In this document: piece by piece, positions 1 through 64,000 of the stretch
Position numbering within the stretch: the first letter of the stretch is position 1
Layout: each line of letters opens with the position of its first letter
Assembly: GCF_019218285.1 (NCBI RefSeq)
Contig: NZ_JAHUZG010000001.1
Span: 310,001 to 374,000 of the forward strand
Length of the DNA stretch: 64,000 nucleotides
Direction of reading: 5' to 3'
DNA from: Antarctobacter sediminis
GTDB taxonomy: Bacteria; Pseudomonadota; Alphaproteobacteria; Rhodobacterales; Rhodobacteraceae
Notes under the pieces: generated by a model
The model's input: only the letters and a program-made list of their open reading frames with translations
Database searches by the model: none
Told to the model about the DNA's origin: nothing
Translations under genes and position numbers: made by a program

Positions 1-1
1 C

Positions 2-589
2 GACATCGTGTCCGAAGAAGGCCGCGCACGGGTGCTGGAAGAGGCTGGCGACGTGGACATCCTTGTCAACAATGCGGGCGGCCCGCCGCCGGGCATGTGG
101 TCGGATTGGGGCCGCGAGGATTTCATCAAGGCGCTGGACGCCAACATGCTGACACCCATCGCGCTGATGACCGAGCTGATGCCCAAGATGATCGACAAGG
201 GATGGGGCCGGGTGGTCAACATCACCTCGGTTTCGGTCAAGGCACCAGTTGCGGTTCTGGGCCTGTCGAACTCGGCCCGGACCGGTCTGACGGGCTATGT
301 GGCGGGCACCTCGCGGCAGGTGGCCTCCAAGGGCGTGATCATCAACAACCTCCTGCCCGGCATTCATGACACCGACCGCGCCACCGCGCTGGACACCGGT
401 GTGACCAAGGCCAAGGGGATCTCGATGGATGAGGCCCGCGCCGAACGCGAGGCGACCATCCCCGCCGGGCGCTATGGCACGCCGGAGGAATTCGGCAAGA
501 TGTGCGCCTTCCTCTGCTCGCAGCACGCGGGTTTCATCGTCGGCCAGAACATCCTGCTGGATGGCGGCGCAAGCAACATGACGATGTAA
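2..589 (+). CDS. SDR-family oxidoreductase, 5' end outside window
   Basis: This is the C-terminal part of a short-chain dehydrogenase/reductase; the frame is open to the window edge, so the N-terminal Rossmann TGxxxGxG region and start lie upstream. The NNAGG motif and the C-terminal LLDGG segment of the SDR fold are visible. The usual catalytic YxxxK is not obvious: the aligned stretch reads SNSAR before TGLTGYVAGTSRQVA, so Tyr and Lys appear to be replaced by Ser and Arg. That puts it in a divergent SDR subgroup whose substrate I cannot name. The stop codon lies 4 bases before the next gene, so the two are probably co-transcribed. Confidence 0.85.
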   Translation, partial: DIVSEEGRARVLEEAGDVDILVNNAGGPPPGMWSDWGREDFIKALDANMLTPIALMTELMPKMIDKGWGRVVNITSVSVKAPVAVLGLSNSARTGLTGYVAGTSRQVASKGVIINNLLPGIHDTDRATALDTGVTKAKGISMDEARAEREATIPAGRYGTPEEFGKMCAFLCSQHAGFIVGQNILLDGGASNMTM

Positions 590-593
590 GCCG

Positions 594-1733
594 ATGGCGC
601 GCGGACCGGACGGGCAGGGTGGCGGCGCGGGGTTTTCCCTCGCCGACCAATTGTTCAACGCTGACAGCCTGCGCGATCTAGCGCAGGACTACGCGGTGCT
701 GCCCGCATTCGATGCCGCGCGCTTTCACGCCGAGGCGCTTGGCGGACTCGACGGGCGCGGGTTGCTGGAACGGCTGGACTGGATCGCCACCTGTGTCGAA
801 ACGCAGTTGCCCGCTGATTTTCCGGCCATGGCCGAGGCGCTGGAGGCTGCCTTGCCCGATCCGCTGGACCCGTCGCTAAAGGACGATGATTTCGGGCGCT
901 TTATCCATGCGGTGCCCGGAATACTCGCCGTGCGGCACGGGTTGGAGGATCATCCCGACAGGGCGCTGGATCTGCTTTATGAGGCGACCAAGCGCTTTTC
1001 GATGGAATTCTACATTCGTCCATTCTTGAACCGCTGGCCCAACGAAACGCTGGCGCGTCTGGATCTGTGGGCGGGGGATGAGAACTATCACGTCCGCCGC
1101 CTTGTCAGCGAAGGCACGCGGCCCCGACTGCCCTGGGCGGCGAACATCGCGCTGGACCCGGCGGTTCCCTTGCGTTTTCTGGACAGGCTGCACGCCGATC
1201 CGACACGCTATGTCACGCGGTCGGTGGCGAACCACATGAACGACCTGTCCAAGGTGATGCCGGACCGTGTCGTGGATCGCCTGCGCGATTGGCAGGCCGC
1301 CGGTCGGCAGGATGTCAAGGAAATGGACTGGATCACCCGCCATGCGCTGCGCACGGCGGTCAAACGTGGCGAACGCGGCGCGCTGGACCTGCTGGGCTAT
1401 CGCCCCGGCCATGTCGCGGCACGGATCGAGGGACTGCCTGACGGGCTGCGCATTGGCGAGACCTTGCAGTTCGACGTTGTGCTGAGCGGCGACGAAGCTT
1501 TGCCCGTGCTGGTGGACTACCGCTTGCGGTTTGCACGCCCGAACGGCAGCGCGGAAAAGGTCTTCAAGCTCAAGACCGGCAGTCTGACGCCGGGCAAGCC
1601 GCTGACACTCCGGAAGAAACACGTGCTGAAGGGCAATGCCACCACGTACAAGCTGCACCCGGGGCCGCATCGGATCATTGTGCAGGTGAACGGTCAGGAC
1701 GTGGCCGAGGCCGGGTTCGACCTTTACGCCTGA
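594..1733 (+). CDS. AlkC-like DNA alkylation repair glycosylase
   Basis: A 379-residue protein resembling the AlkC branch of the HEAT-like-repeat DNA glycosylases, which remove 3-methyladenine-type alkylated bases. Residues up to about 260 are helical repeat material (for example the FYIRPFLNRWP and NHMNDLSKVMPD segments). The last ~110 residues look like an all-beta Ig-like domain (IGETLQFDVVLSGDEALPVLVDYRL onward in character), an arrangement known for AlkC proteins. The ATG at 594 follows the SDR stop by 4 bases. The 3' end overlaps the convergent protease gene by 10 bases. The family call rests on recalled similarity; catalytic residues were not verified. Confidence 0.75.
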   Translation: MARGPDGQGGGAGFSLADQLFNADSLRDLAQDYAVLPAFDAARFHAEALGGLDGRGLLERLDWIATCVETQLPADFPAMAEALEAALPDPLDPSLKDDDFGRFIHAVPGILAVRHGLEDHPDRALDLLYEATKRFSMEFYIRPFLNRWPNETLARLDLWAGDENYHVRRLVSEGTRPRLPWAANIALDPAVPLRFLDRLHADPTRYVTRSVANHMNDLSKVMPDRVVDRLRDWQAAGRQDVKEMDWITRHALRTAVKRGERGALDLLGYRPGHVAARIEGLPDGLRIGETLQFDVVLSGDEALPVLVDYRLRFARPNGSAEKVFKLKTGSLTPGKPLTLRKKHVLKGNATTYKLHPGPHRIIVQVNGQDVAEAGFDLYA

Positions 1734-2410
1734 TCCCAGCGTGCCTCCAGCACTTCCAGCGCCTTGATGCGCTCGCTGGTCTTGGGGTGTGACATCAGCC
1801 ATGCGGGCATGGCACCGGACCGCGATTGCGTCAGGTCTTCCAGTTTGCCGAACAGGGTCTTTTGCGGACCGACCCCGATGCCCGATTTGACCAGCAGCGC
1901 AGCGGCATAGGCGTCTGCCTCATATTCGTCCGAGCGCGACAGACGCGCGGCCAGAAGTGAGGCAAGACCGTTTGCGATATAGACGCCGACGCCCGGCAGA
2001 AAGCGGCTGAGCACCATGGCCAGCGCGGTGCGCAGCGCGTTTTGGCCCGAAAAATCGATCATGCGCCGCCGCGTATGCCCCAAGGCCACATGGCCCAGTT
2101 CGTGGGCAATGACGCTGGCCATTTCCTCGGCGCTGACTTCGCCTTGCTGGTACTTGCGATAAAAACCGCGCGTGATGAAGATCCGTCCATCCGGTGCGGC
2201 CAGCCCGTTGATCGGGTCGATCTCGTAGATGTTGACCTTGATCCGCGGCAGGTCCAGCGACTCGGCCATGCGGTCTGTCAGTCGTTTGAGCCGGGGGTCC
2301 GCCAGTTCCGTTGAACGGGAGTCCAGTTCGCGCGCGGTCCGCCACGCGGAAAACCGGTAGTAGACAAAACCGTAAAGCACGGCGAGCAGGATCGGAGTCA
2401 GCTTGAGCAT
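1724..2410 (-). CDS. M48-family membrane-associated zinc metalloprotease
   Basis: A 228-residue protein with an N-terminal hydrophobic segment (about residues 4-19) and the zinc-protease motif HELGH at residues 103-107, followed by GH and by a downstream SDEYEAD motif that supplies the third zinc ligand typical of the HtpX/Oma1/BepA-type M48 peptidases. It probably degrades or processes misfolded envelope proteins. It lies downstream of purL, separated by 106 bases that contain a terminator-like hairpin, so it may have its own promoter. Its end overlaps the convergent AlkC-like gene. Confidence 0.88.
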   Translation of the reverse strand: MLKLTPILLAVLYGFVYYRFSAWRTARELDSRSTELADPRLKRLTDRMAESLDLPRIKVNIYEIDPINGLAAPDGRIFITRGFYRKYQQGEVSAEEMASVIAHELGHVALGHTRRRMIDFSGQNALRTALAMVLSRFLPGVGVYIANGLASLLAARLSRSDEYEADAYAAALLVKSGIGVGPQKTLFGKLEDLTQSRSGAMPAWLMSHPKTSERIKALEVLEARWDQA

Positions 2411-2476
2411 GAGGGGAATATGGTTCCGCTGCCCGGTCTGGAAAAGGGGCGAACCGCCGCTGACGCCGTGAAAAGC

Positions 2477-2502
2477 CCCGCCGCCGGCGATCAGGCGGCG
2501 GG
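2477..2502 (-). terminator. Intrinsic terminator of purL
   Basis: A perfect 9-base-pair GC stem (CCCGCCGCC / GGCGGCGGG) with an 8-base loop lies just after the purL stop and, read on the minus strand, is followed by GCTTTTC. Confidence 0.6.
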
Positions 2503-2516
2503 AAATGCGTCAGGGA

Positions 2517-4676
2517 TCAGCCGAAGTGCGTCGACAGAGCTTCTTCGGTCAGTGCCTTGAGTTCGGCAAGCGCGGCTTCTGACTTGCCGAACCGCACCGT
2601 GTCCCCCGAAAAGCGGCCAACGGTGGTCATGGGCACGCCTGCCTTGCCTGCGGCGATCATCAACGCCTCGGCGGAGTCAAAGTTGCAGGCGATCAGGTAG
2701 CGGCCTTGATCCTCGCCGAACAACATGGCCGTGTCATCATTGTCGATCTGCACACCCACGCCCGAGGCCGCGGCCATTTCAAACGCCGCAAGCGCAAGCC
2801 CGCCGTCGGACAGGTCGGTGCAGCAATTGATCCAGTCGCGGTTGGCGCGGATGAATTCGCCCGCGGCCTTTTCGGCTGCAAGGTCGACCTTGGGCGCGTC
2901 GCCTTCTTCGCGGTTGAACACCTCGTAAAGCAGCGCCGACTGACCAAGGTGGCCTTCGGTTTCGCCCACCAGCAAGGCCACGTGCCCGTCGCGGGCGTAG
3001 CCGAGGATCGGTTCCTCATCCGCCGCGATCAGGCCGACCGCGCCGATGGTCGGCGTGGGCAGGATGCCCTGACCGTCGGTTTCGTTGTAGAGCGAGACGT
3101 TGCCGGACACGATCGGCATGTCCAGTGCAAGGCAGGCCTGCCCGATGCCATCCAGCGCGCCCACGAACTGGCCCATGATCTCGGGCTTTTCGGGGTTGCC
3201 GAAGTTCAGGTTGTCGGTGGTGGCCAGCGGCAGCGCGCCGACAGCGGACAGGTTGCGATAGGCCTCGGCCACCGCCTGCTTGCCACCCTCGACAGGGTTG
3301 GCGCGCACGTATCGGGGGGTCACATCGCTGGTAAAGGCCAGTTTCTTGTCGGTGCCATGCACGCGGATCACGCCCGCGCCAAATCCCGGCACGCGCATGG
3401 TGTCGGCCATGACCTGACTGTCGTATTGTTCGTAGATCCATGCGCGCGAACAATAGTTGGGGCTTGCCACCAACAGCTTCAGCGCATCCACGGGATCAAC
3501 CTGTGGCACATCCTCCAGCGGCAGCGCCTCTTCGGTCGGGACCCATGGGCGGTCATATTCCGGTGCGGAGGACGACAACCGCGACAGCGGCATGTCCGCC
3601 TTGCATTCGCCGTTGTGCATGATGAGGAAGCGGTCTTCGGGGATGGTTTCACCGACGATGGCAAAATCCAGGTCCCACTTGTCAAAGACGGCTTTGGCCT
3701 CAGCCTCTTTGGACGGGTCCAGAACCATCAACATGCGTTCTTGCGACTCCGAGAGCATCATCTCGTAGGCGGTCATGTTGGGCTCACGCTGGGGCACTTT
3801 TTCAAGGTCCAGCCGGATGCCCAGTTGCCCCTTGTCGCCCATTTCCACCGCCGAACAGGTCAGGCCCGCCGCGCCCATATCCTGGATCGAGATCACCGCG
3901 CCGGTTTGCATCAGCTCCAGCGTGGCTTCCATCAGGCGTTTTTCGGTGAATGGATCGCCGACCTGAACGGTGGGGCGCTTTTCCTCGATGCTCTCGTCGA
4001 ATTCCGCCGAGGCCATGGTTGCACCGCCGACGCCGTCGCGGCCGGTCTTGGCGCCAAGGTAGACCACCGGGCGGCCAACGCCCGAGGCGGCAGAGTAGAA
4101 GATCTTGTCCGCATCGGCGAGACCCGCGGCAAAGGCATTCACAAGGCAGTTGCCGTTGTAGGCGGGGTGAAAGCGGACTTCACCGCCAACGGTGGGCACG
4201 CCAAAAGCGTTGCCATAACCGCCGATCCCCTCGACGACACCATGGACCAGCTGCCGGGTCTTGGGGTGTTCCTTTTCACCGAAAGACAGCGCGTTCATCG
4301 CCGCAATCGGGCGTGCGCCCATGGTAAAGACATCACGCAGGATGCCCCCGACGCCCGTCGCCGCGCCCTGATAGGGTTCAATATACGAGGGGTGGTTGTG
4401 GCTTTCCATCTTGAAGACGACGGCCTGACCGTCGCCAATGTCCACGACGCCAGCGTTTTCGCCGGGGCCACAGATCACCTGCGGGCCGGTCGTGGGCAGT
4501 TTCTTGAGATGGATCTTGGACGACTTGTAGGAACAGTGCTCGTTCCACATCGCCGAAAAGATGCCCAGTTCGGTAAAGCTGGGTTCCCGGTTCAGGATGC
4601 GCAGGATCTCGGCATATTCATCCGGCTTGATGCCGTGTGCCTCGATCAGTTCCTCGGTGATGGCCGGTTCCTGCAT
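2517..4676 (-). CDS. purL: Phosphoribosylformylglycinamidine synthase subunit PurL
   Basis: A 719-residue small-type PurL, the length expected for the form that works with separate PurS and PurQ. It carries out the ATP-dependent conversion of FGAR to FGAM in purine biosynthesis. The N-terminal [22 protein letters not shown] segment, the ESHNHPS ATP/substrate loop and the two tandem AIR-synthetase-type domains, each with Gly-rich loops such as DMGAAGL and DLSDGGLAL, are visible. No glutaminase domain is present. It stands alone here without purS or purQ; its promoter must lie in the 590-base gap upstream. Start is the ATG at 4676. Confidence 0.97.
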
Positions 4677-5067
4677 GATATCCCCCGTCTGGCGTGTGCT
4701 GCGGTCTTTACGCCAAGCCCCGAGGCAGGAAAAGGGGGCGTGTGGGCAACTTGCGTCCGGCGCGATGTCGCGGTTGCGGTGCGGTCATGCTGCAACTGCA
4801 AAGGGATTGGTGTGTTAGCCCTGCGATTTCAGAAGTCGATTCAACCCTTGATTGAGGCCTGGCCCGCTGAATCAAAGCGGTCAGCGTGCGCCTGCGGCCC
4901 CGTTCCCTTGTCTGCCCATGCGCGCGGTCCTGCGCCATGGCCGTGGCGGGGTGAAGGCGGATCAGAACGCTTTGGTAGCGGACAAAACAGACGGTCGCAG
5001 ATGCTGCGGGCGCGTCGCAGCGTCTAACTAAATCTAGTGGATTTACTTTTTGCTCATTCGATGAGCC
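4677..5067. other. Non-coding stretch upstream of purL
   Basis: Between the purL start and the small-RNA candidate I see no convincing gene. A minus-strand open frame runs through it (about 145 codons from 5145) but has no recognisable protein content and crosses the terminator hairpin at 5077-5097. The stretch should contain the purL promoter; I could not single out one. A small hairpin, GCTCAT-TCG-ATGAGC, lies at 5052-5066. Confidence 0.4.
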
Positions 5068-5152
5068 AAAAAAAAAGGCCGAGCACAAAGCTCGGCCGAA
5101 GTCCAACAGGGAGGTATGAAGATGAACCGCGAATGAGCGTTTCATCGTTCAT
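5068..5152 (-). ncRNA. Candidate small RNA with CCUCCC motif and intrinsic terminator
   Basis: On the minus strand a promoter-like pair (TTGATC at 5181-5186, 16-base spacer, CATATT at 5159-5164) is followed about 85 bases later by a textbook terminator: GGCCGAGC-TTTGT-GCTCGGCC (5077-5097) and nine Ts (5068-5076). The RNA would expose CUUCAUACCUCCCUGUUGG, a CU-rich anti-Shine-Dalgarno stretch typical of alphaproteobacterial trans-acting sRNAs. Alternatives are that this is only the 3' UTR end of the lysR gene that stops at 5269, or that the GGGAGG on the other strand serves a six-codon ORF (5122). Confidence 0.45.
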
Positions 5153-5268
5153 TTGCCGAATATGTCATCACGACTGACTCGATCAAGCCATTTCACGTCG
5201 CACGCGCAGCATTTCCGCTATGCGTGATGTGCATACCACAGCGTTTTTGCCTGTTTTTCGGGCGGAGT

Positions 5269-6174
5269 TCAGTCCTCGACCAGCGCGCGCACCTGACGGC
5301 GGTGGGCAATGATCTCTTCCTGAACAAAGTCCCGGAATGCGGCTACACGCTTGGATTGTCTCAGTTCTTCGGGGTAGGCGAGGAAGACGGGCACTTCGAC
5401 GGATTCCACGTCCGGCAGGACGCGTTTCACCTTTGGAAAGTCCTCGATGATGTAATCGGGCAGAACGCCGATGCCGAGGTTCGAGATCACGGCCTGCAAC
5501 ACGCCGAAATAGTTGTTCACGGTCAAAGTGGCCGGCATTTCATAGGCCAGCAACTGTTGAACCAGCGCCTTGCCCGCCGATACCTGTGCCGAATTCGGGT
5601 TCTGACAGATCAACCGATGGCCGCTCATATCCTCAAGCCGTGTCGGTTCACCCTGGTCGGCAAGGTATTCCGGAGAGGCGTAGAGGCGCATGCGAATGCT
5701 CATCAACCGTTTTCGGATGAGGTCCGCCTGGCTGGGTTCCTTCATGCGGATCGCCACATCGGCCTCCCGCATGGGAAGGTCAAGAACGCGTTCTTCCAGC
5801 ATCAGGTCAATATTGAGATCCGGGTATTTCTCATAGAGCTTGGTCAGGCGCGGGGCCAGCCAGAGCGCGCCGAAGCCATGTGTGGTGGTAACCCGGAGCT
5901 CACCAAAGACTTCTTCTTCGCTGTCGCGGATGCGCGCGGTGGCCGCATCTATCCGCTTTATCATCGCGCTGGTGGCATCGAACAGCAGTTCGCCCTGTTC
6001 CGTCAGGATCAGGCCGCGGGCGTGCCTGTGGAACAGAGTCGTATTGAGCGATTCTTCCAAGGCACGAATCTGCCGCGACACCGCCGATTGCGACAGGTGA
6101 AGGGCGTCTCCGGCGTGCGTCAGGCTGCCTGCGTCGGCAACGGCGTGAAATATTCTTAGCTTGTCCCAGTCCAT
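5269..6174 (-). CDS. LysR-type transcriptional regulator
   Basis: A 301-residue LysR-family protein. The N-terminal winged helix-turn-helix is plain (FHAVADAGSLTHAGDALHLSQSAVSRQIRALEE region, residues about 9-43) and is followed by a periplasmic-binding-protein-like effector domain. It is divergent from the indolepyruvate oxidoreductase gene, with a 165-base shared region containing an inverted repeat at 6276-6292, so regulation of that gene and itself is the natural inference. The effector is unknown. Start ATG at 6174. Confidence 0.92.
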   Translation of the reverse strand: MDWDKLRIFHAVADAGSLTHAGDALHLSQSAVSRQIRALEESLNTTLFHRHARGLILTEQGELLFDATSAMIKRIDAATARIRDSEEEVFGELRVTTTHGFGALWLAPRLTKLYEKYPDLNIDLMLEERVLDLPMREADVAIRMKEPSQADLIRKRLMSIRMRLYASPEYLADQGEPTRLEDMSGHRLICQNPNSAQVSAGKALVQQLLAYEMPATLTVNNYFGVLQAVISNLGIGVLPDYIIEDFPKVKRVLPDVESVEVPVFLAYPEELRQSKRVAAFRDFVQEEIIAHRRQVRALVED

Positions 6175-6268
6175 GGCGCCACGGTCTTGTCTGCTGATCT
6201 CAATATACGACAGAATGATTTTGTTAAGAAGATTACAGGCCTAGAGCGTCACTTTTGCGATATTTTCC

Positions 6269-6298
6269 TTGTTAAGGTCAGCAACTGTGACCTATATT
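6269..6298 (+). promoter_or_regulatory. Probable promoter and LysR-type site for the oxidoreductase gene
   Basis: TTGTTA (6269-6274) and TATATT (6293-6298) form a plausible -35/-10 pair with an 18-base spacer. The inverted repeat GGTCA-N7-TGACC (6276-6292) fills the spacer. A regulator bound there would sit directly on RNA polymerase's site. Confidence 0.4.
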
Positions 6299-6339
6299 TT
6301 GCCCCAATTGCACATATCTTCTGCGTTGGGAGGCGCGTC

Positions 6340-9300
6340 ATGAGCAAGCACAGGATTTCTCTGAACGACCGTTTCGATCTGGAAAAGGAGACCGTGCTGC
6401 TGAACGGCACCCAGGCGCTTGTCCGTCTGATGTTGACCCAGAAAGAACGGGACCGGGCCGCCGGGTTGAACACCGCAGGCTATGTGACGGGCTATCGCGG
6501 ATCGCCTCTGGGGGCGGTCGACTTGCAGATGCGCAAGGCGGAAAAACAACTGAGGGCCGCTGACGTTCTGTTCAACGAGGGTCTTAACGAAGATCTTGCC
6601 GCCACCGCACTTTGGGGCAGTCAACAGGCAGAGCTGCGCGGCGAGGGCAAGTTCGACGGCGTCTTTGGCCTTTGGTATGGCAAGGGACCCGGCGTCGACC
6701 GCTCGGGAGACGCCATGCGGCATGCCAATATGGCGGGCACGTCCAAACATGGCGGCGTGCTGATGGCCATGGGCGACGACCATACCGGGGAAAGCTCGAC
6801 CGTGCTGCACCAGTCGGAATGGGCGCTTGTGGATGCCTATATGCCCGTGGTGTCGCCCGCCGGCGTGCAGGAAATTCTGGACTACGGCCTGTATGGCTAT
6901 GCGCTGTCGCGCTTCGCCGGGGTCTGGGTTGGTCTCAAGACCATGAAGGACACCATCGAGGCGACGGCGGTCGTGGACGGACGTATCGACCGCGTGAACC
7001 TTGTCACTCCCGATTTCGACATGCCCGACGGCGGGCTGAACATCCGCTTGGCTGACACGCCGCATGCGCAAGAAACGCGGATGATTGATTACAAGCGCTT
7101 CGCGGCCGAGGCGTTTTCCCATGCCAACCGCATGGACAAGCGCGTCTGGGGCAAGCCGGGTGCCAAGATCGGCTTTGTCGCGGCGGGCAAGAACTGGCTC
7201 GACCTGCAACATGCGATGAGCCTGCTGGGCATTGACGAACCCGAAGCCGAACGGCTGGGCATCACCACCTACAAGATCGGGCAGGTCTTTCCGCTGGACA
7301 TGCGGGGCTTTCATGACTGGGCCGAAGGGCTGGACCTGATCGTGATCGTCGAGGAAAAGCGCAAGCTGATCGAGATTCAGGTCAAGGAAGCGCTGTTCGA
7401 CGACAACCGCTATCGCGTCTACGGCTGGTACAAGGGCGGGGCAGGTGGCCTGCACCGCGAAGAACTGTTCCCGACACGTGGCGCGCTGGATCCTACGTGG
7501 ATCGCCCGCAAGCTGGGCGAGATTCTGGTCGAAGAGGGGCGCGGCACGGACGCGGTCAAGGCTGGCCTGACCCGGATCGAAGAGGCCGCCCGCGCCGACA
7601 ACCTGCCCGAGATCGCGGCACGTGTTCCCTATTTTTGCGCGGGATGTCCGCACAATACCTCGACCAAGGTGCCCGAAGGCAGCCGTGCCTATGCCGGCAT
7701 CGGTTGTCACTACATGGTGCAGTGGATGGATCGCGAAACGCAGGGATTTACCCATATGGGGGCCGAGGGTGCGAACTGGATCGGCGAAGCCCCGTTTTCC
7801 AAGCGCCCGCATGTGTTCCAGAACCTCGGTGACGGCACCTACAACCACTCGGGCGTTCAGGCGATCCGGGCCGCGCTCGCCGCGGGAACCAATATCACCT
7901 ACAAGATCCTCTTCAACGATGCCGTGGCCATGACCGGCGGGCAGCCGAACGAGGGCGGACTGACGCCTCAGCGCATTGCGGCGGAACTCCGGGCTATGGG
8001 CGTTCAGGCGCTGGCCGTGGTCTATGATGAAAAGGAAGAGGTGAACCCGGCGTCGTTCCCTTCGGATGTGCAGACCTTTGAACGGGCCGAGATGGACAGT
8101 GTGCAGAAACGCATGTCCGAGGTCGAAGGCGTGTCTGCGATCATCTACGTGCAGACCTGTGCCGCAGAGAAGCGCCGCCGTCGCAAGCGGGGCAAGTTCC
8201 CCGACCCGGATCAGCGCGTCTTCATCAACACCGATGTTTGCGAAGGTTGCGGCGATTGCGGCGTACAGTCGAACTGTGTGGCAATCGTGCCCGAAGAAAC
8301 CGAGCTGGGCCGTAAACGGGCCATCGACCAAAGCGCCTGCAACAAGGATTTCTCTTGCCTCAAGGGCTTTTGTCCCAGCTTCGTGACCCTGAAAGGCGCG
8401 CAGGTCAAGAAAGCGCCGACCACTGCGCTGGACCTGCCTGACATGCCCGCACCGGCGCTGCCGCAGATCGACGGCACGCACAACGTCATCATCACCGGCG
8501 TGGGCGGAACGGGTGTTGTGACCGTGGGCGCGGTTCTGGCGCAGGCAGCCCAGATCGACGGCAAAGGCGCGGCCATGATGGAAATGGCCGGGCTGGCACA
8601 GAAGGGCGGCGCCGTCCATATCCATTTGCGTCTGGCGGAAAAGCCCGATGACATCTCGGCCGTGCGCGTCGCAACCGGCGAGGCGGATGCGCTGATCGGC
8701 GGCGATCTGGTCGTGTCCGCAGGGGCCAAGACACTGGGCCTGACGCGCGCCGGGCGGACCGGAGCCGTGGTCAACAGTCATGAGATCATCACCGGTGAGT
8801 TCACGCGCAACACCGAATTCCACCTGCCCACGGACCAGTTGCGTCTGGCGCTTGAGGCGCGGTTGCAGGATCGGGTGGCCTTTTTTGACGCCTCCGATCT
8901 GGCGCGCGTGACGCTTGGAGACTCGATTTTCTCCAACATGATGATTCTGGGGGCGGCATGGCAGCAGGGCCTTGTGCCGCTGTCGCATCAATCCATCAAG
9001 GAGGCGGTCGAACTGAACGGCGCGGCGGTGGAACGCAACCTGCGCGCCTTCGAGATCGGTCGGTGGGCAGTTCTGTATCCCGCCGAGGCGGCGGGACTGA
9101 CGCAGTCAAAGGTGGTCGACCTGCCCAAGAGCCTTGAGGATCGGATCGCGTTCCGCGCCGATCATCTGGTGAAATACCAGGGCAAGGGACTTGCCAAACG
9201 CTATCGCAAAATGGTGGACGGTATCGGCGATACCCGTCTGAAAGAGGCGGTCGCCAAGGGGTATCATAAACTCTTGGCCTACAAGGATGAATACGAGGTG

Positions 9301-9756
9301 GCGCGGCTCTTGCTGGAAACGCGGGCGAAGGCGGAACAGACCTTTGACGGCACTTTCGAAATGCAGTTTCACCTTGCGCCGCCGATCGTCTCAAAAGTAG
9401 GCTCGGACGGCCGTCCGGTCAAAAAGACCTATAGCGAGGGCATGTTGCGCTGGTTCCGCCTTATGGCGCGTCTGAAGGGGCTGCGGGGGACACCGCTGGA
9501 TCTGTTTGGCCGCACCGAAGAGCGCCGCATGGAACGCGCCCTGATCGCGCAATACGAGGCGGACATGGCCGAGTGGCTGCCCAAAGCCGCCCCGGAAACC
9601 ATGGATGCCTTGGTCGCTCTGGCTGAACTGCCGTTGCAGATCCGGGGCTTTGGCCCGGTCAAAGCAGCGAACGAAGCCAAGGCCGCGAAACGGCGCGAAG
9701 AACTGTTGTCCGTTCTGCGGCAAGGTGGTGCCCCTCTGAAGGCGGCAGCCGAATAA
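6340..9756 (+). CDS. Fused indolepyruvate ferredoxin oxidoreductase (alpha-beta type)
   Basis: A protein of 1138 residues that oxidatively decarboxylates aryl-pyruvates (from aromatic amino acids) to acyl-CoA, passing electrons to ferredoxin. The N-terminal two thirds hold the pyruvate-oxidoreductase pyrimidine and TPP-binding domains (GYRGSPLGAVD near the start; GDGTYNHSG and FNDAVAMTGGQP in the TPP domain). A Cys-rich segment (CEGCGDCGVQSNC, then CNKDFSCLKGFC) probably ligates Fe-S. The gamma domain begins at NVIITGVGGTGV. I chose ATG 6340 because GGAGG lies 7-11 bases upstream; an in-frame ATG at 6187 would add 51 residues of non-family sequence running through the promoter. Divergent LysR is its likely regulator. 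Confidence 0.93.
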   Translation: MSKHRISLNDRFDLEKETVLLNGTQALVRLMLTQKERDRAAGLNTAGYVTGYRGSPLGAVDLQMRKAEKQLRAADVLFNEGLNEDLAATALWGSQQAELRGEGKFDGVFGLWYGKGPGVDRSGDAMRHANMAGTSKHGGVLMAMGDDHTGESSTVLHQSEWALVDAYMPVVSPAGVQEILDYGLYGYALSRFAGVWVGLKTMKDTIEATAVVDGRIDRVNLVTPDFDMPDGGLNIRLADTPHAQETRMIDYKRFAAEAFSHANRMDKRVWGKPGAKIGFVAAGKNWLDLQHAMSLLGIDEPEAERLGITTYKIGQVFPLDMRGFHDWAEGLDLIVIVEEKRKLIEIQVKEALFDDNRYRVYGWYKGGAGGLHREELFPTRGALDPTWIARKLGEILVEEGRGTDAVKAGLTRIEEAARADNLPEIAARVPYFCAGCPHNTSTKVPEGSRAYAGIGCHYMVQWMDRETQGFTHMGAEGANWIGEAPFSKRPHVFQNLGDGTYNHSGVQAIRAALAAGTNITYKILFNDAVAMTGGQPNEGGLTPQRIAAELRAMGVQALAVVYDEKEEVNPASFPSDVQTFERAEMDSVQKRMSEVEGVSAIIYVQTCAAEKRRRRKRGKFPDPDQRVFINTDVCEGCGDCGVQSNCVAIVPEETELGRKRAIDQSACNKDFSCLKGFCPSFVTLKGAQVKKAPTTALDLPDMPAPALPQIDGTHNVIITGVGGTGVVTVGAVLAQAAQIDGKGAAMMEMAGLAQKGGAVHIHLRLAEKPDDISAVRVATGEADALIGGDLVVSAGAKTLGLTRAGRTGAVVNSHEIITGEFTRNTEFHLPTDQLRLALEARLQDRVAFFDASDLARVTLGDSIFSNMMILGAAWQQGLVPLSHQSIKEAVELNGAAVERNLRAFEIGRWAVLYPAEAAGLTQSKVVDLPKSLEDRIAFRADHLVKYQGKGLAKRYRKMVDGIGDTRLKEAVAKGYHKLLAYKDEYEVARLLLETRAKAEQTFDGTFEMQFHLAPPIVSKVGSDGRPVKKTYSEGMLRWFRLMARLKGLRGTPLDLFGRTEERRMERALIAQYEADMAEWLPKAAPETMDALVALAELPLQIRGFGPVKAANEAKAAKRREELLSVLRQGGAPLKAAAE

Positions 9757-9780
9757 GGAAAACACCGGGTTCTGAGAGGC

Positions 9781-9809
9781 TTTTCATGAAACTTTCATGA
9801 AGGCGTCAC
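9781..9809 (+). promoter_or_regulatory. Pho-box-like direct repeats
   Basis: Three 7-base units spaced every 11 bases, TTTTCAT-GAAA-CTTTCAT-GAAG-GCGTCAC, resemble the PhoB box (CTGTCAT-N4 repeats). The match to consensus is 5/7, 6/7 and 4/7. They sit about 67 bases upstream of the acyltransferase start. Confidence 0.4.
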
Positions 9810-9875
9810 AGAATCTGGTGCATTCGGCGCGGCGGCCTTAAAATGGGCCGAGGTTGCAAGGAGGATTCACGCCAG

Positions 9876-10772
9876 ATGCCCAACCGGCGTCACGTTGCCC
9901 GTGATATTTCGTACAGCTATTCCGCCAGCACGCGCGGCGGACGCGCCATGATCCGGCTCATGGAAAATGCCACTGGCCGCATCGGCCTGATCCGGCGTGC
10001 CGAAGGATATGAAAACGAGGTCGCGCAAGGGCGCGACTTCTGGCAGGTCATGGTCGAACGCTACGGGCTTGGTCTGGATGTCATTGCGGGCAGCCTTGAC
10101 AACCTGCCCAAGGAAGGGCCGTTGATTGTGATCGCCAACCATCCCTATGGTATCCTCGACGGGCTGATCATGGGGCACATCCTTTCGGTCGTGCGTGGTG
10201 ATTTCCGCATCCTTGCCAACAGCGTCTTTCGCAAGGCGGAAGAACTGAACCGCATTATCCTGCCGGTGAATTTCGACGAAACGAAAGAGGCGATGCAACA
10301 GAACATCGCCACCCGGAAAGAGGCGCTTGGCTATCTGGGTGACGGCGGGTGCATTGGGATCTTTCCCGGCGGCACGGTGGCCACGGCGGAACGCCCCTTT
10401 GGCAAGCCGATGGACCCCGGTTGGCGTCTGTTCACGGCGCGCCTGATCGCCAAGTCCGAGGCCACGGTTGTGCCGATCTACTTTGACGGGCATACCTCGC
10501 GGCTGTTCCAATTGGCGAGCCATCTGCACTACACGCTGCGCATGGGCCTGTTGATCAAGGAGTTCCGCAAGCGCGTGGATACACCTGTGCGTGTGGCCAT
10601 CGGCACCCCCATCCCGCGGGCGGAAATTGACGTGCGGGCCAAGGACGCACGGGCGATGATGGATTTCCTGCGCAAAGCGACTTATGACCTGTCTCCGACT
10701 CCCCTGAAGTCCTACGACTACGGGTTCGAGTTCGAAGAGAAACACAGGGAAAAGCCGAAGGCGCGCCACTGA
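9876..10772 (+). CDS. Lysophospholipid acyltransferase-family protein
   Basis: A 298-residue PlsC-like acyltransferase of the putative-hemolysin/OlsA-like group. The catalytic histidine-aspartate motif is NHPYGILDG, with five rather than four residues between His and Asp, as in that subgroup, and [10 protein letters not shown] is the substrate-binding block III. It would transfer an acyl chain to a lyso-lipid at the inner membrane. AAGGAGG at 9858-9864 supports the ATG at 9876 over an in-frame one at 9843. The upstream Pho-box-like repeats suggest a role in lipid remodelling under phosphate limitation, which is inference. murI follows after 34 bases and is probably co-transcribed. Confidence 0.82.
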
Positions 10773-10806
10773 CAGACGCGCGTCGCGGGGCAAGAGCGGG
10801 GCGCAA

Positions 10807-11619
10807 ATGGCGGTAGGGGTTTTCGACAGCGGGCTTGGCGGGCTGACGGTTCTGGACGCGGTGTCGCGTCGGCTGCCCGAGGTGCCATTCGTCTACTTTG
10901 GCGACAACAAGCATGCGCCCTACGGTGTGCGTGACGCGGATGATGTCTATAACCTGACCTGCGCGGCGACCGAACGGCTGTGGGACGCGGGCTGTGACCT
11001 TGTGATCCTTGCCTGCAATACCGCCTCGGCGGCGGCACTGCGGCGGATGCAGGAAAGCTGGATCCCGCGGGACAAACGGGTGCTCGGCGTGTTCGTGCCG
11101 CTGATTGAGGCACTGACCGAACGCCAATGGGGCGACAATAGCCCGCCGCGCGAAGTGGCTGTGGAACATGTTGCCCTTTTTGCCACCCCCGCCACGGTCC
11201 GCAGCCGCGCCTTTCAGCGTGAACTGGCCTTTCGCGCCATCGGCGTCGATGTCGAGGCGCAGGCCTGCGGCGGTCTGGTCGATGCGATCGAGGAAGGCGA
11301 CATGATCCTTGCAGAGGCGCTGGTGCGGAGCCATGTGGATGCGCTGAAACGCAAAATGCCCACCCCGGAGGCGGCAATCCTTGGCTGCACTCATTACCCG
11401 CTGATGCAGGACATCTTTCAAGAGGCGCTGGGGCCAGAGGTGAAGGTCTATTCGCAGGCCAACCTTGTGGCCGAATCTCTGGCGGACTACCTCGGTCGGC
11501 ATCCGGACATGATGGGCGCGGGGACAGAGGGCGGCTTTTTGACCACCGGTAACCCGGCCAAGGTCTCGCAGAATGCGACGCAATTCCTGCGTCGGAAAAT
11601 CACTTTCGACCCCGCCTGA
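10807..11619 (+). CDS. murI: Glutamate racemase
   Basis: A 270-residue MurI that makes D-glutamate for peptidoglycan. The family signature is intact: FDSGLGG with Asp7, the two catalytic cysteines Cys70 (ACNTASAA) and Cys194 (LGCTHYPL), and GDNKHAPYG. The C-terminal ~35 residues after [17 protein letters not shown] run slightly longer than in short family members. It follows the acyltransferase by 34 bases. Confidence 0.96.
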
Positions 11620-11645
11620 ACCGCGGCGTCATGGCGGTCGCCGGA

Positions 11646-11674
11646 TTGATTTTTCCGGCGATCCCGCCTATATG
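11646..11674 (+). promoter_or_regulatory. Sigma70-type promoter for an 11-codon unit
   Basis: TTGATT (11646-11651), exactly 17 bases, then TATATG (11669-11674). The -35 lies in the loop of a 10-base-pair hairpin (arms around 11636-11645 and 11654-11663) that also follows the murI stop. Confidence 0.5.
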
Positions 11675-11698
11675 TTGGGGCGTAGAGGAGATCAGACC

Positions 11699-11734
11699 AT
11701 GTCCATGAACGGCCCGCTTCCCCCGATCGTCTGA
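11699..11734 (+). CDS. 11-residue peptide ORF (MSMNGPLPPIV)
   Basis: A complete micro-ORF with GAGGAG (11685-11690) eight bases before the ATG and the promoter above placing transcription start near 11681. After the stop comes a stem-loop (11735-11757, CCCGG..CGCC-TA-GGCG-CCGGG with a bulge), which also covers the stop codon of the convergent gene. There is no sense-strand gene downstream, so it is not an ordinary attenuation leader. It may be a real peptide or the translated head of a regulatory RNA. The PLPP tract could slow ribosomes. I do not recognise it. Confidence 0.35.
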   Translation: MSMNGPLPPIV

Positions 11735-11745
11735 CCCGGTTCCGC

Positions 11746-12387
11746 CTAGGCGCCGGGCCAGGTGTCCTGACGGGGCGGCAAGACTTCCATCACTTTGTCA
11801 TGAATCTCGCCGGCTTCGGGCGAGTTCGCCATGGCTGCCGACAGGCGTTGGTAATCCGCTTGCACCTTTTCGCCAAGGGCTACGAGCGTATCCAGCGCCT
11901 GCTTCTTGCGTTCCGCGCTTAATGCCGCAAAATCCTCGGTGGCCAGATGCGCGTAATAGCCGTGGAACAATTGCGAATTGTCGAAGAACCGGTCGCAGGC
12001 CACCATCAGTTCGATGCTGAGGCGACGGCGCACCGCGCGATAGTCTCCGAAACTGGGGTCGGGCGCTTCGGGCGGAACAAAAGGCCGATAGTCCGACGGA
12101 CCGGAATCGATCTGTTCTTTCAATGCCGCGATCCGGCGTGTTTCGATAATCCCGGTTACACTGCGGTCGTCGAAATCGGCATGGATCAGGATATCGACAA
12201 GCACTTCGGCCAGATGGCGCTGACGGTCATCCGCATCGCGCCGCCGCTGGCGCCAGTCGCCCACGGCCTGCGCCGTGGCCTTGCCCAGCCAGCCCAAAAC
12301 CGCGACCAGAGAAGAAATCGCCAGCAGCGCCAGCGCGCCGGTCACGCTTTTGGTGTCACCGGTGAACAACGATTGCAGCCAACCCAT
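11746..12387 (-). CDS. Uncharacterised membrane-anchored protein
   Basis: A 213-residue protein I do not recognise. One N-terminal transmembrane segment (about residues 13-34, TGALALLAISSLVAVLG) is followed by a charged region (DWRQRRRDADDRQRHLAE) and a mostly helical soluble domain. The start ATG at 12387 is preferred because the frame upstream lacks family-like composition and overlaps the neighbouring gene. It begins 5 bases after the stop of the DUF3592-like gene, so the two form an operon and may act together in the envelope. Confidence 0.7.
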   Translation of the reverse strand: MGWLQSLFTGDTKSVTGALALLAISSLVAVLGWLGKATAQAVGDWRQRRRDADDRQRHLAEVLVDILIHADFDDRSVTGIIETRRIAALKEQIDSGPSDYRPFVPPEAPDPSFGDYRAVRRRLSIELMVACDRFFDNSQLFHGYYAHLATEDFAALSAERKKQALDTLVALGEKVQADYQRLSAAMANSPEAGEIHDKVMEVLPPRQDTWPGA

Positions 12388-12392
12388 GGTGC

Positions 12393-13136
12393 CTAGCGCC
12401 CTCCGCCGGGACGTTCCCCGATGTCGCCGGACCACCATGCCCGCTTGATCCCCTGATAGACGACGATTTCCTGTCCGGGACGATAGGGTTCCAGCTGATG
12501 TTCCTTGTAGGCGAGGCTTTCTCCTTGGCGTCCGCTGGCCTCTTTCCACGTCAGGCGATAACGGTACTTGTTGTTGACGCGATAGTTGGTGGCTTTCATG
12601 CCGGTCACATGAGCCGTTTCCCGCGCGCCGTAGCGGCGCGCTCGCACGGCGGCCACGGCCCAACGGCCCGGAATCCACATGGCCACCAGCGCGCCAAGAC
12701 CAAAGACCAGCGCGATCCAGCGGGTCACGATCGAGGTGGTCCGGTTTTCTCCGCGGTTGAGCTCGGTCCTTTCCGGATCGCTTTGGAGATACCAGATCGG
12801 CAGTCGTTCACCAATCTCATGACGATGGTAGAGCGAACTGCCGACCGAGCGGCTGACGACCACACGCTCGCCTTCGTGGGTTTCGAACCGTAGGTCAAAA
12901 TAATAGGTGACCTCACGATCCCCGTCGCTGTCTGTTGTGACCTCGCGCCGTTTGTCGACGATGTCGGCGGCGGTTTCGCGGCCTTCCTGATCGAACCGGT
13001 TTGCAAGGTTCAGCGTCGTGTGGCTGATCAGGGTCAGGACCAGCAGCAGCGCAATAAAGATCAGCGTGATCCAGCCCCCCATGCGCCAGAACAATCGGAA
13101 TATCGAAACAGGTTGGTCATCAGCAATACGGGCCAT
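12393..13136 (-). CDS. DUF3592-like membrane protein
   Basis: A 247-residue protein with two transmembrane segments (about residues 18-40 and 150-180) flanking a beta-rich domain containing YYFDLRFETHEGERV and the LPIWYLQSDPE stretch, which is the usual look of DUF3592 proteins. The C-terminal half repeats a related beta pattern (YRYRLTWKEASGRQGES). Function is unknown. The start at 13136 (MARIADDQ) avoids a longer Arg-rich N-terminus that would run through the argC leader on the other strand. It is divergent from the argC leader unit. Confidence 0.7.
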   Translation of the reverse strand: MARIADDQPVSIFRLFWRMGGWITLIFIALLLVLTLISHTTLNLANRFDQEGRETAADIVDKRREVTTDSDGDREVTYYFDLRFETHEGERVVVSRSVGSSLYHRHEIGERLPIWYLQSDPERTELNRGENRTTSIVTRWIALVFGLGALVAMWIPGRWAVAAVRARRYGARETAHVTGMKATNYRVNNKYRYRLTWKEASGRQGESLAYKEHQLEPYRPGQEIVVYQGIKRAWWSGDIGERPGGGR

Positions 13137-13194
13137 GTCGGCATGATGACCGCGCCGCGCGCGCCGTTCAAGCGCAAGAACGGGGAATTCATCG

Positions 13195-13223
13195 TTGATC
13201 GTGATCCGGTGGGGGTCTATAGC
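13195..13223 (+). promoter_or_regulatory. Promoter of the argC leader
   Basis: TTGATC (13195-13200), a 17-base spacer, and TATAGC (13218-13223). Transcription would begin near 13230, only about 15 bases before the leader ATG. Confidence 0.5.
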
Positions 13224-13245
13224 CAAAAAGCAAAGGAGCCATGTC

Positions 13246-13281
13246 ATGTCCGCGTTCAATACCCTGCGCCTGCGACGATGA
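13246..13281 (+). CDS. Arg-codon leader peptide of argC (MSAFNTLRLRR)
   Basis: An 11-codon ORF with AAGGAG (13233-13238) seven bases before its ATG. Its last five codons are CTG CGC CTG CGA CGA, so three of five encode arginine and two are CGA. It lies 97 bases before argC, an arginine-biosynthesis gene, directly after a promoter-like pair. That is the architecture of a ribosome-stalling attenuation leader sensing charged tRNA-Arg. An overlapping frame from ATG 13241 runs 46 codons into the argC start, but its spacing to the SD is only 2 bases. Confidence 0.5.
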   Translation: MSAFNTLRLRR

Positions 13282-13291
13282 TCTGCCCGCT

Positions 13292-13329
13292 GCCCGCCGA
13301 CCGGGCCGCGCCTTTCCCTTTGTCTTTCC
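13292..13329 (+). promoter_or_regulatory. Possible attenuator between leader and argC
   Basis: A 5-base-pair GC stem (GCCCG-CCGAC-CGGGC, 13292-13306) is followed by a G-poor pyrimidine tract, CCTTTCCCTTTGTCTTTCCC (about 13311-13330). This is weak for an intrinsic terminator but fits either a modest attenuator or a Rho-loading site that becomes exposed when the leader is fully translated. Confidence 0.3.
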
Positions 13330-13377
13330 CATTCGCGTTGCCGTGCCGTGCACGCATCATCCAGCAGGTGACTTGCC

Positions 13378-14406
13378 ATGACCCATTCCATCGCCATCAT
13401 CGGGGCTTCGGGCTATACCGGGGCCGAGTTGATCCGGCTTTTGGCCACCCATCCGTCATTTGAAATCAAGGCGCTGGCGGCCAATTCCAAAGCCGGGCAG
13501 AGCATGGCGCAGGTCTTTCCGCATCTGCGCCATCTTGATCTGCCGGATCTTGTGACTTGGGAGCAGATCGATTTTTCTGCAATCGACCTGTGTTTCTGCG
13601 CCCTGCCGCACAAGACCTCGCAGGAGGTGATCTCGCAACTGCCCAAGAGCGTGAAGATCGTCGATCTGTCGGCGGATTTCCGGCTGCGCGATCCGGCGGA
13701 TTACGAAAAATGGTATGGCAATGCCCACGCTGCCATAGAGACGCAGAAAGAGGCCGTTTACGGCCTGACCGAGTTTTACCGCGACGCCATCAAGGACGCG
13801 CGCCTTGTGGCCGGAACCGGCTGTAACGCGGCAACCGGGCAATACATCCTGCGGCCGCTGATTTCGGCCGGGGTGATCGACCTGGACGAGATCATTCTGG
13901 ATCTGCAATGCGGGGTCAGCGGGGCCGGGCGGTCGCTGAAGGAAAACCTGCTTCACGCGGAACTGAGCGAGGGCACCAATGCCTATGCCGTAGGCGGCAC
14001 CCACCGGCACCTTGGCGAATTCGATCAGGAGTTCAGTGCGCTTGCCGGTCGGCCGGTGCAGGTGCAGTTCACGCCGCACCTTGGGCCATTCAACCGGGGC
14101 ATCCTTGCGACCTCCTACCTGAAAGGCGATCCGCAGGCGATCTACGCGGCGCTTCAAGCGGCCTATGCGGATGAGCCATTCATCGAAGTGCTGCCCTTTG
14201 GTGAAACGCCCTCGACGCATCATGTGCGCGGGTCGAATTTCTGCCATATCGGCATGACCGGAGACCGGCGGCCCGGGCGTGCGATTGTGGTGGCGGCACT
14301 GGACAACCTGACCAAGGGCAGTTCGGGGCAGGCTTTGCAGAATGCCAACCTGATGTTGGGTGCGGCGGAAACCGCCGGGTTGATGCTGGCACCCTGTTTC
14401 CCCTGA
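13378..14406 (+). CDS. argC: N-acetyl-gamma-glutamyl-phosphate reductase
   Basis: A 342-residue ArgC, which reduces N-acetylglutamyl phosphate to the semialdehyde in arginine synthesis. The N-terminal NADP-binding motif [14 protein letters not shown] and the catalytic Cys149 in [12 protein letters not shown] are clear, as are [18 protein letters not shown] and the C-terminal [11 protein letters not shown] segment. It is the long (type 1) form. No other arg genes are adjacent. Expression may be governed by the leader peptide described upstream. Confidence 0.96.
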
Positions 14407-14460
14407 TCCAGTCGTGCGCCATGGGCGCACAGGTTGGTTTGCGTTCAGGCCACGCAGGCC

Positions 14461-14515
14461 TTGAGGAGGGCGCTGCCCTCCTCAAACTCCTCCCGGGATA
14501 TTTTCGGACAGAAGA
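14461..14515 (+). repeat. Roseobacter-type intergenic repeat, copy 1
   Basis: An 11-base-pair hairpin with a 3-base loop (arms 14461-14471 and 14475-14485) is followed by CTCCCGGGATATTTTCGGAC and AGAAG. A second copy with the same composition, GC hairpin then CCGAGGATATCTTTCGACAG and AAG, lies at 41005-41070. Confidence 0.5.
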
Positions 14516-14603
14516 GGCGGCAGGGCGCGGCAAATCGCGCCGGGCTCTCCCCTTGGGAGCAGGGATTGTCTATATTGCCGGAAGTTGGAAGCACGGGGGT
14601 CTC

Positions 14604-15053
14604 ATGGCTTTGAAGTCGCTCAAGAAACAACGGCGAATCCAGATCATTGCCCTGGCCGTGGTGGCCTTGATCGTGTCAACCGGGCTGATTGGCTATGCAA
14701 TGAAGGACGGGATCAATTTCTTTCGCTCGCCAAGCCAGGTCATGGAAGAGCCGCCAGCGCCCAACGAGGTTTTCCGGATCGGTGGGTTGGTCGAGGAAGG
14801 GTCACTGGTGCGGGGCGACGGAGAGCAGATCCGGTTTCGTGTGACGGATGGCGGGGCGACGGTGCCGGTGGTCTATACCGGTGTCCTTCCCGATCTTTTT
14901 GCCGAGAAGCAGGGCATGGTGGGCACGGGCCGTTATGTTGACGGGGTGTTCGAGGCGACCGAAATTCTTGCCAAGCACGATGAGACCTACATGCCCAAGG
15001 AAGTGATCGACGCGCTGAAAGAGCAGGGCACCTACGTCGAGCCCGAGAGTTGA
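14604..15053 (+). CDS. ccmE: Cytochrome c maturation protein CcmE (heme chaperone)
   Basis: A 149-residue CcmE. It has a single N-terminal transmembrane anchor (about residues 11-31) and a periplasmic OB-fold domain. The covalent heme-binding histidine is His125 in HDETY, with the conserved Tyr129. It holds heme delivered by CcmABCD and passes it to the CcmF/H ligase during cytochrome c assembly. It stands without other ccm genes in the window. ATG 14604 was chosen because the region before it is intergenic repeat and not coding. Its end overlaps the convergent histidine kinase gene by 22 bases. Confidence 0.96.
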   Translation: MALKSLKKQRRIQIIALAVVALIVSTGLIGYAMKDGINFFRSPSQVMEEPPAPNEVFRIGGLVEEGSLVRGDGEQIRFRVTDGGATVPVVYTGVLPDLFAEKQGMVGTGRYVDGVFEATEILAKHDETYMPKEVIDALKEQGTYVEPES

Positions 15054-16417
15054 TCGGCACTCGTTGCCTCGATGAGGTAGAGCGTCGCGCGTAATCCGCC
15101 GCGAAGCGGGCGGTCGAGGTGCAAGCCGCCGCCGGACTGGCGCGCAAATCCGGCAACGCTGGACAGGCCTAGGCCACGGCCCTCATGTGCCGGTTTCGTG
15201 CTGTAGAAAGGTTCGGCCAACATGGGCAGTGCCTCGGAAGCGACGCCGGGGCCGTCATCCTCGATATCAAGAGCGATGAAAGGGGGCGCATCCGCGGGCG
15301 GCGACAGGTCTGTCGGCATGGCACGGCGATCGGCGGAGATGCGGATGGTGCCCCGTCCCGAGGTGGCCTCTTGCGCGTTGAGGCAGAGCTGAATGGCGCA
15401 GGTTTCCAGCATGTCGCGGTCGACGCGGGCCACCAGCGGATCGGGTGGCGGGGTAATTTCGACCGTCATCGCTTGTGGGAGCATGTCGCTCAGCACCTCA
15501 CCCAGATCGTAGAGAAACCCCTCGATCGGGACGGCAGAAGGAGACAGCCGGGTGCGTCCGCTGGAGGCCATCAACTGTTTGACGGTCACGGCGGCCCGGC
15601 TGGCGGCGCTGCGGGTTTCTTCGAGCGCGCGCCGGCGGTCATCGGGCCGGTCAAGTTGGTCGAAAAGTTCGAGATTGCCCAGAATGACCGTCAGCTGGTT
15701 GTTGAAATCATGCGCCACGCCGCCGACGAATTGCCCGAGGGCGCGGGCCATCTGGGCGCTGGCATAGCGTTTCTGCGCCGCGCGCAGGTCCGATTGCAGG
15801 CGCCAGCCTGAGATCATCGATCCGATGTAGTAACCCAGCACTGCGAGGGCGACAAAGGCCACCATCACACGATCCATCCAGCGGTCCAGCATGGGTTGCA
15901 GGACAATGACCAGAGCCAACACCAGGATCCCGACCAACAGGCAATCCGCGATGACAAACCCGATTTCCTTTTGCGGCCGTTGCAATGTGTATAGGCCGAA
16001 ACCAACCAGCCCGGCGGCGCCGGTGAAGGTCAGGCCGGGTGAAATTCGCGCCGCGATGAAATAGAGCGGCAAGGCCATGAAACAGAGCGCAGACAAGAGG
16101 TAGAACGTCAGCGCCAGACCGTAGCGCAGATGCGGCGGGCAGAGCTTTGGTTGGGTGAGGGTCAGCACAAGGCCCAGTTCCAGCAGGACGTAGCATGCGG
16201 TCCAGCTGACGGCGATCTTGCGGTCTATGAGCAGCAGCAGGATCGTGATGACAATGGTCAGGACACTGTATCGCGTCACGATTTCCCAGCGGGAGCCGTA
16301 TTCGGCACGGCGCATGTCGTCCAGTCTGGACTCGAAACCATCGCGGGGAAAGAGCCGGGTCATGTCTTCAATCTCGTCACCGGGGCCGCTGAAAGGCGCG
16401 GCCGTCATCACATTCAA
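15032..16417 (-). CDS. Membrane sensor histidine kinase (orphan)
   Basis: A 461-residue histidine kinase. About residues 50-200 form a membrane domain of roughly six segments with no recognisable extracytoplasmic sensor. The dimerisation helix carries the phospho-acceptor His236 (GGVAHDFNNQLTVILGNLELF, HDFNN type). The ATPase domain shows the N box around Asn347, DDGPG (387-391) and GRGLGLS (413-419). No response regulator gene is adjacent, so its partner is elsewhere. The signal is unknown; the integral-membrane sensor suggests something in or at the membrane. Confidence 0.9.
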   Translation of the reverse strand: MNVMTAAPFSGPGDEIEDMTRLFPRDGFESRLDDMRRAEYGSRWEIVTRYSVLTIVITILLLLIDRKIAVSWTACYVLLELGLVLTLTQPKLCPPHLRYGLALTFYLLSALCFMALPLYFIAARISPGLTFTGAAGLVGFGLYTLQRPQKEIGFVIADCLLVGILVLALVIVLQPMLDRWMDRVMVAFVALAVLGYYIGSMISGWRLQSDLRAAQKRYASAQMARALGQFVGGVAHDFNNQLTVILGNLELFDQLDRPDDRRRALEETRSAASRAAVTVKQLMASSGRTRLSPSAVPIEGFLYDLGEVLSDMLPQAMTVEITPPPDPLVARVDRDMLETCAIQLCLNAQEATSGRGTIRISADRRAMPTDLSPPADAPPFIALDIEDDGPGVASEALPMLAEPFYSTKPAHEGRGLGLSSVAGFARQSGGGLHLDRPLRGGLRATLYLIEATSADQLSGST

Positions 16418-16485
16418 ACATGTGAAAACTACGAAATCCCCAAGGTCGCGTCACTTGCCTTTCAGGGAATTCTACTCGAATGAAT

Positions 16486-16513
16486 AGAGCCGCCCCGGGT
16501 TCGGGGCGGCTCT
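16486..16513 (-). terminator. Intrinsic terminator of eno
   Basis: A perfect 11-base-pair stem (AGAGCCGCCCC / GGGGCGGCTCT) with a 6-base loop sits 27 bases after the enolase stop on the minus strand. The following bases (ATTCATTC) are only weakly T-rich. It also lies upstream of the histidine kinase start. Confidence 0.6.
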
Positions 16514-16539
16514 GTTAAGGTTTGAAAACCAAAGGGTTG

Positions 16540-17919
<1,380 letters not shown>

Positions 17920-17955
17920 CTAACAGCGCAGCGCCGCGTATCGGCGGCGGGCCGT

Positions 17956-18828
17956 CTAGCCTTGCACGCCTGCACGTGCCAGCCGCCGCTCGCGGAGAAA
18001 GGTATACAGGCCCGCCACGAGGATCAGCGCCGATCCGGCCAGTGTCCACGCGTCGGGGCGGTCGCCAAAGATCAGCACGCCCAGCCCTGTAGTGAATACC
18101 AGCCGCGTATAACGGAAGGGCGCGACGATCGAGGCTGGGGCCAGCCGCATGGCCGAAGTAATCGCAAGATAGCCGGAGGTTGTGACCAGCACGGCGCCAA
18201 GGATCGGCCAAAGCGCCGCGGGCGCATAGCTGTTGTTGTCAGTGGCCATGAGCCACAGGATGCCGCCGGGCAGGAGTGTGACAAGGAACCCCCAGGTCGA
18301 AATGGCAAGGGCCGGGATATGTGCGGGCGACAGGCGCGTAACCAGATCCCGAGCGGACAAACCGGCAATGCCCATCACGGCAAAAAGCTCCCACCCGGTG
18401 AAACCCGCTCCCAGCGGGCGGATGACCATCAACATGCCGACGATGCCCACGGCAACGGCGGTCCAACGGCGCCAGCCAACCTGTTCCTTGAGAAAGATCG
18501 CCGCGCCAAGGGTCACGATCAGTGGCCCGGCTTGCAAGATGGCCGCAAAGACCGGAAGCGAGACGTATTTCAGGCCAAAGACAAGGCCGATAGCGCCGAT
18601 GATCTCGAACAGGTTGCGCAAAAGGACCATCGGGTGCAGGGCGTCCCGCGTCCAAAGCGGCACCCGCATCACGGCGGCTATGACGATGAACAACATCGTG
18701 CCGCCAAGCCCGACCATGGTCATGACCTGCCCGATGGGCGCGACCTGTGTTGCCAGCTTGAAAAACGCATCCGCCCCGGCCAGCAGGGCCATGGAGAGGA
18801 TCATCAGGGAAATGGCGCGCAGGATCAT
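17956..18828 (-). CDS. EamA/DMT-family transporter
   Basis: A 290-residue protein with ten predicted transmembrane helices in two repeated five-helix halves, the usual EamA (drug/metabolite transporter) layout; ILQAGPLIVTLGAAIFLKEQ closes the first half and PFRYTRLVFTTGLGVLIFGD the second. Substrate is unknown. The ATG at 18828 starts right before the first helix; upstream frame is charged, Pro-rich and non-membrane. It lies downstream of glk in the same direction with a 106-base gap. Confidence 0.88.
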   Translation of the reverse strand: MILRAISLMILSMALLAGADAFFKLATQVAPIGQVMTMVGLGGTMLFIVIAAVMRVPLWTRDALHPMVLLRNLFEIIGAIGLVFGLKYVSLPVFAAILQAGPLIVTLGAAIFLKEQVGWRRWTAVAVGIVGMLMVIRPLGAGFTGWELFAVMGIAGLSARDLVTRLSPAHIPALAISTWGFLVTLLPGGILWLMATDNNSYAPAALWPILGAVLVTTSGYLAITSAMRLAPASIVAPFRYTRLVFTTGLGVLIFGDRPDAWTLAGSALILVAGLYTFLRERRLARAGVQG

Positions 18829-18934
18829 GCGGACGCCTCGGGGCGGCGGGTGCGGGTCATGCTGGGGCTTTCGGGCAAGGTGTTGGGGCAGGGTATCGCC
18901 CGCCCCCCGGACACGTTCAACCCCAAAGCCGGTT

Positions 18935-19894
18935 TCAGCCGGGCATGATCTCTGCCAGATGCGCGGCACAGCCCCGCAGCGCGGCATAGTCATCCACCAC
19001 CAGATCGACCGGGAATTGGGTCATGTAGGCGTTGAACCGGCCCTTGTCGGCAAAGGCTTCGGCAAATCCCAGCGGTCCCAGATGGGGGCCAAGGTGGCGG
19101 GTGACGCCTCCGACAAGATAGATGCCGCCAAAGGGCAGGGTGATCAGCGCAAGATCTCCGGCATAGCGGCCAAGGAAGCGCACGAACAGGCGGACGGCCC
19201 GCAGGGCGCGCGGGTCACCGGCCTCGACCCCGGCCATGATTTCGGCGGCAGGCAGAGGCAGGCCGTCGCCCTCATCATGGCAAACCCATGCGTAAAGATG
19301 CTCCAGCCCGCGGCCCGAAAGGATCTCTTCCAGCCCGGGACGTCCCATCCGGCCGGTCAGCCAGTCCAGCAACCGCAGTTCTTCGGCGTCGCGTGCAAGA
19401 AAGGACACATGCCCGGCCTCGGCCGCCGGGACCAGCGTCCGGTCGCCATGGGAATGGACGGAGACGGCGTTCAGCCCGGTCCCGACATTCAGGACCAGCC
19501 GGGCGGCACCGGCGGGGGCTTCGCGCCCGGTCAGCACCGGCGACAGGCTGTCCTGACCAAGATGCGCGACCGCAAAGCCCTGCGCCTGCAAATCGTTGAT
19601 CACGGCCACTTTGTCCGCGCCGGTCTGGGCTTGCAATGCGGCCGAGTCCACGGTCCAGGCAAGGTTGGTCAGGGTGCCGACGCCATTCTTGACCGGGCCC
19701 GCCATGTCGATGCAGACCCCGACGGGGCGGACCTTTTGTTCAGCAAGGTAGCTGTCGAGGATCGGCCCGATCCCGGGGTTTTCGGCGTTGCGGAACCTGC
19801 GGATCGAGTCTTCGACGATCTGGCCGCCGGCGCACAGCGCAACCCGCGTGTTGGTGCCGCCGATGTCGGCGACAACGGAAAGCTCTTGGGACAT
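18935..19894 (-). CDS. glk: Glucokinase
   Basis: A 319-residue ROK-independent bacterial glucokinase (Glk type). The phosphate-binding motif DIGGTNTRVAL is at the N-terminus, with NDLQAQGFAV, LNVGTGLNAV and GHVSFLARDAEELRLLDWL farther on and GGIYLVGGV near the end. It makes glucose-6-phosphate. The gene begins 11 bases after the GH1 glucosidase stop and completes the aglR-GH1-glk operon, so it probably phosphorylates glucose released by the two glucosidases of this island. Confidence 0.93.
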   Translation of the reverse strand: MSQELSVVADIGGTNTRVALCAGGQIVEDSIRRFRNAENPGIGPILDSYLAEQKVRPVGVCIDMAGPVKNGVGTLTNLAWTVDSAALQAQTGADKVAVINDLQAQGFAVAHLGQDSLSPVLTGREAPAGAARLVLNVGTGLNAVSVHSHGDRTLVPAAEAGHVSFLARDAEELRLLDWLTGRMGRPGLEEILSGRGLEHLYAWVCHDEGDGLPLPAAEIMAGVEAGDPRALRAVRLFVRFLGRYAGDLALITLPFGGIYLVGGVTRHLGPHLGPLGFAEAFADKGRFNAYMTQFPVDLVVDDYAALRGCAAHLAEIMPG

Positions 19895-19905
19895 GGCAGG
19901 GCCTT

Positions 19906-21228
19906 TCAGGTGGTCAGGGCTTTGGCAAGCGCGTGATACGACGCCTTCGGGGTCCGCGCCAAGGTGTCGAAATCCACATGTACAAGCCCAAAGCGTTTTT
20001 CGTACCCCAACGCCCATTCGTAATTGTCCAACAGGGACCAGATGAAATAGCCCTTGAGGGGCACACCCTCGGCGATGACCTGCCGGACCTTGTCCAGATG
20101 CGCGTCCAGATAGGCGATGCGGTCAGGGTCGTCGACCGCGCCCTGCCGCAGCATGTCTGGTGACGCCATGCCATTTTCGGTCACGTAAAGCGGCAGGTCG
20201 CCGGTATACTCGCGTGCCGTGCGGGTGAGGAAATTATACAGCCCGTCCGGGTAGATTTCCCAGTCCATGAAGGTCTTGGGCAGCGGGCCTTCGACCTCTT
20301 TGTAGTTGGGCCAGGGGTGGCCCGCGGCGGCGATCAGCTTGCGGGTGTAATAGTTGATCCCGCACCAGTCGAGCGGCGCGCCGATGGTTGGAAAATCGTC
20401 CTGCCAGCCTGTCGGCAGGTGGGGCTCCAGCCCGTCCAGCGCCGCCTGCGGGTAGGCCCCTTTGAAGACGCCGCCAAGGAACCAATGGTTGTAGATGGCG
20501 TCATACCGGTCGGCGGCGGCGCGGGCCGCGTCGCTGTTGTCGGCGGGATCGGCCCATTCCATGTTGAAGACGCCGCCAAGATTGCTCATTCCCAGCCCGC
20601 GCATCGTTTCGATCGCGCGCCCATGGGCCAGCAGCACGTGGTGCATGGCGCGGGCCGTGGCGCGAATGTCGCGCAGGCCGGGGGCATGGTGGCCGTCGAA
20701 ATGGCTGAGCCATGCTACGCACCACGGTTCATTGATCGGCGCGACCGAAAACATGCGGTCACCGATCCGGGACATGATGACCTGCGTGTAATCCGCAAAC
20801 CAGTCGGCGATGTCGCGATTGCGCCAACCGCCAAGGTCCAGCAAGGGGGAGGGTAATTCCCAATGATAGAGCGTGGCGCAGGGTTTGATCCCGCGTTCCA
20901 GCATCGCGTCGGTCAAGCGGTCATAGAAATCCAGCCCCTGCTGGTTGACCGGTCCGCGCCCCTCCGGGAGCACCCGCGCCCAGCTGAGAGAAAAGCGATA
21001 GGCGTCAAAGCCCGCGTCCCGGACCAGGTCCAGATCCTCTTCGTAGCGGTGATAGTGGTCGCAGGCGCGCGCGCCTTGCTCAAAGCGCACGACATTGCCC
21101 GGGGTGGCGGCGAAATCGTCCCATTGCGTGCGCCCCGCGCCACCATGGCCATGGCCTTCGATCTGGTAGCTCGACGTGGCGCAGCCGAAGAGGAAACCTT
21201 CGGGAAAATCGGATCGGTGATGTCGCAT
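19906..21228 (-). CDS. GH1 beta-glucosidase
   Basis: A 440-residue glycoside hydrolase of family 1. The acid/base glutamate is Glu167 (NEPW) and the nucleophile Glu351 (YVTENG). FLFGCATSSYQIEG and SLLDNYEWALGYEKRFGL are family hallmarks. There is no signal peptide, so it acts on an imported glucoside in the cytoplasm. It starts 3 bases after the aglR stop and is followed by glk. The neighbouring importer is of the alpha-glucoside type, so the island may accept both alpha- and beta-linked glucosides, or a glucosylated osmolyte. Confidence 0.93.
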   Translation of the reverse strand: MRHHRSDFPEGFLFGCATSSYQIEGHGHGGAGRTQWDDFAATPGNVVRFEQGARACDHYHRYEEDLDLVRDAGFDAYRFSLSWARVLPEGRGPVNQQGLDFYDRLTDAMLERGIKPCATLYHWELPSPLLDLGGWRNRDIADWFADYTQVIMSRIGDRMFSVAPINEPWCVAWLSHFDGHHAPGLRDIRATARAMHHVLLAHGRAIETMRGLGMSNLGGVFNMEWADPADNSDAARAAADRYDAIYNHWFLGGVFKGAYPQAALDGLEPHLPTGWQDDFPTIGAPLDWCGINYYTRKLIAAAGHPWPNYKEVEGPLPKTFMDWEIYPDGLYNFLTRTAREYTGDLPLYVTENGMASPDMLRQGAVDDPDRIAYLDAHLDKVRQVIAEGVPLKGYFIWSLLDNYEWALGYEKRFGLVHVDFDTLARTPKASYHALAKALTT

Positions 21229-21231
21229 GGT

Positions 21232-22260
21232 TTACCTTTGTGGAGCAGGGCCGGTCGAACTGCCGATGATCAATTCGGCCTCCATCAACCGGGTCAAGGG
21301 CGGTTGGCCCGGATTGCGGATCAGGTCCAGCAGCAGTTCGGCCGCCGTCATGCCGGCGACCCTGACGGATGACCGCGTGGCGGTGAAAATGGGGACTTCG
21401 TGGCCATTGCCCAGATAGCCCAGATCATCGTCATGGGTGATAACGGACACGTCGCGGCCCATTTCCAACCCGGCTTCATGTATGGCGCGGCGCACGCCGA
21501 TTGCCGTGATCATCGAAGACACAAGAAACCCCGTTGGCCGGTCGTCCAGCGCCAGCATGTCGCGCGCGCTGCGGTAGCCGTAGACCTCGGTCATCTCGCC
21601 CGAACGCATCAGGGCCGGGTCTTCGGGCACATGGCGATCTGCCAGCGCGGCGCTATAGGCCTTGCGGCGGCGATGGGCGAAATCCATGAATTCCAACCCG
21701 TTGACCAGCGCAATCCGGCGGTGGCCAAGGTCCAGCAGGAAATCCGTGGCCCGCCGAAAGGCGCGGGTGTTGTTGGTGTCCAGCCACGAATAGGGCAGCG
21801 CCACGTCCGAGGCCCGGCCATGCACCACAAAGGGCAGGCCCAGTTCGGTCAGCAGCGCAATCCGCGTGTCGGCCATACGCGGACCATGCACGATAATGCC
21901 GTCGACATTCCCCCGGCTGCGGATCTTGCGATAGGCGTTTTCCTCATCCTTGTCGTCGACAAGGCTGATCATCACCTCGTAACCGGCCTTGGAATAGGTC
22001 TTGCCCGCGCCTGCGATGAAATCCCCGAAAATCGGGTTCACCATCTCGTGCTGGTCAGAAATGGGCAGCACGTGTCCGATGGCCTGCGCCCGTCCGGTGG
22101 CCAACCCCTTGGCGCGGGCATTGGGGCTGTAGTTCAGTTCGCGCGCGGCGCGCAGAACCTTTTCCCGGGTCTTTTCGCTTACCTCGGGATAGCCGTTCAG
22201 CGCGCGGCTGACGGTGGTCTGGGACAGGTTGAGGTGTTCGGACAGTTGCTTGAGATTCAT
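21232..22260 (-). CDS. aglR: LacI-family repressor AglR
   Basis: A 342-residue LacI/GalR regulator with the N-terminal helix-turn-helix MNLKQLSEHLNLSQTTVSRA and the hinge SPNARAKGLATGRA. The effector domain is the sugar-binding type. Divergent from aglE, first gene of a glk-directed operon, with two palindromic sites of LacI type in the 246-base shared region, so it should control both directions. The start at 22260 is the usual LacI N-terminus; the upstream extension would run over one operator. The name follows the Sinorhizobium aglR-aglEFGAK arrangement. Confidence 0.88.
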   Translation of the reverse strand: MNLKQLSEHLNLSQTTVSRALNGYPEVSEKTREKVLRAARELNYSPNARAKGLATGRAQAIGHVLPISDQHEMVNPIFGDFIAGAGKTYSKAGYEVMISLVDDKDEENAYRKIRSRGNVDGIIVHGPRMADTRIALLTELGLPFVVHGRASDVALPYSWLDTNNTRAFRRATDFLLDLGHRRIALVNGLEFMDFAHRRRKAYSAALADRHVPEDPALMRSGEMTEVYGYRSARDMLALDDRPTGFLVSSMITAIGVRRAIHEAGLEMGRDVSVITHDDDLGYLGNGHEVPIFTATRSSVRVAGMTAAELLLDLIRNPGQPPLTRLMEAELIIGSSTGPAPQR

Positions 22261-22273
22261 GCTCTCATATCGC

Positions 22274-22287
22274 TCAAAGCGCTTCGG
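22274..22287. promoter_or_regulatory. AglR operator, aglR side
   Basis: TCAAAGCGCTTCGG, with core AAGCGCTT, lies 14 bases upstream of the aglR start codon. It matches the perfect palindrome at 22420-22433 in its core and suggests autoregulation. Confidence 0.5.
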
Positions 22288-22382
22288 ATTTGTCAAGGGC
22301 TAGCATGGGGTCAGATGCAGGGTGGTTTAAGCCTTGGCTGCGGCGCAGCATATGTTTTCAAGGAAAGTAGACGGGTCAATCG

Positions 22383-22411
22383 TTGACAGGGCAGGGCGAC
22401 TCGCGGATAGT
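22383..22411 (+). promoter_or_regulatory. aglE promoter
   Basis: TTGACA (22383-22388), 17-base spacer, GATAGT (22406-22411). Transcription would start near 22418, immediately before the operator. Confidence 0.55.
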
Positions 22412-22419
22412 GACGACGC

Positions 22420-22433
22420 CCAAAGCGCTTTGG
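22420..22433. promoter_or_regulatory. AglR operator, aglE side
   Basis: CCAAAGCGCTTTGG is a perfect 14-base palindrome centred on CG, the classic LacI-family form, placed at about +2 to +15 of the predicted aglE transcript. Bound repressor would block initiation. Confidence 0.65.
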
Positions 22434-22506
22434 AAACGCGCAGGATCCAAGGTGCCGGTAAACTGAATGACCCACGCGGGGTGGCGTGGAACCGGGAGGA
22501 ACATCA

Positions 22507-23772
22507 ATGAAGTCACCGTTCTATCTGAGCGTTGCGGCCGTCGCGCTGAGCGCGGGCATGGCGCATGCGGAAAAGCTGACCGTCTTCGGTCCCTGGCTTG
22601 GGCCGGACCAAGAGCTGGTCTTGCAGGTTCTGGACGCTTTCGCCGAGCAAAGCGGCCATGACGTGTCCTATGTGGGTTCGGACAGTTTCGAGCAGCAGAT
22701 CGTCGTCGATGCCGAGGCAGGCTCCGCACCGCATGTGGCGATTTTCCCGCAGCCGGGTCTGGCCTCTGACATGGCGTCGCGCGGTTTCCTTGCGCCGCTC
22801 AAGGATGGCACCGCGGAGTGGGTGCGCGAGAATTACGCTGCGGGCGACAGCTGGGTCGATCTGGGCACCTACGCGGACAAGGACGGCGCGGACAAGCTGT
22901 TTGGCTTCTTCTACAAGGTCGATGTGAAATCGCTGGTCTGGTACAACCCGGAAAACTTCGCTGATTTCGGCTATGACGTGCCCACGACGATGGAAGAGCT
23001 GAAAGAGCTTGAGGCGCAGATGATCGCCGATGGCGAAACGCCGTGGTGTGTCGGTCTGGGGTCTGGTGGCGCGACAGGCTGGCCGGCGACGGACTGGGTC
23101 GAGGACCTGATGCTGCGCACCCAGCCGCCCGAGGTCTATGACCAATGGGTTGCGAACGAGATTTCCTTCGACGATCCGCGGGTCGTTGCCGCGATCGAGG
23201 AATTCGGCACCTTCATCGCCGACGGCAAGGTGGCGGGCGGTCAGTCGGCCGTGGCCTCGACCGATTTCCGCGACAGCCCCAAGGGCCTGTTTTCGGCACC
23301 GCCGCAATGCATGATGCACCGCCAGGCGTCGTTCATCCCGACCTTCTTCCCGGAAGGCACCGAGGTCGGTCTGGATGCCGATTTCTTCTATTTCCCGGCC
23401 TATGCCGACAAGGATCTGGGGCAGCCGGTTCTGGGCGCGGGGACTCTTTGGGCGATCACCAACGAAAACGATGCCGCACACGATCTGATCGCCTTCCTCC
23501 AGACCAACGAGGCGCATGAGATCTGGATGGCGAACGGTGGTTTCATGACGCCGCTGAAAACGGTCGATCCGTCCAAGTTCAAGGACGAGGCCACAGCCAA
23601 GATGAACAACATCCTGCTGGAGGCGACAACCTTCCGCTTTGACGGGTCCGACCTGATGCCGGGCGGCGTTGGCGCGGGCAGCTTCTGGACCGGCATGGTC
23701 GACTACGCGGGCGGCAAGCCTGCGGCGGATGTCGCCAAGGAGATCCAGGATAGCTGGGACGCGCTCAAGTAA
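22507..23772 (+). CDS. aglE: Alpha-glucoside ABC transporter substrate-binding protein
   Basis: A 421-residue periplasmic binding protein with a clean signal peptide (SVAAVALSAGMAHA, cleavage after about residue 21). The mature part is a family-1 carbohydrate binding protein (WYNPENFADFGYDVPTTMEELKELE; GAGTLWAITNEND). GGGAGG lies 7-12 bases before the ATG at 22507. It captures the glucoside for AglF, AglG and AglK. A 170-base gap with two strong hairpins separates it from aglF, which may raise its stoichiometry over the permeases. Confidence 0.93.
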   Translation: MKSPFYLSVAAVALSAGMAHAEKLTVFGPWLGPDQELVLQVLDAFAEQSGHDVSYVGSDSFEQQIVVDAEAGSAPHVAIFPQPGLASDMASRGFLAPLKDGTAEWVRENYAAGDSWVDLGTYADKDGADKLFGFFYKVDVKSLVWYNPENFADFGYDVPTTMEELKELEAQMIADGETPWCVGLGSGGATGWPATDWVEDLMLRTQPPEVYDQWVANEISFDDPRVVAAIEEFGTFIADGKVAGGQSAVASTDFRDSPKGLFSAPPQCMMHRQASFIPTFFPEGTEVGLDADFFYFPAYADKDLGQPVLGAGTLWAITNENDAAHDLIAFLQTNEAHEIWMANGGFMTPLKTVDPSKFKDEATAKMNNILLEATTFRFDGSDLMPGGVGAGSFWTGMVDYAGGKPAADVAKEIQDSWDALK

Positions 23773-23795
23773 GCCGTTCGAACAAGTGTCACCTG

Positions 23796-23873
23796 TCCCG
23801 GGCTTGACCCGGGACCTCGGTCCGGGCCGGTTGTCCGGCGGATAGGGCAGAGGCCCCGGAGCTGGTCCGGGGC
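23796..23873 (+). repeat. Two REP-like hairpins between aglE and aglF
   Basis: Hairpin one is TCCCGGG-CTTGA-CCCGGGA (23796-23814), hairpin two GCCCCGGA-GCTGG-TCCGGGGC (23853-23873). A third unit, GCCCCGGA-CGTGA-TCCGGGGC, lies after aglG (26123-26143). The arms of units two and three are identical and the 5-base loops differ, so they form one repeat family. Confidence 0.6.
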
Positions 23874-23942
23874 GGGTGTCTTGGCGGGCAGCGGCGCGCA
23901 ATGGAACGCGCCGCCACTTTCCAGAGAGACAGGGAGCACGGC

Positions 23943-24944
23943 ATGCATCCGGCGCTACAGGGACTTCTGACAATCGTGATCGGCGTGGGGGCCTGCGTTG
24001 GGTACTTCTGGGCCTCGAACCAGGCGCTTGACCGGTTCATCTTTCCGGCGCGCGGGCCCAATGCGGGCCGAAACATCAACCGCGCCAACCTTGTGCGCCC
24101 TTGGCTGTTTCTCTTTCCGGCGCTTTTCGCGCTGACCTTGTATCTGGCCTACCCGGTGTTCGAGACACTGCGCCTGTCGCTGACCGACAGGGATCAGGGC
24201 GGCGCCTTTGTCGGATTTGCCAATTACCGGCAGATGATGGGCGAGGCCAAGTTCTGGGAGGCCATGGGCAACAACATGCTCTGGCTCATCGTCGTGCCCG
24301 CCATGTCCACCGCCTTTGGGCTTTTGGCGGCGCAGCTGACCGACCGTATTGCCTGGGGCAATATCGCCAAGTCGCTGATCTTCATGCCCATGGCGATCAG
24401 TTTTGTCGGGGCCTCGGTGATCTGGAAACTGGTCTATGACGCGCGCCCGGCGGATGCAGAGCAGATCGGCATCCTGAATGCGCTGTATATCTGGTTTGGC
24501 GGCACCGACCCGCAGCAGTGGCTGACCATTCCGTTCTGGAACAACTTCTTTCTCATGGTGGTGCTGATCTGGATCCAGACCGGCTTTGCCATGGTGATCC
24601 TCAGCGCCGCGCTGCGCGGCATTCCCGAGGAAACGGTCGAGGCTGCCATCGTCGACGGCGCAGGGCCGTTCCAGATCTTCTTCAAGATCAAGGTGCCGCA
24701 GATCATGCCGACCATCATGGTCGTCTGGACCACGATCACGCTGGTCGTGCTCAAGATCTTCGACATCGTCTTTGCCATGACAAACGGCCAATGGGGCACG
24801 CAGGTTCTGGCCAACTACATGTTCGACAAGCTGTTCCGCGCCAATGACTGGGGGGTGGGATCTGCCTCGGCCATTGTCATCATGCTGCTGGTCACGCCAA
24901 TCCTTGTCTGGAACGTGCGTCAGGCCCGCAAGGAAATGCGGTAA
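23943..24944 (+). CDS. aglF: Alpha-glucoside ABC transporter permease
   Basis: A 333-residue MalF-like permease. An N-terminal pair of helices precedes the six-helix core, and the EAA loop that docks on the ATPase is visible (EAAIVDGAGPFQIFFKIKVP). The ATG at 23943 follows GGGAGCACGGC; an in-frame ATG at 23901 lies in the intergenic repeat region. Followed after 13 bases by aglG. Confidence 0.92.
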   Translation: MHPALQGLLTIVIGVGACVGYFWASNQALDRFIFPARGPNAGRNINRANLVRPWLFLFPALFALTLYLAYPVFETLRLSLTDRDQGGAFVGFANYRQMMGEAKFWEAMGNNMLWLIVVPAMSTAFGLLAAQLTDRIAWGNIAKSLIFMPMAISFVGASVIWKLVYDARPADAEQIGILNALYIWFGGTDPQQWLTIPFWNNFFLMVVLIWIQTGFAMVILSAALRGIPEETVEAAIVDGAGPFQIFFKIKVPQIMPTIMVVWTTITLVVLKIFDIVFAMTNGQWGTQVLANYMFDKLFRANDWGVGSASAIVIMLLVTPILVWNVRQARKEMR

Positions 24945-24957
24945 GGAGGGCAGAGAG

Positions 24958-26112
24958 ATGGACAATATCGCGGGCCAGAAATCCTCGCTCACCTGGGCGG
25001 TTCACATCTCGGTCGTCGTACTGGTGGCGCTGTGGCTGTTTCCGACCGTGGGGCTCTTCGTGTCCTCCTTTCGGACGGCGGACCAGATCGCCAGCAGCGG
25101 CTGGTGGAAATCCATGTTCCCCACGGTTCAGAACCTGACCCTGCGCACGGCAGAGCCGGACAAACAGGTGCAAGACGGCGCGCTCTATGTCATCGAGGGC
25201 AACCTCTTTGCCGAAGATGGCCGTGAGCCTGCGCCGATCACCGCCTGGGGCACGTCCTCGCGCGATGTTTCGGCCCATGCTCCCGGTGATGCGGTGGACC
25301 TGCGCAGCGGCGGCGCGATCACGGTTGCGGACAATGGCGATTACCGGCTGGTCTCGGACCAAGAACTGACGGGCCGCAGGGGCGCGCGTATCTTCGTGAC
25401 GGCTACGGTCGCGCCCGAGTTCACGCTGGCCAACTACGATCAGATGCTGCTGGACGAAAGCAACAGCGCGGGCATGGCCAAGGCATTCTTCAACACGCTG
25501 ACGGTGACCATTCCGGCGACGATCATTCCCATCGTCGTGGCCGCCTTTGCGGCTTATGCCTTGGCCTGGATGGATTTTCCGGGCCGTGCGCTGCTGATCG
25601 CCTTTGTCGTCGCCTTGTTGGTGGTGCCGCTGCAACTGGCGCTGATCCCGCTGCTCAAGCTGCATCTGAACATCGGCATCGGCAAGGGCTATCTTGGTGC
25701 CTGGTTGGCGCATACCGGGTTCGGCCTGCCCTTGGCGGTCTACCTGCTGCGCAATTACATGTCCGGCCTGCCACGGGACATCATCGAAAATGCCCGGGTC
25801 GACGGCGCGACCGAATTCCAGATCTTTACCAAGATCATCCTGCCGCTGTCTTTCCCGGCGCTGGCCAGCTTTGCCATCTTCCAGTTCCTCTGGACATGGA
25901 ACGACCTTCTGGTGGCCAAGGTGTTTCTGATCGACGCCACGGGGCAGACCACGGTCATGACCAACCAGATCGTCGAGATGCTGGGAACCTTCGGCGGCAA
26001 CTGGGAAATCCTTGCCACGGCGGCTTTTGTCAGCATCGCGGTGCCGCTGATCGTCTTCTTTGCCATGCAACGCTACCTCGTGCGCGGCCTGCTGGCCGGC
26101 TCGGTTAAATAA
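24958..26112 (+). CDS. aglG: Alpha-glucoside ABC transporter permease with large periplasmic insert
   Basis: A 384-residue MalG-like permease. After the first helix (about residues 17-38) comes a hydrophilic insert of about 100 residues before the remaining helices, then the conserved core with the EAA-type loop ENARVDGATEFQIFTKIILP. MalG proteins are normally ~280 residues, so the insert accounts for the extra length; it is probably a periplasmic loop contacting AglE. AAGGAGG precedes the ATG by 9 bases. Confidence 0.92.
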   Translation: MDNIAGQKSSLTWAVHISVVVLVALWLFPTVGLFVSSFRTADQIASSGWWKSMFPTVQNLTLRTAEPDKQVQDGALYVIEGNLFAEDGREPAPITAWGTSSRDVSAHAPGDAVDLRSGGAITVADNGDYRLVSDQELTGRRGARIFVTATVAPEFTLANYDQMLLDESNSAGMAKAFFNTLTVTIPATIIPIVVAAFAAYALAWMDFPGRALLIAFVVALLVVPLQLALIPLLKLHLNIGIGKGYLGAWLAHTGFGLPLAVYLLRNYMSGLPRDIIENARVDGATEFQIFTKIILPLSFPALASFAIFQFLWTWNDLLVAKVFLIDATGQTTVMTNQIVEMLGTFGGNWEILATAAFVSIAVPLIVFFAMQRYLVRGLLAGSVK

Positions 26113-26122
26113 GTGAAACCCC

Positions 26123-26176
26123 GCCCCGGACGTGATCCGGGGCCTCTACCGGGTGCGGCGATGGCAAGACCATCGC
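26123..26176 (+). repeat. REP-like hairpins between aglG and aglA
   Basis: GCCCCGGA-CGTGA-TCCGGGGC (26123-26143) repeats the arms seen after aglE. A second unrelated hairpin, GCGATGG-CAAGA-CCATCGC (26158-26176), follows 14 bases later. Both lie inside the operon. Confidence 0.55.
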
Positions 26177-26201
26177 GGGCCCGCGACGGGATACAGGACC
26201 C

Positions 26202-27854
26202 ATGAACGCACAGACCAAACCCACGCCCGCACTCGCCGCCGACAAGGATTGGTGGCGCGGCGCGGTGATCTATCAGATCTATCCGCGCAGTTTTCAGGAC
26301 AGCAACGGCGACGGGATCGGCGATCTCAACGGTATCACCAGCCGCCTGCCGCATGTGGCAAGCCTTGGCGTCGATGCCATCTGGATCTCGCCCTTCTTCA
26401 CTTCGCCGATGAAGGATTTCGGCTATGATGTCAGCGATTACTGCGACGTCGATCCGATGTTCGGCACGCTGTCGGATTTCGACGTTCTGGTGGACACGGC
26501 GCACAAGCTGGGCCTGCGGGTCATGATCGATCAGGTGCTGTCGCATTCCTCGGACCAGCATCCCTGGTTTGCCGAAAGCCGGTCCAGCCGCGACAATCCC
26601 AAGGCCGATTGGTATGTCTGGGCGGATCCGAAACCGGACGGTACGCCGCCCAACAACTGGCTGTCGATTTTTGGCGGCTCTGCCTGGCAGTGGGATTCAC
26701 GGCGCGAACAATACTACCTGCATAACTTCCTGACCTCGCAGCCGGATCTGAACTTTCATAACCCGGACGTTCAGGATGCGCTGCTGGAAACCGTGCGTTT
26801 CTGGCTGGATCGCGGCGTGGATGGCTTCCGGCTGGATACGATCAACTTCTACATCCATGACAAACAGTTGCGGGACAATCCGCCGTTGCCGGTCGCGGAT
26901 CGCGACGATTCCATCGCGCCGCGTGTGAACCCCTACAATCACCAGCTGCACCTATATGACAAGAACCAGCCCGAGAACCTCGATTTCCTGAAACGGTTTC
27001 GCGCGCTTCTGGATGAATACGACGCCACCACCGCCGTGGGCGAGGTGGGGGACGCCCAGAAGGGGCTTGAGATCATGGGCGAGTACACCGCCGGGGACGA
27101 GCGGGTGCATATGTGCTACTCGTTCGAGTTCCTCTCGGGAAGCCAGCCAGACGCCGCGCGCGTGGCCCATGTGATGGGGCGCGTGGATGAGGTGGTTTCG
27201 GACGGCTGGGCCTGCTGGGCCTTTTCCAACCACGATGTCGTGCGCCATGCCTCCCGTTGGGACTTGTCTCCGGCAGCGCAGCGCGCCTTTGCCACGCTGA
27301 TGATGTGTCTGCGCGGGTCGGCCTGCATCTATCAGGGCGAGGAACTGGGCCTGCCCGAGGCCGACGTTGCCTTCGAGGATCTGCAAGACCCCTATGGCAT
27401 CGAATTCTGGCCTGAATTCAAGGGACGCGATGGGTGCCGCACACCGATGGCATGGGAGAAGTCCAACCAGAACGGGGCATTCACCACCGGAAACCCTTGG
27501 CTGCCGGTCAGCCATGCGCATCTGCCGCTGGCGGCTGCCGAGCAGGAAAAGGATCCCGGCGCGCTGGTGCATCACTACCGCAAGGCGATCCATTTCCGCA
27601 AAGCCCATCCCGCCTTGGTCAAGGGCGCGCATGACCGGGTTCAGGCCACCGGCAGCGTGGTGCATTTCATTCGCAGCCATGGTGCCGAAGAGGTCTTTGT
27701 GGCGGTGAACCTCAGCGGCGATCCGGCGGTGATCGACATGCCGTCCGGCCAGTGGCAGCAGATCGGGCAGGAACTGGGCAGCACCACCGCCGCCCCAGAT
27801 GGCAAGCTGCATCTGGGGCCATGGCAACCGGCGCTGGCGCGTCGGACGGTTTGA
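26202..27854 (+). CDS. aglA: GH13 alpha-glucosidase
   Basis: A 550-residue cytoplasmic GH13 enzyme, oligo-1,6-glucosidase/alpha-glucosidase type. Conserved regions in order: YQIYPRSFQDSNGDGIGDL at the N-terminus, DQVLSH, DGFRLD with nucleophile Asp212, GEVGD with acid/base Glu281, and FSNHDVVR with Asp345. It hydrolyses the imported glucoside (sucrose, trehalose, maltose or a glucosylated osmolyte; not decided by sequence) to give glucose for Glk. Starts at ATG 26202 without a strong SD. Confidence 0.95.
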   Translation: MNAQTKPTPALAADKDWWRGAVIYQIYPRSFQDSNGDGIGDLNGITSRLPHVASLGVDAIWISPFFTSPMKDFGYDVSDYCDVDPMFGTLSDFDVLVDTAHKLGLRVMIDQVLSHSSDQHPWFAESRSSRDNPKADWYVWADPKPDGTPPNNWLSIFGGSAWQWDSRREQYYLHNFLTSQPDLNFHNPDVQDALLETVRFWLDRGVDGFRLDTINFYIHDKQLRDNPPLPVADRDDSIAPRVNPYNHQLHLYDKNQPENLDFLKRFRALLDEYDATTAVGEVGDAQKGLEIMGEYTAGDERVHMCYSFEFLSGSQPDAARVAHVMGRVDEVVSDGWACWAFSNHDVVRHASRWDLSPAAQRAFATLMMCLRGSACIYQGEELGLPEADVAFEDLQDPYGIEFWPEFKGRDGCRTPMAWEKSNQNGAFTTGNPWLPVSHAHLPLAAAEQEKDPGALVHHYRKAIHFRKAHPALVKGAHDRVQATGSVVHFIRSHGAEEVFVAVNLSGDPAVIDMPSGQWQQIGQELGSTTAAPDGKLHLGPWQPALARRTV

Positions 27855-27873
27855 ACGGGGGGAGAAACGGTCG

Positions 27874-28962
27874 ATGACCACGCTGAAACTGACGAATGTC
27901 CAGAAAACCTATGCCGGCACGGTTAACGTGCTCAACGACATCAATCTGGACATTGCCGAGGGCGAATTGATCGTCTTTGTCGGTCCGTCCGGCTGCGGCA
28001 AGTCCACGCTGTTACGGATGATCGCGGGGCTGGAAAAGATCACCGGCGGTACGCTGGAAATCGACGGGCAGGTCGTCAATGACGTGCCCCCGGCGCAGCG
28101 TGGTATCGCCATGGTTTTCCAAAGCTACGCGCTGTACCCGCATATGACCGTGCGCGAAAACATGAGCTTTGCCCTGAAACTGGCCAAGAAATCCTCGCAA
28201 GAGATCGAAGAGGCGGTGAACCGCGCGGCAAGGATGTTGCAGTTGGAACCCTACCTTGATCGTCTGCCCAAGGCCCTTTCGGGCGGGCAGCGCCAGCGGG
28301 TCGCCATCGGCCGGTCCATCGTGCGCGACCCCAAGGTCTATCTTTTCGATGAGCCGCTCTCGAACCTCGACGCGGCGCTGCGGGTTGCCACCCGGATCGA
28401 GATTGCTCAGCTGAAAGAGCAGATGCCTGACCGAACGATGATCTATGTGACCCATGATCAGGTGGAGGCGATGACGCTGGCCAGCCGGATCGTGGTGCTG
28501 GCTAACAAAGGGATTGCGCAGGTCGGGTCGCCGCTGGAATTGTACGAGCGGCCCAACAGCGAATTTGTCGCCCAGTTCATTGGCTCGCCTTCGATGAACC
28601 TCCTGCCCGGAGAGGTCGTGGGGACGGGTACGCAAACCACGGTCAAACTGGCCGGGGGCGGAACAGCCATATCAGACTATCCGACAACCGACGCGGACAT
28701 GGGGCTGGCGGTGAATGTGGGCATTCGTCCCGAGGATTTCGTCGCGGCCGACAGCGGCGAGGCCTTCAGCGGTATGGTCGATATCGTCGAGGCCTTGGGC
28801 GAGGTGACGCTGCTGTATTTCAAACACGCTGAGGGTGTCGAGCCGGTGATCGCCAAGCTGCCGGGCATCCACGAAGACATGCGCGGCAAGACCGTTGCCC
28901 TGACGGCGGCGCCGGAGAAGGTTCACCTTTTCGCCGGAGGAGTCTCGCTGCTGTATCGCTAA
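27874..28962 (+). CDS. aglK: Alpha-glucoside ABC transporter ATPase
   Basis: A 362-residue MalK-like ATPase. Walker A GPSGCGKST (37-45), Q-loop VFQSYALYPH, signature LSGGQ (135-139), Walker B VYLFDEP (155-161) and the switch His in VTHDQVEA. The C-terminal regulatory TOBE/OB region (VNVGIRPEDF) is present. GGGGGGAGAA precedes the ATG at 27874, about 17 bases after the aglA stop. Last gene of the operon. Confidence 0.95.
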   Translation: MTTLKLTNVQKTYAGTVNVLNDINLDIAEGELIVFVGPSGCGKSTLLRMIAGLEKITGGTLEIDGQVVNDVPPAQRGIAMVFQSYALYPHMTVRENMSFALKLAKKSSQEIEEAVNRAARMLQLEPYLDRLPKALSGGQRQRVAIGRSIVRDPKVYLFDEPLSNLDAALRVATRIEIAQLKEQMPDRTMIYVTHDQVEAMTLASRIVVLANKGIAQVGSPLELYERPNSEFVAQFIGSPSMNLLPGEVVGTGTQTTVKLAGGGTAISDYPTTDADMGLAVNVGIRPEDFVAADSGEAFSGMVDIVEALGEVTLLYFKHAEGVEPVIAKLPGIHEDMRGKTVALTAAPEKVHLFAGGVSLLYR

Positions 28963-29062
28963 GCGGGTGTCGGGCTGGCCTTTGGGGCGGCGTGTGTCGC
29001 TGCCGGTCAGGAGTATGAAGCGGCATCCCGCCACGAAAGAGCCGTAAGATTTTCGGCCAAGG

Positions 29063-29088
29063 GGCGGGTTTGCCTGATAAAACCCGCC
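29063..29088 (+). terminator. Hairpin after aglK
   Basis: A 9-base-pair stem GGCGGGTTT / AAACCCGCC with an 8-base loop. There is no T-run after it, so termination is uncertain; it could instead stabilise the agl mRNA 3' end. Confidence 0.3.
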
Positions 29089-29150
29089 AATGAGGCTTGA
29101 TTTCGAAAAATTTGCGTTGCATTCGTGTCGTGGCTGGATAATTTGCGGCC

Positions 29151-29603
29151 ATGGATGAGATTGACCGCAAAATAATCGACCTTCTTTCGGCGGATGCCCG
29201 ACGTTCGCTTGCGGACATCGGTGGCCACGTCGCTTTGTCGCCTTCAAGCGTCAACGACAGGATCCGTCGTCTGACCGCCTCTGGTGCAATCCGGCGATTT
29301 ACCGTCGAGGTTGACCCGACCGCGGTGGAGATGGACACCCTTGTCTTTGTCTGGGTGGCGTTGCGTGAAGATGCCGATGAGGGCGGGTTTCGCGATTTTG
29401 CGGCGCGCCATACCGCGATCCTCGAATGCCATCACGTGACCGGCAGCTGGGCCTATATGGTCAAGCTCCGCGTGCGTGCCATGCCTGAGGTCGAGTCTTT
29501 CCTCGCAGAACTGAAGGCCAATAAATTCCTTGGCCGCAGCGAAACGGTGATCGTTCTTTCCTCTCCGGTGGCGGACAGGCTTGTGCAGAAGGGGGCTGGC
29601 TGA
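29151..29603 (+). CDS. Lrp/AsnC-family transcriptional regulator
   Basis: A 150-residue Lrp/AsnC protein with the N-terminal HTH (DRKIIDLLSADARRSLADIG, LSPSSVNDRIRRLTASG) and a C-terminal RAM-type ligand domain (VTGSWAYMVKLRV). The stop overlaps the ATG of the LysE-family exporter by one base (TGATG), so the two are translationally coupled and the regulator probably controls export of an amino acid. The ATG is preceded by GATAAT only 8 bases away and by no SD, suggesting a leaderless message. Confidence 0.92.
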   Translation: MDEIDRKIIDLLSADARRSLADIGGHVALSPSSVNDRIRRLTASGAIRRFTVEVDPTAVEMDTLVFVWVALREDADEGGFRDFAARHTAILECHHVTGSWAYMVKLRVRAMPEVESFLAELKANKFLGRSETVIVLSSPVADRLVQKGAG

Positions 29604-30217
29604 TGGAATTCTGGTTGTTTGTCAAAAGCCTGTTTTTGGGCCTTGCCATCGCCGCGCCGCTTGGACCGATCGGGGCGCTTTGCGTCAACCGGACGCTGGA
29701 ACGTGGCTTTGCCGCCGGTGTCGCCGGTGGGTTGGGTACTGCGCTCGCGGATGGTGTCTACGCGGCCCTTGCGGCCTTTGGCTTTGCAGCGTTTTCCTAT
29801 GGACTCGGCCTGATCGACACGCCGCTGCGGCTGATCGGGGGGGCTTTCATGCTGTGGCTTGGCTGGAAAAGCATGGTGCCCAAGCCGACCGGCGCGGCGG
29901 CGGAAGTGTCCGCCCGGCATCTGTTGGGCACTGCTGCGGCGACTTTTTTGCTGACGATCACCAACCCGATGACGATCCTGTCTTTTGCCGCGATCTTTGC
30001 GGGGCTTGGCCTGGCCACTGCCAGCGGGACTAGCGGGGCGGGGATGGTTGTGGGCGGGGTCTTTTTCGGGTCGATGCTGTGGTGGTGCCTGCTGAGCGGC
30101 GGTGTGGCCCTTGCCCGGCATCGACTGCCCGGGTGGTTCGCGACATGGATTTCGCGCCTGTCCGGGGTCTTGCTGATTGGATTTGGCGGTTGGGCGGTGA
30201 TCTCGGCTTTTGCCTGA
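29603..30217 (+). CDS. LysE/RhtB-family amino-acid exporter
   Basis: A 204-residue LysE-type transporter with about six hydrophobic segments. The characteristic N-terminal GLAIAAPLGPIGALCVNRTLERGFAAG region and TFLLTITNPMTILSF in the middle are present. It probably exports an amino acid under control of the overlapping AsnC-type regulator. Its substrate cannot be read from sequence. Confidence 0.9.
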   Translation: MEFWLFVKSLFLGLAIAAPLGPIGALCVNRTLERGFAAGVAGGLGTALADGVYAALAAFGFAAFSYGLGLIDTPLRLIGGAFMLWLGWKSMVPKPTGAAAEVSARHLLGTAAATFLLTITNPMTILSFAAIFAGLGLATASGTSGAGMVVGGVFFGSMLWWCLLSGGVALARHRLPGWFATWISRLSGVLLIGFGGWAVISAFA

Positions 30218-30259
30218 GCGGCATGCCCCGCGACCGGACTTGCGGATGATGTCGGGACA

Positions 30260-31156
30260 TCAGATCGAGGCGCAGACCTCGGTGATCACATCGCGAAGCC
30301 AGCGGTGCCCGGGATCACTGCGGTGCCGTGGGTGCCAAGCCACCTGCATGGGGAACTGGCCAAGGTCGACGGGCGGCGGCAAAAGCCGAAAGGCCGGATC
30401 GTTTTCATAGATCCGCGCAATTCGTGTGGGCAGCGTTACCAATCCGCCAATTTCCGCGACCGCCAAAGGCGCGGCAAGGAAATGCGATACGGTCAGGGCA
30501 ACATGGCGTGTCAGGCCCGCCGTCCCAAGCGTATGGCCCAGCCCAGTTCGCCATTTTCCGGGCGGCGAGACCACGACATGCGGCAGGCTTTCATATTGTT
30601 CTTTCGTCACCGAATGCTGGCCGGGCAGGTCATCCTTGCGCAGAAGGCACAGAAAGCCATCCTCCATCAGCGGGGAGATCACAAGGCTGTCGGGCGCGTT
30701 GTCAAACCGCCCAAGCGCGATGTTCAGATCACCTGCCGCCAATGCCTTTGTGTCCAGATCCGGCCCAAGCGGTTCGACGACAAGGCTTATCCCTGGCGCG
30801 TCGGTTGTGACGCGCGCCATCAGCGAGGGGATTACCACGCATTCGAAATAGGCGCTTGCCGCAATGCGAAAGCTGCGGCGCGCGGAGGCCGGGTCAAAGC
30901 TTGGCCGGTCCTCAAAGACATGCCGGAGCCTGTCCAGCGCTTCAGAGACCTCCGGTGCCATGGCGCGCGCCTTTTCCGTCGGCACAACACCATAGCGCGC
31001 ACGCAGGAAAAGCTCGTCGTCAAAGGCTGCCCGCAGCCGCGAAAGGGCCGCGCTGACCGCTGATTGCGACAGGCCCAGTCGGTTGGCTGCCGCGGTCACG
31101 TTCTGTTCTTGCATGATGGCATCAAAGACGGCCAGCAGGTTCAGATCGTATTTCAT
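30260..31156 (-). CDS. LysR-type transcriptional regulator
   Basis: A 298-residue LysR regulator with the HTH in MKYDLNLLAVFDAIMQEQNV / LGLSQSAVSAALSRLR and the NodD/PnbR-like effector domain. The start at 31156 is the canonical MKYDLNLL; the in-frame extension to 31267 runs through the divergent gene's promoter. It is divergent from the monooxygenase-dehydrogenase pair. The 98-base shared region has two palindromes, GAAATCGATTTC (31166-31177) and ATCAA-TTTC-TTGAT (31191-31204). Confidence 0.9.
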   Translation of the reverse strand: MKYDLNLLAVFDAIMQEQNVTAAANRLGLSQSAVSAALSRLRAAFDDELFLRARYGVVPTEKARAMAPEVSEALDRLRHVFEDRPSFDPASARRSFRIAASAYFECVVIPSLMARVTTDAPGISLVVEPLGPDLDTKALAAGDLNIALGRFDNAPDSLVISPLMEDGFLCLLRKDDLPGQHSVTKEQYESLPHVVVSPPGKWRTGLGHTLGTAGLTRHVALTVSHFLAAPLAVAEIGGLVTLPTRIARIYENDPAFRLLPPPVDLGQFPMQVAWHPRHRSDPGHRWLRDVITEVCASI

Positions 31157-31165
31157 GATCCCCTC

Positions 31166-31204
31166 GAAATCGATTTCTGAATGCCAGTCAATCAATTTCT
31201 TGAT
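31166..31204. promoter_or_regulatory. Palindromes in the divergent LysR/monooxygenase promoter
   Basis: GAAATCGATTTC (perfect, 31166-31177) and ATCAA-TTTC-TTGAT (31191-31204). They are candidate sites for the adjacent LysR regulator. Confidence 0.35.
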
Positions 31205-31254
31205 GAACTTGCCAAGACCTAAGTGAGCCTCAGCACAGACAAGAGGACTCGTCG

Positions 31255-31551
31255 ATGGACCAAACACTGAAAATCGTTGCCCGGATGGTGGCGGCCCCCG
31301 GACAGGCGGACGGCCTTGCAGACCATATGAAACAGCTGGTCGAGGACACCCGGAAAGAACCCGGCTGCCTTCGGTACGATCTGCTTCGCGGCACGGACAA
31401 TCCCGACATCCTGATCTTTGTCGAGGAATGGGAAAACCGGGATTTGTGGCAGGCCCACATGGCCGGAGAGGCTATTCGGGCGTTTAACGCACGCATCGGG
31501 AACGGGGCCTTTGCGGCCGGAGAAGTTCACCCGCTGCAACAGATTTCTTGA
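31255..31551 (+). CDS. Antibiotic-biosynthesis-monooxygenase (ABM) domain protein
   Basis: A 98-residue single ABM-domain protein of the dimeric ferredoxin-like alpha+beta barrel class (VARMVAAPGQADGLADHM; EPGCLRYDLLRG; FVEEWENRDLWQAHM). Members include quinol monooxygenases such as YgiN. It needs no cofactor motif. It is 25 bases upstream of the Gfo/Idh/MocA gene, and the pair is divergent from a LysR regulator, so a small inducible catabolic or detoxification unit is likely. Confidence 0.85.
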   Translation: MDQTLKIVARMVAAPGQADGLADHMKQLVEDTRKEPGCLRYDLLRGTDNPDILIFVEEWENRDLWQAHMAGEAIRAFNARIGNGAFAAGEVHPLQQIS

Positions 31552-31576
31552 ACGTATTCAAACAGGAAAAACACCT

Positions 31577-32626
31577 ATGTCTGACCTTGGATTTGGTGTC
31601 GTGGGCACCGGTTTCATCGCGGGTATCGTCGCCAATGCGATCATCGCCGCGAAAGGCGTGAAACTCAGCGCCGTGTCGAGCCGCAAAATTGACAATGCCC
31701 GTGCCTTTGTCTCCGAACGGCCCGGAGCCGCGGCGGTCGAAGGGATTGACGCGCTCTTGGCCCGCGATGATGTGGGGGCCGTCTATGTGGCGACACCTAC
31801 CGCGGCAAAAGAGGCCGTCGCCCTGTCGGCAATAGCGGCAGGCAAACATGTGCTTGTGGACAAGCCGCTGCTGGACGCGGACTCGGTCCGGCGCATGACC
31901 GAAGCGGCCTCGGCCAAGGGCGTTCTGTTCATGGATGCCACGCATTTCGTCCACCACCCCAGAACAGAGGCCATCCTTGCGGGCGCGTCCGAGAAGATCG
32001 GACAGCCCAAATCGCTGCATACGACCTTTTATTTCCCCTTCGACGATCGCGAAAACATCCGCTTTGATCTTTCGCAGGAACCGATGGGGGCGGTGGGCGA
32101 CATGGCGTGGTATTCCATGCGCGCGGTTGTCGAATATCTGCACCCGGAGGGCGCGCTGAGCAAAGTGGCCGTTGTGCCTGAGTTCGATCCGACGACCGGG
32201 GCCGTGATCCGGGTTTCGGGGCTGGTTGGGTTTGAGAGCGGCGAAGCCGCGACCTTTGACGTGGGCTATACGGCCGGAACCGCAATCATGGATCTTGGTC
32301 TTTTGGGCACAGGCGGCATGATTTCGATGGATGACTTTGTGCTCGACTGGAACAACAGCTTTGCGTTCAACAATGCAGAGATCCCCGCCGGCTACACGTA
32401 TCGCAGCGGCATGGCGGATCGCAGTGCCTTTGCGTTCGTGGAAACGCCAGCGGAAGCCAGTCAGGACAGCCTGATGATCCAGCATTTCGCCGAGGTCGCC
32501 TCAGCCGGTGACAGGACTGCCTATGCCGCCAGCGCCAAGGCAAGTCTGGCGACGCAGAGGCTGTTGGATGCGGTTTGGCGGGCCTGTCAGACCGGGGCGG
32601 ACGCCAAGGTGCCAGCACAAAAATGA
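31577..32626 (+). CDS. Gfo/Idh/MocA-family oxidoreductase
   Basis: A 349-residue NAD(P)-dependent dehydrogenase. The N-terminal Rossmann motif is GVVGTGFIAG, followed by YVATPTAAKEAVALSAIAAGKHVLVDKPL, which supplies the conserved KP lysine. The C-terminal alpha/beta domain begins near the MDATHFVHHP segment. Substrates in this family are sugars, inositols or dihydrodiols; none can be assigned. ATG 31577 has a weak SD (AGGAAAAA). The frame upstream overlaps the ABM gene and was discarded. Confidence 0.9.
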   Translation: MSDLGFGVVGTGFIAGIVANAIIAAKGVKLSAVSSRKIDNARAFVSERPGAAAVEGIDALLARDDVGAVYVATPTAAKEAVALSAIAAGKHVLVDKPLLDADSVRRMTEAASAKGVLFMDATHFVHHPRTEAILAGASEKIGQPKSLHTTFYFPFDDRENIRFDLSQEPMGAVGDMAWYSMRAVVEYLHPEGALSKVAVVPEFDPTTGAVIRVSGLVGFESGEAATFDVGYTAGTAIMDLGLLGTGGMISMDDFVLDWNNSFAFNNAEIPAGYTYRSGMADRSAFAFVETPAEASQDSLMIQHFAEVASAGDRTAYAASAKASLATQRLLDAVWRACQTGADAKVPAQK

Positions 32627-32661
32627 TGCGGCAGATGGTGCCGAACATGCCGCAAAAAAGC

Positions 32662-32686
32662 AAAGGCCCCCTTGGCGGGGGCCTTT
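32662..32686. terminator. Bidirectional terminator
   Basis: AAAGGCCCCC-TTGGC-GGGGGCCTTT, a perfect 10-base-pair stem flanked by A- and T-rich bases (CAAAAAAGC on the left), lies between two convergent genes and can serve both. Confidence 0.75.
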
Positions 32687-32707
32687 CCGTTTGTCCTGAA
32701 CCGGTGG

Positions 32708-35164
32708 TCATTCCGGTTCGTAGGTCAGCTCAATCGGCTTGCGGAAGATCACGCGATTGCCTTGTCCGATGACGTAGCGCAGTTCGTATTTGCCCGGACC
32801 TTCTGGCATCTTCAGCACCATCGGACTGTCTTCGCCGGTGTATTTATACAGGCTGTGCTTGTTGTCCGGCTCTCCGACGCGGGCAAGGCTGATGTAGTCG
32901 CCCTTGAAATCCGGGCCATCCCAGTTCAGCCCCAGCACGCCGCCAGCCGGGACCTTGTCCGGGGCATCAATGCTGGCCTCGACTTCGGTCAGCGTGATCT
33001 GACGCGTCCCGATCACGCTGGCGCCCTTGCTGGCGGCGACGTAGCGCAGTTCGTAGGTGCCGGGCTCGTTGGGCAGCCGCAGCAACAGTGGCGTCCCTTC
33101 GCGGGTGTAGGTGTAGTGGATGTACTTGTTTTCGGGCATTCCCGGTTCCGCGACCGAGATGTAGTCCGGCTGATAGCCGGGACCGTCCCATTCCACGAGG
33201 ATCGACGCCCCTGCGCGGGCTTGCTCGGGCGCGGTCAGCGAGGCGCTGACCTCTGTCACCTCGATCGGTTTGGTGACCACCACGGTGTTGCGCTGGCCCA
33301 GTGTATAGCGCAGTTCATAGGTGCCCGGTTCCGCCGGCATCGTCACTTGCAGCGGTGAACCTTCGCGGGTGTAGGTGTAGCTGATATAGCGCTCACCCGG
33401 AATGCCGACGGCGATATAGTCGCCCTGATAGTCCGGTCCGGTCCATTCTACCGTCAGCGGCGCACCGGCGGCGGCAGTGTCCGGGGCCGCCAGCGTGGCG
33501 GCCACATCCGTCACCGTGACCCGGCGCGAGGCCATCAACGTGTTGCGTTGACCAAGGAAGTAGCGCAGTTCGTATTCGCCCGGTTCGGTCGGCATGACCA
33601 CGTTCAGCGGGGATCCTTCGCGGGTGTAGGTATAGTTGATATAGCCTTTCTCACCCAGTTTCTGCACGCCGATGTAATCGCCTTGATAATCCGGTCCCTG
33701 CCAGGTGACCGGCAATGGGGCGCCGGCCATTGCCGCCTCATCCGCGTCCAGCGTGATGTCCACGGCGGTAACGGTGATGGGCCGAGACGCCATTGGCGTA
33801 TTGCGCTGTCCAAGGAAATAACGCAGTTCGTATTCGCCGGGTTCGGGCGGCATGACCACGTTCAGGGGCGAACCTTCACGGGTGTAGGTGTAGTTGATAT
33901 AGCCCTTTTCCCCGCGCTTCTGAACGCCGATGTAATCGCCCTGATAGTTCGGGCCATCCCAGCTTACCGGCACCGGCGCACCGGCGATCACCGTGTCGTC
34001 AGCGTCCAGTGTGATGTCCAGCGGCGTGACGGTAATCGCCTGTTTCGCCAAGGTCTTGCGTCCGTCCGAGAGGATGTAGCGCAGTTCGTATTCGCCCGGT
34101 TCCGGCGGCATGACCAGCCCGGCGGGGTTCGCCTCGCGGGTGTAGACGTAATTCACATAGCCGTTGTCATCTGGTTTCGAGATGGCAATGTAATCGCCCT
34201 GAGCGTTCGGGCCCTCCCATGCAATCGGGACGGTGGCCCCGGCCACGGCGCTGCCCGGTCCGCTGACCGATGCATCGGGCAGGGAGCTGGGCAGGATCAG
34301 CGTAACCGTCTGATCGCCGTCGACCACGTCAAAGGTCTTTTCCACGCTGGCCTCGTCGCTGGGGCGCAGCACTGAAACCGTGTAGGTGCCAGCCGTTAGA
34401 TCGACGTCCAGATTAGGGACGCGCTGAAAGTCGACGATCAGCTCGTCGCCGCGGCGCAAGTCCCAGACCAGTGGGGTCTCGATGGCACCGCCATCCGGCC
34501 CGTCCTGCGCCACAAAGCGCGTGCCGTAGGTTGCGGCGGGTTGCGCCTGTGTCACCTCGGTCAGGGCCTGCCCCAGTTCGCTGGCGTTGGCCGCCAGCAG
34601 GAATTGCCCGCCGGTTTCATCGGCAAGGCATTGCATCTGGCGGCGCGCCTCGGGGTCATCCACGTCAAATCCTACCACGTGAACGGTCAGGTCCACGCCG
34701 GCCTGTTCCAGCGCACGGGCCGCGGCACAGGGGTCGGGGTTGCAGGTTTCCACCCCGTCCGAAACAAGGATCACGGTGGCCGGTTCCTCGGTGTATTTCA
34801 ACGCTTTGGCGGCCACGATCACTGCATCGGTCATAGGCGTCTTGCCGCGCGGGCGCAGCTTGTTGACGGCGGCGGCGATGTCGCCACGGCTTGCAGCACC
34901 GGGCGCGATCAGCGTTTCGATATCGGTGCAATCGCCCTTGGTCCGATGGCCGTAGGCGGTCAGCCCGATGGTCTGGGTGTCGGGCAGGGTGCGCAGCAAA
35001 TCGCCGACGACCCCCTGCGCGATCTCGATCTTGGTCAATCCGTCGATCTGCCCCCACATGGAGCCGGAAGCATCGAGCACGAGAATGGATTGACTGCTCT
35101 CTTGCGCCACGGCGAGGCCGGGCAGAAGAGAAAGCGCCAGCGCGGCGCGGCGAAACCGGGTCAT
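32708..35164 (-). CDS. vWA-domain exported protein with six tandem beta-domain repeats
   Basis: An 818-residue secreted protein. Signal peptide to about residue 20 (LSLLPGLAVA). Residues 26-205 form a von Willebrand A domain with a full MIDAS (DASGS at 31-35, Thr112, Asp136 in VSDG). After a beta-rich linker (210-295) come six consecutive repeats of about 86 residues starting near 298, 384, 470, 556, 642 and 730. Each has AG-x-V-W-x-GP, QGDYI, YxYTRE.sP and a PGxYELRY block. Repeats two and three are nearly identical. It is probably a periplasmic or surface adhesion or calcium-binding protein; no partner gene is adjacent. Confidence 0.85.
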   Translation of the reverse strand: MTRFRRAALALSLLPGLAVAQESSQSILVLDASGSMWGQIDGLTKIEIAQGVVGDLLRTLPDTQTIGLTAYGHRTKGDCTDIETLIAPGAASRGDIAAAVNKLRPRGKTPMTDAVIVAAKALKYTEEPATVILVSDGVETCNPDPCAAARALEQAGVDLTVHVVGFDVDDPEARRQMQCLADETGGQFLLAANASELGQALTEVTQAQPAATYGTRFVAQDGPDGGAIETPLVWDLRRGDELIVDFQRVPNLDVDLTAGTYTVSVLRPSDEASVEKTFDVVDGDQTVTLILPSSLPDASVSGPGSAVAGATVPIAWEGPNAQGDYIAISKPDDNGYVNYVYTREANPAGLVMPPEPGEYELRYILSDGRKTLAKQAITVTPLDITLDADDTVIAGAPVPVSWDGPNYQGDYIGVQKRGEKGYINYTYTREGSPLNVVMPPEPGEYELRYFLGQRNTPMASRPITVTAVDITLDADEAAMAGAPLPVTWQGPDYQGDYIGVQKLGEKGYINYTYTREGSPLNVVMPTEPGEYELRYFLGQRNTLMASRRVTVTDVAATLAAPDTAAAGAPLTVEWTGPDYQGDYIAVGIPGERYISYTYTREGSPLQVTMPAEPGTYELRYTLGQRNTVVVTKPIEVTEVSASLTAPEQARAGASILVEWDGPGYQPDYISVAEPGMPENKYIHYTYTREGTPLLLRLPNEPGTYELRYVAASKGASVIGTRQITLTEVEASIDAPDKVPAGGVLGLNWDGPDFKGDYISLARVGEPDNKHSLYKYTGEDSPMVLKMPEGPGKYELRYVIGQGNRVIFRKPIELTYEPE

Positions 35165-35305
35165 GGAAATCCCCCTTTGGCGGTAATGCCCATATCCTGC
35201 ACCGGGGCACCGGATCGGGGCAAGGACGGGTTTACCCGACTCGCGCCTGACCCTTGCAGAGTGCTTTTGCCTTTCCTACCTGCACATTCCTGCCTGTCGT
35301 CGTAT

Positions 35306-35320
35306 GTTCACACTTCGTTC
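35306..35320 (+). promoter_or_regulatory. LexA (SOS) box of uvrA
   Basis: GTTCACACTTCGTTC fits the alphaproteobacterial LexA operator GTTC-N7-GTTC exactly, 71 bases upstream of the uvrA start. Confidence 0.8.
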
Positions 35321-35390
35321 ACGTTTTTCGATTGGCCATGGCAGGGAATCCGATTATGTCTAGGCGGGTCCGAAGGCCCGGGGGTGCGTG

Positions 35391-38273
35391 ATGCCGGAAC
35401 TCAAGCAGATCGAAGTGCGCGGTGCGCGCGAACACAACCTGAAATCCATCGACGTGGATATCCCGCGCGATCAACTGGTTGTCATTACCGGCCTGTCGGG
35501 GTCCGGCAAGTCGTCGCTGGCGTTCGACACAATCTATGCCGAAGGACAGCGCCGGTATGTCGAGTCGCTTTCGGCCTACGCGCGCCAGTTCCTCGACATG
35601 ATGGAAAAGCCGGACGTGGACCATATCAGCGGCCTGTCACCGGCGATTTCCATCGAACAGAAAACGACGTCGAAGAACCCGCGTTCGACCGTGGGCACCG
35701 TAACCGAGATCTATGACTACCTGCGCCTGCTGTTCGCGCGGGTCGGGACACCTTATTCGCCGGCCACCGGTCTGCCCATCGAAGCGCAACAGGTGCAGGA
35801 CATGGTCGACCGTGTCATGGGGATGGAGGAAGGCACGCGCGCCTTCTTGCTGGCACCTATCGTGCGGGACCGCAAAGGCGAATATCGCAAGGAGTTTCTG
35901 GAACTGCGCAAGCAGGGCTTTCAGCGCGTGAAGGTGGACGGCGAGTTCTATGAACTCGACGAGCCGCCGACGCTGGACAAGAAGTTCCGCCATGACATTG
36001 ACGTGGTTGTCGACCGGATCGTAGTGCGCGAGGGCATGGAAACGCGGCTGGCGGACTCTTTCCGCACGGCGTTGGATCTTGCCGACGGGATTGCCGTGCT
36101 GGAAACCGCCCCGCGTGAGGGCGACCCCGAGCGGATCACCTTTTCCGAGAATTTTGCCTGCCCGGTCAGTGGCTTCACCATTCCCGAAATCGAGCCGCGG
36201 CTGTTTTCATTCAACGCGCCCTTCGGGGCCTGCCCGGAATGTGACGGTCTTGGGGTCGAGCTGTTCTTTGACGAACGGCTGGTGGTGCCCGATGTGACGC
36301 TCAAGGTGGCGGACGGGGCGCTTGCGCCCTGGCGCAAGGGCAAATCGCCTTACTTCCTGCAAACCATCGAGGCCATCGCCAAGCATTACGAGTTCGATAA
36401 GAACGCGCGCTGGAAGGATCTGCCGGCCCATGTGCAGCAGGTCTTTCTTTATGGTTCGGGCGACGAGGAAATCCCTTTCCGTTATGACGAAGGCGGGCGC
36501 GTTTACCAGGTGACGCGCGTCTTTGAAGGCGTCATTCCGAACATGGAACGCCGCTATCGCGAGACGGACAGCAACTGGATCCGCGAAGAATTTGAGCGTT
36601 ATCAAAACAATAGGCCCTGCGGTTCATGCGGCGGCTACCGGCTCCGCGAAGAGGCGCTGGCGGTCAAGATCGGCCCGTCCGATGGCGGGGCCGACCGTTT
36701 GCTGCACGTGGGCCAGGTTGTGCAGATGTCGATCAAACAGGCCTTTGACTGGTGTGCCGAGGTGCCGCAATACCTGACCGCCCAAAGGAATGAGATCGCG
36801 CGCGCCATCCTCAAGGAAATCCGCGAGCGGCTTGGTTTTCTGAACAACGTCGGACTTGAATACCTCACGCTAAGCCGTTCTGCCGGAACACTTTCTGGCG
36901 GTGAGAGCCAGCGTATCCGACTGGCCAGCCAGATCGGGTCCGGCCTGACCGGCGTTCTTTACGTGCTGGATGAACCTTCAATCGGTCTGCATCAGCGCGA
37001 CAACACGCGGCTGCTCGACACGCTCAAGAACCTGCGCGATCAGGGCAATACGGTTCTGGTGGTCGAACATGACGAAGAGGCGATCCGCGAGGCGGATTAC
37101 GTCTTTGACATCGGGCCGGGCGCAGGGGTGCATGGCGGGCAAGTGGTGGCACATGGCACGCCGTCCGAGATCTCGGCCGATCCGTCCAGCCTGACCGGCC
37201 AGTACCTGAGCGGCGCGCGGGAAATCGAGGTGCCGACCAAGCGGCGCAAGGGCAACAAGAAAAAGATCAAGGTCGTCAAGGCGACGGGCAACAACCTCAA
37301 GGAGGTGACAGCCGAGTTTCCGCTGGGCAAATTCGTCTGTGTCACCGGGGTGTCCGGCGGCGGCAAGTCGACCCTGACCATCGAAACCCTGTTCAAGACT
37401 GCCTCGATGGCGCTGAACGGCGCGCGTCAGACGCCCGCACCCTGCGAGACGATCAAGGGGCTGGAACATCTCGACAAGGTCATCGACATCGATCAGCGCC
37501 CCATCGGAAGGACCCCGCGATCGAACCCGGCCACCTATACCGGGGCCTTTACGCCCATCCGCGACTGGTTCGCCGGTTTGCCCGAAGCCAAGGCGCGCGG
37601 CTACAAGCCCGGGCGGTTCAGTTTCAACGTCAAGGGGGGCCGCTGCGAGGCCTGTCAGGGCGACGGTGTCATCAAGATCGAGATGCACTTTCTGCCCGAT
37701 GTCTATGTCACCTGCGAGACCTGCAAAGGCGCGCGCTATAATCGTGAAACGCTGGAAATTCTGTTTAAAGGCAAGAGCATCGCGGACGTTCTTGATATGA
37801 CGGTCGAGGACGCACAAGAGTTCTTCAAGGCGGTGCCCTCGATCCGGGACAAGATGGATGCCTTGGCGCGTGTCGGGCTTGGCTATATCAAGGTCGGCCA
37901 GCAGGCGACCACCTTGTCCGGTGGCGAGGCGCAGCGGGTCAAACTGTCCAAGGAACTGGCGAAACGGTCCACGGGCCGAACCCTGTATATCCTCGACGAA
38001 CCGACCACCGGCCTGCACTTTGAAGACGTGCGCAAGCTGTTGGAAGTGCTGCATGAACTGGTCGAACAAGGCAATACGGTCGTGGTGATCGAACACAATC
38101 TGGACGTGGTGAAGACCGCCGACTGGATCATCGACATCGGTCCCGAAGGCGGCGACGGCGGTGGGCAGATCGTGGCCGAGGGCACGCCTGAGAAAGTGGC
38201 CGAGGTCGAAGCCTCGCACACCGGGCGGTACCTCAAGCCGTTGCTACAGGCGCGCAAGGTGGCTGCGGAATAA
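35391..38273 (+). CDS. uvrA: UvrABC system protein A
   Basis: A 960-residue UvrA, the damage-sensing ATPase of nucleotide excision repair. Two ABC modules are visible, with Walker [10 protein letters not shown] near residue 31 and GVSGGGKST in the second half, and signatures LSGGESQR and LSGGEAQR. Zinc-binding CxxC pairs occur in both halves ([16 protein letters not shown] and [10 protein letters not shown]). A GTG three bases upstream is an alternative start. The SOS box upstream indicates LexA control. Confidence 0.97.
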
Positions 38274-38302
38274 CCCGGCCACCCGAAGAAAAGCGCGGAC
38301 AA

Positions 38303-38327
38303 AAAAGGCCCCGTTGCGGGGCCTTTT
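38303..38327. terminator. Bidirectional terminator after uvrA
   Basis: AAAAGGCCCC-GTTGC-GGGGCCTTTT is a perfect 10-base-pair stem with an A-run before and T-run within the arm, between convergent uvrA and the DUF2892 gene. Confidence 0.75.
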
Positions 38328-38342
38328 GCCATGCTGATTGGC

Positions 38343-38546
38343 TCAGGACTTCGTCTTGCAGGTGTTGATCCCCAGCAGCGCATAGGGCGGGCAGGACCCC
38401 ATCGCCGAGGTGCCCAGCATCACGACGCCGACAACCAACAGCAGCCAAGACCAGCCGCCCGACACCATGAAAAAGGCGATGATCGCGATCACGCCGACGA
38501 TGGCGCGGATAAGGCGGTCAGTCTGACCCATATTCTTTTTGAACAT
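38343..38546 (-). CDS. DUF2892-family small membrane protein
   Basis: A 67-residue protein of the YgaP-transmembrane-like (DUF2892) type: NMGQTDRLIRAIVGVIAI at the N-terminus, two hydrophobic helices and a C-terminal CPPYALLGINTC motif. Its role is unknown. GGGGG precedes the ATG at 38546; a longer in-frame start at 38621 has no SD. Confidence 0.85.
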   Translation of the reverse strand: MFKKNMGQTDRLIRAIVGVIAIIAFFMVSGGWSWLLLVVGVVMLGTSAMGSCPPYALLGINTCKTKS

Positions 38547-38633
38547 TGTTACCCCCGGTAAAGGTTGATCCAAGATAATGCTTAACGCCGGATCGCGAGT
38601 CTTGCATATGATCTGGATCAACCTTCGGGCGGC

Positions 38634-38972
38634 TTAGTCCGCCAGTTCCGCCAACGCGCCGATGATATCCAGCACGGCGCGGGTATCCGGATCGACGCGG
38701 TAGACCTGATCGCGGACCACGACGTAGGTGCGGTCATCGCGCAGACCATAGCGCCCGGGGTCCAGCAGGATCTGCGCGTCACGCGTCACATGATCGCCGC
38801 GCGACAGATGATGATGATCGCCTTGTTTCTTGGCCTGGCCCGGAGGAACGCAGGGAACGGCCTTTTTGGCGAGTCCCGGCGGGCAATGGGCCGGGCTGGC
38901 CAATGCGGGACCGGCCAGAGGGGCGGCGAAAAGCGAGGCGCCAAGAAGGATGCGGGCAAAACTGCGGTGCAT
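38634..38972 (-). CDS. Small periplasmic protein with CPPGLAKK motifs
   Basis: A 112-residue exported protein. Signal peptide to about residue 25, then two similar turns, CPPGLAKK and CVPPGQAKK, a His-rich QGDHHHLSRGDH stretch and an RcnB-like C-terminus (YGLRDDRTYVVVRDQVYRVDP). Homologues are sometimes misannotated as excinuclease subunit A; I see nothing to support that. The histidines suggest possible metal binding. Confidence 0.75.
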   Translation of the reverse strand: MHRSFARILLGASLFAAPLAGPALASPAHCPPGLAKKAVPCVPPGQAKKQGDHHHLSRGDHVTRDAQILLDPGRYGLRDDRTYVVVRDQVYRVDPDTRAVLDIIGALAELAD

Positions 38973-39070
38973 GTTGGTCTCCGGGTTGAGTGTCTTTGCG
39001 TCTTTAACGCCTCAACCCGGGGAATGGTCGCATCGGTCGCAAAGGGTCGGCGGCAATCCGCTGGGCCGGA

Positions 39071-40990
39071 TCAGCCGCGCCCGCGTTTTTCAAAGCGTGG
39101 CAGCATGGCCGAGAAATCGCGGCCCATGCCGTCCTCATCCTCGACAAAGCTGCGGTAAAGCTCCATCGCGGCCTGACCCAAAGGCGTGTCGGCATCGGCC
39201 TCGCTGGCGGCCTGCTGCGACAGGCGCAGGTCCTTCAGCATCAGGTCGGCGGCGAAACCGGGTTGATAGCCATTGTCGGCGGGCGATTTCGGGCCGACGC
39301 CGGGCGCGGGGCAATAGGCGTTCATGCTCCACGAATAGCCCGAAGAGGTCGAGACCACGTCGAACATGGCCTGCCGGTCGAGGCCCAGCTTGTCGGCGAG
39401 GGCAAATGCCTCGCAGGTGGCGATCATGGTCACGCCGAGGATCATGTTGTTGCAGATCTTGGCGGCCTGGCCATTGCCGGCGGGGCCGCAATGCACGGCT
39501 TTCTGGCCCATGATGTCGAACAGCGGCAGTGCCTTGGCAAAGGCCTCGTCCGGGCCGCCGACCATGAAGGTCAGCGTGCCGCCCGCCGCGCCACCGATGC
39601 CGCCCGAGACCGGCGCATCCAGCGCCATCATGCCTGCGGCCTCGGCCTCGTCGGCGACTGCGCGGGCCGAGGCCACATCGACGGTGGAACAGTCCAGAAG
39701 CACCGCACCCTTGCTCATGGCGGGCAGGATCTGTGCCGCGACCGAACGCAGGATCTGGCCGTTGGGCAGCATGGTGATGACCACATCCGCGCCGGTTGCG
39801 GCCTCTTCCGCGGTGGCGACGGGGGTGACGCCCTCGGCGGTGGTGCCCGCCACGTCAAAGCCTTTGACGGCGTGACCTGCCTTGGCGAGGTTGGCGGCCA
39901 TGGGAGCGCCCATATTGCCCAGTCCGATGAAACCGATGTTCATGGTCTTCTCCTTGAAATCCAGCGTGTCGGCGCCAAGCGGCATCAGCATCTTCGAAAC
40001 GTCGATCAGCGGCACGCTGTCGAGATCATGCCGCCACTTGGGCGATTTGTCCTTGTCGATGATGGCCGCGCGGATGCCTTCGAGGAAATCGCCCTGTTGC
40101 ATGATCCGGTGGCTGACGCGGTATTCCAGTTCCAGCGCCTTGCGGATGTCGAGCCCGGGGCCGCGCAGCCGGTGGATCATCTCGAGCGTGACCGCCATGG
40201 ACAGGGGCGCATTGCGCGACATGGTCTTGAGCCCCTTTTGCGCCAGCTCGCTGTCGCTGTTGCGCAGGGTGTTCAGCACGTCCTTCAGCGCCTCGCCATC
40301 GAAAAGCCTATCGATCTCGGCCTGTTGCGCGGCAAGGGCGCTGTCGGGCGGCGTGGGTGCATCCCCCAGCGCCGCAAGATCGCCGCTGTCGATCAGAGCC
40401 TGTTTGAGGGCGGGCCAGTCGGCCTCGGGGTGAAAACGGTCAGCAAAGCCCGCGTGGATCGCATCGCCCGGACCCATGCGCGCGGCGGTGATGCCGAGGT
40501 ATTCGCCCAGACGGCCCGGTGCCTGCGCAAGCACAAAGCTGCCGCCCACGTCCGGGACAAAGCCGATACCGCATTCCGGCATGGAGATCTGTGTCGACTC
40601 GCCCACGATGCGATGCGAGCAATGCCCGCCGATGCCGACGCCGCCCCCCATGACAAAGCCGTGCAGGAAGCTGACGATGGGCTTGGGGTATTCCGCCAGC
40701 TTGGCGTTCATCCGGTATTCGTCGCGCCAGAAGGCGCGGCCATAGTCGAAATCGCCCGCGGTGCCGGTGCGGTACATCTCGGCGATGTCGCCGCCGGCGC
40801 AGAAGGCGCGATCTCCCTCGGCATCCATGATGACGAGCTTGACGCTGTCGTCGTTGCGCCAGGCGTCCAGCGCCTGTTCGGTGGCCAGGCACATGTCCCA
40901 GGTCAGTGCGTTGAGCGCCTTGGGTCGGGTGAGCGTGATGCGGCCTGCCTGGCCTTCGGTACGGATCTGGATATCGGTCATTCTGGCCAT
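39071..40990 (-). CDS. Joined 3-hydroxyisobutyryl-CoA hydrolase and 3-hydroxyisobutyrate dehydrogenase
   Basis: One uninterrupted 639-codon frame covers two successive valine-degradation enzymes. Codons 1-349 are a crotonase-fold hydrolase (CAGGDIAEMY, GGGVGIGGHCSH, PECGIGFVPDVGGS). From Met350 (39943) it is a 290-residue MmsB dehydrogenase (GFIGLGNMGAPMA, APVSGG, catalytic-Lys region GNGQAAKICNNM). At the join an internal AAGGAG lies 6 bases before ATG 39943, so MmsB can also be made alone. The hydrolase stop seen in separate-gene versions is absent. The start may be 40990 or 40981. The isobutyryl-CoA dehydrogenase gene lies just upstream. Confidence 0.85.
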   Translation of the reverse strand: MARMTDIQIRTEGQAGRITLTRPKALNALTWDMCLATEQALDAWRNDDSVKLVIMDAEGDRAFCAGGDIAEMYRTGTAGDFDYGRAFWRDEYRMNAKLAEYPKPIVSFLHGFVMGGGVGIGGHCSHRIVGESTQISMPECGIGFVPDVGGSFVLAQAPGRLGEYLGITAARMGPGDAIHAGFADRFHPEADWPALKQALIDSGDLAALGDAPTPPDSALAAQQAEIDRLFDGEALKDVLNTLRNSDSELAQKGLKTMSRNAPLSMAVTLEMIHRLRGPGLDIRKALELEYRVSHRIMQQGDFLEGIRAAIIDKDKSPKWRHDLDSVPLIDVSKMLMPLGADTLDFKEKTMNIGFIGLGNMGAPMAANLAKAGHAVKGFDVAGTTAEGVTPVATAEEAATGADVVITMLPNGQILRSVAAQILPAMSKGAVLLDCSTVDVASARAVADEAEAAGMMALDAPVSGGIGGAAGGTLTFMVGGPDEAFAKALPLFDIMGQKAVHCGPAGNGQAAKICNNMILGVTMIATCEAFALADKLGLDRQAMFDVVSTSSGYSWSMNAYCPAPGVGPKSPADNGYQPGFAADLMLKDLRLSQQAASEADADTPLGQAAMELYRSFVEDEDGMGRDFSAMLPRFEKRGRG

Positions 40991-41004
40991 TCCTGATGTT
41001 GAAA

Positions 41005-41070
41005 GGGGGCTGTCTGCCCCCTCTGGACCTGCGGTCCATTCACCCCCGAGGATATCTTTCGACAGAAGAA
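41005..41070 (+). repeat. Roseobacter-type intergenic repeat, copy 2
   Basis: Hairpins GGGGGC-TGTCT-GCCCCC (41005-41021) and TGGACC-TGC-GGTCCA (41024-41038) are followed by CCGAGGATATCTTTCGACAG and AAGAAG, matching copy 1 at 14461-14515. Confidence 0.5.
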
Positions 41071-41090
41071 GCCCGGGGTCTGTCCGTTGA

Positions 41091-42230
41091 TCAGGCGGCG
41101 AGCATCTGGCGCGAGATGATCAGGCGCATGATTTCATTGGTGCCTTCGAGGATCTGGTGGACCCGCAGGTCACGGACGATTTTTTCGATGCCGTAGTCGG
41201 CGAGATAGCCATAGCCGCCGAACATTTGCAGGCAACCATTGGCGACTTCGAAGGCATTGTCGGTGACCATGAGCTTGGCCATGGCGCAGAACTTGGTGGC
41301 ATCGGGGGACTTGGCGTCGACCTTCCAGGCGGCCTGACGCAGGAAGGTGCGCGAGGCTTGCAGTTTGGTTTCGTATTCCGCGAGGCGGAATTGCAGCGCC
41401 TGGAACTGGTTGATCGGTTTGCCGAAAGCCTTGCGTTCGGACATGTATTGCAGCGTCAGGTCCAGCGCCTGCTGGGCGGCGCCGAGGGCGCTGGCCGAGA
41501 TGTTGAGCCGTCCGCCGTCGAGACCGGCCATGGCGTAGCTGAAACCGCGGCCTTCTTCGCCGATCAGGTTTTCCGCCGGGATCGGGCAATCGTCGAACTG
41601 GACCTGCGCGGTGGGAGAGGAGCGCCAGCCCATCTTGTCCTCGAGCGCGCCGAAGCTGAGGCCCTCGGTTCCGTTCTCCACGAAGAGCGTCGAGATGCCC
41701 TTGGGGCCGTCCTCGCCGGTGCGGCACATGACGACATAGGCATCGGAGTAGCCACTGCCCGAGATGAAGGCCTTGGTCCCGCTGAGGTTGTAGCCCTCGT
41801 TGGTGCGGGTGGCGCGGCTGCGCAGGGCGGCGGCGTCCGAGCCGCTGCCCGGTTCGGTCAGGCAGTAGGACAGCACGGTTTCCATGGTCAGGACCTTGGG
41901 CAACACGCGGGCCTTGAATTCATCGCTGGCGAAACTGTCGATCATGCGGGCGCACATGTTGTGGATCGACAGGAAGGCCGCGACCGAGGGGCAGGCCATG
42001 CTGAGCGCCTCGAAGACCAGAGTCGCGTCCAGCCGTGACAGGCCGGAACCGCCGCTTTCCTCGCTGACGTAGAGACCGCCAAAGCCGAGCTGGGCGATTT
42101 CCGGCCAAAGTTCCTTGGGGATGGTGCCTGCGGCTTCCCATTCGCGGGCGAAGGGCGCGATGCGCTCTTGTCCGAAGGCGTAAGCCATGTCGAAGATGGC
42201 TGTCTGTTCCTCGCTGAGTGCGAAATCCAT
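41091..42230 (-). CDS. Isobutyryl-CoA dehydrogenase-like acyl-CoA dehydrogenase
   Basis: A 379-residue FAD acyl-CoA dehydrogenase. The N-terminal FALSEEQ, CLTEPGSGSDAAAL (FAD/substrate loop), QMFGGYGYLADYGIEKIVRDLRVHQI and the catalytic-Glu region EGTNEIMR are all present. The context, next to the hydrolase/dehydrogenase frame of valine breakdown, points to the isobutyryl-CoA to methacrylyl-CoA step. GGAGGAG precedes ATG 42230. The upstream 150 bases carry palindromes resembling those by mmsA. Confidence 0.9.
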   Translation of the reverse strand: MDFALSEEQTAIFDMAYAFGQERIAPFAREWEAAGTIPKELWPEIAQLGFGGLYVSEESGGSGLSRLDATLVFEALSMACPSVAAFLSIHNMCARMIDSFASDEFKARVLPKVLTMETVLSYCLTEPGSGSDAAALRSRATRTNEGYNLSGTKAFISGSGYSDAYVVMCRTGEDGPKGISTLFVENGTEGLSFGALEDKMGWRSSPTAQVQFDDCPIPAENLIGEEGRGFSYAMAGLDGGRLNISASALGAAQQALDLTLQYMSERKAFGKPINQFQALQFRLAEYETKLQASRTFLRQAAWKVDAKSPDATKFCAMAKLMVTDNAFEVANGCLQMFGGYGYLADYGIEKIVRDLRVHQILEGTNEIMRLIISRQMLAA

Positions 42231-42325
42231 TGCGGGGCTCCTCCCTGCCGGGCTCTGAATTGAACGCTTGTTCAGATTGTGCCGCGAAGTGACCTGCAAA
42301 GCAAGCGGTGCGCGCGCAATCCTGC

Positions 42326-42383
42326 TTTGCGTTTTTGCAATGGTTGGGGCGCGGCCTGCGATGGTTGTTTGCGTTAACGCAAA
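42326..42383. promoter_or_regulatory. Palindromes upstream of the isobutyryl-CoA dehydrogenase
   Basis: TTTGCGTTAACGCAAA (42368-42383) is a perfect 16-base palindrome; TTTGCGTTTTTGCAA (42326-42340) is a related imperfect one. They lie 96-153 bases before the valine-pathway start and look like the GCAAAA/TTTTGC sites near mmsA. Confidence 0.35.
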
Positions 42384-42386
42384 GCG

Positions 42387-43520
42387 TCAGGGCCGAACCG
42401 TCGCGCGGATGACCTGTTCGACGCGCGCCAACCCGATGTCATTGTCGAATTTCGCCTCGGCGGTGGCTCGGGCGGCGGCGGACATGGCGGAACGGTCGGG
42501 CGTGTCGAGAAGCTGGCGGATGGTGTCGGCAAACCCGTCTTCGTCCCATTCCTCCACGAGATAGCCGTTGACGCCGTGTTGCACCGCCTCGGGGATGCCC
42601 GCGTGCTGGGTGGACAGGGTGATGCAGCCGCAGGCCAGCGCCTCCTGAATCGCGGTGGGCAGGCCTTCGGTATTGCCGTTCTTGGCGGTGACGGAATGCT
42701 GAAGGAAGACTTCGGTCGTCAGCAGGTGGTCGCGGACCTTGTCATGGGGCAGGGCACCGGTAAAAGTCACCTGGTCCTCGATCTGGAGTAGGCGGGCCTT
42801 GGCCTTGCAATCCTCCAGCAGCGGGCCGTCCCCGATGAAGGTCAGATGGGCATCGCGTCCCTTGGCGGCCTTGGCAAAGGCGCGCAGGGTGATGTGCGGG
42901 GCCTTTTTTTCGACCATGCGACCCACGGCCAGAAAGCTGCCGGGCCGTTTGGGGCCGGGGGTAAAGCGGCGGATGTCGACGCCGGAAGGCACGACATGCG
43001 CATTCGGGTGCGTAATGCCATGAGCGGCGAGGTTGTCCAGCAGGAACTGGCTGACCGAGAACATGCCCGCAAGGCGCGGCATCATCAGCCGGTAAGACCG
43101 GATGCGCTGTTTCGATCCCAGTGCGGCAGAGGCATCGGTGCCGCGCCAGTAAGTGAAAACCGGGATGCCAAGATCATTGCCCAGCTTGGCCACCACAAGC
43201 GCCTGGGTGCCGAATTCGGCCAGGATCACCTTGACCTGCTGATCGCGCAGGAAATCCGCAAGGCGCTTGCGGTTGTCTCCGAAGGGCAACCGCGAGGTGC
43301 CATGCAGAAGCGCGCCAGAGACAGCGGCGAAAGGCGCGCGCAGCTTGTCCATCACGGTCAGGGGCGCGCGGCGTATGAACAGCGGTTTGCCCAGCGGATC
43401 CTCACCGTTGTGGCGTCCGCAAACGACGCAGGTGTCGCCACCGAAGAGATGCTGGATGTGACGATTGATGAAGGTCTCGCCCATCACGAAATAATCGGAG
43501 GTTGCGATGGCGGTTTTCAT
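42387..43520 (-). CDS. GT4-family glycosyltransferase
   Basis: A 377-residue glycosyltransferase of the GT-B/GT4 type: VVPSGVDIRRFTPG, AVGRMVEKKAPH, FIGDGPLLED, FTGALPHDKV, then the E-x7-E motif EGLPTAIQEALACGCITLSTQHAGIPEAV region. It adds a sugar to an unknown acceptor, probably in envelope polysaccharide. No other polysaccharide genes are adjacent. Confidence 0.9.
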   Translation of the reverse strand: MKTAIATSDYFVMGETFINRHIQHLFGGDTCVVCGRHNGEDPLGKPLFIRRAPLTVMDKLRAPFAAVSGALLHGTSRLPFGDNRKRLADFLRDQQVKVILAEFGTQALVVAKLGNDLGIPVFTYWRGTDASAALGSKQRIRSYRLMMPRLAGMFSVSQFLLDNLAAHGITHPNAHVVPSGVDIRRFTPGPKRPGSFLAVGRMVEKKAPHITLRAFAKAAKGRDAHLTFIGDGPLLEDCKAKARLLQIEDQVTFTGALPHDKVRDHLLTTEVFLQHSVTAKNGNTEGLPTAIQEALACGCITLSTQHAGIPEAVQHGVNGYLVEEWDEDGFADTIRQLLDTPDRSAMSAAARATAEAKFDNDIGLARVEQVIRATVRP

Positions 43521-43581
43521 GCGGTGCTCCCGGCTGTTGCGGCGGTCGTACCTTGACCGGGGCGCGCTGCCAAGGGGCGGC

Positions 43582-44259
43582 TCAGGCCGTATCGAACCCG
43601 ATGCCCCACCAGCGCAGCGTGTTGACCAGATGCAGGCGGATCGCGGTCACGGCGCGATCGGCATCGCGCGTCTCTAGAGCCGAGATGATTTCCAGATGTT
43701 CTTGCATGGCTGGGATGATGCGGTCCGCAAGAAACGGGCGCATGTTCTGGATAATCGCGACACGGTTGCGATTGTCTTCGTACAGTCCTTCGGCAAGTTG
43801 CAGCCCGATCCCGCGCGCCAGCATGTCATGCAGGCTGAGATCGGTTTCGATGGCCCGCCGCTGAACCTCTGGGGTGACACCGGCGCGGGCGCGTTCACAC
43901 ATTGCTTCGTGACTGTCACGCAAGGCGCCCAGAGGCAGCGGTTGGCTTGCGTCAATCAGGCGACGCGCGCCCTCTGCATCGAATATCGCGCGCAGTTCAA
44001 GGCATTCGCGGGTCCGCTCGGGATCGGCTTCCATGATTGCCAGCCCGCGTTTGGGCAGGATCGTAACCAGTCCCGCCGCTTCGGCCCGTTTCACCGCCTC
44101 GCGCACGGCGGCGATGGGCATGGCCAGTTGGTCCACCAGCATCGGCATGGACATAAAGGCCCCGCTGCGCAGACGGCCCTCGCGCAGGTGCCGGATCAGT
44201 TCCTGATGTGCCTTGTCGGCCTGCAACTCGGCGGTGCGAACAGATGAAGAAAGCGGCAT
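43582..44259 (-). CDS. GntR-family (FCD) transcriptional regulator
   Basis: A 225-residue GntR protein: N-terminal winged HTH (LVDQLAMPIAAVREAVKRAEAAGLVTILPKRG) and an alpha-helical FCD ligand domain. The ATG at 44259 (MPLSSS) is preferred; the longer in-frame start at 44328 overlaps one of the operator half sites. Divergent from the NCS1 transporter with a palindromic site between, so it probably represses the transporter. Confidence 0.9.
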   Translation of the reverse strand: MPLSSSVRTAELQADKAHQELIRHLREGRLRSGAFMSMPMLVDQLAMPIAAVREAVKRAEAAGLVTILPKRGLAIMEADPERTRECLELRAIFDAEGARRLIDASQPLPLGALRDSHEAMCERARAGVTPEVQRRAIETDLSLHDMLARGIGLQLAEGLYEDNRNRVAIIQNMRPFLADRIIPAMQEHLEIISALETRDADRAVTAIRLHLVNTLRWWGIGFDTA

Positions 44260-44325
44260 CGCGGCCCTTCGCCCTTGATTGTTCCGGAAATCAGAAAGGT
44301 CATGTTTGATTTTCACGATATCCTG

Positions 44326-44355
44326 CATCTAACCTATCATCTAACATTTTAGATG
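44326..44355. promoter_or_regulatory. Candidate GntR operator
   Basis: CATCTAA-CATT-TTAGATG (44338-44355) is an exact inverted repeat, with a third CATCTAA half site at 44326-44332, in the 180-base divergent promoter region. Confidence 0.5.
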
Positions 44356-44439
44356 CAATGCCAGTTGGCAGGTCAACAGAAATGAAAATCAGGACGGCCC
44401 GATCACGTCACAACGGGGCCGCCAAAAGGGAGTAAGAGG

Positions 44440-45870
44440 ATGCACGCCACGACAGCCGAAACAGAGCGGGTGGACGGATCGGAGGACGCGCTGCGCCCGG
44501 TCACCCCGCAAGAGAAAACATGGGGCTGGTTCGCCATCTTCAACGTCTGGGCCAACGACATCCAGTCGCTTTTCGGCTATTCGCTGGTGGCTTCGCTGTT
44601 CATATCCTTCGGGGTCAGTGGCTGGACAGCCTTTGCCTCGCTGATCGTGGCGGGCTTGTTCGTGATGTTCCTTGTCAATCTTTCGGGCGCGGCGGGTGAG
44701 AAATACGGCATTCCCTATCCGGTCTTTGCCCGTGCCAGCATGGGCACCGCAGGAGCCAAGCTGCCTGCCGTGCTGCGGGCCACGGTGGCCGTTTTCTGGT
44801 ACGGTGTGCAGGTCTATTTCGCCTCGACCGCGTTGGCGTTGTTGATCAAATCCGTCACCGGTGCCAGCGGCGGAGCGATGTTCCTTGGCTTGACCGAGAT
44901 CGATTGGCTGTCCTTCGTTCTTGTTTGGGCCTTTCACATCGTGATCTTCTGGCACGGCATGGATTGGGTCGAAGGTTTCCTGAATTTCGCCGGGCCCTTT
45001 GTTTACGCAGTGATGATCGGACTGGTGATCTACCTGTGGTTTGCCGCCGACGGGAAACTCCTGTCCGAGGCGCAGACGATCTTTGCCAACCCCGAGGGCA
45101 CATGGGGCACCGAACTGAAGGGTGCGGTGGCGATCTTTGGCACCATGGTGGCCTATTTCGCTGCCGTCATGATCAATTTCTCGGATTTTTCGCGTTACGC
45201 CCGGGACAAAAAGGCGATGACACGCGGCAATCTTGCGGGGCTGCCGTTCAACATGATCCTGTTTTCGGCGCTGGCCCTTTTGACCACCGCCGGGGCGGCC
45301 GTGGTCTATGGCGAAAAGATCATCAACCCGACCGAGATTGTCGACCGTACGGACAGTATCGTGCTGGGTGTGATCGCGGCCATCACCTTTTTTGCGGCGA
45401 CCGTGGGTATCAATTTGGTGGCGAATTTCATTCCGGCAGTGAACGGGATCGCCAATCTTGCGCCGGAAAAGATCAGCTTTCGCAAGGCGGGTCTGATCAC
45501 CTCGGGGTTTGCGCTGGTGATCGGCGGGCTGTGGACCAGTTTTATCAGCCAGTTCGGAATTGGCGGTTTTGTGAACACGCTGGGCGCAACGCTGGCGCCG
45601 CTCTACGGGATCATGATCGTGGATTACTACCTGCTGCGGAAACAGGCGCTTAAACGGGATGATCTCTACAAGACGCAGGGCGGGGTCTATCATTTTGGCA
45701 ATGGCTGGAACGATCACGCGCTGGTGGCTTTTGGCGTGGCCGCGATCTTTTCGGTGGCCACGGTCTGGGTGCCTCTGCTGAGCGACCTTGCAGGATATGC
45801 ATGGATCATTGGTGCGGTGCTGGGCGGGGCGATCTACTATGCCCGTGCCAAGGGCAAGGTCTCCGTCTGA
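44440..45870 (+). CDS. NCS1-family nucleobase/cation symporter
   Basis: A 476-residue transporter with about twelve hydrophobic segments, NCS1 (cytosine/purine/uracil/hydantoin permease) type: WGWFAIFNVWANDIQSLFGYSL, GIPYPVFARAS, NFSDFSRYARDKKAM and PLYGIMIVDYYLLRK are the conserved stretches. The substrate is not evident, since no catabolic genes sit beside it. Divergent GntR is its probable repressor. Confidence 0.92.
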   Translation: MHATTAETERVDGSEDALRPVTPQEKTWGWFAIFNVWANDIQSLFGYSLVASLFISFGVSGWTAFASLIVAGLFVMFLVNLSGAAGEKYGIPYPVFARASMGTAGAKLPAVLRATVAVFWYGVQVYFASTALALLIKSVTGASGGAMFLGLTEIDWLSFVLVWAFHIVIFWHGMDWVEGFLNFAGPFVYAVMIGLVIYLWFAADGKLLSEAQTIFANPEGTWGTELKGAVAIFGTMVAYFAAVMINFSDFSRYARDKKAMTRGNLAGLPFNMILFSALALLTTAGAAVVYGEKIINPTEIVDRTDSIVLGVIAAITFFAATVGINLVANFIPAVNGIANLAPEKISFRKAGLITSGFALVIGGLWTSFISQFGIGGFVNTLGATLAPLYGIMIVDYYLLRKQALKRDDLYKTQGGVYHFGNGWNDHALVAFGVAAIFSVATVWVPLLSDLAGYAWIIGAVLGGAIYYARAKGKVSV

Positions 45871-45896
45871 CCCCGACGGTCAAAGGCTGCAAATAC

Positions 45897-45921
45897 ACGC
45901 CGGTCCCTGTGGGGCCGGCGT
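45897..45921. terminator. Terminator between NCS1 transporter and YbdK-type gene
   Basis: ACGCCGGTCCC-TGT-GGGGCCGGCGT forms an 11-base-pair stem with one G-T pair, followed on the plus strand by TTT. Confidence 0.65.
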
Positions 45922-45928
45922 TTTGCGT

Positions 45929-47056
45929 TCACAGATCAGCGTGGAATTCCTCGATCAGATGATGGACCACAGCGCGCATCTGGCCTTCGTGGTCGGCACC
46001 GGCCGCGCGGGCGGCTTCCAGCGCGGCGCGCTGGCGTTGCGCCGAAGTGCCGCTTTCGACGATCTCGCGTGCGCGGGCGGCCTCGGCCAGACATTTCAAT
46101 GCGGTGGCATCCTCTTCGATCAGGGCATAGAGGTCTTCGACCAGTTGCGGGAAGGGGACGACCTGCGCCGCGCCAAAGTCGATCAACCCTTCGGTGACGC
46201 CGTAGCGTTGCGCCCGCCAGCGATTTTCGCCGATCAGGAACCGGTCATAAAGGCGCCAGCGCTGGTTTCGGACGCGCAGCCGCCAGAGCATCCGCATCAG
46301 GCATTGCACCAGCGCGGCCAGCGTCAGTGCATGTTCCAGCCGGGGCTGCACATCCATGATGCGCGCCTCCAATGTCGGAAAATTGGAGGAGGGCCGCAGA
46401 TCCCACCAGATACGGGTGCGATCCTCGATCACGCCGGTGTCGATCAGCACCTTGGTCGAGCGATGGTAATCCTGCCAACTGTCGAACTGTGGCGGCAAGC
46501 CGGTGCGGGGCAGGTTGTCAAAGACCGAGATCCGGTAGCTGGCCAGCCCGGTGTCCTCTCCTTGCCAGAACGGCGAAGAGGTGGACAGCGCAAGGAGATG
46601 CGGCAGGAAATAGCTGGCCTGCGCCATCAGGTCGGCGCGCAGCGGGTCATCCTCCAGCCCCACGTGCACATGCATACCGCAAATCAACATGCGACGAACG
46701 ACGCCGCCAAGGTCGCGGTCAAGGTCGTTGTAGCGCTGCTTGTCGGTGTGGTGCTGGTTCTTCCAGTCGGCCAGCGGGTGACAGGAGGCGGCAATGGGCG
46801 ACAGCCCGTGTTTGGCCGCGTGGCGCGACACGGCCGACCGCAAGCGGCGCAGGTCGTCGCGTGCCTCGGCCACGCCAGTGCAGGGTCGGGTGCCGATTTC
46901 GATCTGGCATTGCAGGAACTCCGGGCTGACCTGATCTTGCAATTCGGCAGCGCAGGCTTTCATCAGACCGTCCGGCGCTTCGACAAGGGCGCAGGTTTCG
47001 CGATCCACCAAGAGGTATTCTTCCTCGATGCCGATGCTGAACGGTGGTTCGGCCAT
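45929..47056 (-). CDS. YbdK-type carboxylate-amine ligase (GCS2 family)
   Basis: A 375-residue protein of the glutamate-cysteine ligase family 2. [35 protein letters not shown], and the [18 protein letters not shown] stretch carry the expected acidic and His residues. Family members make gamma-glutamyl-cysteine weakly or ligate unknown amines. The true substrate is unknown. It lies tail to tail with the NCS1 transporter. Confidence 0.9.
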
Positions 47057-47125
47057 GTCGTCACTCCCTTTTCAAGGAAGAAAACCAGAGCATGTCCATT
47101 CTGTGAAGAGGGCAATATCGCCCGG

Positions 47126-47566
47126 TCAGCCCACGTTTTGCCGCGGCGCCAAAGCCGAGTCGAGGGCGTCAAAACCTGTTTCCGGTTGGCCGGATGCTGC
47201 CAAAGCCTCGGATTCATCGCGCAGAATCTCGAACCGCAGATTGGACACCGGTTCGGTGACTTGCTGCATGATCCGCGCGACACCGAATGTCACATCATTC
47301 GGTGCGTGGATGACGCTCAGCCCGCCGGTGTCCTGATACCTTTGCAAAAGGCCGTGCGCCCGCTGAACAGATGCGACGATGCCAAGGAAACTGGCGTCCA
47401 CGCCAAGAACACGCCGGGTGTCGGACAGCATGATGAAATCTGGGCTGAAGTCACGGTGTTGGACATAGTCGCGAAAAGAGGTGAAGCCTTGGGACACGTC
47501 GATGACGCCAAACATGCGAAATAACGCAAGACTGCGGTCTGGAAAAATCGTGAATTCAATCGGCAT
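47126..47566 (-). CDS. Uncharacterised 146-residue protein
   Basis: I do not recognise a named family. There is no signal peptide or membrane segment. The pattern (MPIEFTIFPDRSLALFRMFGVID; FIMLSDTRRVLGVD; GLSVIHAPNDVTFGVARIM) alternates beta strands and helices in a way that recalls STAS/SpoIIAA-like folds, which is only a suggestion. A possible promoter lies about 155 bases upstream. Confidence 0.7.
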   Translation of the reverse strand: MPIEFTIFPDRSLALFRMFGVIDVSQGFTSFRDYVQHRDFSPDFIMLSDTRRVLGVDASFLGIVASVQRAHGLLQRYQDTGGLSVIHAPNDVTFGVARIMQQVTEPVSNLRFEILRDESEALAASGQPETGFDALDSALAPRQNVG

Positions 47567-47722
47567 CGCCGTATACCCGTTCGCGATCGTTAAGGAGCCT
47601 CCGCGACCTGTCGTTCAATCCCTGTCCTGTCCGGGTATTTGACCTGGCAACAATTGTCGCCGGATACCCGAGTGACAATTGACCTTGGGAATAAAGTTGC
47701 ATTGGTCACACGCATTAACACA

Positions 47723-47752
47723 AAGATATGCATCAAAGACACATTTTGTCAA
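47723..47752 (-). promoter_or_regulatory. Possible promoter for the 146-residue protein
   Basis: On the minus strand TTGACA (47747-47752), 18-base spacer, TATCTT (47723-47728). It would give a 5' leader of about 150 bases. Confidence 0.4.
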
Positions 47753-47770
47753 AGGTAGCGCCAATGGAAA

Positions 47771-47795
47771 AGGCGCGCCAATTAATGGCGCGCCT
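47771..47795. terminator. Bidirectional terminator after mmsA
   Basis: AGGCGCGCC-AATTAAT-GGCGCGCCT, a 9-base-pair stem. On the minus strand four Ts follow, ending mmsA; on the plus strand a run of Ts (47797-47803) follows, although no plus-strand gene leads into it. Confidence 0.65.
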
Positions 47796-47811
47796 CTTTT
47801 TTTCAAATGGA

Positions 47812-49311
47812 TCAGTCCATTGCCTTGAAGTTGAACTCGCCACCTTCCTTGATGCCCGAGAACCAGCGCGCCGTGACGGTCTTGGTCTTGGTGTAAAAGC
47901 GGAAGGCGTCGGGGCCATATTGGTTCAGGTCGCCGAAGGCCGATTTCTTCCAGCCGCCGAAGGTGTGGTAGGACAGCGGCACCGGAATCGGGAAGTTGAT
48001 GCCGACCATGCCGACATTGACCCGGTGGGCAAAATCACGCGCGGTATCGCCGTCGGCGGTGTAGATCGCGGTGCCGTTGCCATAGGGGTTGTCGATGACA
48101 AGGTTCAGCGCGTCTTCGTAGGTGTCCGCGCGGACCTGGCTCAGGACCGGGCCAAAGATCTCTTCCTTGTAGATGTCCATCTCGGGGGTGACGTTGTCGA
48201 ACAGCGACGGACCGACAAAGAAGCCGTTTTCGTAACCCTGCATTTCAAAGCCGCGGCCATCGATCACAAGGTTGGCGCCCTGGTTCACGCCGCTGTCGAT
48301 CAAGCCTTCGATGCGCGACTTGGAGGCGGCGGTGATGACCGGGCCATAGTCCACGTCTTCGCCGGCGGTGTAGGGGCCGACCTTCAGCTTTTCGATGCGC
48401 GGCACGAGGCGCTCGATAAGGCCGTCGGCGGTTTCCTTGCCGACCGGCACCGCGACGGAAATCGCCATGCAGCGTTCGCCTGCCGCGCCGTAACCGGCAC
48501 CGACCAGCGCGTCGGCGGCCTTGTCGAGGTCGGCGTCCGGCATGATGATCATGTGGTTCTTGGCGCCGCCAAAGCACTGGGCGCGCTTGCCGTTGTTCGC
48601 GGCGCGGCCATAGATGTACTGGGCGATCGGGGTCGAACCGACAAAACCGACACCGGCGATGTCCTCGTTGTCGAGGATGGCGTCGACCACTTCCTTGTCA
48701 CCGTTGACGACTTGCAGCACGCCATCGGGCAGGCCGGCCTCTTGCAGCAGTTCAGCAAGGCGCAGCGCGGTCGAGGGCACGCGCTCGGAGGGTTTCAGGA
48801 TCATGGCGTTGCCGCAGGCCAGCGCCGGGGCCATCTTCCACAGCGGGATCATGGCGGGGAAGTTGAAGGGCGTGATGCCCGCAACCACGCCCAGCGGCTG
48901 GCGCATGGAATAAAGGTCGATGCCCGGGCCGCCGTCATCGGTAAATTCGCCTTTCAGCAGCGAAGGCGCGCCCATGCAGACCTCGACGACCTCAAGGCCG
49001 CGCTGCACGTCGCCGCGCGCGTCGGGCAGGGTTTTGCCGTGCTCGCGGCTGACCAGCTCGGCCAGTTCGTCCATATGCTCGTTGATGAGCGCGCCGAACT
49101 TCATCATGACGCGGGCGCGGCGCTGCGGGTTGGTGGCCCCCCATGCCTTTTGCGCCTCGGCTGCCTTGGCGACGGCGTCGTTCAGTTCTTGGACGGTCGA
49201 CAGCGGGGTCTTGGCCTGAACCTCGCCGGTGGCGGGGTTGTAGACATCAGCAAAACGGCCGGAGCCGCTTTTGACGTGCTGGCCGTTGATCCAGTTGGTG
49301 AGTTCGGTCAT
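47812..49311 (-). CDS. mmsA: Methylmalonate-semialdehyde dehydrogenase (CoA-acylating)
   Basis: A 499-residue aldehyde dehydrogenase of the MmsA type, which turns methylmalonate semialdehyde into propionyl-CoA at the end of valine breakdown. The catalytic Cys281 lies in GERCMAISVAVPVG, a CoA-acylating signature, with ITPFNFPAMIPLWKMAPALA and FVGSTPIAQYIY before it. It is divergent from a LysR gene with an intervening palindrome, 6.8 kb from the other valine genes. Confidence 0.95.
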   Translation of the reverse strand: MTELTNWINGQHVKSGSGRFADVYNPATGEVQAKTPLSTVQELNDAVAKAAEAQKAWGATNPQRRARVMMKFGALINEHMDELAELVSREHGKTLPDARGDVQRGLEVVEVCMGAPSLLKGEFTDDGGPGIDLYSMRQPLGVVAGITPFNFPAMIPLWKMAPALACGNAMILKPSERVPSTALRLAELLQEAGLPDGVLQVVNGDKEVVDAILDNEDIAGVGFVGSTPIAQYIYGRAANNGKRAQCFGGAKNHMIIMPDADLDKAADALVGAGYGAAGERCMAISVAVPVGKETADGLIERLVPRIEKLKVGPYTAGEDVDYGPVITAASKSRIEGLIDSGVNQGANLVIDGRGFEMQGYENGFFVGPSLFDNVTPEMDIYKEEIFGPVLSQVRADTYEDALNLVIDNPYGNGTAIYTADGDTARDFAHRVNVGMVGINFPIPVPLSYHTFGGWKKSAFGDLNQYGPDAFRFYTKTKTVTARWFSGIKEGGEFNFKAMD

Positions 49312-49377
49312 GTGACTCCTCCTTTGCGGTTGCGCGGACCTTATCCTTGCAAAAATGTTGCGAAAAGACAGAATGCG

Positions 49378-49392
49378 GCAAAAGCGTTTTGC
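49378..49392. promoter_or_regulatory. Palindrome in the mmsA/LysR divergent promoter
   Basis: GCAAAAGCGTTTTGC is a perfect 15-base inverted repeat (three central bases) in a 96-base region. A related half (TTGCAAAAATG) lies near 49348. Confidence 0.45.
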
Positions 49393-49407
49393 ACAAATGC
49401 AAAGGGG

Positions 49408-50328
49408 ATGCAGTTGGACAATTGGGATGACCTGCGGATTTTCCTTGCCGTGGCGCGCGACGAAAGCCTGTCGGCGGCGGGGCGCCGGTTGCGCATGGAT
49501 GCGGCCACGGTGGGGCGGCGGGTGGCCCGGCTGGAGGAGTCGCTGGGCGCGCCGCTTTTCGCCAAATCACCGCAGGGTTATGCGCTGACAGAGGCCGGCA
49601 CGCGGCTGGTGCGCTTCGCCGAAGAGGCCGAACAGGCAGCCAGCCAGGCCTCGGAGGCGCTGGTGGGCCGGACCGAGGGGTTGTCTGGCCAGATCCGCAT
49701 CGGCGCGCCCGATGGTTGCGCAAATTTCCTGTTGCCGCAGGTCTGTGCCCGTATCGCCAGCGAGAACCCCGACCTAGAGGTGCAAATCGTCGCCTTGCCG
49801 CGTGTGGTGAACCTGTCGCGGCGCGAGGCCGATATGGCCATTGCTGTTTCTCCACCCTCCGCGGGGCGGTTGCTGGTGCAAAAGATCACCGACTATCGCC
49901 TGCATCTTGCTGCCAGCGCCGGATATCTGGCTGAACACGCCCCCGTATCCAGCGTCGAAGATCTGCGCGGGCACCGGATTGTGGGCTATATCCCCGACAT
50001 GATCTTTGACAAGGAACTGGACTATCTTGGCGACCTCGGGCTTGAACGGGTGCCACTGGCGTCAAACTCGGTCGCGGTTCAGTTTCATTGGCTGCGGCAG
50101 GGGGCTGGGCTGGGTGTGGTCCATGACTTTGCCATGCCTCTGGCCCCGGGGATGCGCTTTGTGTTGCGGGACGCAATCTCGCTGGTCCGCAGCTTTTACC
50201 TTGTTCGCCACGCAGATGACCGCCGCCTTGAACGGCAGACCCGATTTGCCGAGGCGCTGGTGGCCGGTATGCGCGACGAACTTGTACGGCTGGAAGCCAT
50301 GGCGCTGAAGGGGCAGGCGATTTCCTGA
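49408..50328 (+). CDS. LysR-type regulator, probable controller of mmsA
   Basis: A 306-residue LysR protein of the short-effector group: MDAATVGRRVARLEESLGAPLF in the HTH and a binding-protein-like C-terminal domain. AAAGGGG precedes ATG 49408. It is divergent from mmsA and has palindromes next to its start, so regulation of valine catabolism is the likely job. Confidence 0.9.
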   Translation: MQLDNWDDLRIFLAVARDESLSAAGRRLRMDAATVGRRVARLEESLGAPLFAKSPQGYALTEAGTRLVRFAEEAEQAASQASEALVGRTEGLSGQIRIGAPDGCANFLLPQVCARIASENPDLEVQIVALPRVVNLSRREADMAIAVSPPSAGRLLVQKITDYRLHLAASAGYLAEHAPVSSVEDLRGHRIVGYIPDMIFDKELDYLGDLGLERVPLASNSVAVQFHWLRQGAGLGVVHDFAMPLAPGMRFVLRDAISLVRSFYLVRHADDRRLERQTRFAEALVAGMRDELVRLEAMALKGQAIS

Positions 50329-50433
50329 GCAGACCCGGCTATCCCGCGATCCGCCAAGACTTTCTGGTACTTGACAGGGTGCATGGGGCCGCGTCACGCT
50401 GACGCATAAGGTATCGTCGATGGAGGTATAACG

Positions 50434-50871
50434 ATGCAGGTCCACCAGATCCTGAAGAGCAAAGGCACCGATGGCGTGTTCACTGTCAAGCCCGGCACCA
50501 AGGTGGCCGATGCTGCACGGATACTGGCCGAAAAGCGCATCGGTACCGTGGTGGTGTCGCCCGATGGCAAGAAGGCTGTGGGCATCCTGTCGGAACGCGA
50601 CATCGTGCGCGAACTGGCGGTGCATGGCGGTGCCTGCCTTGACGCTTCTGTCGAAACCTACATGACACCGGATCTTGTGACCTGCACGCGGGAAGATCCG
50701 GCAGAGGGGATCCTTGCCAAGATGACCGAAGGAAGGTTCCGCCATATGCCCGTGATCGAGGACGGCCAGTTGGTCGGCCTGGTGACGCTGGGCGACGTGG
50801 TCAAGGCACGCATGTCCGAACTCTCGGCCGAGAAGGACGCGCTTGAGGATATGATCTCGAACCCCTGGTAA
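50434..50871 (+). CDS. Tandem CBS-domain protein
   Basis: A 145-residue protein consisting of two CBS domains (about residues 7-65 and 75-135), which bind adenine nucleotides or S-adenosyl compounds and act as energy sensors. GTVVVSPDGKKAVGILSERDIVREL and RHMPVIEDGQLVGLVTLGDVVKARM are diagnostic. GGAGG lies 8 bases before the ATG. No effector domain is attached, so it must act on a partner. Confidence 0.93.
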   Translation: MQVHQILKSKGTDGVFTVKPGTKVADAARILAEKRIGTVVVSPDGKKAVGILSERDIVRELAVHGGACLDASVETYMTPDLVTCTREDPAEGILAKMTEGRFRHMPVIEDGQLVGLVTLGDVVKARMSELSAEKDALEDMISNPW

Positions 50872-50959
50872 CGGATTTCGTCGCACTCGGCGGTTCCGGG
50901 TTGCATTCACCGGCGCAATATTGTTGCGTGCCCTCGGACTTACCATAAGGGAAGCTGCG

Positions 50960-51454
50960 ATGCGCGTCGGTCTTTACCCCGGAACCTTCGATCCCATCAC
51001 ACTTGGTCATATCGACATCATCCGGCGGGGTGCTTCGCTGGTCGATCGGCTTGTGATCGGTGTGGCGATCAACCGTGACAAGGGGCCTTTGTTCTCGCTC
51101 GAAGAACGCGTGGCCATGGTCGAGGCCGAATGCCAGGAGATTTCCCGGCAGACCGGCACCGAGATCATAGCCCATCCATTCGAAAACCTGCTGATTGATT
51201 GTGCCCATGACGTCGGTGCCCAGATCATCATTCGCGGCCTGCGCGCCGTGGCGGACTTCGAATATGAATTCCAGATGGTCGGTATGAACCGGGCGCTGGA
51301 CGACAGTGTCGAAACCGTCTTCCTGATGGCCGAGGCCCGTCATCAGGCCATTGCCTCCAAACTGGTCAAGGAAATATCGCGCCTTGGGGGGGACGTGTCC
51401 AAATTTGTCCCGGCCGAAGTCAAGGCCGCGCTGGACCAGCGGTTTTCTGACTGA
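50960..51454 (+). CDS. coaD: Phosphopantetheine adenylyltransferase
   Basis: A 164-residue CoaD, catalysing the penultimate step of coenzyme A synthesis. The nucleotidyltransferase motif PGTFDPITLGHIDII with His17, RGLRAVADFEYE and the ISSxLVKE-like IASKLVKEISRLGGDVS are all present. The start MRVGLYPG at 50960 is the standard N-terminus; ATG at 50921 is upstream and out of family. Confidence 0.96.
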   Translation: MRVGLYPGTFDPITLGHIDIIRRGASLVDRLVIGVAINRDKGPLFSLEERVAMVEAECQEISRQTGTEIIAHPFENLLIDCAHDVGAQIIIRGLRAVADFEYEFQMVGMNRALDDSVETVFLMAEARHQAIASKLVKEISRLGGDVSKFVPAEVKAALDQRFSD

Positions 51455-51460
51455 ATTGGA

Positions 51461-51482
51461 AAGGGGGCGCCAAGGCCCCCTT
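51461..51482. terminator. Terminator after coaD
   Basis: AAGGGGGC-GCCAAG-GCCCCCTT lies between two convergent genes and is followed by TTGTCTG. Confidence 0.6.
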
Positions 51483-51490
51483 GTCTGTGG

Positions 51491-51850
51491 TCAGGCCTTG
51501 CAGGTGAATTGCAGAACCACATCCTGCGCAGGATAGGTGCGCCGCGTGCGGTAGGGGCCATTGTCGATCACATCGGTGATCATGCGACGGTTCGACCTGT
51601 CCGCCTTGGCGATGGAATAGGCGCCATCGCCGCACCTGTTCTTGGCAGCGACTTCGCATGTGCCGTACAGCGGAATTCGTCCGGTGCCGAACAGGCCTTT
51701 TTGGCCAGCGGTGCTAAGATCGACGGTACAGCGCGTCTGGTACAGGGCTTTGCCATTCAGCGTGCCGATTGGTTCGCCATCGCCGTAAATCGCTGAAAGG
51801 CAGCCAGACAACAAACCAAGTGCTGAAAAGCCAAGAATAATACGTTTCAT
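51491..51850 (-). CDS. Small lipoprotein
   Basis: A 119-residue lipoprotein precursor: MKRIILGFSALGLLSGC places the lipobox cysteine at 17. The mature part contains four further cysteines (CTVDL, CEVAAKNRC, FTCKA) likely to form disulphides. I do not recognise a functional family. Confidence 0.8.
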   Translation of the reverse strand: MKRIILGFSALGLLSGCLSAIYGDGEPIGTLNGKALYQTRCTVDLSTAGQKGLFGTGRIPLYGTCEVAAKNRCGDGAYSIAKADRSNRRMITDVIDNGPYRTRRTYPAQDVVLQFTCKA

Positions 51851-51922
51851 GGGGTGCTCGTATCGGTTGAAATGACCGACCGAATAAAAACCTCTCGCTT
51901 TATCGGCAAGGCCGGAAAAGCG

Positions 51923-51955
51923 AGGCGCCGTCCCATGTCTCCACGGGCGGCGCCT
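51923..51955 (-). terminator. Terminator of the DUF1127 gene
   Basis: AGGCGCCG and CGGCGCCT arms with an inner CCC/GGG pairing and a bulge, followed on the minus strand by CGCTTTTCC. Confidence 0.5.
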
Positions 51956-51978
51956 TTCCGCAACACTGTGCCGGTGTC

Positions 51979-52137
51979 TCAGCCGTAGACGGCCTGGCGG
52001 GCAATGCGGCGGATGTCCGAGGGGGCGATGTCCAGATCGCGGGCCACGGCGGCGTCGAGGCTTTCCAGCTCACGGACGGTTGCTCGGTACTGTGCGCGTT
52101 TTTTCATATTGGTGCGGATTTCGCTGAAGACGCTCAT
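51979..52137 (-). CDS. DUF1127 small protein
   Basis: A 52-residue DUF1127 protein: YRATVRELESLDAAVARDLDI and the IRRIARQAVYG end are typical. DUF1127 proteins are small, Arg-rich and bind RNA or influence growth and phosphate or carbon use in alphaproteobacteria. AAGGAG stands eight bases before ATG 52137; a longer in-frame start at 52254 has none. Confidence 0.9.
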   Translation of the reverse strand: MSVFSEIRTNMKKRAQYRATVRELESLDAAVARDLDIAPSDIRRIARQAVYG

Positions 52138-52271
52138 TGGTCTACTCCTTGTTCGTGTTTCCGTTATCGCAAACATAGCAATGCTGCGGCGCAGAACAAT
52201 TGACAGAACCGGAAAGGCGCTTTGCGTTTCTTGCAGGTCTGGGAAGGCGACCATGGTGTGTGCGCAACGAA

Positions 52272-52295
52272 AAAGGCCGCCCGAAGGCGGCCTTT
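52272..52295 (-). terminator. Intrinsic terminator of gap
   Basis: Minus-strand stem AAAGGCCGCC / GGCGGCCTTT closed by a TTCG tetraloop and followed by TTTTTCG. Confidence 0.8.
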
Positions 52296-52314
52296 CTTGC
52301 GGTCTGGATCCGGT

Positions 52315-53316
52315 TCAGATCAGCTTGCCGATGGCGACAGCGGTGTCGGACATCCGGTTCGAAAAACCCCATTCGTTGTCGTACCACGTCAGGATGCGGC
52401 ACATGGTGCCGTCCATCACGCGGGTCTGATCCATGTGAAAGATCGAGGACTGCGGGTCGTGGTTGAAATCCATCGAAACCAGTTTGCGATCCGTATAGCC
52501 AAGGATGCCTTTCAGCGGGCCATCGGCGGCAGTGCGGATGGCATCGTTGATTTCTTCGATGGTGGTGGCGCGCGGTGCTTCAAAGGTCAGATCGACCACC
52601 GAGACATTGGGCGTGGGCACGCGGATTGCGACGCCGTCCAGCTTGCCAGCCAGTTCCGGCAGCACAAGACCGACGGCCTTGGCCGCACCGGTCGAGGTGG
52701 GGATCATCGACATGGCCGCCGCGCGGGCGCGGTACAGATCCTTGTGCAGCGTGTCCAGCGTCGGCTGGTCGCCGGTGTAGCTGTGAACCGTGGTCATGAA
52801 GCCGCGGGTGATGCCGATGGTGTCGTTCAGCACCTTGGCCACCGGCGCAAGGCAGTTGGTGGTGCACGAGGCGTTCGACACGATCAGGTCTTCGCTGGTC
52901 AGCGAGTCGTCGTTGACGCCGAAAACGATGGTTTTGTCCGCATCCTTGCCCGGGGCCGAGATCAGAACCCGTTTGGCGCCGTTGTCCAGATGCGCCTGGC
53001 AGGCTTCCTTCGACGCGAAAATGCCGGTGCATTCCATTACGACATCCACGTCCGACCAGGGCAGGTCGGCGGGGTTGCGAATGGCGGTCACGCGGATCGG
53101 GCCGCGGCCTGCATCAATGCTGTCGTCGGTATGCGTGACCGCAACCGGGAAACGGCCGTGCACGCTGTCGAATTGCAGCAGATGCGCGTTGGTTTCCACC
53201 GGACCGAGGTCATTGATGGCAATCACCTCGATATCGGTGCGGCCGGATTCGATGATGGCACGCAGGACGTTGCGGCCGATGCGGCCAAAGCCATTGATGG
53301 CGACTTTTACGGTCAT
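52315..53316 (-). CDS. gap: Glyceraldehyde-3-phosphate dehydrogenase
   Basis: A 333-residue GAPDH. NAD-binding [14 protein letters not shown], catalytic Cys151 in [12 protein letters not shown], and [23 protein letters not shown] are typical. It works in glycolysis or gluconeogenesis. A palindrome GTTAACGCTAAC lies 67 bases upstream and matches one at eno. pgk is not next to it. Confidence 0.98.
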
Positions 53317-53382
53317 GGGATGGGTCCCCTTTGTGACTTACGGGCGGGTGCGGAATAGAGCCGGGCAAGGCCCGAGGATGCC

Positions 53383-53394
53383 GTTAACGCTAAC
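53383..53394. promoter_or_regulatory. CceR/PckR-like operator upstream of gap
   Basis: GTTAACGCTAAC, a LacI-family-type palindrome, at about the same distance upstream of gap as GATAGCGCTAAC is from eno. Confidence 0.45.
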
Positions 53395-53449
53395 AATCAT
53401 CGCGGCGCGGAAAAGTCAACCGCCGTGGCGTCAGCCCGGACGGGCAGTG

Positions 53450-53593
53450 TCAGCGCCAGAAGGCCAGCCAATCCAGCAAGACAAAGAGTTTGCGGCCCAG
53501 AAACAGCAGGTTGGCCCCCTCGGCAAGGGTCAGATCGGCTGCGATCAACCCGATGATGACGAGGGCGATCATGATGGCAAGCCTGTTGGTCAT
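53450..53593 (-). CDS. 47-residue single-span membrane peptide
   Basis: ATG 53593 to TGA 53450 encodes 47 residues beginning MTNRLAIMIALVIIGLIAAD and ending LLDWLAFWR. It has one strong hydrophobic helix then LTLAEGANLLFLGRKLF. No other reading of this stretch is protein-like. I recall similar short peptides in roseobacter genomes but not a function. It lies upstream of the LuxR-type gene in the opposite context of gap. Confidence 0.65.
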   Translation of the reverse strand: MTNRLAIMIALVIIGLIAADLTLAEGANLLFLGRKLFVLLDWLAFWR

Positions 53594-53651
53594 GGGCGTT
53601 TTGTCTCTGCTCGAAGCTGTGCCACCCTCATGCCAGAGCGCGGGGGCGCTG

Positions 53652-54143
53652 TCACGAGGGTGCGGCGTTCATCAGTTCCTCGATGAAGAAAGCGAGAAAG
53701 GCACCGCGCCCGGTGACGCCGGCCTTGCGATAGATCGCCCCCAGATGCGTCTTGACCGTGCCTTCGGCATTTCCGCGCAACCGGGCGATTTCCGGGATCG
53801 CCAGCCCCTTGAGCGTCAGCATGGCCACGTCCTGTTCCGCGGGGGTGAGGCTCCATTTTCCGAAATGCTGGGTCACCACGTCGTGAAAGGCCCCGGCGGC
53901 AAGGCTCAGCTGCTGTTCCAGATGGGCCTCGCGCCGCAGCATGGATTTGAGCGTGCGCACCTCAAAGGCAACGGCGGCGATCAATACGATGGCGGCAATG
54001 GTTTCCACGATGAAATGCCAATGCGTGACCGGCGGCCAGCCCAGTTCGATTCCGTCCGAAAGCACATCGAACAGAAAGAAGGCTGCGCAGAGAGACTGCG
54101 CAGCGATCAGGGCAATCAGGGGCAGGGGGGCCTTGTCCGTCAT
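53652..54143 (-). CDS. Membrane-anchored LuxR-type regulator
   Basis: A 163-residue protein with two transmembrane helices (about residues 8-26 and 44-62) and a C-terminal LuxR/GerE HTH (99-150; LTPAEQDVAMLTLKGLAIPEIA, GTVKTHLGAIYRKAGV). A short coiled linker (63-85) joins them. A DNA-binding domain fixed to the membrane suggests it senses something there. Its ATG overlaps the cytochrome b stop (ATGA), so the two are coupled. Confidence 0.88.
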   Translation of the reverse strand: MTDKAPLPLIALIAAQSLCAAFFLFDVLSDGIELGWPPVTHWHFIVETIAAIVLIAAVAFEVRTLKSMLRREAHLEQQLSLAAGAFHDVVTQHFGKWSLTPAEQDVAMLTLKGLAIPEIARLRGNAEGTVKTHLGAIYRKAGVTGRGAFLAFFIEELMNAAPS

Positions 54144-54685
54144 GGCTCCAGTCGTACCGTGTCCGGCACGGTTTTGACACCCGTTACCATGGCACGGGCC
54201 AGATTGATCCCGGTCCTGCGGCTTTCCCAGAGAACGGCGGCCACATGGACCACGACAGAGATCTCGGCCCAAGTGACCAGCGCCTCGTGCAGGGATTCGA
54301 CCCAATCGACGCCCCAGAACAGGGAGGTCGTCATCATGTATCCGCTGGCCGAGATCCCGATCAACACGGCGATCAGGTTAAAGATCATCAGGGCGCCCAA
54401 GGGCGAATGCCCCAAATGCGCAGATTTACGGCCCGTGGCCATGTCCATAAGCTGTCTTCGCAAGGTGCGCCGCCGAGGGGCAAAGCTGTGGAACCGTGCC
54501 GTCTTTGGGCCGATCAGGCCCCAGATCAGGCGCAGCACAACCAGCGTCCCGACAGCGTAGCCGATCCAGATATGCAGCGCGCTTTCGGGGTCAGTCAGCA
54601 AGGTATTCAAAAGGAACAGCCCCGCCGTGCTCCAGTGAAAGACGCGTAAGAACCGGTCCCATACGTGATGTTCCGTCATCACCAA
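54140..54685 (-). CDS. Cytochrome b561-family protein
   Basis: A 181-residue four-helix di-heme cytochrome b. Candidate heme histidines are His17 (FHWS), His38, His93, His133 (SLHEAL) and His147 (VVVHVAAV). It moves electrons across the inner membrane. The gene lies between PepSY and LuxR-type genes; start may be 54685 or 54679. Confidence 0.9.
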   Translation of the reverse strand: MVMTEHHVWDRFLRVFHWSTAGLFLLNTLLTDPESALHIWIGYAVGTLVVLRLIWGLIGPKTARFHSFAPRRRTLRRQLMDMATGRKSAHLGHSPLGALMIFNLIAVLIGISASGYMMTTSLFWGVDWVESLHEALVTWAEISVVVHVAAVLWESRRTGINLARAMVTGVKTVPDTVRLEP

Positions 54686-54740
54686 TCTCCTGTGATGTGC
54701 ACCCGGCTCTGCCCGTGACAGGCAAAGCCGGGCCGACCGG

Positions 54741-55001
54741 TCAGTCGTCGTTTTCGCTGTCGGTGATGTTCAACTCGGCGTCGAGCGTCAGTTCAAGGTG
54801 CTGGCCGTCTTTCAGGGCATAGACCTCGATCTCGCCGTCTTCGGCTTCGATCTTGCGCACTTCGTAACCCTGTTGGGTCAACAGCTGAGTGATCTCGGCC
54901 TTGCGGTCGGCATCCGGCGTGACGTCAGTTTCATCGGAGGAGGCGAAAAGCGGCAGGGCGATCAGCCCGGCGAGCGCGGCGGCAACAAGGGTACGTGTCA
55001 T
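54741..55001 (-). CDS. PepSY-domain periplasmic protein
   Basis: An 86-residue protein: signal peptide to about residue 20, then a single PepSY domain (ITQLLTQQGYEVRKIEAEDGEIEVYALKDGQHLEL). PepSY modules often accompany b-type cytochromes. First gene of the three-gene operon. Confidence 0.88.
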   Translation of the reverse strand: MTRTLVAAALAGLIALPLFASSDETDVTPDADRKAEITQLLTQQGYEVRKIEAEDGEIEVYALKDGQHLELTLDAELNITDSENDD

Positions 55002-55176
55002 GGTTGGTCTCCTGTCTGGCGCCCCACGGAATTGCGGGGCGTGACAGGCAGATGGGCGGTGTCGCGCCCGACGGACATCGGCCCAAAGCCGTGGATCAGG
55101 CACACTGCGACTTTGGTTTAGGTCTGAAATCGCGGGATTTTCGGGCGCCCTGGATCGGGCACGCCGAAATCGGGGA

Positions 55177-55635
55177 TCAACGTGCGCGGATCGCCAGAAC
55201 GAAGAGACCGGCAATCGCAGCTGAGGCAAAGACGTTGTAATTCGCCATGGACAGGCCGAACATCTGCCACGGGATCTGGTCGCAGGGCACCATGGGCGCG
55301 TTCATGATCGCTTCCATCGCTTCTTCGGGCGACAAGCCTTCCAGCGCGGGGGCGCTACAGCTTTTCAGCCCGTCCCACCACTGGCGTTCGACACCGCTGT
55401 GAAAGATCCCGATGACCGAACTGGACAGAGCCGCCAGAGCGCCGAGTCCCAGCAGGATACGGTTTGGCACGAACAGTGCGACAACGCCGAAAATCATCGC
55501 GCCTACATGGCCATACCGCTGCCAATAGCACAGCTGGCAGGGCAACAGGCCGCGCACGTACTGGAAATAAAGTGCGCCCAGCAAAAGCCCGGCAGATCCA
55601 AGAATGCCAAGAAGGGTCAGCAGTCGGCGGTTCAT
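55177..55635 (-). CDS. dsbB: Disulphide bond formation protein DsbB
   Basis: A 152-residue four-helix DsbB-type protein that re-oxidises DsbA using quinone. CxxC is PCQLC (Cys33, Cys36) and the second redox pair Cys93 and Cys118. Start ATG 55635; an upstream in-frame ATG at 55665 is possible. Confidence 0.92.
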   Translation of the reverse strand: MNRRLLTLLGILGSAGLLLGALYFQYVRGLLPCQLCYWQRYGHVGAMIFGVVALFVPNRILLGLGALAALSSSVIGIFHSGVERQWWDGLKSCSAPALEGLSPEEAMEAIMNAPMVPCDQIPWQMFGLSMANYNVFASAAIAGLFVLAIRAR

Positions 55636-55722
55636 GACAACCTCAAGCGTTGTTTCGTCATTCACAGGTGCCGCAGGCCAAAAGGCGACGCAAGCCCAAA
55701 GACCCCGATGCCAGCGTTGTGA

Positions 55723-56337
55723 TCAAAGCCCCAGCCAGGTCTTGATCAGGCTGGCCAGTGTCGCCCCGGCCAGAACAAGCGTCGCGATCCACACGGTGCC
55801 CAAGGCGCTGCCGACCAGAACCAGAATTCCGTCGCGCTGAAGCAGGCCCATGGCCACCAGGACCACGGCAAATCCGGGGACGGTGTTGGTGCCGGGCAGC
55901 GGCACGAGGATGGAGGCGCTGAACAGGACCAGGGCGATTCCGATGATCCGGTCCAGCGGCGGGCGCGTCAGGGCACCCAGCCTCGGGCGGCTGACTGCCT
56001 CGATCCGGCGCAGCCAGGGGCTGGCGCGCCGCGACAGCGATTCCAGTCCGCTGACAGAAACGGTCCGCTCTCCGAGCTTGCCGGGCAGCCAGGGAACCTG
56101 CCGTCCCAGCAGGATCTGGAAGGACACGAACATCAGCGGCAGCGCCACGACCTGCGGGATGCCATAGAGAAAGGGAATGCAGCAGGGCAGGGCAAGGATC
56201 AGCAGGAACAGGCCAAAGGCCCGTTCGTGCAGTTGTCCTAACACCCAGGTGAGCGTCACGTTTTCGCCTTCGGCATCCGAGGCCAGTGCCGCAAGCCGGT
56301 CCGAGATTGCCGCATCCGTTTGGTTCAGAGGGGTCAT
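55723..56337 (-). CDS. exoD: ExoD-family protein
   Basis: A 204-residue ExoD homologue, an inner-membrane protein tied in rhizobia to exopolysaccharide and alkaline tolerance. Typical features are LPCCIPFLYGIPQVVALPLMF and LVPLPGTNTVPGFAVVLVAMGLL, with four to five hydrophobic helices. No exopolysaccharide cluster is near. Confidence 0.88.
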   Translation of the reverse strand: MTPLNQTDAAISDRLAALASDAEGENVTLTWVLGQLHERAFGLFLLILALPCCIPFLYGIPQVVALPLMFVSFQILLGRQVPWLPGKLGERTVSVSGLESLSRRASPWLRRIEAVSRPRLGALTRPPLDRIIGIALVLFSASILVPLPGTNTVPGFAVVLVAMGLLQRDGILVLVGSALGTVWIATLVLAGATLASLIKTWLGL

Positions 56338-56516
56338 CCAGCACTCTCCTTGAGTTTCAGACCGAGCTGTTTTCCCGCTAACAGGTCACGTTGCGGTAGG
56401 CCAGCGTCCGACCGTCGCACCTGGCAAGGCCGCAGGAAAAATCGTCTCTGAATGGCAAAAACGCAGCGCCAACTCCGCTTGCCCCCGTTCGCGGCCCTGT
56501 GTATAGGAACCTTCGG

Positions 56517-56600
56517 GCCCAAGTGGCGGAATGGTAGACGCAGGGGATTCAAAATCCCCCGCCTTCGGGCGTGCCGGTTCGAGTCCGGCCTTGGGTACCA
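56517..56600 (+). tRNA. tRNA-Leu(CAA)
   Basis: An 84-base tRNA with the acceptor stem GCCCAAG / CTTGGGT, anticodon stem-loop GGGGA-TTCAAAA-TCCCC (anticodon CAA), a long variable arm, TGCC-GGTTCGAGT T-arm and encoded CCA. It reads UUG. Confidence 0.95.
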
Positions 56601-56726
56601 AAGACTTGCGGATGCGCTGGCCCGGCGCATCATGGCGGTCAGACAGCTGGAGGCGCAGCGGCGCGTTCCGTTCACCGTCTGAATTCGAGGACCATGATGG
56701 CCGCATGATGACCGGTAGCTGAGGAT

Positions 56727-57170
56727 TTAGTCCAGCGGCGGGCCTGTAAAGGTCAGATGATGCCGTCTGCCTGCTTCGACGATGGCGGGCATGTCCTCGG
56801 TGATTGCGAATTGCCCTGCCGCCATCTCTGCGAAGAAACGTTCAAAGCCTCCGGGCGTCAGAATGACGAGATGGCGCGAGGGTGCCTCCCCGATGACTTT
56901 GAATGTGTGTTCGCTGCCCCGCGGGACAAAGGCGCTTTGCCCCGCGTGCAGGACGGTTTCCACCCCTTCCAGCCAAAGCCGGCACGCACCGGTGAGGATC
57001 ACAAAGGTTTCGTCCTCATTGTGGTGAATGTGGCGTGGCGGGCCGCTGTCGACCGGCGAGAGACTGTCCACGATGGACATGGTGCCTCCGCTGTCTTCGG
57101 AACTGAGGATCGTCTTGTAATAGACACCGTGCCAATGGATCGCGGCGTCATCTGTCATCAGGTCTTTCAT
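56727..57170 (-). CDS. Cupin-domain protein
   Basis: A 147-residue single cupin. Metal ligands are likely His47, His49, Glu53 (HIHHNEDE) and His88 (GSEHTF). The ATG at 57170 follows AAGGA; the upstream frame overlaps the divergent LysR start. The 112-base divergent region contains a perfect 16-base palindrome. Confidence 0.85.
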   Translation of the reverse strand: MKDLMTDDAAIHWHGVYYKTILSSEDSGGTMSIVDSLSPVDSGPPRHIHHNEDETFVILTGACRLWLEGVETVLHAGQSAFVPRGSEHTFKVIGEAPSRHLVILTPGGFERFFAEMAAGQFAITEDMPAIVEAGRRHHLTFTGPPLD

Positions 57171-57197
57171 CGTTTCATGTCCTTGTCTTGGCGTGAA

Positions 57198-57213
57198 ACG
57201 AAAGCGCTTTCGT
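57198..57213. promoter_or_regulatory. LacI-type palindrome
   Basis: ACGAAAGCGCTTTCGT is a perfect 16-base palindrome with the same AAAGCGCTTT core as the aglE operator, 28 bases upstream of the cupin start. Confidence 0.5.
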
Positions 57214-57281
57214 TGACCTGATCCTAGGACACGTGCAGCATATCCATCAAACCGGTAAATCTTATACGGGCTATCGATGCT

Positions 57282-58214
57282 GTGAATTTCCTGACCTTCG
57301 ATTTGAACCTGCTCAAGGTTCTTGACGCCTTGTTTCGCGAAGGGTCGACCACGCGGGCGGGCGATCGTCTGGGCTTGTCGCAATCGGCGGTGTCCTCGGC
57401 GCTGACCCGGTTGCGCCACGCCCTTGGCGATCCGTTGTTCGTGCGACAGGGAAACCGCCTTGTCGCCACCGAATTCGCCGAAGGATTGCGGCACAGCCTG
57501 CCGCAGGAACTGGAACGCCTAGAGGCGCTGCTGTCGCCGCCGGGCGCGTTTGACCCGTCGACCGCTCAAGGCGGTTTCAAGATTTCGGCAACGGATTTCA
57601 TGGCCGAGATGCTGATGCCCCGGCTTGGGGCCTTGTTGAATGCCAAGGCGCCGGGGCTGACGGCCCAGCTGGTTGATCTGGTGCCATATGACTATCTTGA
57701 CAGCCTTGAACGCTATGACGCGGATCTGGCCTTGATCCCCGACAGGGACCTGCCTGCCTGGATCAGTCGGGAACCCTTGTTCCGGTCTTCTTTCGTCGTG
57801 GTCGCCCGGGCCGGAAATCCCGGCATCCAAGGGCTGACGCCCGGTGAGGTGATGCCTTTCGAAAGGTTTTGCGCCCTGCACCACGTGATCTTTTCGCCCG
57901 AAGGCAATCTGAGCGCCATGGGCGACGCTGCCTTGGCCAAGGTTGGACGCAGTCGAACGGTGGCCATGACGGTGCCCGTCTTTTCCGGGGTGTGCCGGGT
58001 TGTCAGCGGCAGCGACCTGATTGCCCTTTTGCCGGTGCAACTGGCCCGCACCGTCGAAGCCGCCTATGGGCTGCAACTGTTTCAGCCGCCAATGCGGATA
58101 GATCCCGCGCTGATCGTCGGGATATGGCACAAACGGGCGGATCGTTCTCCGATGGCAGCCTGGATGCGGGACCAGATTTTCGATCTTCTCAGGCCGCTGG
58201 ATAGCATGGCCTGA
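57282..58214 (+). CDS. LysR-type transcriptional regulator
   Basis: A 310-residue LysR protein of the NodD-like group (FDLNLLKVLDALFREGSTTRAGDRLGLSQSAVSSALTRLR). It begins with GTG at 57282. It is divergent from the cupin gene and upstream of the ABC operon, with a 279-base gap; its target is not clear. Confidence 0.88.
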   Translation: MNFLTFDLNLLKVLDALFREGSTTRAGDRLGLSQSAVSSALTRLRHALGDPLFVRQGNRLVATEFAEGLRHSLPQELERLEALLSPPGAFDPSTAQGGFKISATDFMAEMLMPRLGALLNAKAPGLTAQLVDLVPYDYLDSLERYDADLALIPDRDLPAWISREPLFRSSFVVVARAGNPGIQGLTPGEVMPFERFCALHHVIFSPEGNLSAMGDAALAKVGRSRTVAMTVPVFSGVCRVVSGSDLIALLPVQLARTVEAAYGLQLFQPPMRIDPALIVGIWHKRADRSPMAAWMRDQIFDLLRPLDSMA

Positions 58215-58493
58215 CCGGGTTCCATGAGCCGCTGGAAGGACGCAACCGCTGGATCCGCGGTGCATGGGTGTTGACATTGCATCATTCGGGCTTCCTCATA
58301 GAGCCCGGCATTGATGCCCAAGTTTCAGGCTTCGCACCGTCGATCAGCCCAAAACAGCGACAGAAAGCCTTGTCCGCTACGTTTCGCGGTGATGTTGTCG
58401 TCTTTTGGCTGGCTGGTCCCGGTACGGATGATCTGCTTGGAGCACAGGCCGAAACGAGGCCCCGCAGAGGGCCGTTCAACAGTGGAGAACGTT

Positions 58494-59327
58494 ATGAAAC
58501 ATGTATTGACGGCAACGACCGCCATCGCCCTGACCCTGTCCAGCGTGGCACCTGCTTTTGCGAAATGCTCGAACGACACCTGGAACAAGGTGATGGAGCG
58601 GGGCACGCTGGTTGTAGGAGTGAAAGCCGACTACAAGCCTTGGGGCTTTCGCGATACCGACGGCAATATCGTCGGAATGGAAATCGACATGGCGCAAGAC
58701 GTCGCTGACAAGATGGGCGTCAACCTTGAACTGGTGGCCGTGCAGTCTTCGAACCGGATGCAGTTTCTGGAGCAGGGCAAGATCGACCTGATGATCGCCA
58801 CCATGTCCGACCGGCAGGACCGCCGTGACCTCGTCGGGATTGTCGGCCCGAACTATTACACTTCCGGCACCAACATGCTGGCCCCCAAGGCGCTTGGGCT
58901 GACCGATTGGGAGGAACTGAAAGGCAAGCCGGTCTGTGGTAAGCAGGGCGCCTTCTACAACCAGATCGTCGAAGAGCGTTACGGCGCGCAGATCGTGGCC
59001 TTTACCGGCAACGCAGAGGCAAAACAGGCCCTGCGCGACAAGAAGTGCATCGGCTGGGTCTATGACGACTCCTCCATCATGGCGGATCTGGCGTCGGGTC
59101 AGTGGGACGATTTCGAAATGCCGATGCCGACCGAGGATGACAACCCATGGGCGCTGGCCGTGCCGAAAGCCGAGGAAAACTGTGTCTTCGGTCGCTTCAT
59201 GTCCGGCATGCAGTACCAGTGGCACCAGGACGGCACCCTGATCGAGCTGGAAGAAAAGTGGGGCATTCAGCCCACCAGCTATCTGGCCAAGCAATCCGAC
59301 CGGTTCAGCGACTGGCTTGCTGAATAA
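58494..59327 (+). CDS. Polar amino-acid ABC transporter substrate-binding protein
   Basis: A 277-residue family-3 binding protein with a signal peptide (about 23 residues, ending PAFA) and the RGTLVVGVKADYKPWGFRD start plus GMEIDMAQDVADKMG. It feeds the following permeases and ATPase; the amino-acid ligand is not decided by sequence. Start ATG 58494. Confidence 0.92.
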   Translation: MKHVLTATTAIALTLSSVAPAFAKCSNDTWNKVMERGTLVVGVKADYKPWGFRDTDGNIVGMEIDMAQDVADKMGVNLELVAVQSSNRMQFLEQGKIDLMIATMSDRQDRRDLVGIVGPNYYTSGTNMLAPKALGLTDWEELKGKPVCGKQGAFYNQIVEERYGAQIVAFTGNAEAKQALRDKKCIGWVYDDSSIMADLASGQWDDFEMPMPTEDDNPWALAVPKAEENCVFGRFMSGMQYQWHQDGTLIELEEKWGIQPTSYLAKQSDRFSDWLAE

Positions 59328-59428
59328 ACCCGTCCGACGGGACCCAAGGACGAAATCCAAAGGTGTCGGCCCCCGTGGCCGGCACCCGATGGGGTCGTCT
59401 GCGTGACTAACGCCAACCGGGGGCGCGC

Positions 59429-60184
59429 ATGCTGGACATGTTCACGGAGTTCTTCCGCCAACTGGCCGAAGACCATCCGCGGTGGAACTTCATCTTCTTC
59501 TATGAAGAGCGACAATGGGACAAGGTCGTCAGCGGGCTGTGGCTGACGGTAAAGCTGTCCGTGGCCTGTGTGATCTTTTCGGTCATCATCGGCATCGTCG
59601 GGGCCGCCATGCAAGGGGCCAACAGCCGCTGGGTGCGGGGCATCGTGAATGGCTACATCCAGTTCTTCCGCAACACGCCGCCTTTTGTGCAGTTGTTGTT
59701 CTTTTACTTCGCGCTTGGCCGGTTCACCCCCACCTACAGCCCGGACGGCTGGCTGGAAGTGCCGATCATCACCAACGTCGGCTGGGCGATCATTTCGCTG
59801 TCCTTCTTTGCCGGGGCCTTCAACGTCGAGATCTTTCGCGCCGGGGTCGAGGCTGTACCGAAATCCACGCAGGAGGCGGCTGAGGCCTTGGGGTACAAGC
59901 GGCTTCAGATCTATCGCTACATCGTCTTGCCGCTGGCCCTGCGCGTGTCGATCCCGGCGCTGAACAACAACCTCGTGAATCTGGTCAAGACCACCACGCA
60001 GGCCTTTGTTATCGCGGTGCCGGAACTCTTGTACCAGTCGATCACCATATGGAACGATTTTCCCTCGGCGCAGAACCCGATGATGCTGGTGCTGTTTTTC
60101 AGCTATCTTGGGTTGGTCGGGATCCTCGTCATGGGCATGAACAAATGGGAACGTTCGATGCGCATCCCCGGATACGGAGGCTGA
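59429..60184 (+). CDS. Polar amino-acid ABC transporter permease
   Basis: A 251-residue HisMQ-type permease with EAA loop EAAEALGYKRLQIYRYIVLPLAL. About five helices; FFRNTPPFVQLLFFYFAL is typical. Starts 101 bases after the binding protein. Confidence 0.92.
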   Translation: MLDMFTEFFRQLAEDHPRWNFIFFYEERQWDKVVSGLWLTVKLSVACVIFSVIIGIVGAAMQGANSRWVRGIVNGYIQFFRNTPPFVQLLFFYFALGRFTPTYSPDGWLEVPIITNVGWAIISLSFFAGAFNVEIFRAGVEAVPKSTQEAAEALGYKRLQIYRYIVLPLALRVSIPALNNNLVNLVKTTTQAFVIAVPELLYQSITIWNDFPSAQNPMMLVLFFSYLGLVGILVMGMNKWERSMRIPGYGG

Positions 60185-60185
60185 C

Positions 60186-61076
60186 ATGAGCATTCCCGGT
60201 CTCACCGCCCCCGCAACCACCGACATGCCGGTGATGCATTCCTTCAAGGCGCGCTACCGTGCGCCCTCTCAGATCGGGTTTTCCCAATGGATGGCCTCGA
60301 TCCCGCTTTGGGCCATTCTGGGTGTCTGCCTGATGCTGGCGCTTTGGCCGGTCATGGCTTTGGCCCAGACCGCAACAGAGGATCTTGACCAAGGGCCGAT
60401 CGCATCGCTGCTGCGCTGGATCCCTTTCATCGTCTTGCAGGGGTTCGTCTTTACGCTGATCATCAGTTTCCTGACCATGGCGCTTGGGACGGTGCTGGGC
60501 GTCTTTCTTGGGCTTGGGCAACTGTCCCCCCTGCGTCCGGTGGCATGGCTGTCGATGGTCATCACGCAGATCTTCCGCAACTCGCCCTGGCTGGTGCTGT
60601 TGTTCATCGTGATGCTGTCCTTCCCGTTCGAGATCGTCATCGCGGGCGTCATCATTCCGGTGCCCGACTGGTTGAAGGCGGTGATCGGGCTGGCGCTGCC
60701 GGTTATGGCCAATATCTCGGAAATCGTGCGAGGGGCGGTGAATTCTGTGCCCACGGCACAGTGGGAAGCCTCGGAAAGCCTTGCCTTCACCCGCCGCCAG
60801 ACCCTGTTCCAGATCATCCTGCCGCAATGCATCAAGCGCATGATCCCGCCGTGGATGAACTGGTACGCGATCCTGACCATGGCCACGCCCATCGTGTCGA
60901 TCCTTGGCGTCGAAGAGGTGCTGAACCTGACCCGTCAGGCCATCGAGGCCGAAAACAACCGCCCGGAATTGCTGGTGCCGTTCTACGGCTTCGTGCTGGC
61001 GATCTTTTTTGTCTATTGCTACCCGATCGCGCGCTGGACCGTCCGTCTGGAACGTCGCTTCGCGGTCAATCTCTAA
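60186..61076 (+). CDS. Polar amino-acid ABC transporter permease
   Basis: A 296-residue second permease, starting one base after the first permease stop, with EAA loop EASESLAFTRRQTLFQIILPQ and FRNSPWLVLLFIVMLSFPFE. A longer N-terminus includes an extra helix. Forms the heterodimeric channel. Confidence 0.92.
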   Translation: MSIPGLTAPATTDMPVMHSFKARYRAPSQIGFSQWMASIPLWAILGVCLMLALWPVMALAQTATEDLDQGPIASLLRWIPFIVLQGFVFTLIISFLTMALGTVLGVFLGLGQLSPLRPVAWLSMVITQIFRNSPWLVLLFIVMLSFPFEIVIAGVIIPVPDWLKAVIGLALPVMANISEIVRGAVNSVPTAQWEASESLAFTRRQTLFQIILPQCIKRMIPPWMNWYAILTMATPIVSILGVEEVLNLTRQAIEAENNRPELLVPFYGFVLAIFFVYCYPIARWTVRLERRFAVNL

Positions 61077-61089
61077 CGGAGGCGCCAAG

Positions 61090-61836
61090 ATGGCCTGGAC
61101 CCCGGACCAACCGATCGTATCGCTCAAGGACGTTCACAAGAGCTTTGGCGACCTGCAAGTTCTCAAGGGCGTCAGCCTTGAGGTGATGAAAGGAGAGGTG
61201 ATCTGCATCATCGGCCCGTCTGGGTCGGGCAAGTCGACGCTGATCCGCTGTATCAATGCGCTGAACGACATTCAGCAAGGGTCGATCACCGTCGAAGGCC
61301 AAGAGGTGCATGATCCCAAACTGGACAAGCTGGAGCTGCGCAAGAAGGTCGGCATGGTCTTTCAGCAGTACAACCTGTTCCCGCACAAGACCGCGCTGGA
61401 AAACGTCATGATGGCGCCGATCAAGGTGTTGGGCGAAGACAAGTCCGAGGTCGAAACCCGCGCCCGCGCGCTGATCAAGAAGGTCCGGCTGGAAGGCAAG
61501 GAAAACAGCTATCCCGGCGAATTGTCCGGCGGACAGCAACAGCGGGTCGCGATTGCGCGGTCGCTGGCCATGCGGCCCGACGTGATGCTCTTTGACGAGG
61601 TGACGGCGGCGCTGGACCCGGAAACGGTGAAAGAAGTGCTGGTGACGATCAAGGATCTCGCCGCCGAGGGCATGACCTGTATCCTTGTCACCCACGAGAT
61701 GGGCTTTGCCCGCGAAGTGGCCGACCACATCTATTTCACCGACAAAGGCGTCATTGTTGAACACGGCCCCCCGGCCACGTTCTTCGACAGCGCGTCGGAT
61801 CCAAGGACCAAGGAATTCCTCAGCCAGATCCTGTAG
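61090..61836 (+). CDS. Polar amino-acid ABC transporter ATPase
   Basis: A 248-residue GlnQ/HisP-type ATPase. Walker A GPSGSGKST, Q-loop VFQQYNLFPHKTALENV, signature LSGGQQQRVA, Walker B MLFDEVTAALDP (Val replaces the usual Pro) and VTHEMGFAREVAD. ATG 61090 lies 13 bases after the permease stop. Confidence 0.95.
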   Translation: MAWTPDQPIVSLKDVHKSFGDLQVLKGVSLEVMKGEVICIIGPSGSGKSTLIRCINALNDIQQGSITVEGQEVHDPKLDKLELRKKVGMVFQQYNLFPHKTALENVMMAPIKVLGEDKSEVETRARALIKKVRLEGKENSYPGELSGGQQQRVAIARSLAMRPDVMLFDEVTAALDPETVKEVLVTIKDLAAEGMTCILVTHEMGFAREVADHIYFTDKGVIVEHGPPATFFDSASDPRTKEFLSQIL

Positions 61837-61976
61837 GCGGACACTCTGCTGCAAGGCTGACCGTGCGGACCGCTGCTTTGTCCTGCAAAGCGCAGGCACG
61901 GCTGCGGTGGTGGGCCAGCCCATGTGTGTTGACTTGAGCAACAGCGGTCATGGTTTGTCTGTGCGGATAATTGTCA

Positions 61977-62004
61977 TTGCCAATGTCAACTTGACATCTA
62001 TAAT
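61977..62004 (+). promoter_or_regulatory. marR promoter with internal palindrome
   Basis: TTGCCA (61977-61982), 16-base spacer, TATAAT (61999-62004). The spacer contains ATGTCAACTTGACAT (61983-61997), a perfect 15-base palindrome. The -10 ends 6 bases before the ATG. Confidence 0.65.
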
Positions 62005-62010
62005 GGCATT

Positions 62011-62457
62011 ATGAAAGCGAAGAACCTTTATGAAATCGTCTGGACGTCGCGGCCTTTGATGCAGGCTGCGGAGGCGTCGGTAGAGCAGGGACTGGTTGGC
62101 ACCGGTCTGACCGTACGTATGCGTGCCGTGTTGGAGGTGCTCAGTGCCCATGGCGACCTGACCGTGCCGGATATTGCGGCTTGGCTGGAGATCAAACGGC
62201 AGTACGTTCAGCTGATGGTGAATGAGACACTGGCGTCGGGGTTCACCGAACAACACCCGAACCCGCGGCACAAAAGATCGCCTTTGTTGCGTCTTACTGA
62301 CAGCGGTCGGTACGTGATCGCCAGCGCTATGTCCAAAGAATTGGAGTTGATGGAACAGATTGGTGCCGACCTCGCGGAGGAAGAAATTGCAACCGCTCTG
62401 AGGATCGTGCGTGCGGTGACAGCGAAGCTCAAGGCGCAAAACGGAGATGTTCAATGA
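62011..62457 (+). CDS. MarR-family transcriptional regulator
   Basis: A 148-residue winged-helix MarR protein (VPDIAAWLEIKRQYVQLMVNETLASG as recognition region, then the PNPRHKRSPLLRLTDSG wing). No SD precedes the ATG and the -10 box is 6 bases away, so it is probably leaderless. Its stop overlaps the hydrolase start (ATGA). It probably represses its own operon via the palindrome in its promoter. Confidence 0.9.
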   Translation: MKAKNLYEIVWTSRPLMQAAEASVEQGLVGTGLTVRMRAVLEVLSAHGDLTVPDIAAWLEIKRQYVQLMVNETLASGFTEQHPNPRHKRSPLLRLTDSGRYVIASAMSKELELMEQIGADLAEEEIATALRIVRAVTAKLKAQNGDVQ

Positions 62458-63071
62458 TCCTAGGCTATTTACTTGCGAGCTCGGCGCTTGGCGTCGTGGG
62501 ATGGCTTGGCAATGGGATCCGGCGGATCGGTGCGATCAGCCAGGGCAAACCCATTGGTCAACGGGCCGGCACGGCCCTGCTTATGATTGACCTTCAATCT
62601 GTCTTCTGGGAGCAGGGTCCCTATACAGAGTCCGTAAAATCCGAGGCGCAGACAGCAATTCTGGACGAGGTTCGTGCCGCACGGGAAAACGGCTGGCCGA
62701 TCGTGGCGATCCGACAGGAATGGTCCATTCCATCGACACGGTTTCTGGCGCGGATGACGATGAAGGGGCAGGCGGTCGAGGGAACCCAGGGCACTGAACT
62801 TGCGCAACCTTTCCGTGGTTTCGCGGACCATGAGCTGGTCAAGCCGGTTCAGGACAGCTTTGCCACAGGGGAACTGGATGTTCTGTTGGCTGGGCTAGGT
62901 GTCGGGCGGTTGCGGATCGTCGGGCTGGATTTCAACTACTGCGTTCAGAAAACTGCCCTTGCCGCCCGCAATCGGGGGTTCGAGGTGCATGTCGTCCGGC
63001 GCGGGACGCTGGCGGCGGCACCGACAGGGCGGGCAGAGGACCGGATGGCGGCGCAGCAGATCACGGTCTAG
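62454..63071 (+). CDS. Isochorismatase-family cysteine hydrolase with N-terminal hydrophobic segment
   Basis: A 205-residue hydrolase with catalytic triad Asp46 (MIDLQ), Lys130 (LVKPVQDSF) and Cys163 (DFNYCVQKTA). Residues 1-20 are hydrophobic and could anchor it in the membrane. It is coupled to marR by ATGA overlap and overlaps the convergent LysR gene by 4 bases. The substrate is unknown. Confidence 0.88.
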   Translation: MILGYLLASSALGVVGWLGNGIRRIGAISQGKPIGQRAGTALLMIDLQSVFWEQGPYTESVKSEAQTAILDEVRAARENGWPIVAIRQEWSIPSTRFLARMTMKGQAVEGTQGTELAQPFRGFADHELVKPVQDSFATGELDVLLAGLGVGRLRIVGLDFNYCVQKTALAARNRGFEVHVVRRGTLAAAPTGRAEDRMAAQQITV

Positions 63072-63958
63072 GGTCCGGCGCTTTCCGTGCCGCGATCTGC
63101 CAGCGGCGCGATCAGCCTGTCCACAATCGGATGCGGAAAGCTGCGCACTGCGGTCACCGCGTAAAAGCTTTCGACAATTTCAAGCGGGAAGGGCGCGCTG
63201 GCCAGCAGGCCCTGCGCCAGTTCGTCGGCGACGACAACGGCGGGCGTAATCGCCAGACCGACGTCGTTGCGTGCCAGCAAACGCACCATGGCCATGTCAT
63301 CGACGGTTGCCGCGATCCGGGGCGTGATGCCCAGCCGCGCGACGAGGCTGTCAAACCCCGTACGGATCGAACTTTCAGTGGGCAGGATCACAGGTTCCGA
63401 AGACAGAAGATCCGCAAGCGAGGCATGGGTCAGCCGTCGCGCCGTTCCGTGAAGCGCAACAGGCTGTTCGGCGATCCGGTGCGCCACGAGGTCGGGAAAG
63501 CTGTCGCGCGAGGGCGGATCAGTCAGCAGGACCACGTCCAGCGCAAGGTCTTCGAGCGCGCGCAGCAACGTCTGGCTGTTGCCGGAGGACAGCACCAGTT
63601 CGATGCTCTCGGCCAGTGCGGGCTGCACGAATCTCAGCTGAAAATTCCGTGACAGGGTCGACAGCGCGCCGACCCTCAGCGGCGCCTTGGCCGCGCCGGT
63701 CCCGGTCAGCGTTGCGATCAGATCGTCGCCCACGTCAAAGATCCGGTCGGCATGGTCCAGAGCGATCCGTCCGGCCTCTGTCAGGGTCATGGCGCGCCCG
63801 GCGCGGGAAAACAGCGCATGGCCAAGCCTTTCTTCCAAAAGGCGGATTTGGGTCGAAAGCGCGGATTGCGACAGGTTCAACCGCGATGCTGCACGGGTGA
63901 GGTTCCCTTCGCGGGCGACCTCTTGGAAATAGCGCAGGTGATGATAGTTCAGTCGCAT
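63068..63958 (-). CDS. LysR-type transcriptional regulator
   Basis: A 296-residue LysR protein similar to NhaR/CbbR-like members: MRLNYHHLRYFQEVAREGNLTRAASRLNLSQSALSTQIRLLEE. It is convergent with the isochorismatase gene, so its target is probably beyond the window end or not adjacent. The last 42 bases hold its upstream region. Confidence 0.9.
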   Translation of the reverse strand: MRLNYHHLRYFQEVAREGNLTRAASRLNLSQSALSTQIRLLEERLGHALFSRAGRAMTLTEAGRIALDHADRIFDVGDDLIATLTGTGAAKAPLRVGALSTLSRNFQLRFVQPALAESIELVLSSGNSQTLLRALEDLALDVVLLTDPPSRDSFPDLVAHRIAEQPVALHGTARRLTHASLADLLSSEPVILPTESSIRTGFDSLVARLGITPRIAATVDDMAMVRLLARNDVGLAITPAVVVADELAQGLLASAPFPLEIVESFYAVTAVRSFPHPIVDRLIAPLADRGTESAGP

Positions 63959-64000
63959 ATCGTTCTATTAAAGCGAATGAATGCATCCATACAATATATT

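Follow-up and report, generated by a model that had tools for sequence, protein, structure and literature searches.

A candidate regulatory leader peptide ending in tandem CGA codons before argC of Antarctobacter sediminis and its relatives

The trp, his, leu and ilv attenuators have their own promoter, a good Shine-Dalgarno (SD) sequence, a very short open reading frame (ORF) with tandem codons for the amino acid of the next gene, and a hairpin just past the stop codon. The same features are shared by a short leader located before argC in Antarctobacter sediminis, within a stretch of 64,000 nucleotides that was analysed as a whole (positions 310,001 to 374,000 of contig NZ_JAHUZG010000001.1; hereafter, the window). 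No canonical terminator/antiterminator pair was found here, unlike in the trp, his and ilv attenuators, and the control codons lie directly at the stop codon. The same genome contains, upstream of ilvB (contig C1, locus L269), a seemingly textbook branched-chain attenuator, with the leader MSTLVVIVGTRRMGR and its stop codon, a later strong GC hairpin and a TTTTTT run, as judged by eye; thus, this lineage appears to use a strong terminator there, and not before argC.

T-box RNAs bind tRNA directly, whereas the argC leader has no Rfam match at the gathering score: a scan of the whole window at that score matched nothing in the leader and, elsewhere, no more than one tRNA and the RNA SorX (singlet oxygen resistance RNA X; 5071-5141, minus strand, 51.2 bits). 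The likeness lies in the control of arginine genes at the RNA level, which is mentioned for T-boxes in a comparative study of actinobacteria; the same study reports no conserved RNA regulatory structure before the arginine operons of that group (PMC1262725).

A likeness of working, rather than of family membership, is found with orf34 (speFL), the Salmonella speF leader. Pausing there at two consecutive Arg codons is proposed to permit a hairpin downstream of the stop codon, with a stable mRNA at low arginine, while pausing at the stop prevents it; the two Arg codons, the hairpin 3' of the stop and arginine as the signal are all shared with the argC leader (PMC6386406). However, speFL is a 34-aa peptide with a DUF2618 domain, it precedes an ornithine decarboxylase gene and it belongs to another group of bacteria, whereas the argC leader codes for 11 aa and, as such a peptide before argC, falls outside the speFL/orf34 family. 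Moreover, frequent Arg codons are reported to have replaced the rare ones of orf34 equally well, with arginine control kept, a result that offers no ground for CGA in particular and so counts against the reading proposed below; in the argC leaders, instead, CGA itself is kept, next to the stop (PMC6386406). Among Alphaproteobacteria, a comparable case is the DUF1127 upstream ORF of Sinorhizobium meliloti, whose translation is reported to control premature termination in the absence of an intrinsic terminator, with Rho suggested. The proposal there is that C-rich codons at the start of the ORF signal ribosome availability, and not that codons at its end signal an amino acid (PMC12218461).

Among the abstracts and titles that full-text searches of open-licence papers listed, none deals with an arginine-codon leader before argC, or with murI codons used in this way. 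In an initial annotation of the window, made from its letters alone, such control was regarded as not known to be described for arginine genes in this group.

The leader of the window and its recurrence before argC

The argC gene (13378-14406, plus strand) codes for a 342-aa N-acetyl-gamma-glutamyl-phosphate reductase (TIGR01850, 375 bits, over the cut-off, with the Pfam semialdehyde dehydrogenase domains) and is preceded by an SD-like CAGGTGA at 13365-13371. The glutamate racemase gene murI (270 aa; 10807-11619, plus strand) lies 1.8 kb upstream, separated by a DUF3592 protein gene on the opposite strand (12396-13136) and by another ORF. Direct reading of the sequence between 13195 and argC retrieved, each at its place, all the elements that the initial annotation had named. 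A -35-like TTGATC (13195-13200) is followed, after 17 bases, by a -10-like TATAGC (13218-13223), with the leader ATG 22 nt further on; an AAGGAG SD sequence (13233-13238) stands 7 nt 5' of the ATG, and the plus-strand ORF MSAFNTLRLRR, 11 codons and a stop, occupies 13246-13281. Its 3' end reads CGC CTG CGA CGA TGA, with the CGA pair at 13273-13278 abutting the TGA. The promoter pair matches the consensus at 8/12 positions, below the threshold of a simple promoter scan, so that the case for a leader promoter rests on its recurrence; a transcript start is expected, by inference, near 13230.

Recurrence was evaluated in two samples, one of 80 named argC loci nearest to the ArgC of the window, and one of 130 loci out of the best-scoring 150 places of the family, in which 350 of 394 genomes had argC (30 were given as loci and 100 were fetched). 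After removal of 8 duplicates, 202 distinct argC loci were available, and a stand-alone leader preceded argC in 17 of them (6/130 among the family loci). Together with the window and five loci from the pattern search described below, these make 23 leader loci, which were recognised by an in-frame CGACGA; its presence in 23/23 leaders is hence true by definition. The stop codon follows the pair directly in 22/23 leaders, a single CAG codon intervening in L009, and the ATG lies 18, 24 or 27 nt before the first CGA, although L013 offers a further candidate ATG at 30. L009 is titled Enemella evansiae, an actinobacterial name, yet it has Roseobacter-type argC, murI and leader, so that title and content seem discordant.

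Leu precedes Arg-Arg in 21/23 leaders (five of these loci come from a pattern that favours Leu), and the residues ahead of Leu-Arg-Arg vary widely. The run of arginine codons that the initial annotation had pointed out, CGC CTG CGA CGA, recurs only in part: the last two Arg codons are constant, but an Arg two residues earlier is found in just 6/23 leaders. An SD-like site, which was required of each ATG taken, is present in all 23, and a TTG-N17-TA pair ending 18-22 nt upstream of the ATG in 21/23; the best promoter scores average 7.5/12, compared with 6.3 in shuffles (p = 3.8e-5). Frame, SD site and promoter position all suggest that this is a translated short ORF transcribed with the operon, as in known attenuators.

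A search of 394 family genomes with the pattern SD-ATG-...-TKCGACGATRA, in which frame was not demanded, gave 61 rows, or 60 after removal of an overlapping duplicate, 15 in frame and 45 out of frame. Thirteen of the 15 in-frame matches precede argC (those in G364 and G202 do not), and none of the 22 out-of-frame matches that were fetched, of the 45, lies near argC. At the level of sequence, the in-frame enrichment before argC is a test of frame that is independent of how the sample was built; tandem codons for the end product are thus found before argC both in the 23 loci, which were chosen by them, and in these 13/15 matches. Comparison with relatives, which the initial annotation had asked for, indicates that the leader at 13246-13281 is genuine and better founded than the window sequence alone could show. 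At the level of sequence, the outcome contradicts the condition set for its refutation, a lack of conservation of the ORF or of its Arg codons: the leader loci share the ORF, the two CGA codons, the placing of the promoter pair and the hairpin.

In the stretches read before argG, argJ and carA of the same genome, no short ORF ending in CGA-CGA was seen. The possibility of a dispersed or repeated element was dropped: the 188-nt leader matched 10/198 genomes, its own included, and the other matches looked, by eye, like GC-rich chance matches inside unrelated genes. One of the matched loci, L095, contains CGACGATGA before a gene resembling a zinc-transport binding protein. At two places less than 150 nt from argC that belong neither to a leader nor to murI, a further CGACGA occurs (L027 at -47 and L184 at -14); both were left out of the counts.

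Folding downstream of the CGA codons

The best local hairpin past the leader, at 13288-13310 on the plus strand, starts 15 nt past the first base of CGA-CGA and has a predicted energy of -13.4 kcal/mol, versus -7.2 in shuffles; it is followed by CCTTTCCCTTTGTCTTTCCC, in a T/C-rich and G-poor tract at 13311-13330. The GC stem and the pyrimidine-rich tract of the initial annotation are both recovered here, and both recur in the leader loci. The 176-nt region overall folds no better than shuffles (z -0.54), so that the folding signal is local. In 23/23 leader loci the hairpin is stabler than the mean of 12 shuffles per locus (mean -12.5 vs -7.6 kcal/mol, Wilcoxon p = 2.4e-7), with a median start at +15 and end at +37 from the first CGA. 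Among 18 leader loci, 36-nt windows starting at +6, +12 and +18 past the first CGA beat shuffles (z -1.35, -1.66 and -1.09; s.e. 0.21-0.31), and a second, shallower minimum follows at +48 and +54 (z -0.67 and -0.68); the bins at +42 and +48 have a pyrimidine content of 0.80-0.81 and a G content of 0.07-0.12. At least 10 pyrimidines occur in the 14 bases after the hairpin in 18/23 loci.

The window contains no canonical terminator, in accordance with the absence of a strong intrinsic terminator noted initially; a strict terminator shape is found in 5/18 leader loci, with 0.44 expected, and is absent in the other 13, and inspection of the folds of the 18 loci revealed no recurring, mutually exclusive antiterminator. 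Canonical terminators were also discarded for the loci in which murI carries the codons (see below), where they occur in 6/113, with 2.5 expected. Sequestration of the argC ribosome site, hinted at by the fold of the window, was likewise set aside, as masking the place of the ribosome disclosed no recurrent effect of ribosome position: the predicted shift in access to the site was 0.006 in 18 leader loci and 0.016 in 92 of the 95 murI loci with CGA-CGA, within about 1.5 standard errors.

In the murI loci with CGA, the murI stop codon sits in the loop of a weak hairpin (stem score 11.85, vs 10.97 after swapping downstream stretches between loci), which persists after excluding 19 loci with TTGC or TTGG at the stop (11.26 vs 10.61, n = 94); the test was negative in adjacent murI loci devoid of CGA and in separated murI. 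A looser test for any hairpin beyond the murI site gave a positive result for the 113 murI with CGA (p = 4e-8) and for the 20 separated murI as well (p = 0.002); the murI-type hairpin is hence only suggestive.

CGA usage and the murI tail as a second carrier

CGA accounts for 2.8% of Arg codons in argC and for 2.4% in murI outside its last 14 codons, and among the other tandem Arg pairs of argC and murI CGA-CGA occurs in 0/385. The 47 tRNA matches of the genome, read with ARAGORN, include tRNA-Arg with the anticodons CCG, TCT, CCT and ACG; none has TCG, and in the one on contig C4 that ARAGORN could not read the loop seems, by eye, to be without it. Thus, CGA must be read by tRNA-Arg(ACG), presumably as inosine opposite A. 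In the Salmonella his leader, CGU and CGC are reported to be decoded faster than CGA, and Arg-Arg pairs containing CGA strongly relieve attenuation (PMC4046918).

Outside the interval 13195-13377, the same codons are found in the C-terminus of the murI of relatives. In 154 loci, the majority of the relatives sampled, murI ends no more than 160 nt upstream of argC with no leader between, and its C-terminal ATQFLRR motif is mostly encoded with CGA CGA. Of the 149 readable tails, 113 have CGA as the first codon of the Arg-Arg pair, 95 have it as both codons, and 36 have a different first codon; the two sites are Arg in 133/149 and 146/149, and the share of CGA among the Arg codons is 85% at the first site and 69% at the second. 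Leu precedes the pair in 143/149, with a codon that varies among synonyms, and in most tails several residues still follow the pair. Seven tails without a recognisable site (five of them adjacent) were excluded from these counts, and the picking rule may misplace the site in odd tails, as it did in L033, where the CGA count is unaffected. At the other positions from -8 to the stop the commonest synonym accounts for 36-90%, background codon use having been computed for Arg codons only; the other consensus Arg position of the tail, -6, favours CGC.

Where murI is apart from argC, or a leader follows it, the first codon is CGA in 0/20 loci and in 0/4 examined later (0/24 overall), and in 12/24 the pair is Lys-Arg, Arg-His or Arg-Lys instead of Arg-Arg. 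The window belongs to this type, its distant murI having CGT CGG, and not CGA CGA, for the C-terminal Arg-Arg (11590-11595). In two loci a leader lies between a nearby murI and argC: L018, with a distance of 174 nt and CGG AAA in murI, and L207, with 155 nt and CGG CGC. In an ArgC tree built with FastTree the leader loci need three changes, and L179, which is of the murI-CGA type, falls among them. For the separation of murI from argC, six independent pairs were obtained on supported branches, of which on average 3.6 agree, 0 oppose and 2.4 do not differ (median p 0.125). The association between the murI codons and the neighbourhood of argC appears strong in codon terms and is never opposed; the independent separations are few, and on phylogeny alone it is non-significant.

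A proposed arginine sensor and its rivals

It is fairly likely that the ORF at 13246-13281 is a regulatory leader peptide of argC, in which a shortage of charged tRNA-Arg slows the ribosome at CGA-CGA, the ribosome thereby governing how the RNA just downstream folds; arginine would probably be sensed through the slow reading of the pair. The sequences show that the leader recurs, in frame and with its CGA codons, that the hairpin has a set position, and that the murI codons are linked to the argC neighbourhood; from this we infer the ribosome positions, the response to arginine with its sign, and an output that may be readthrough, mRNA stability or Rho. The initial annotation had proposed transcription attenuation by charged tRNA-Arg: ribosome-mediated control by that tRNA stands as the best reading, with transcription attenuation as one possible output; the window has no canonical terminator, and the folds of 18 leader loci revealed no recurring antiterminator.

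The leader would be transcribed from its own promoter and a ribosome would load at once; on reaching the two CGA codons at the leader end, the leading ribosome would be slowest when arginine is short, and its position would decide whether the hairpin 15 nt on can fold. Given the usual extent of a ribosome footprint, a ribosome whose A site contains the first CGA would reach to near +12, about the hairpin start, and leave the hairpin free; at the leader stop it would reach to near +18 and overlap the first hairpin bases. The folded hairpin would favour argC expression under arginine shortage, like the hairpin downstream of the stop in Salmonella speF; higher argC expression under shortage would fit, being the sign to be expected for a gene of arginine synthesis. 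Where murI directly precedes argC, its last codons seem to do the job of the leader, and a ribosome at the murI stop would wholly cover the weaker hairpin found there. A more tentative proposal, to which we give slightly less than even credence, is that of a movable codon-level sensor: two inosine-read CGA codons and a hairpin would be kept before argC by whichever translated frame is at hand, leader or murI tail, so that regulation of the next gene would fix certain codons of an essential cell-wall enzyme, and two of its residues as well. Set beside the described systems, the argC leader would be a form of leader-peptide control whose codon-specific element is unusual and can reside in more than one frame. 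If true, this would explain how arginine synthesis may be controlled in these marine bacteria and would provide a natural test of why one synonymous codon serves as a sensor; it would also be a case of a leader function moving between an ORF of its own and the end of an unrelated gene.

The same elements might instead act in termination or insulation, with two slow codons delaying the leading ribosome before the hairpin, so that the transcript ends and argC stays low or constant whatever the arginine. The hairpin begins just past the edge of the stalled ribosome, the T/C-rich tract follows in 18/23, the strict terminator shape occurs in 5/18 leader loci against 0.44 expected, and a promoter-like site for argC is present downstream in some loci of the murI type; still, a stand-alone leader with its own promoter would be purposeless as an insulator, 13/18 of the tested leader loci are without the strict shape and Arg codons ahead of an Arg gene would be a coincidence, and we consider this explanation unlikely. 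TnaC, SpeFL and the fungal arginine attenuator peptide are nascent-peptide sensors, and the Leu-Arg-Arg end could similarly arrest the ribosome from within the exit tunnel, the ligand being free arginine or some other metabolite. Conservation of the codon CGA goes beyond what residues alone would explain, the residues ahead of Leu vary freely and most murI tails continue several residues past the pair, which make such a sensor improbable even with Leu before Arg-Arg in 21/23 leaders (five loci from the Leu-favouring pattern) and in 143/149 adjacent murI tails.

CGACGA could also be a motif that a protein or a small RNA recognises in DNA or RNA, and it would then lie in a reading frame only incidentally: the six bases are the most constant part, and both carriers, leader and murI tail, retain them. 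We regard this as very improbable, since all 13 pattern matches before argC are in frame although frame was not demanded, frame is held across three leader lengths with the stop directly after in 22/23, and murI uses several synonymous codons for the Leu before the pair. One genome alone would offer just an 11-codon ORF, and a functionless short ORF of no special character would then be a fair description; with the 13/15 in-frame matches before argC, the promoter position and the hairpin contradicting it, chance can hardly be credited. The favoured reading remains that of a ribosome slowed at CGA-CGA by shortage of charged tRNA-Arg.

Several results speak against it: the small number of independent separations of murI from argC, the 36/149 adjacent murI with another first codon, the unchanged predicted access to the argC ribosome site, the strict terminator shape in just 5/18 leader loci and not in the window, the weak murI stop-codon hairpin and the orf34 result. 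A further one is that in 28/113 murI-CGA loci a promoter-like TTG-N16-18-TA site occurs downstream of the murI codons (5.1 expected). As these sites lie between the codons and argC, an argC mRNA starting there would lack the CGA codons, which in these loci can act only on readthrough from murI, or otherwise do something else. In murI-argC spacers such as those of L129, L133, L139 and L177 a recurrent TTGCGG/TTGCGC-N17-TACATC, a likely argC promoter, stands right after the murI stop, and its -35 overlaps the 3' arm of the murI stop-codon hairpin. Past the murI stop a further recurrent motif, CTTAGGTCAA, possibly an operator, is present in L037, L044-L046, L053, L054 and L056 (Ruegeria), and also in L125 and L157.
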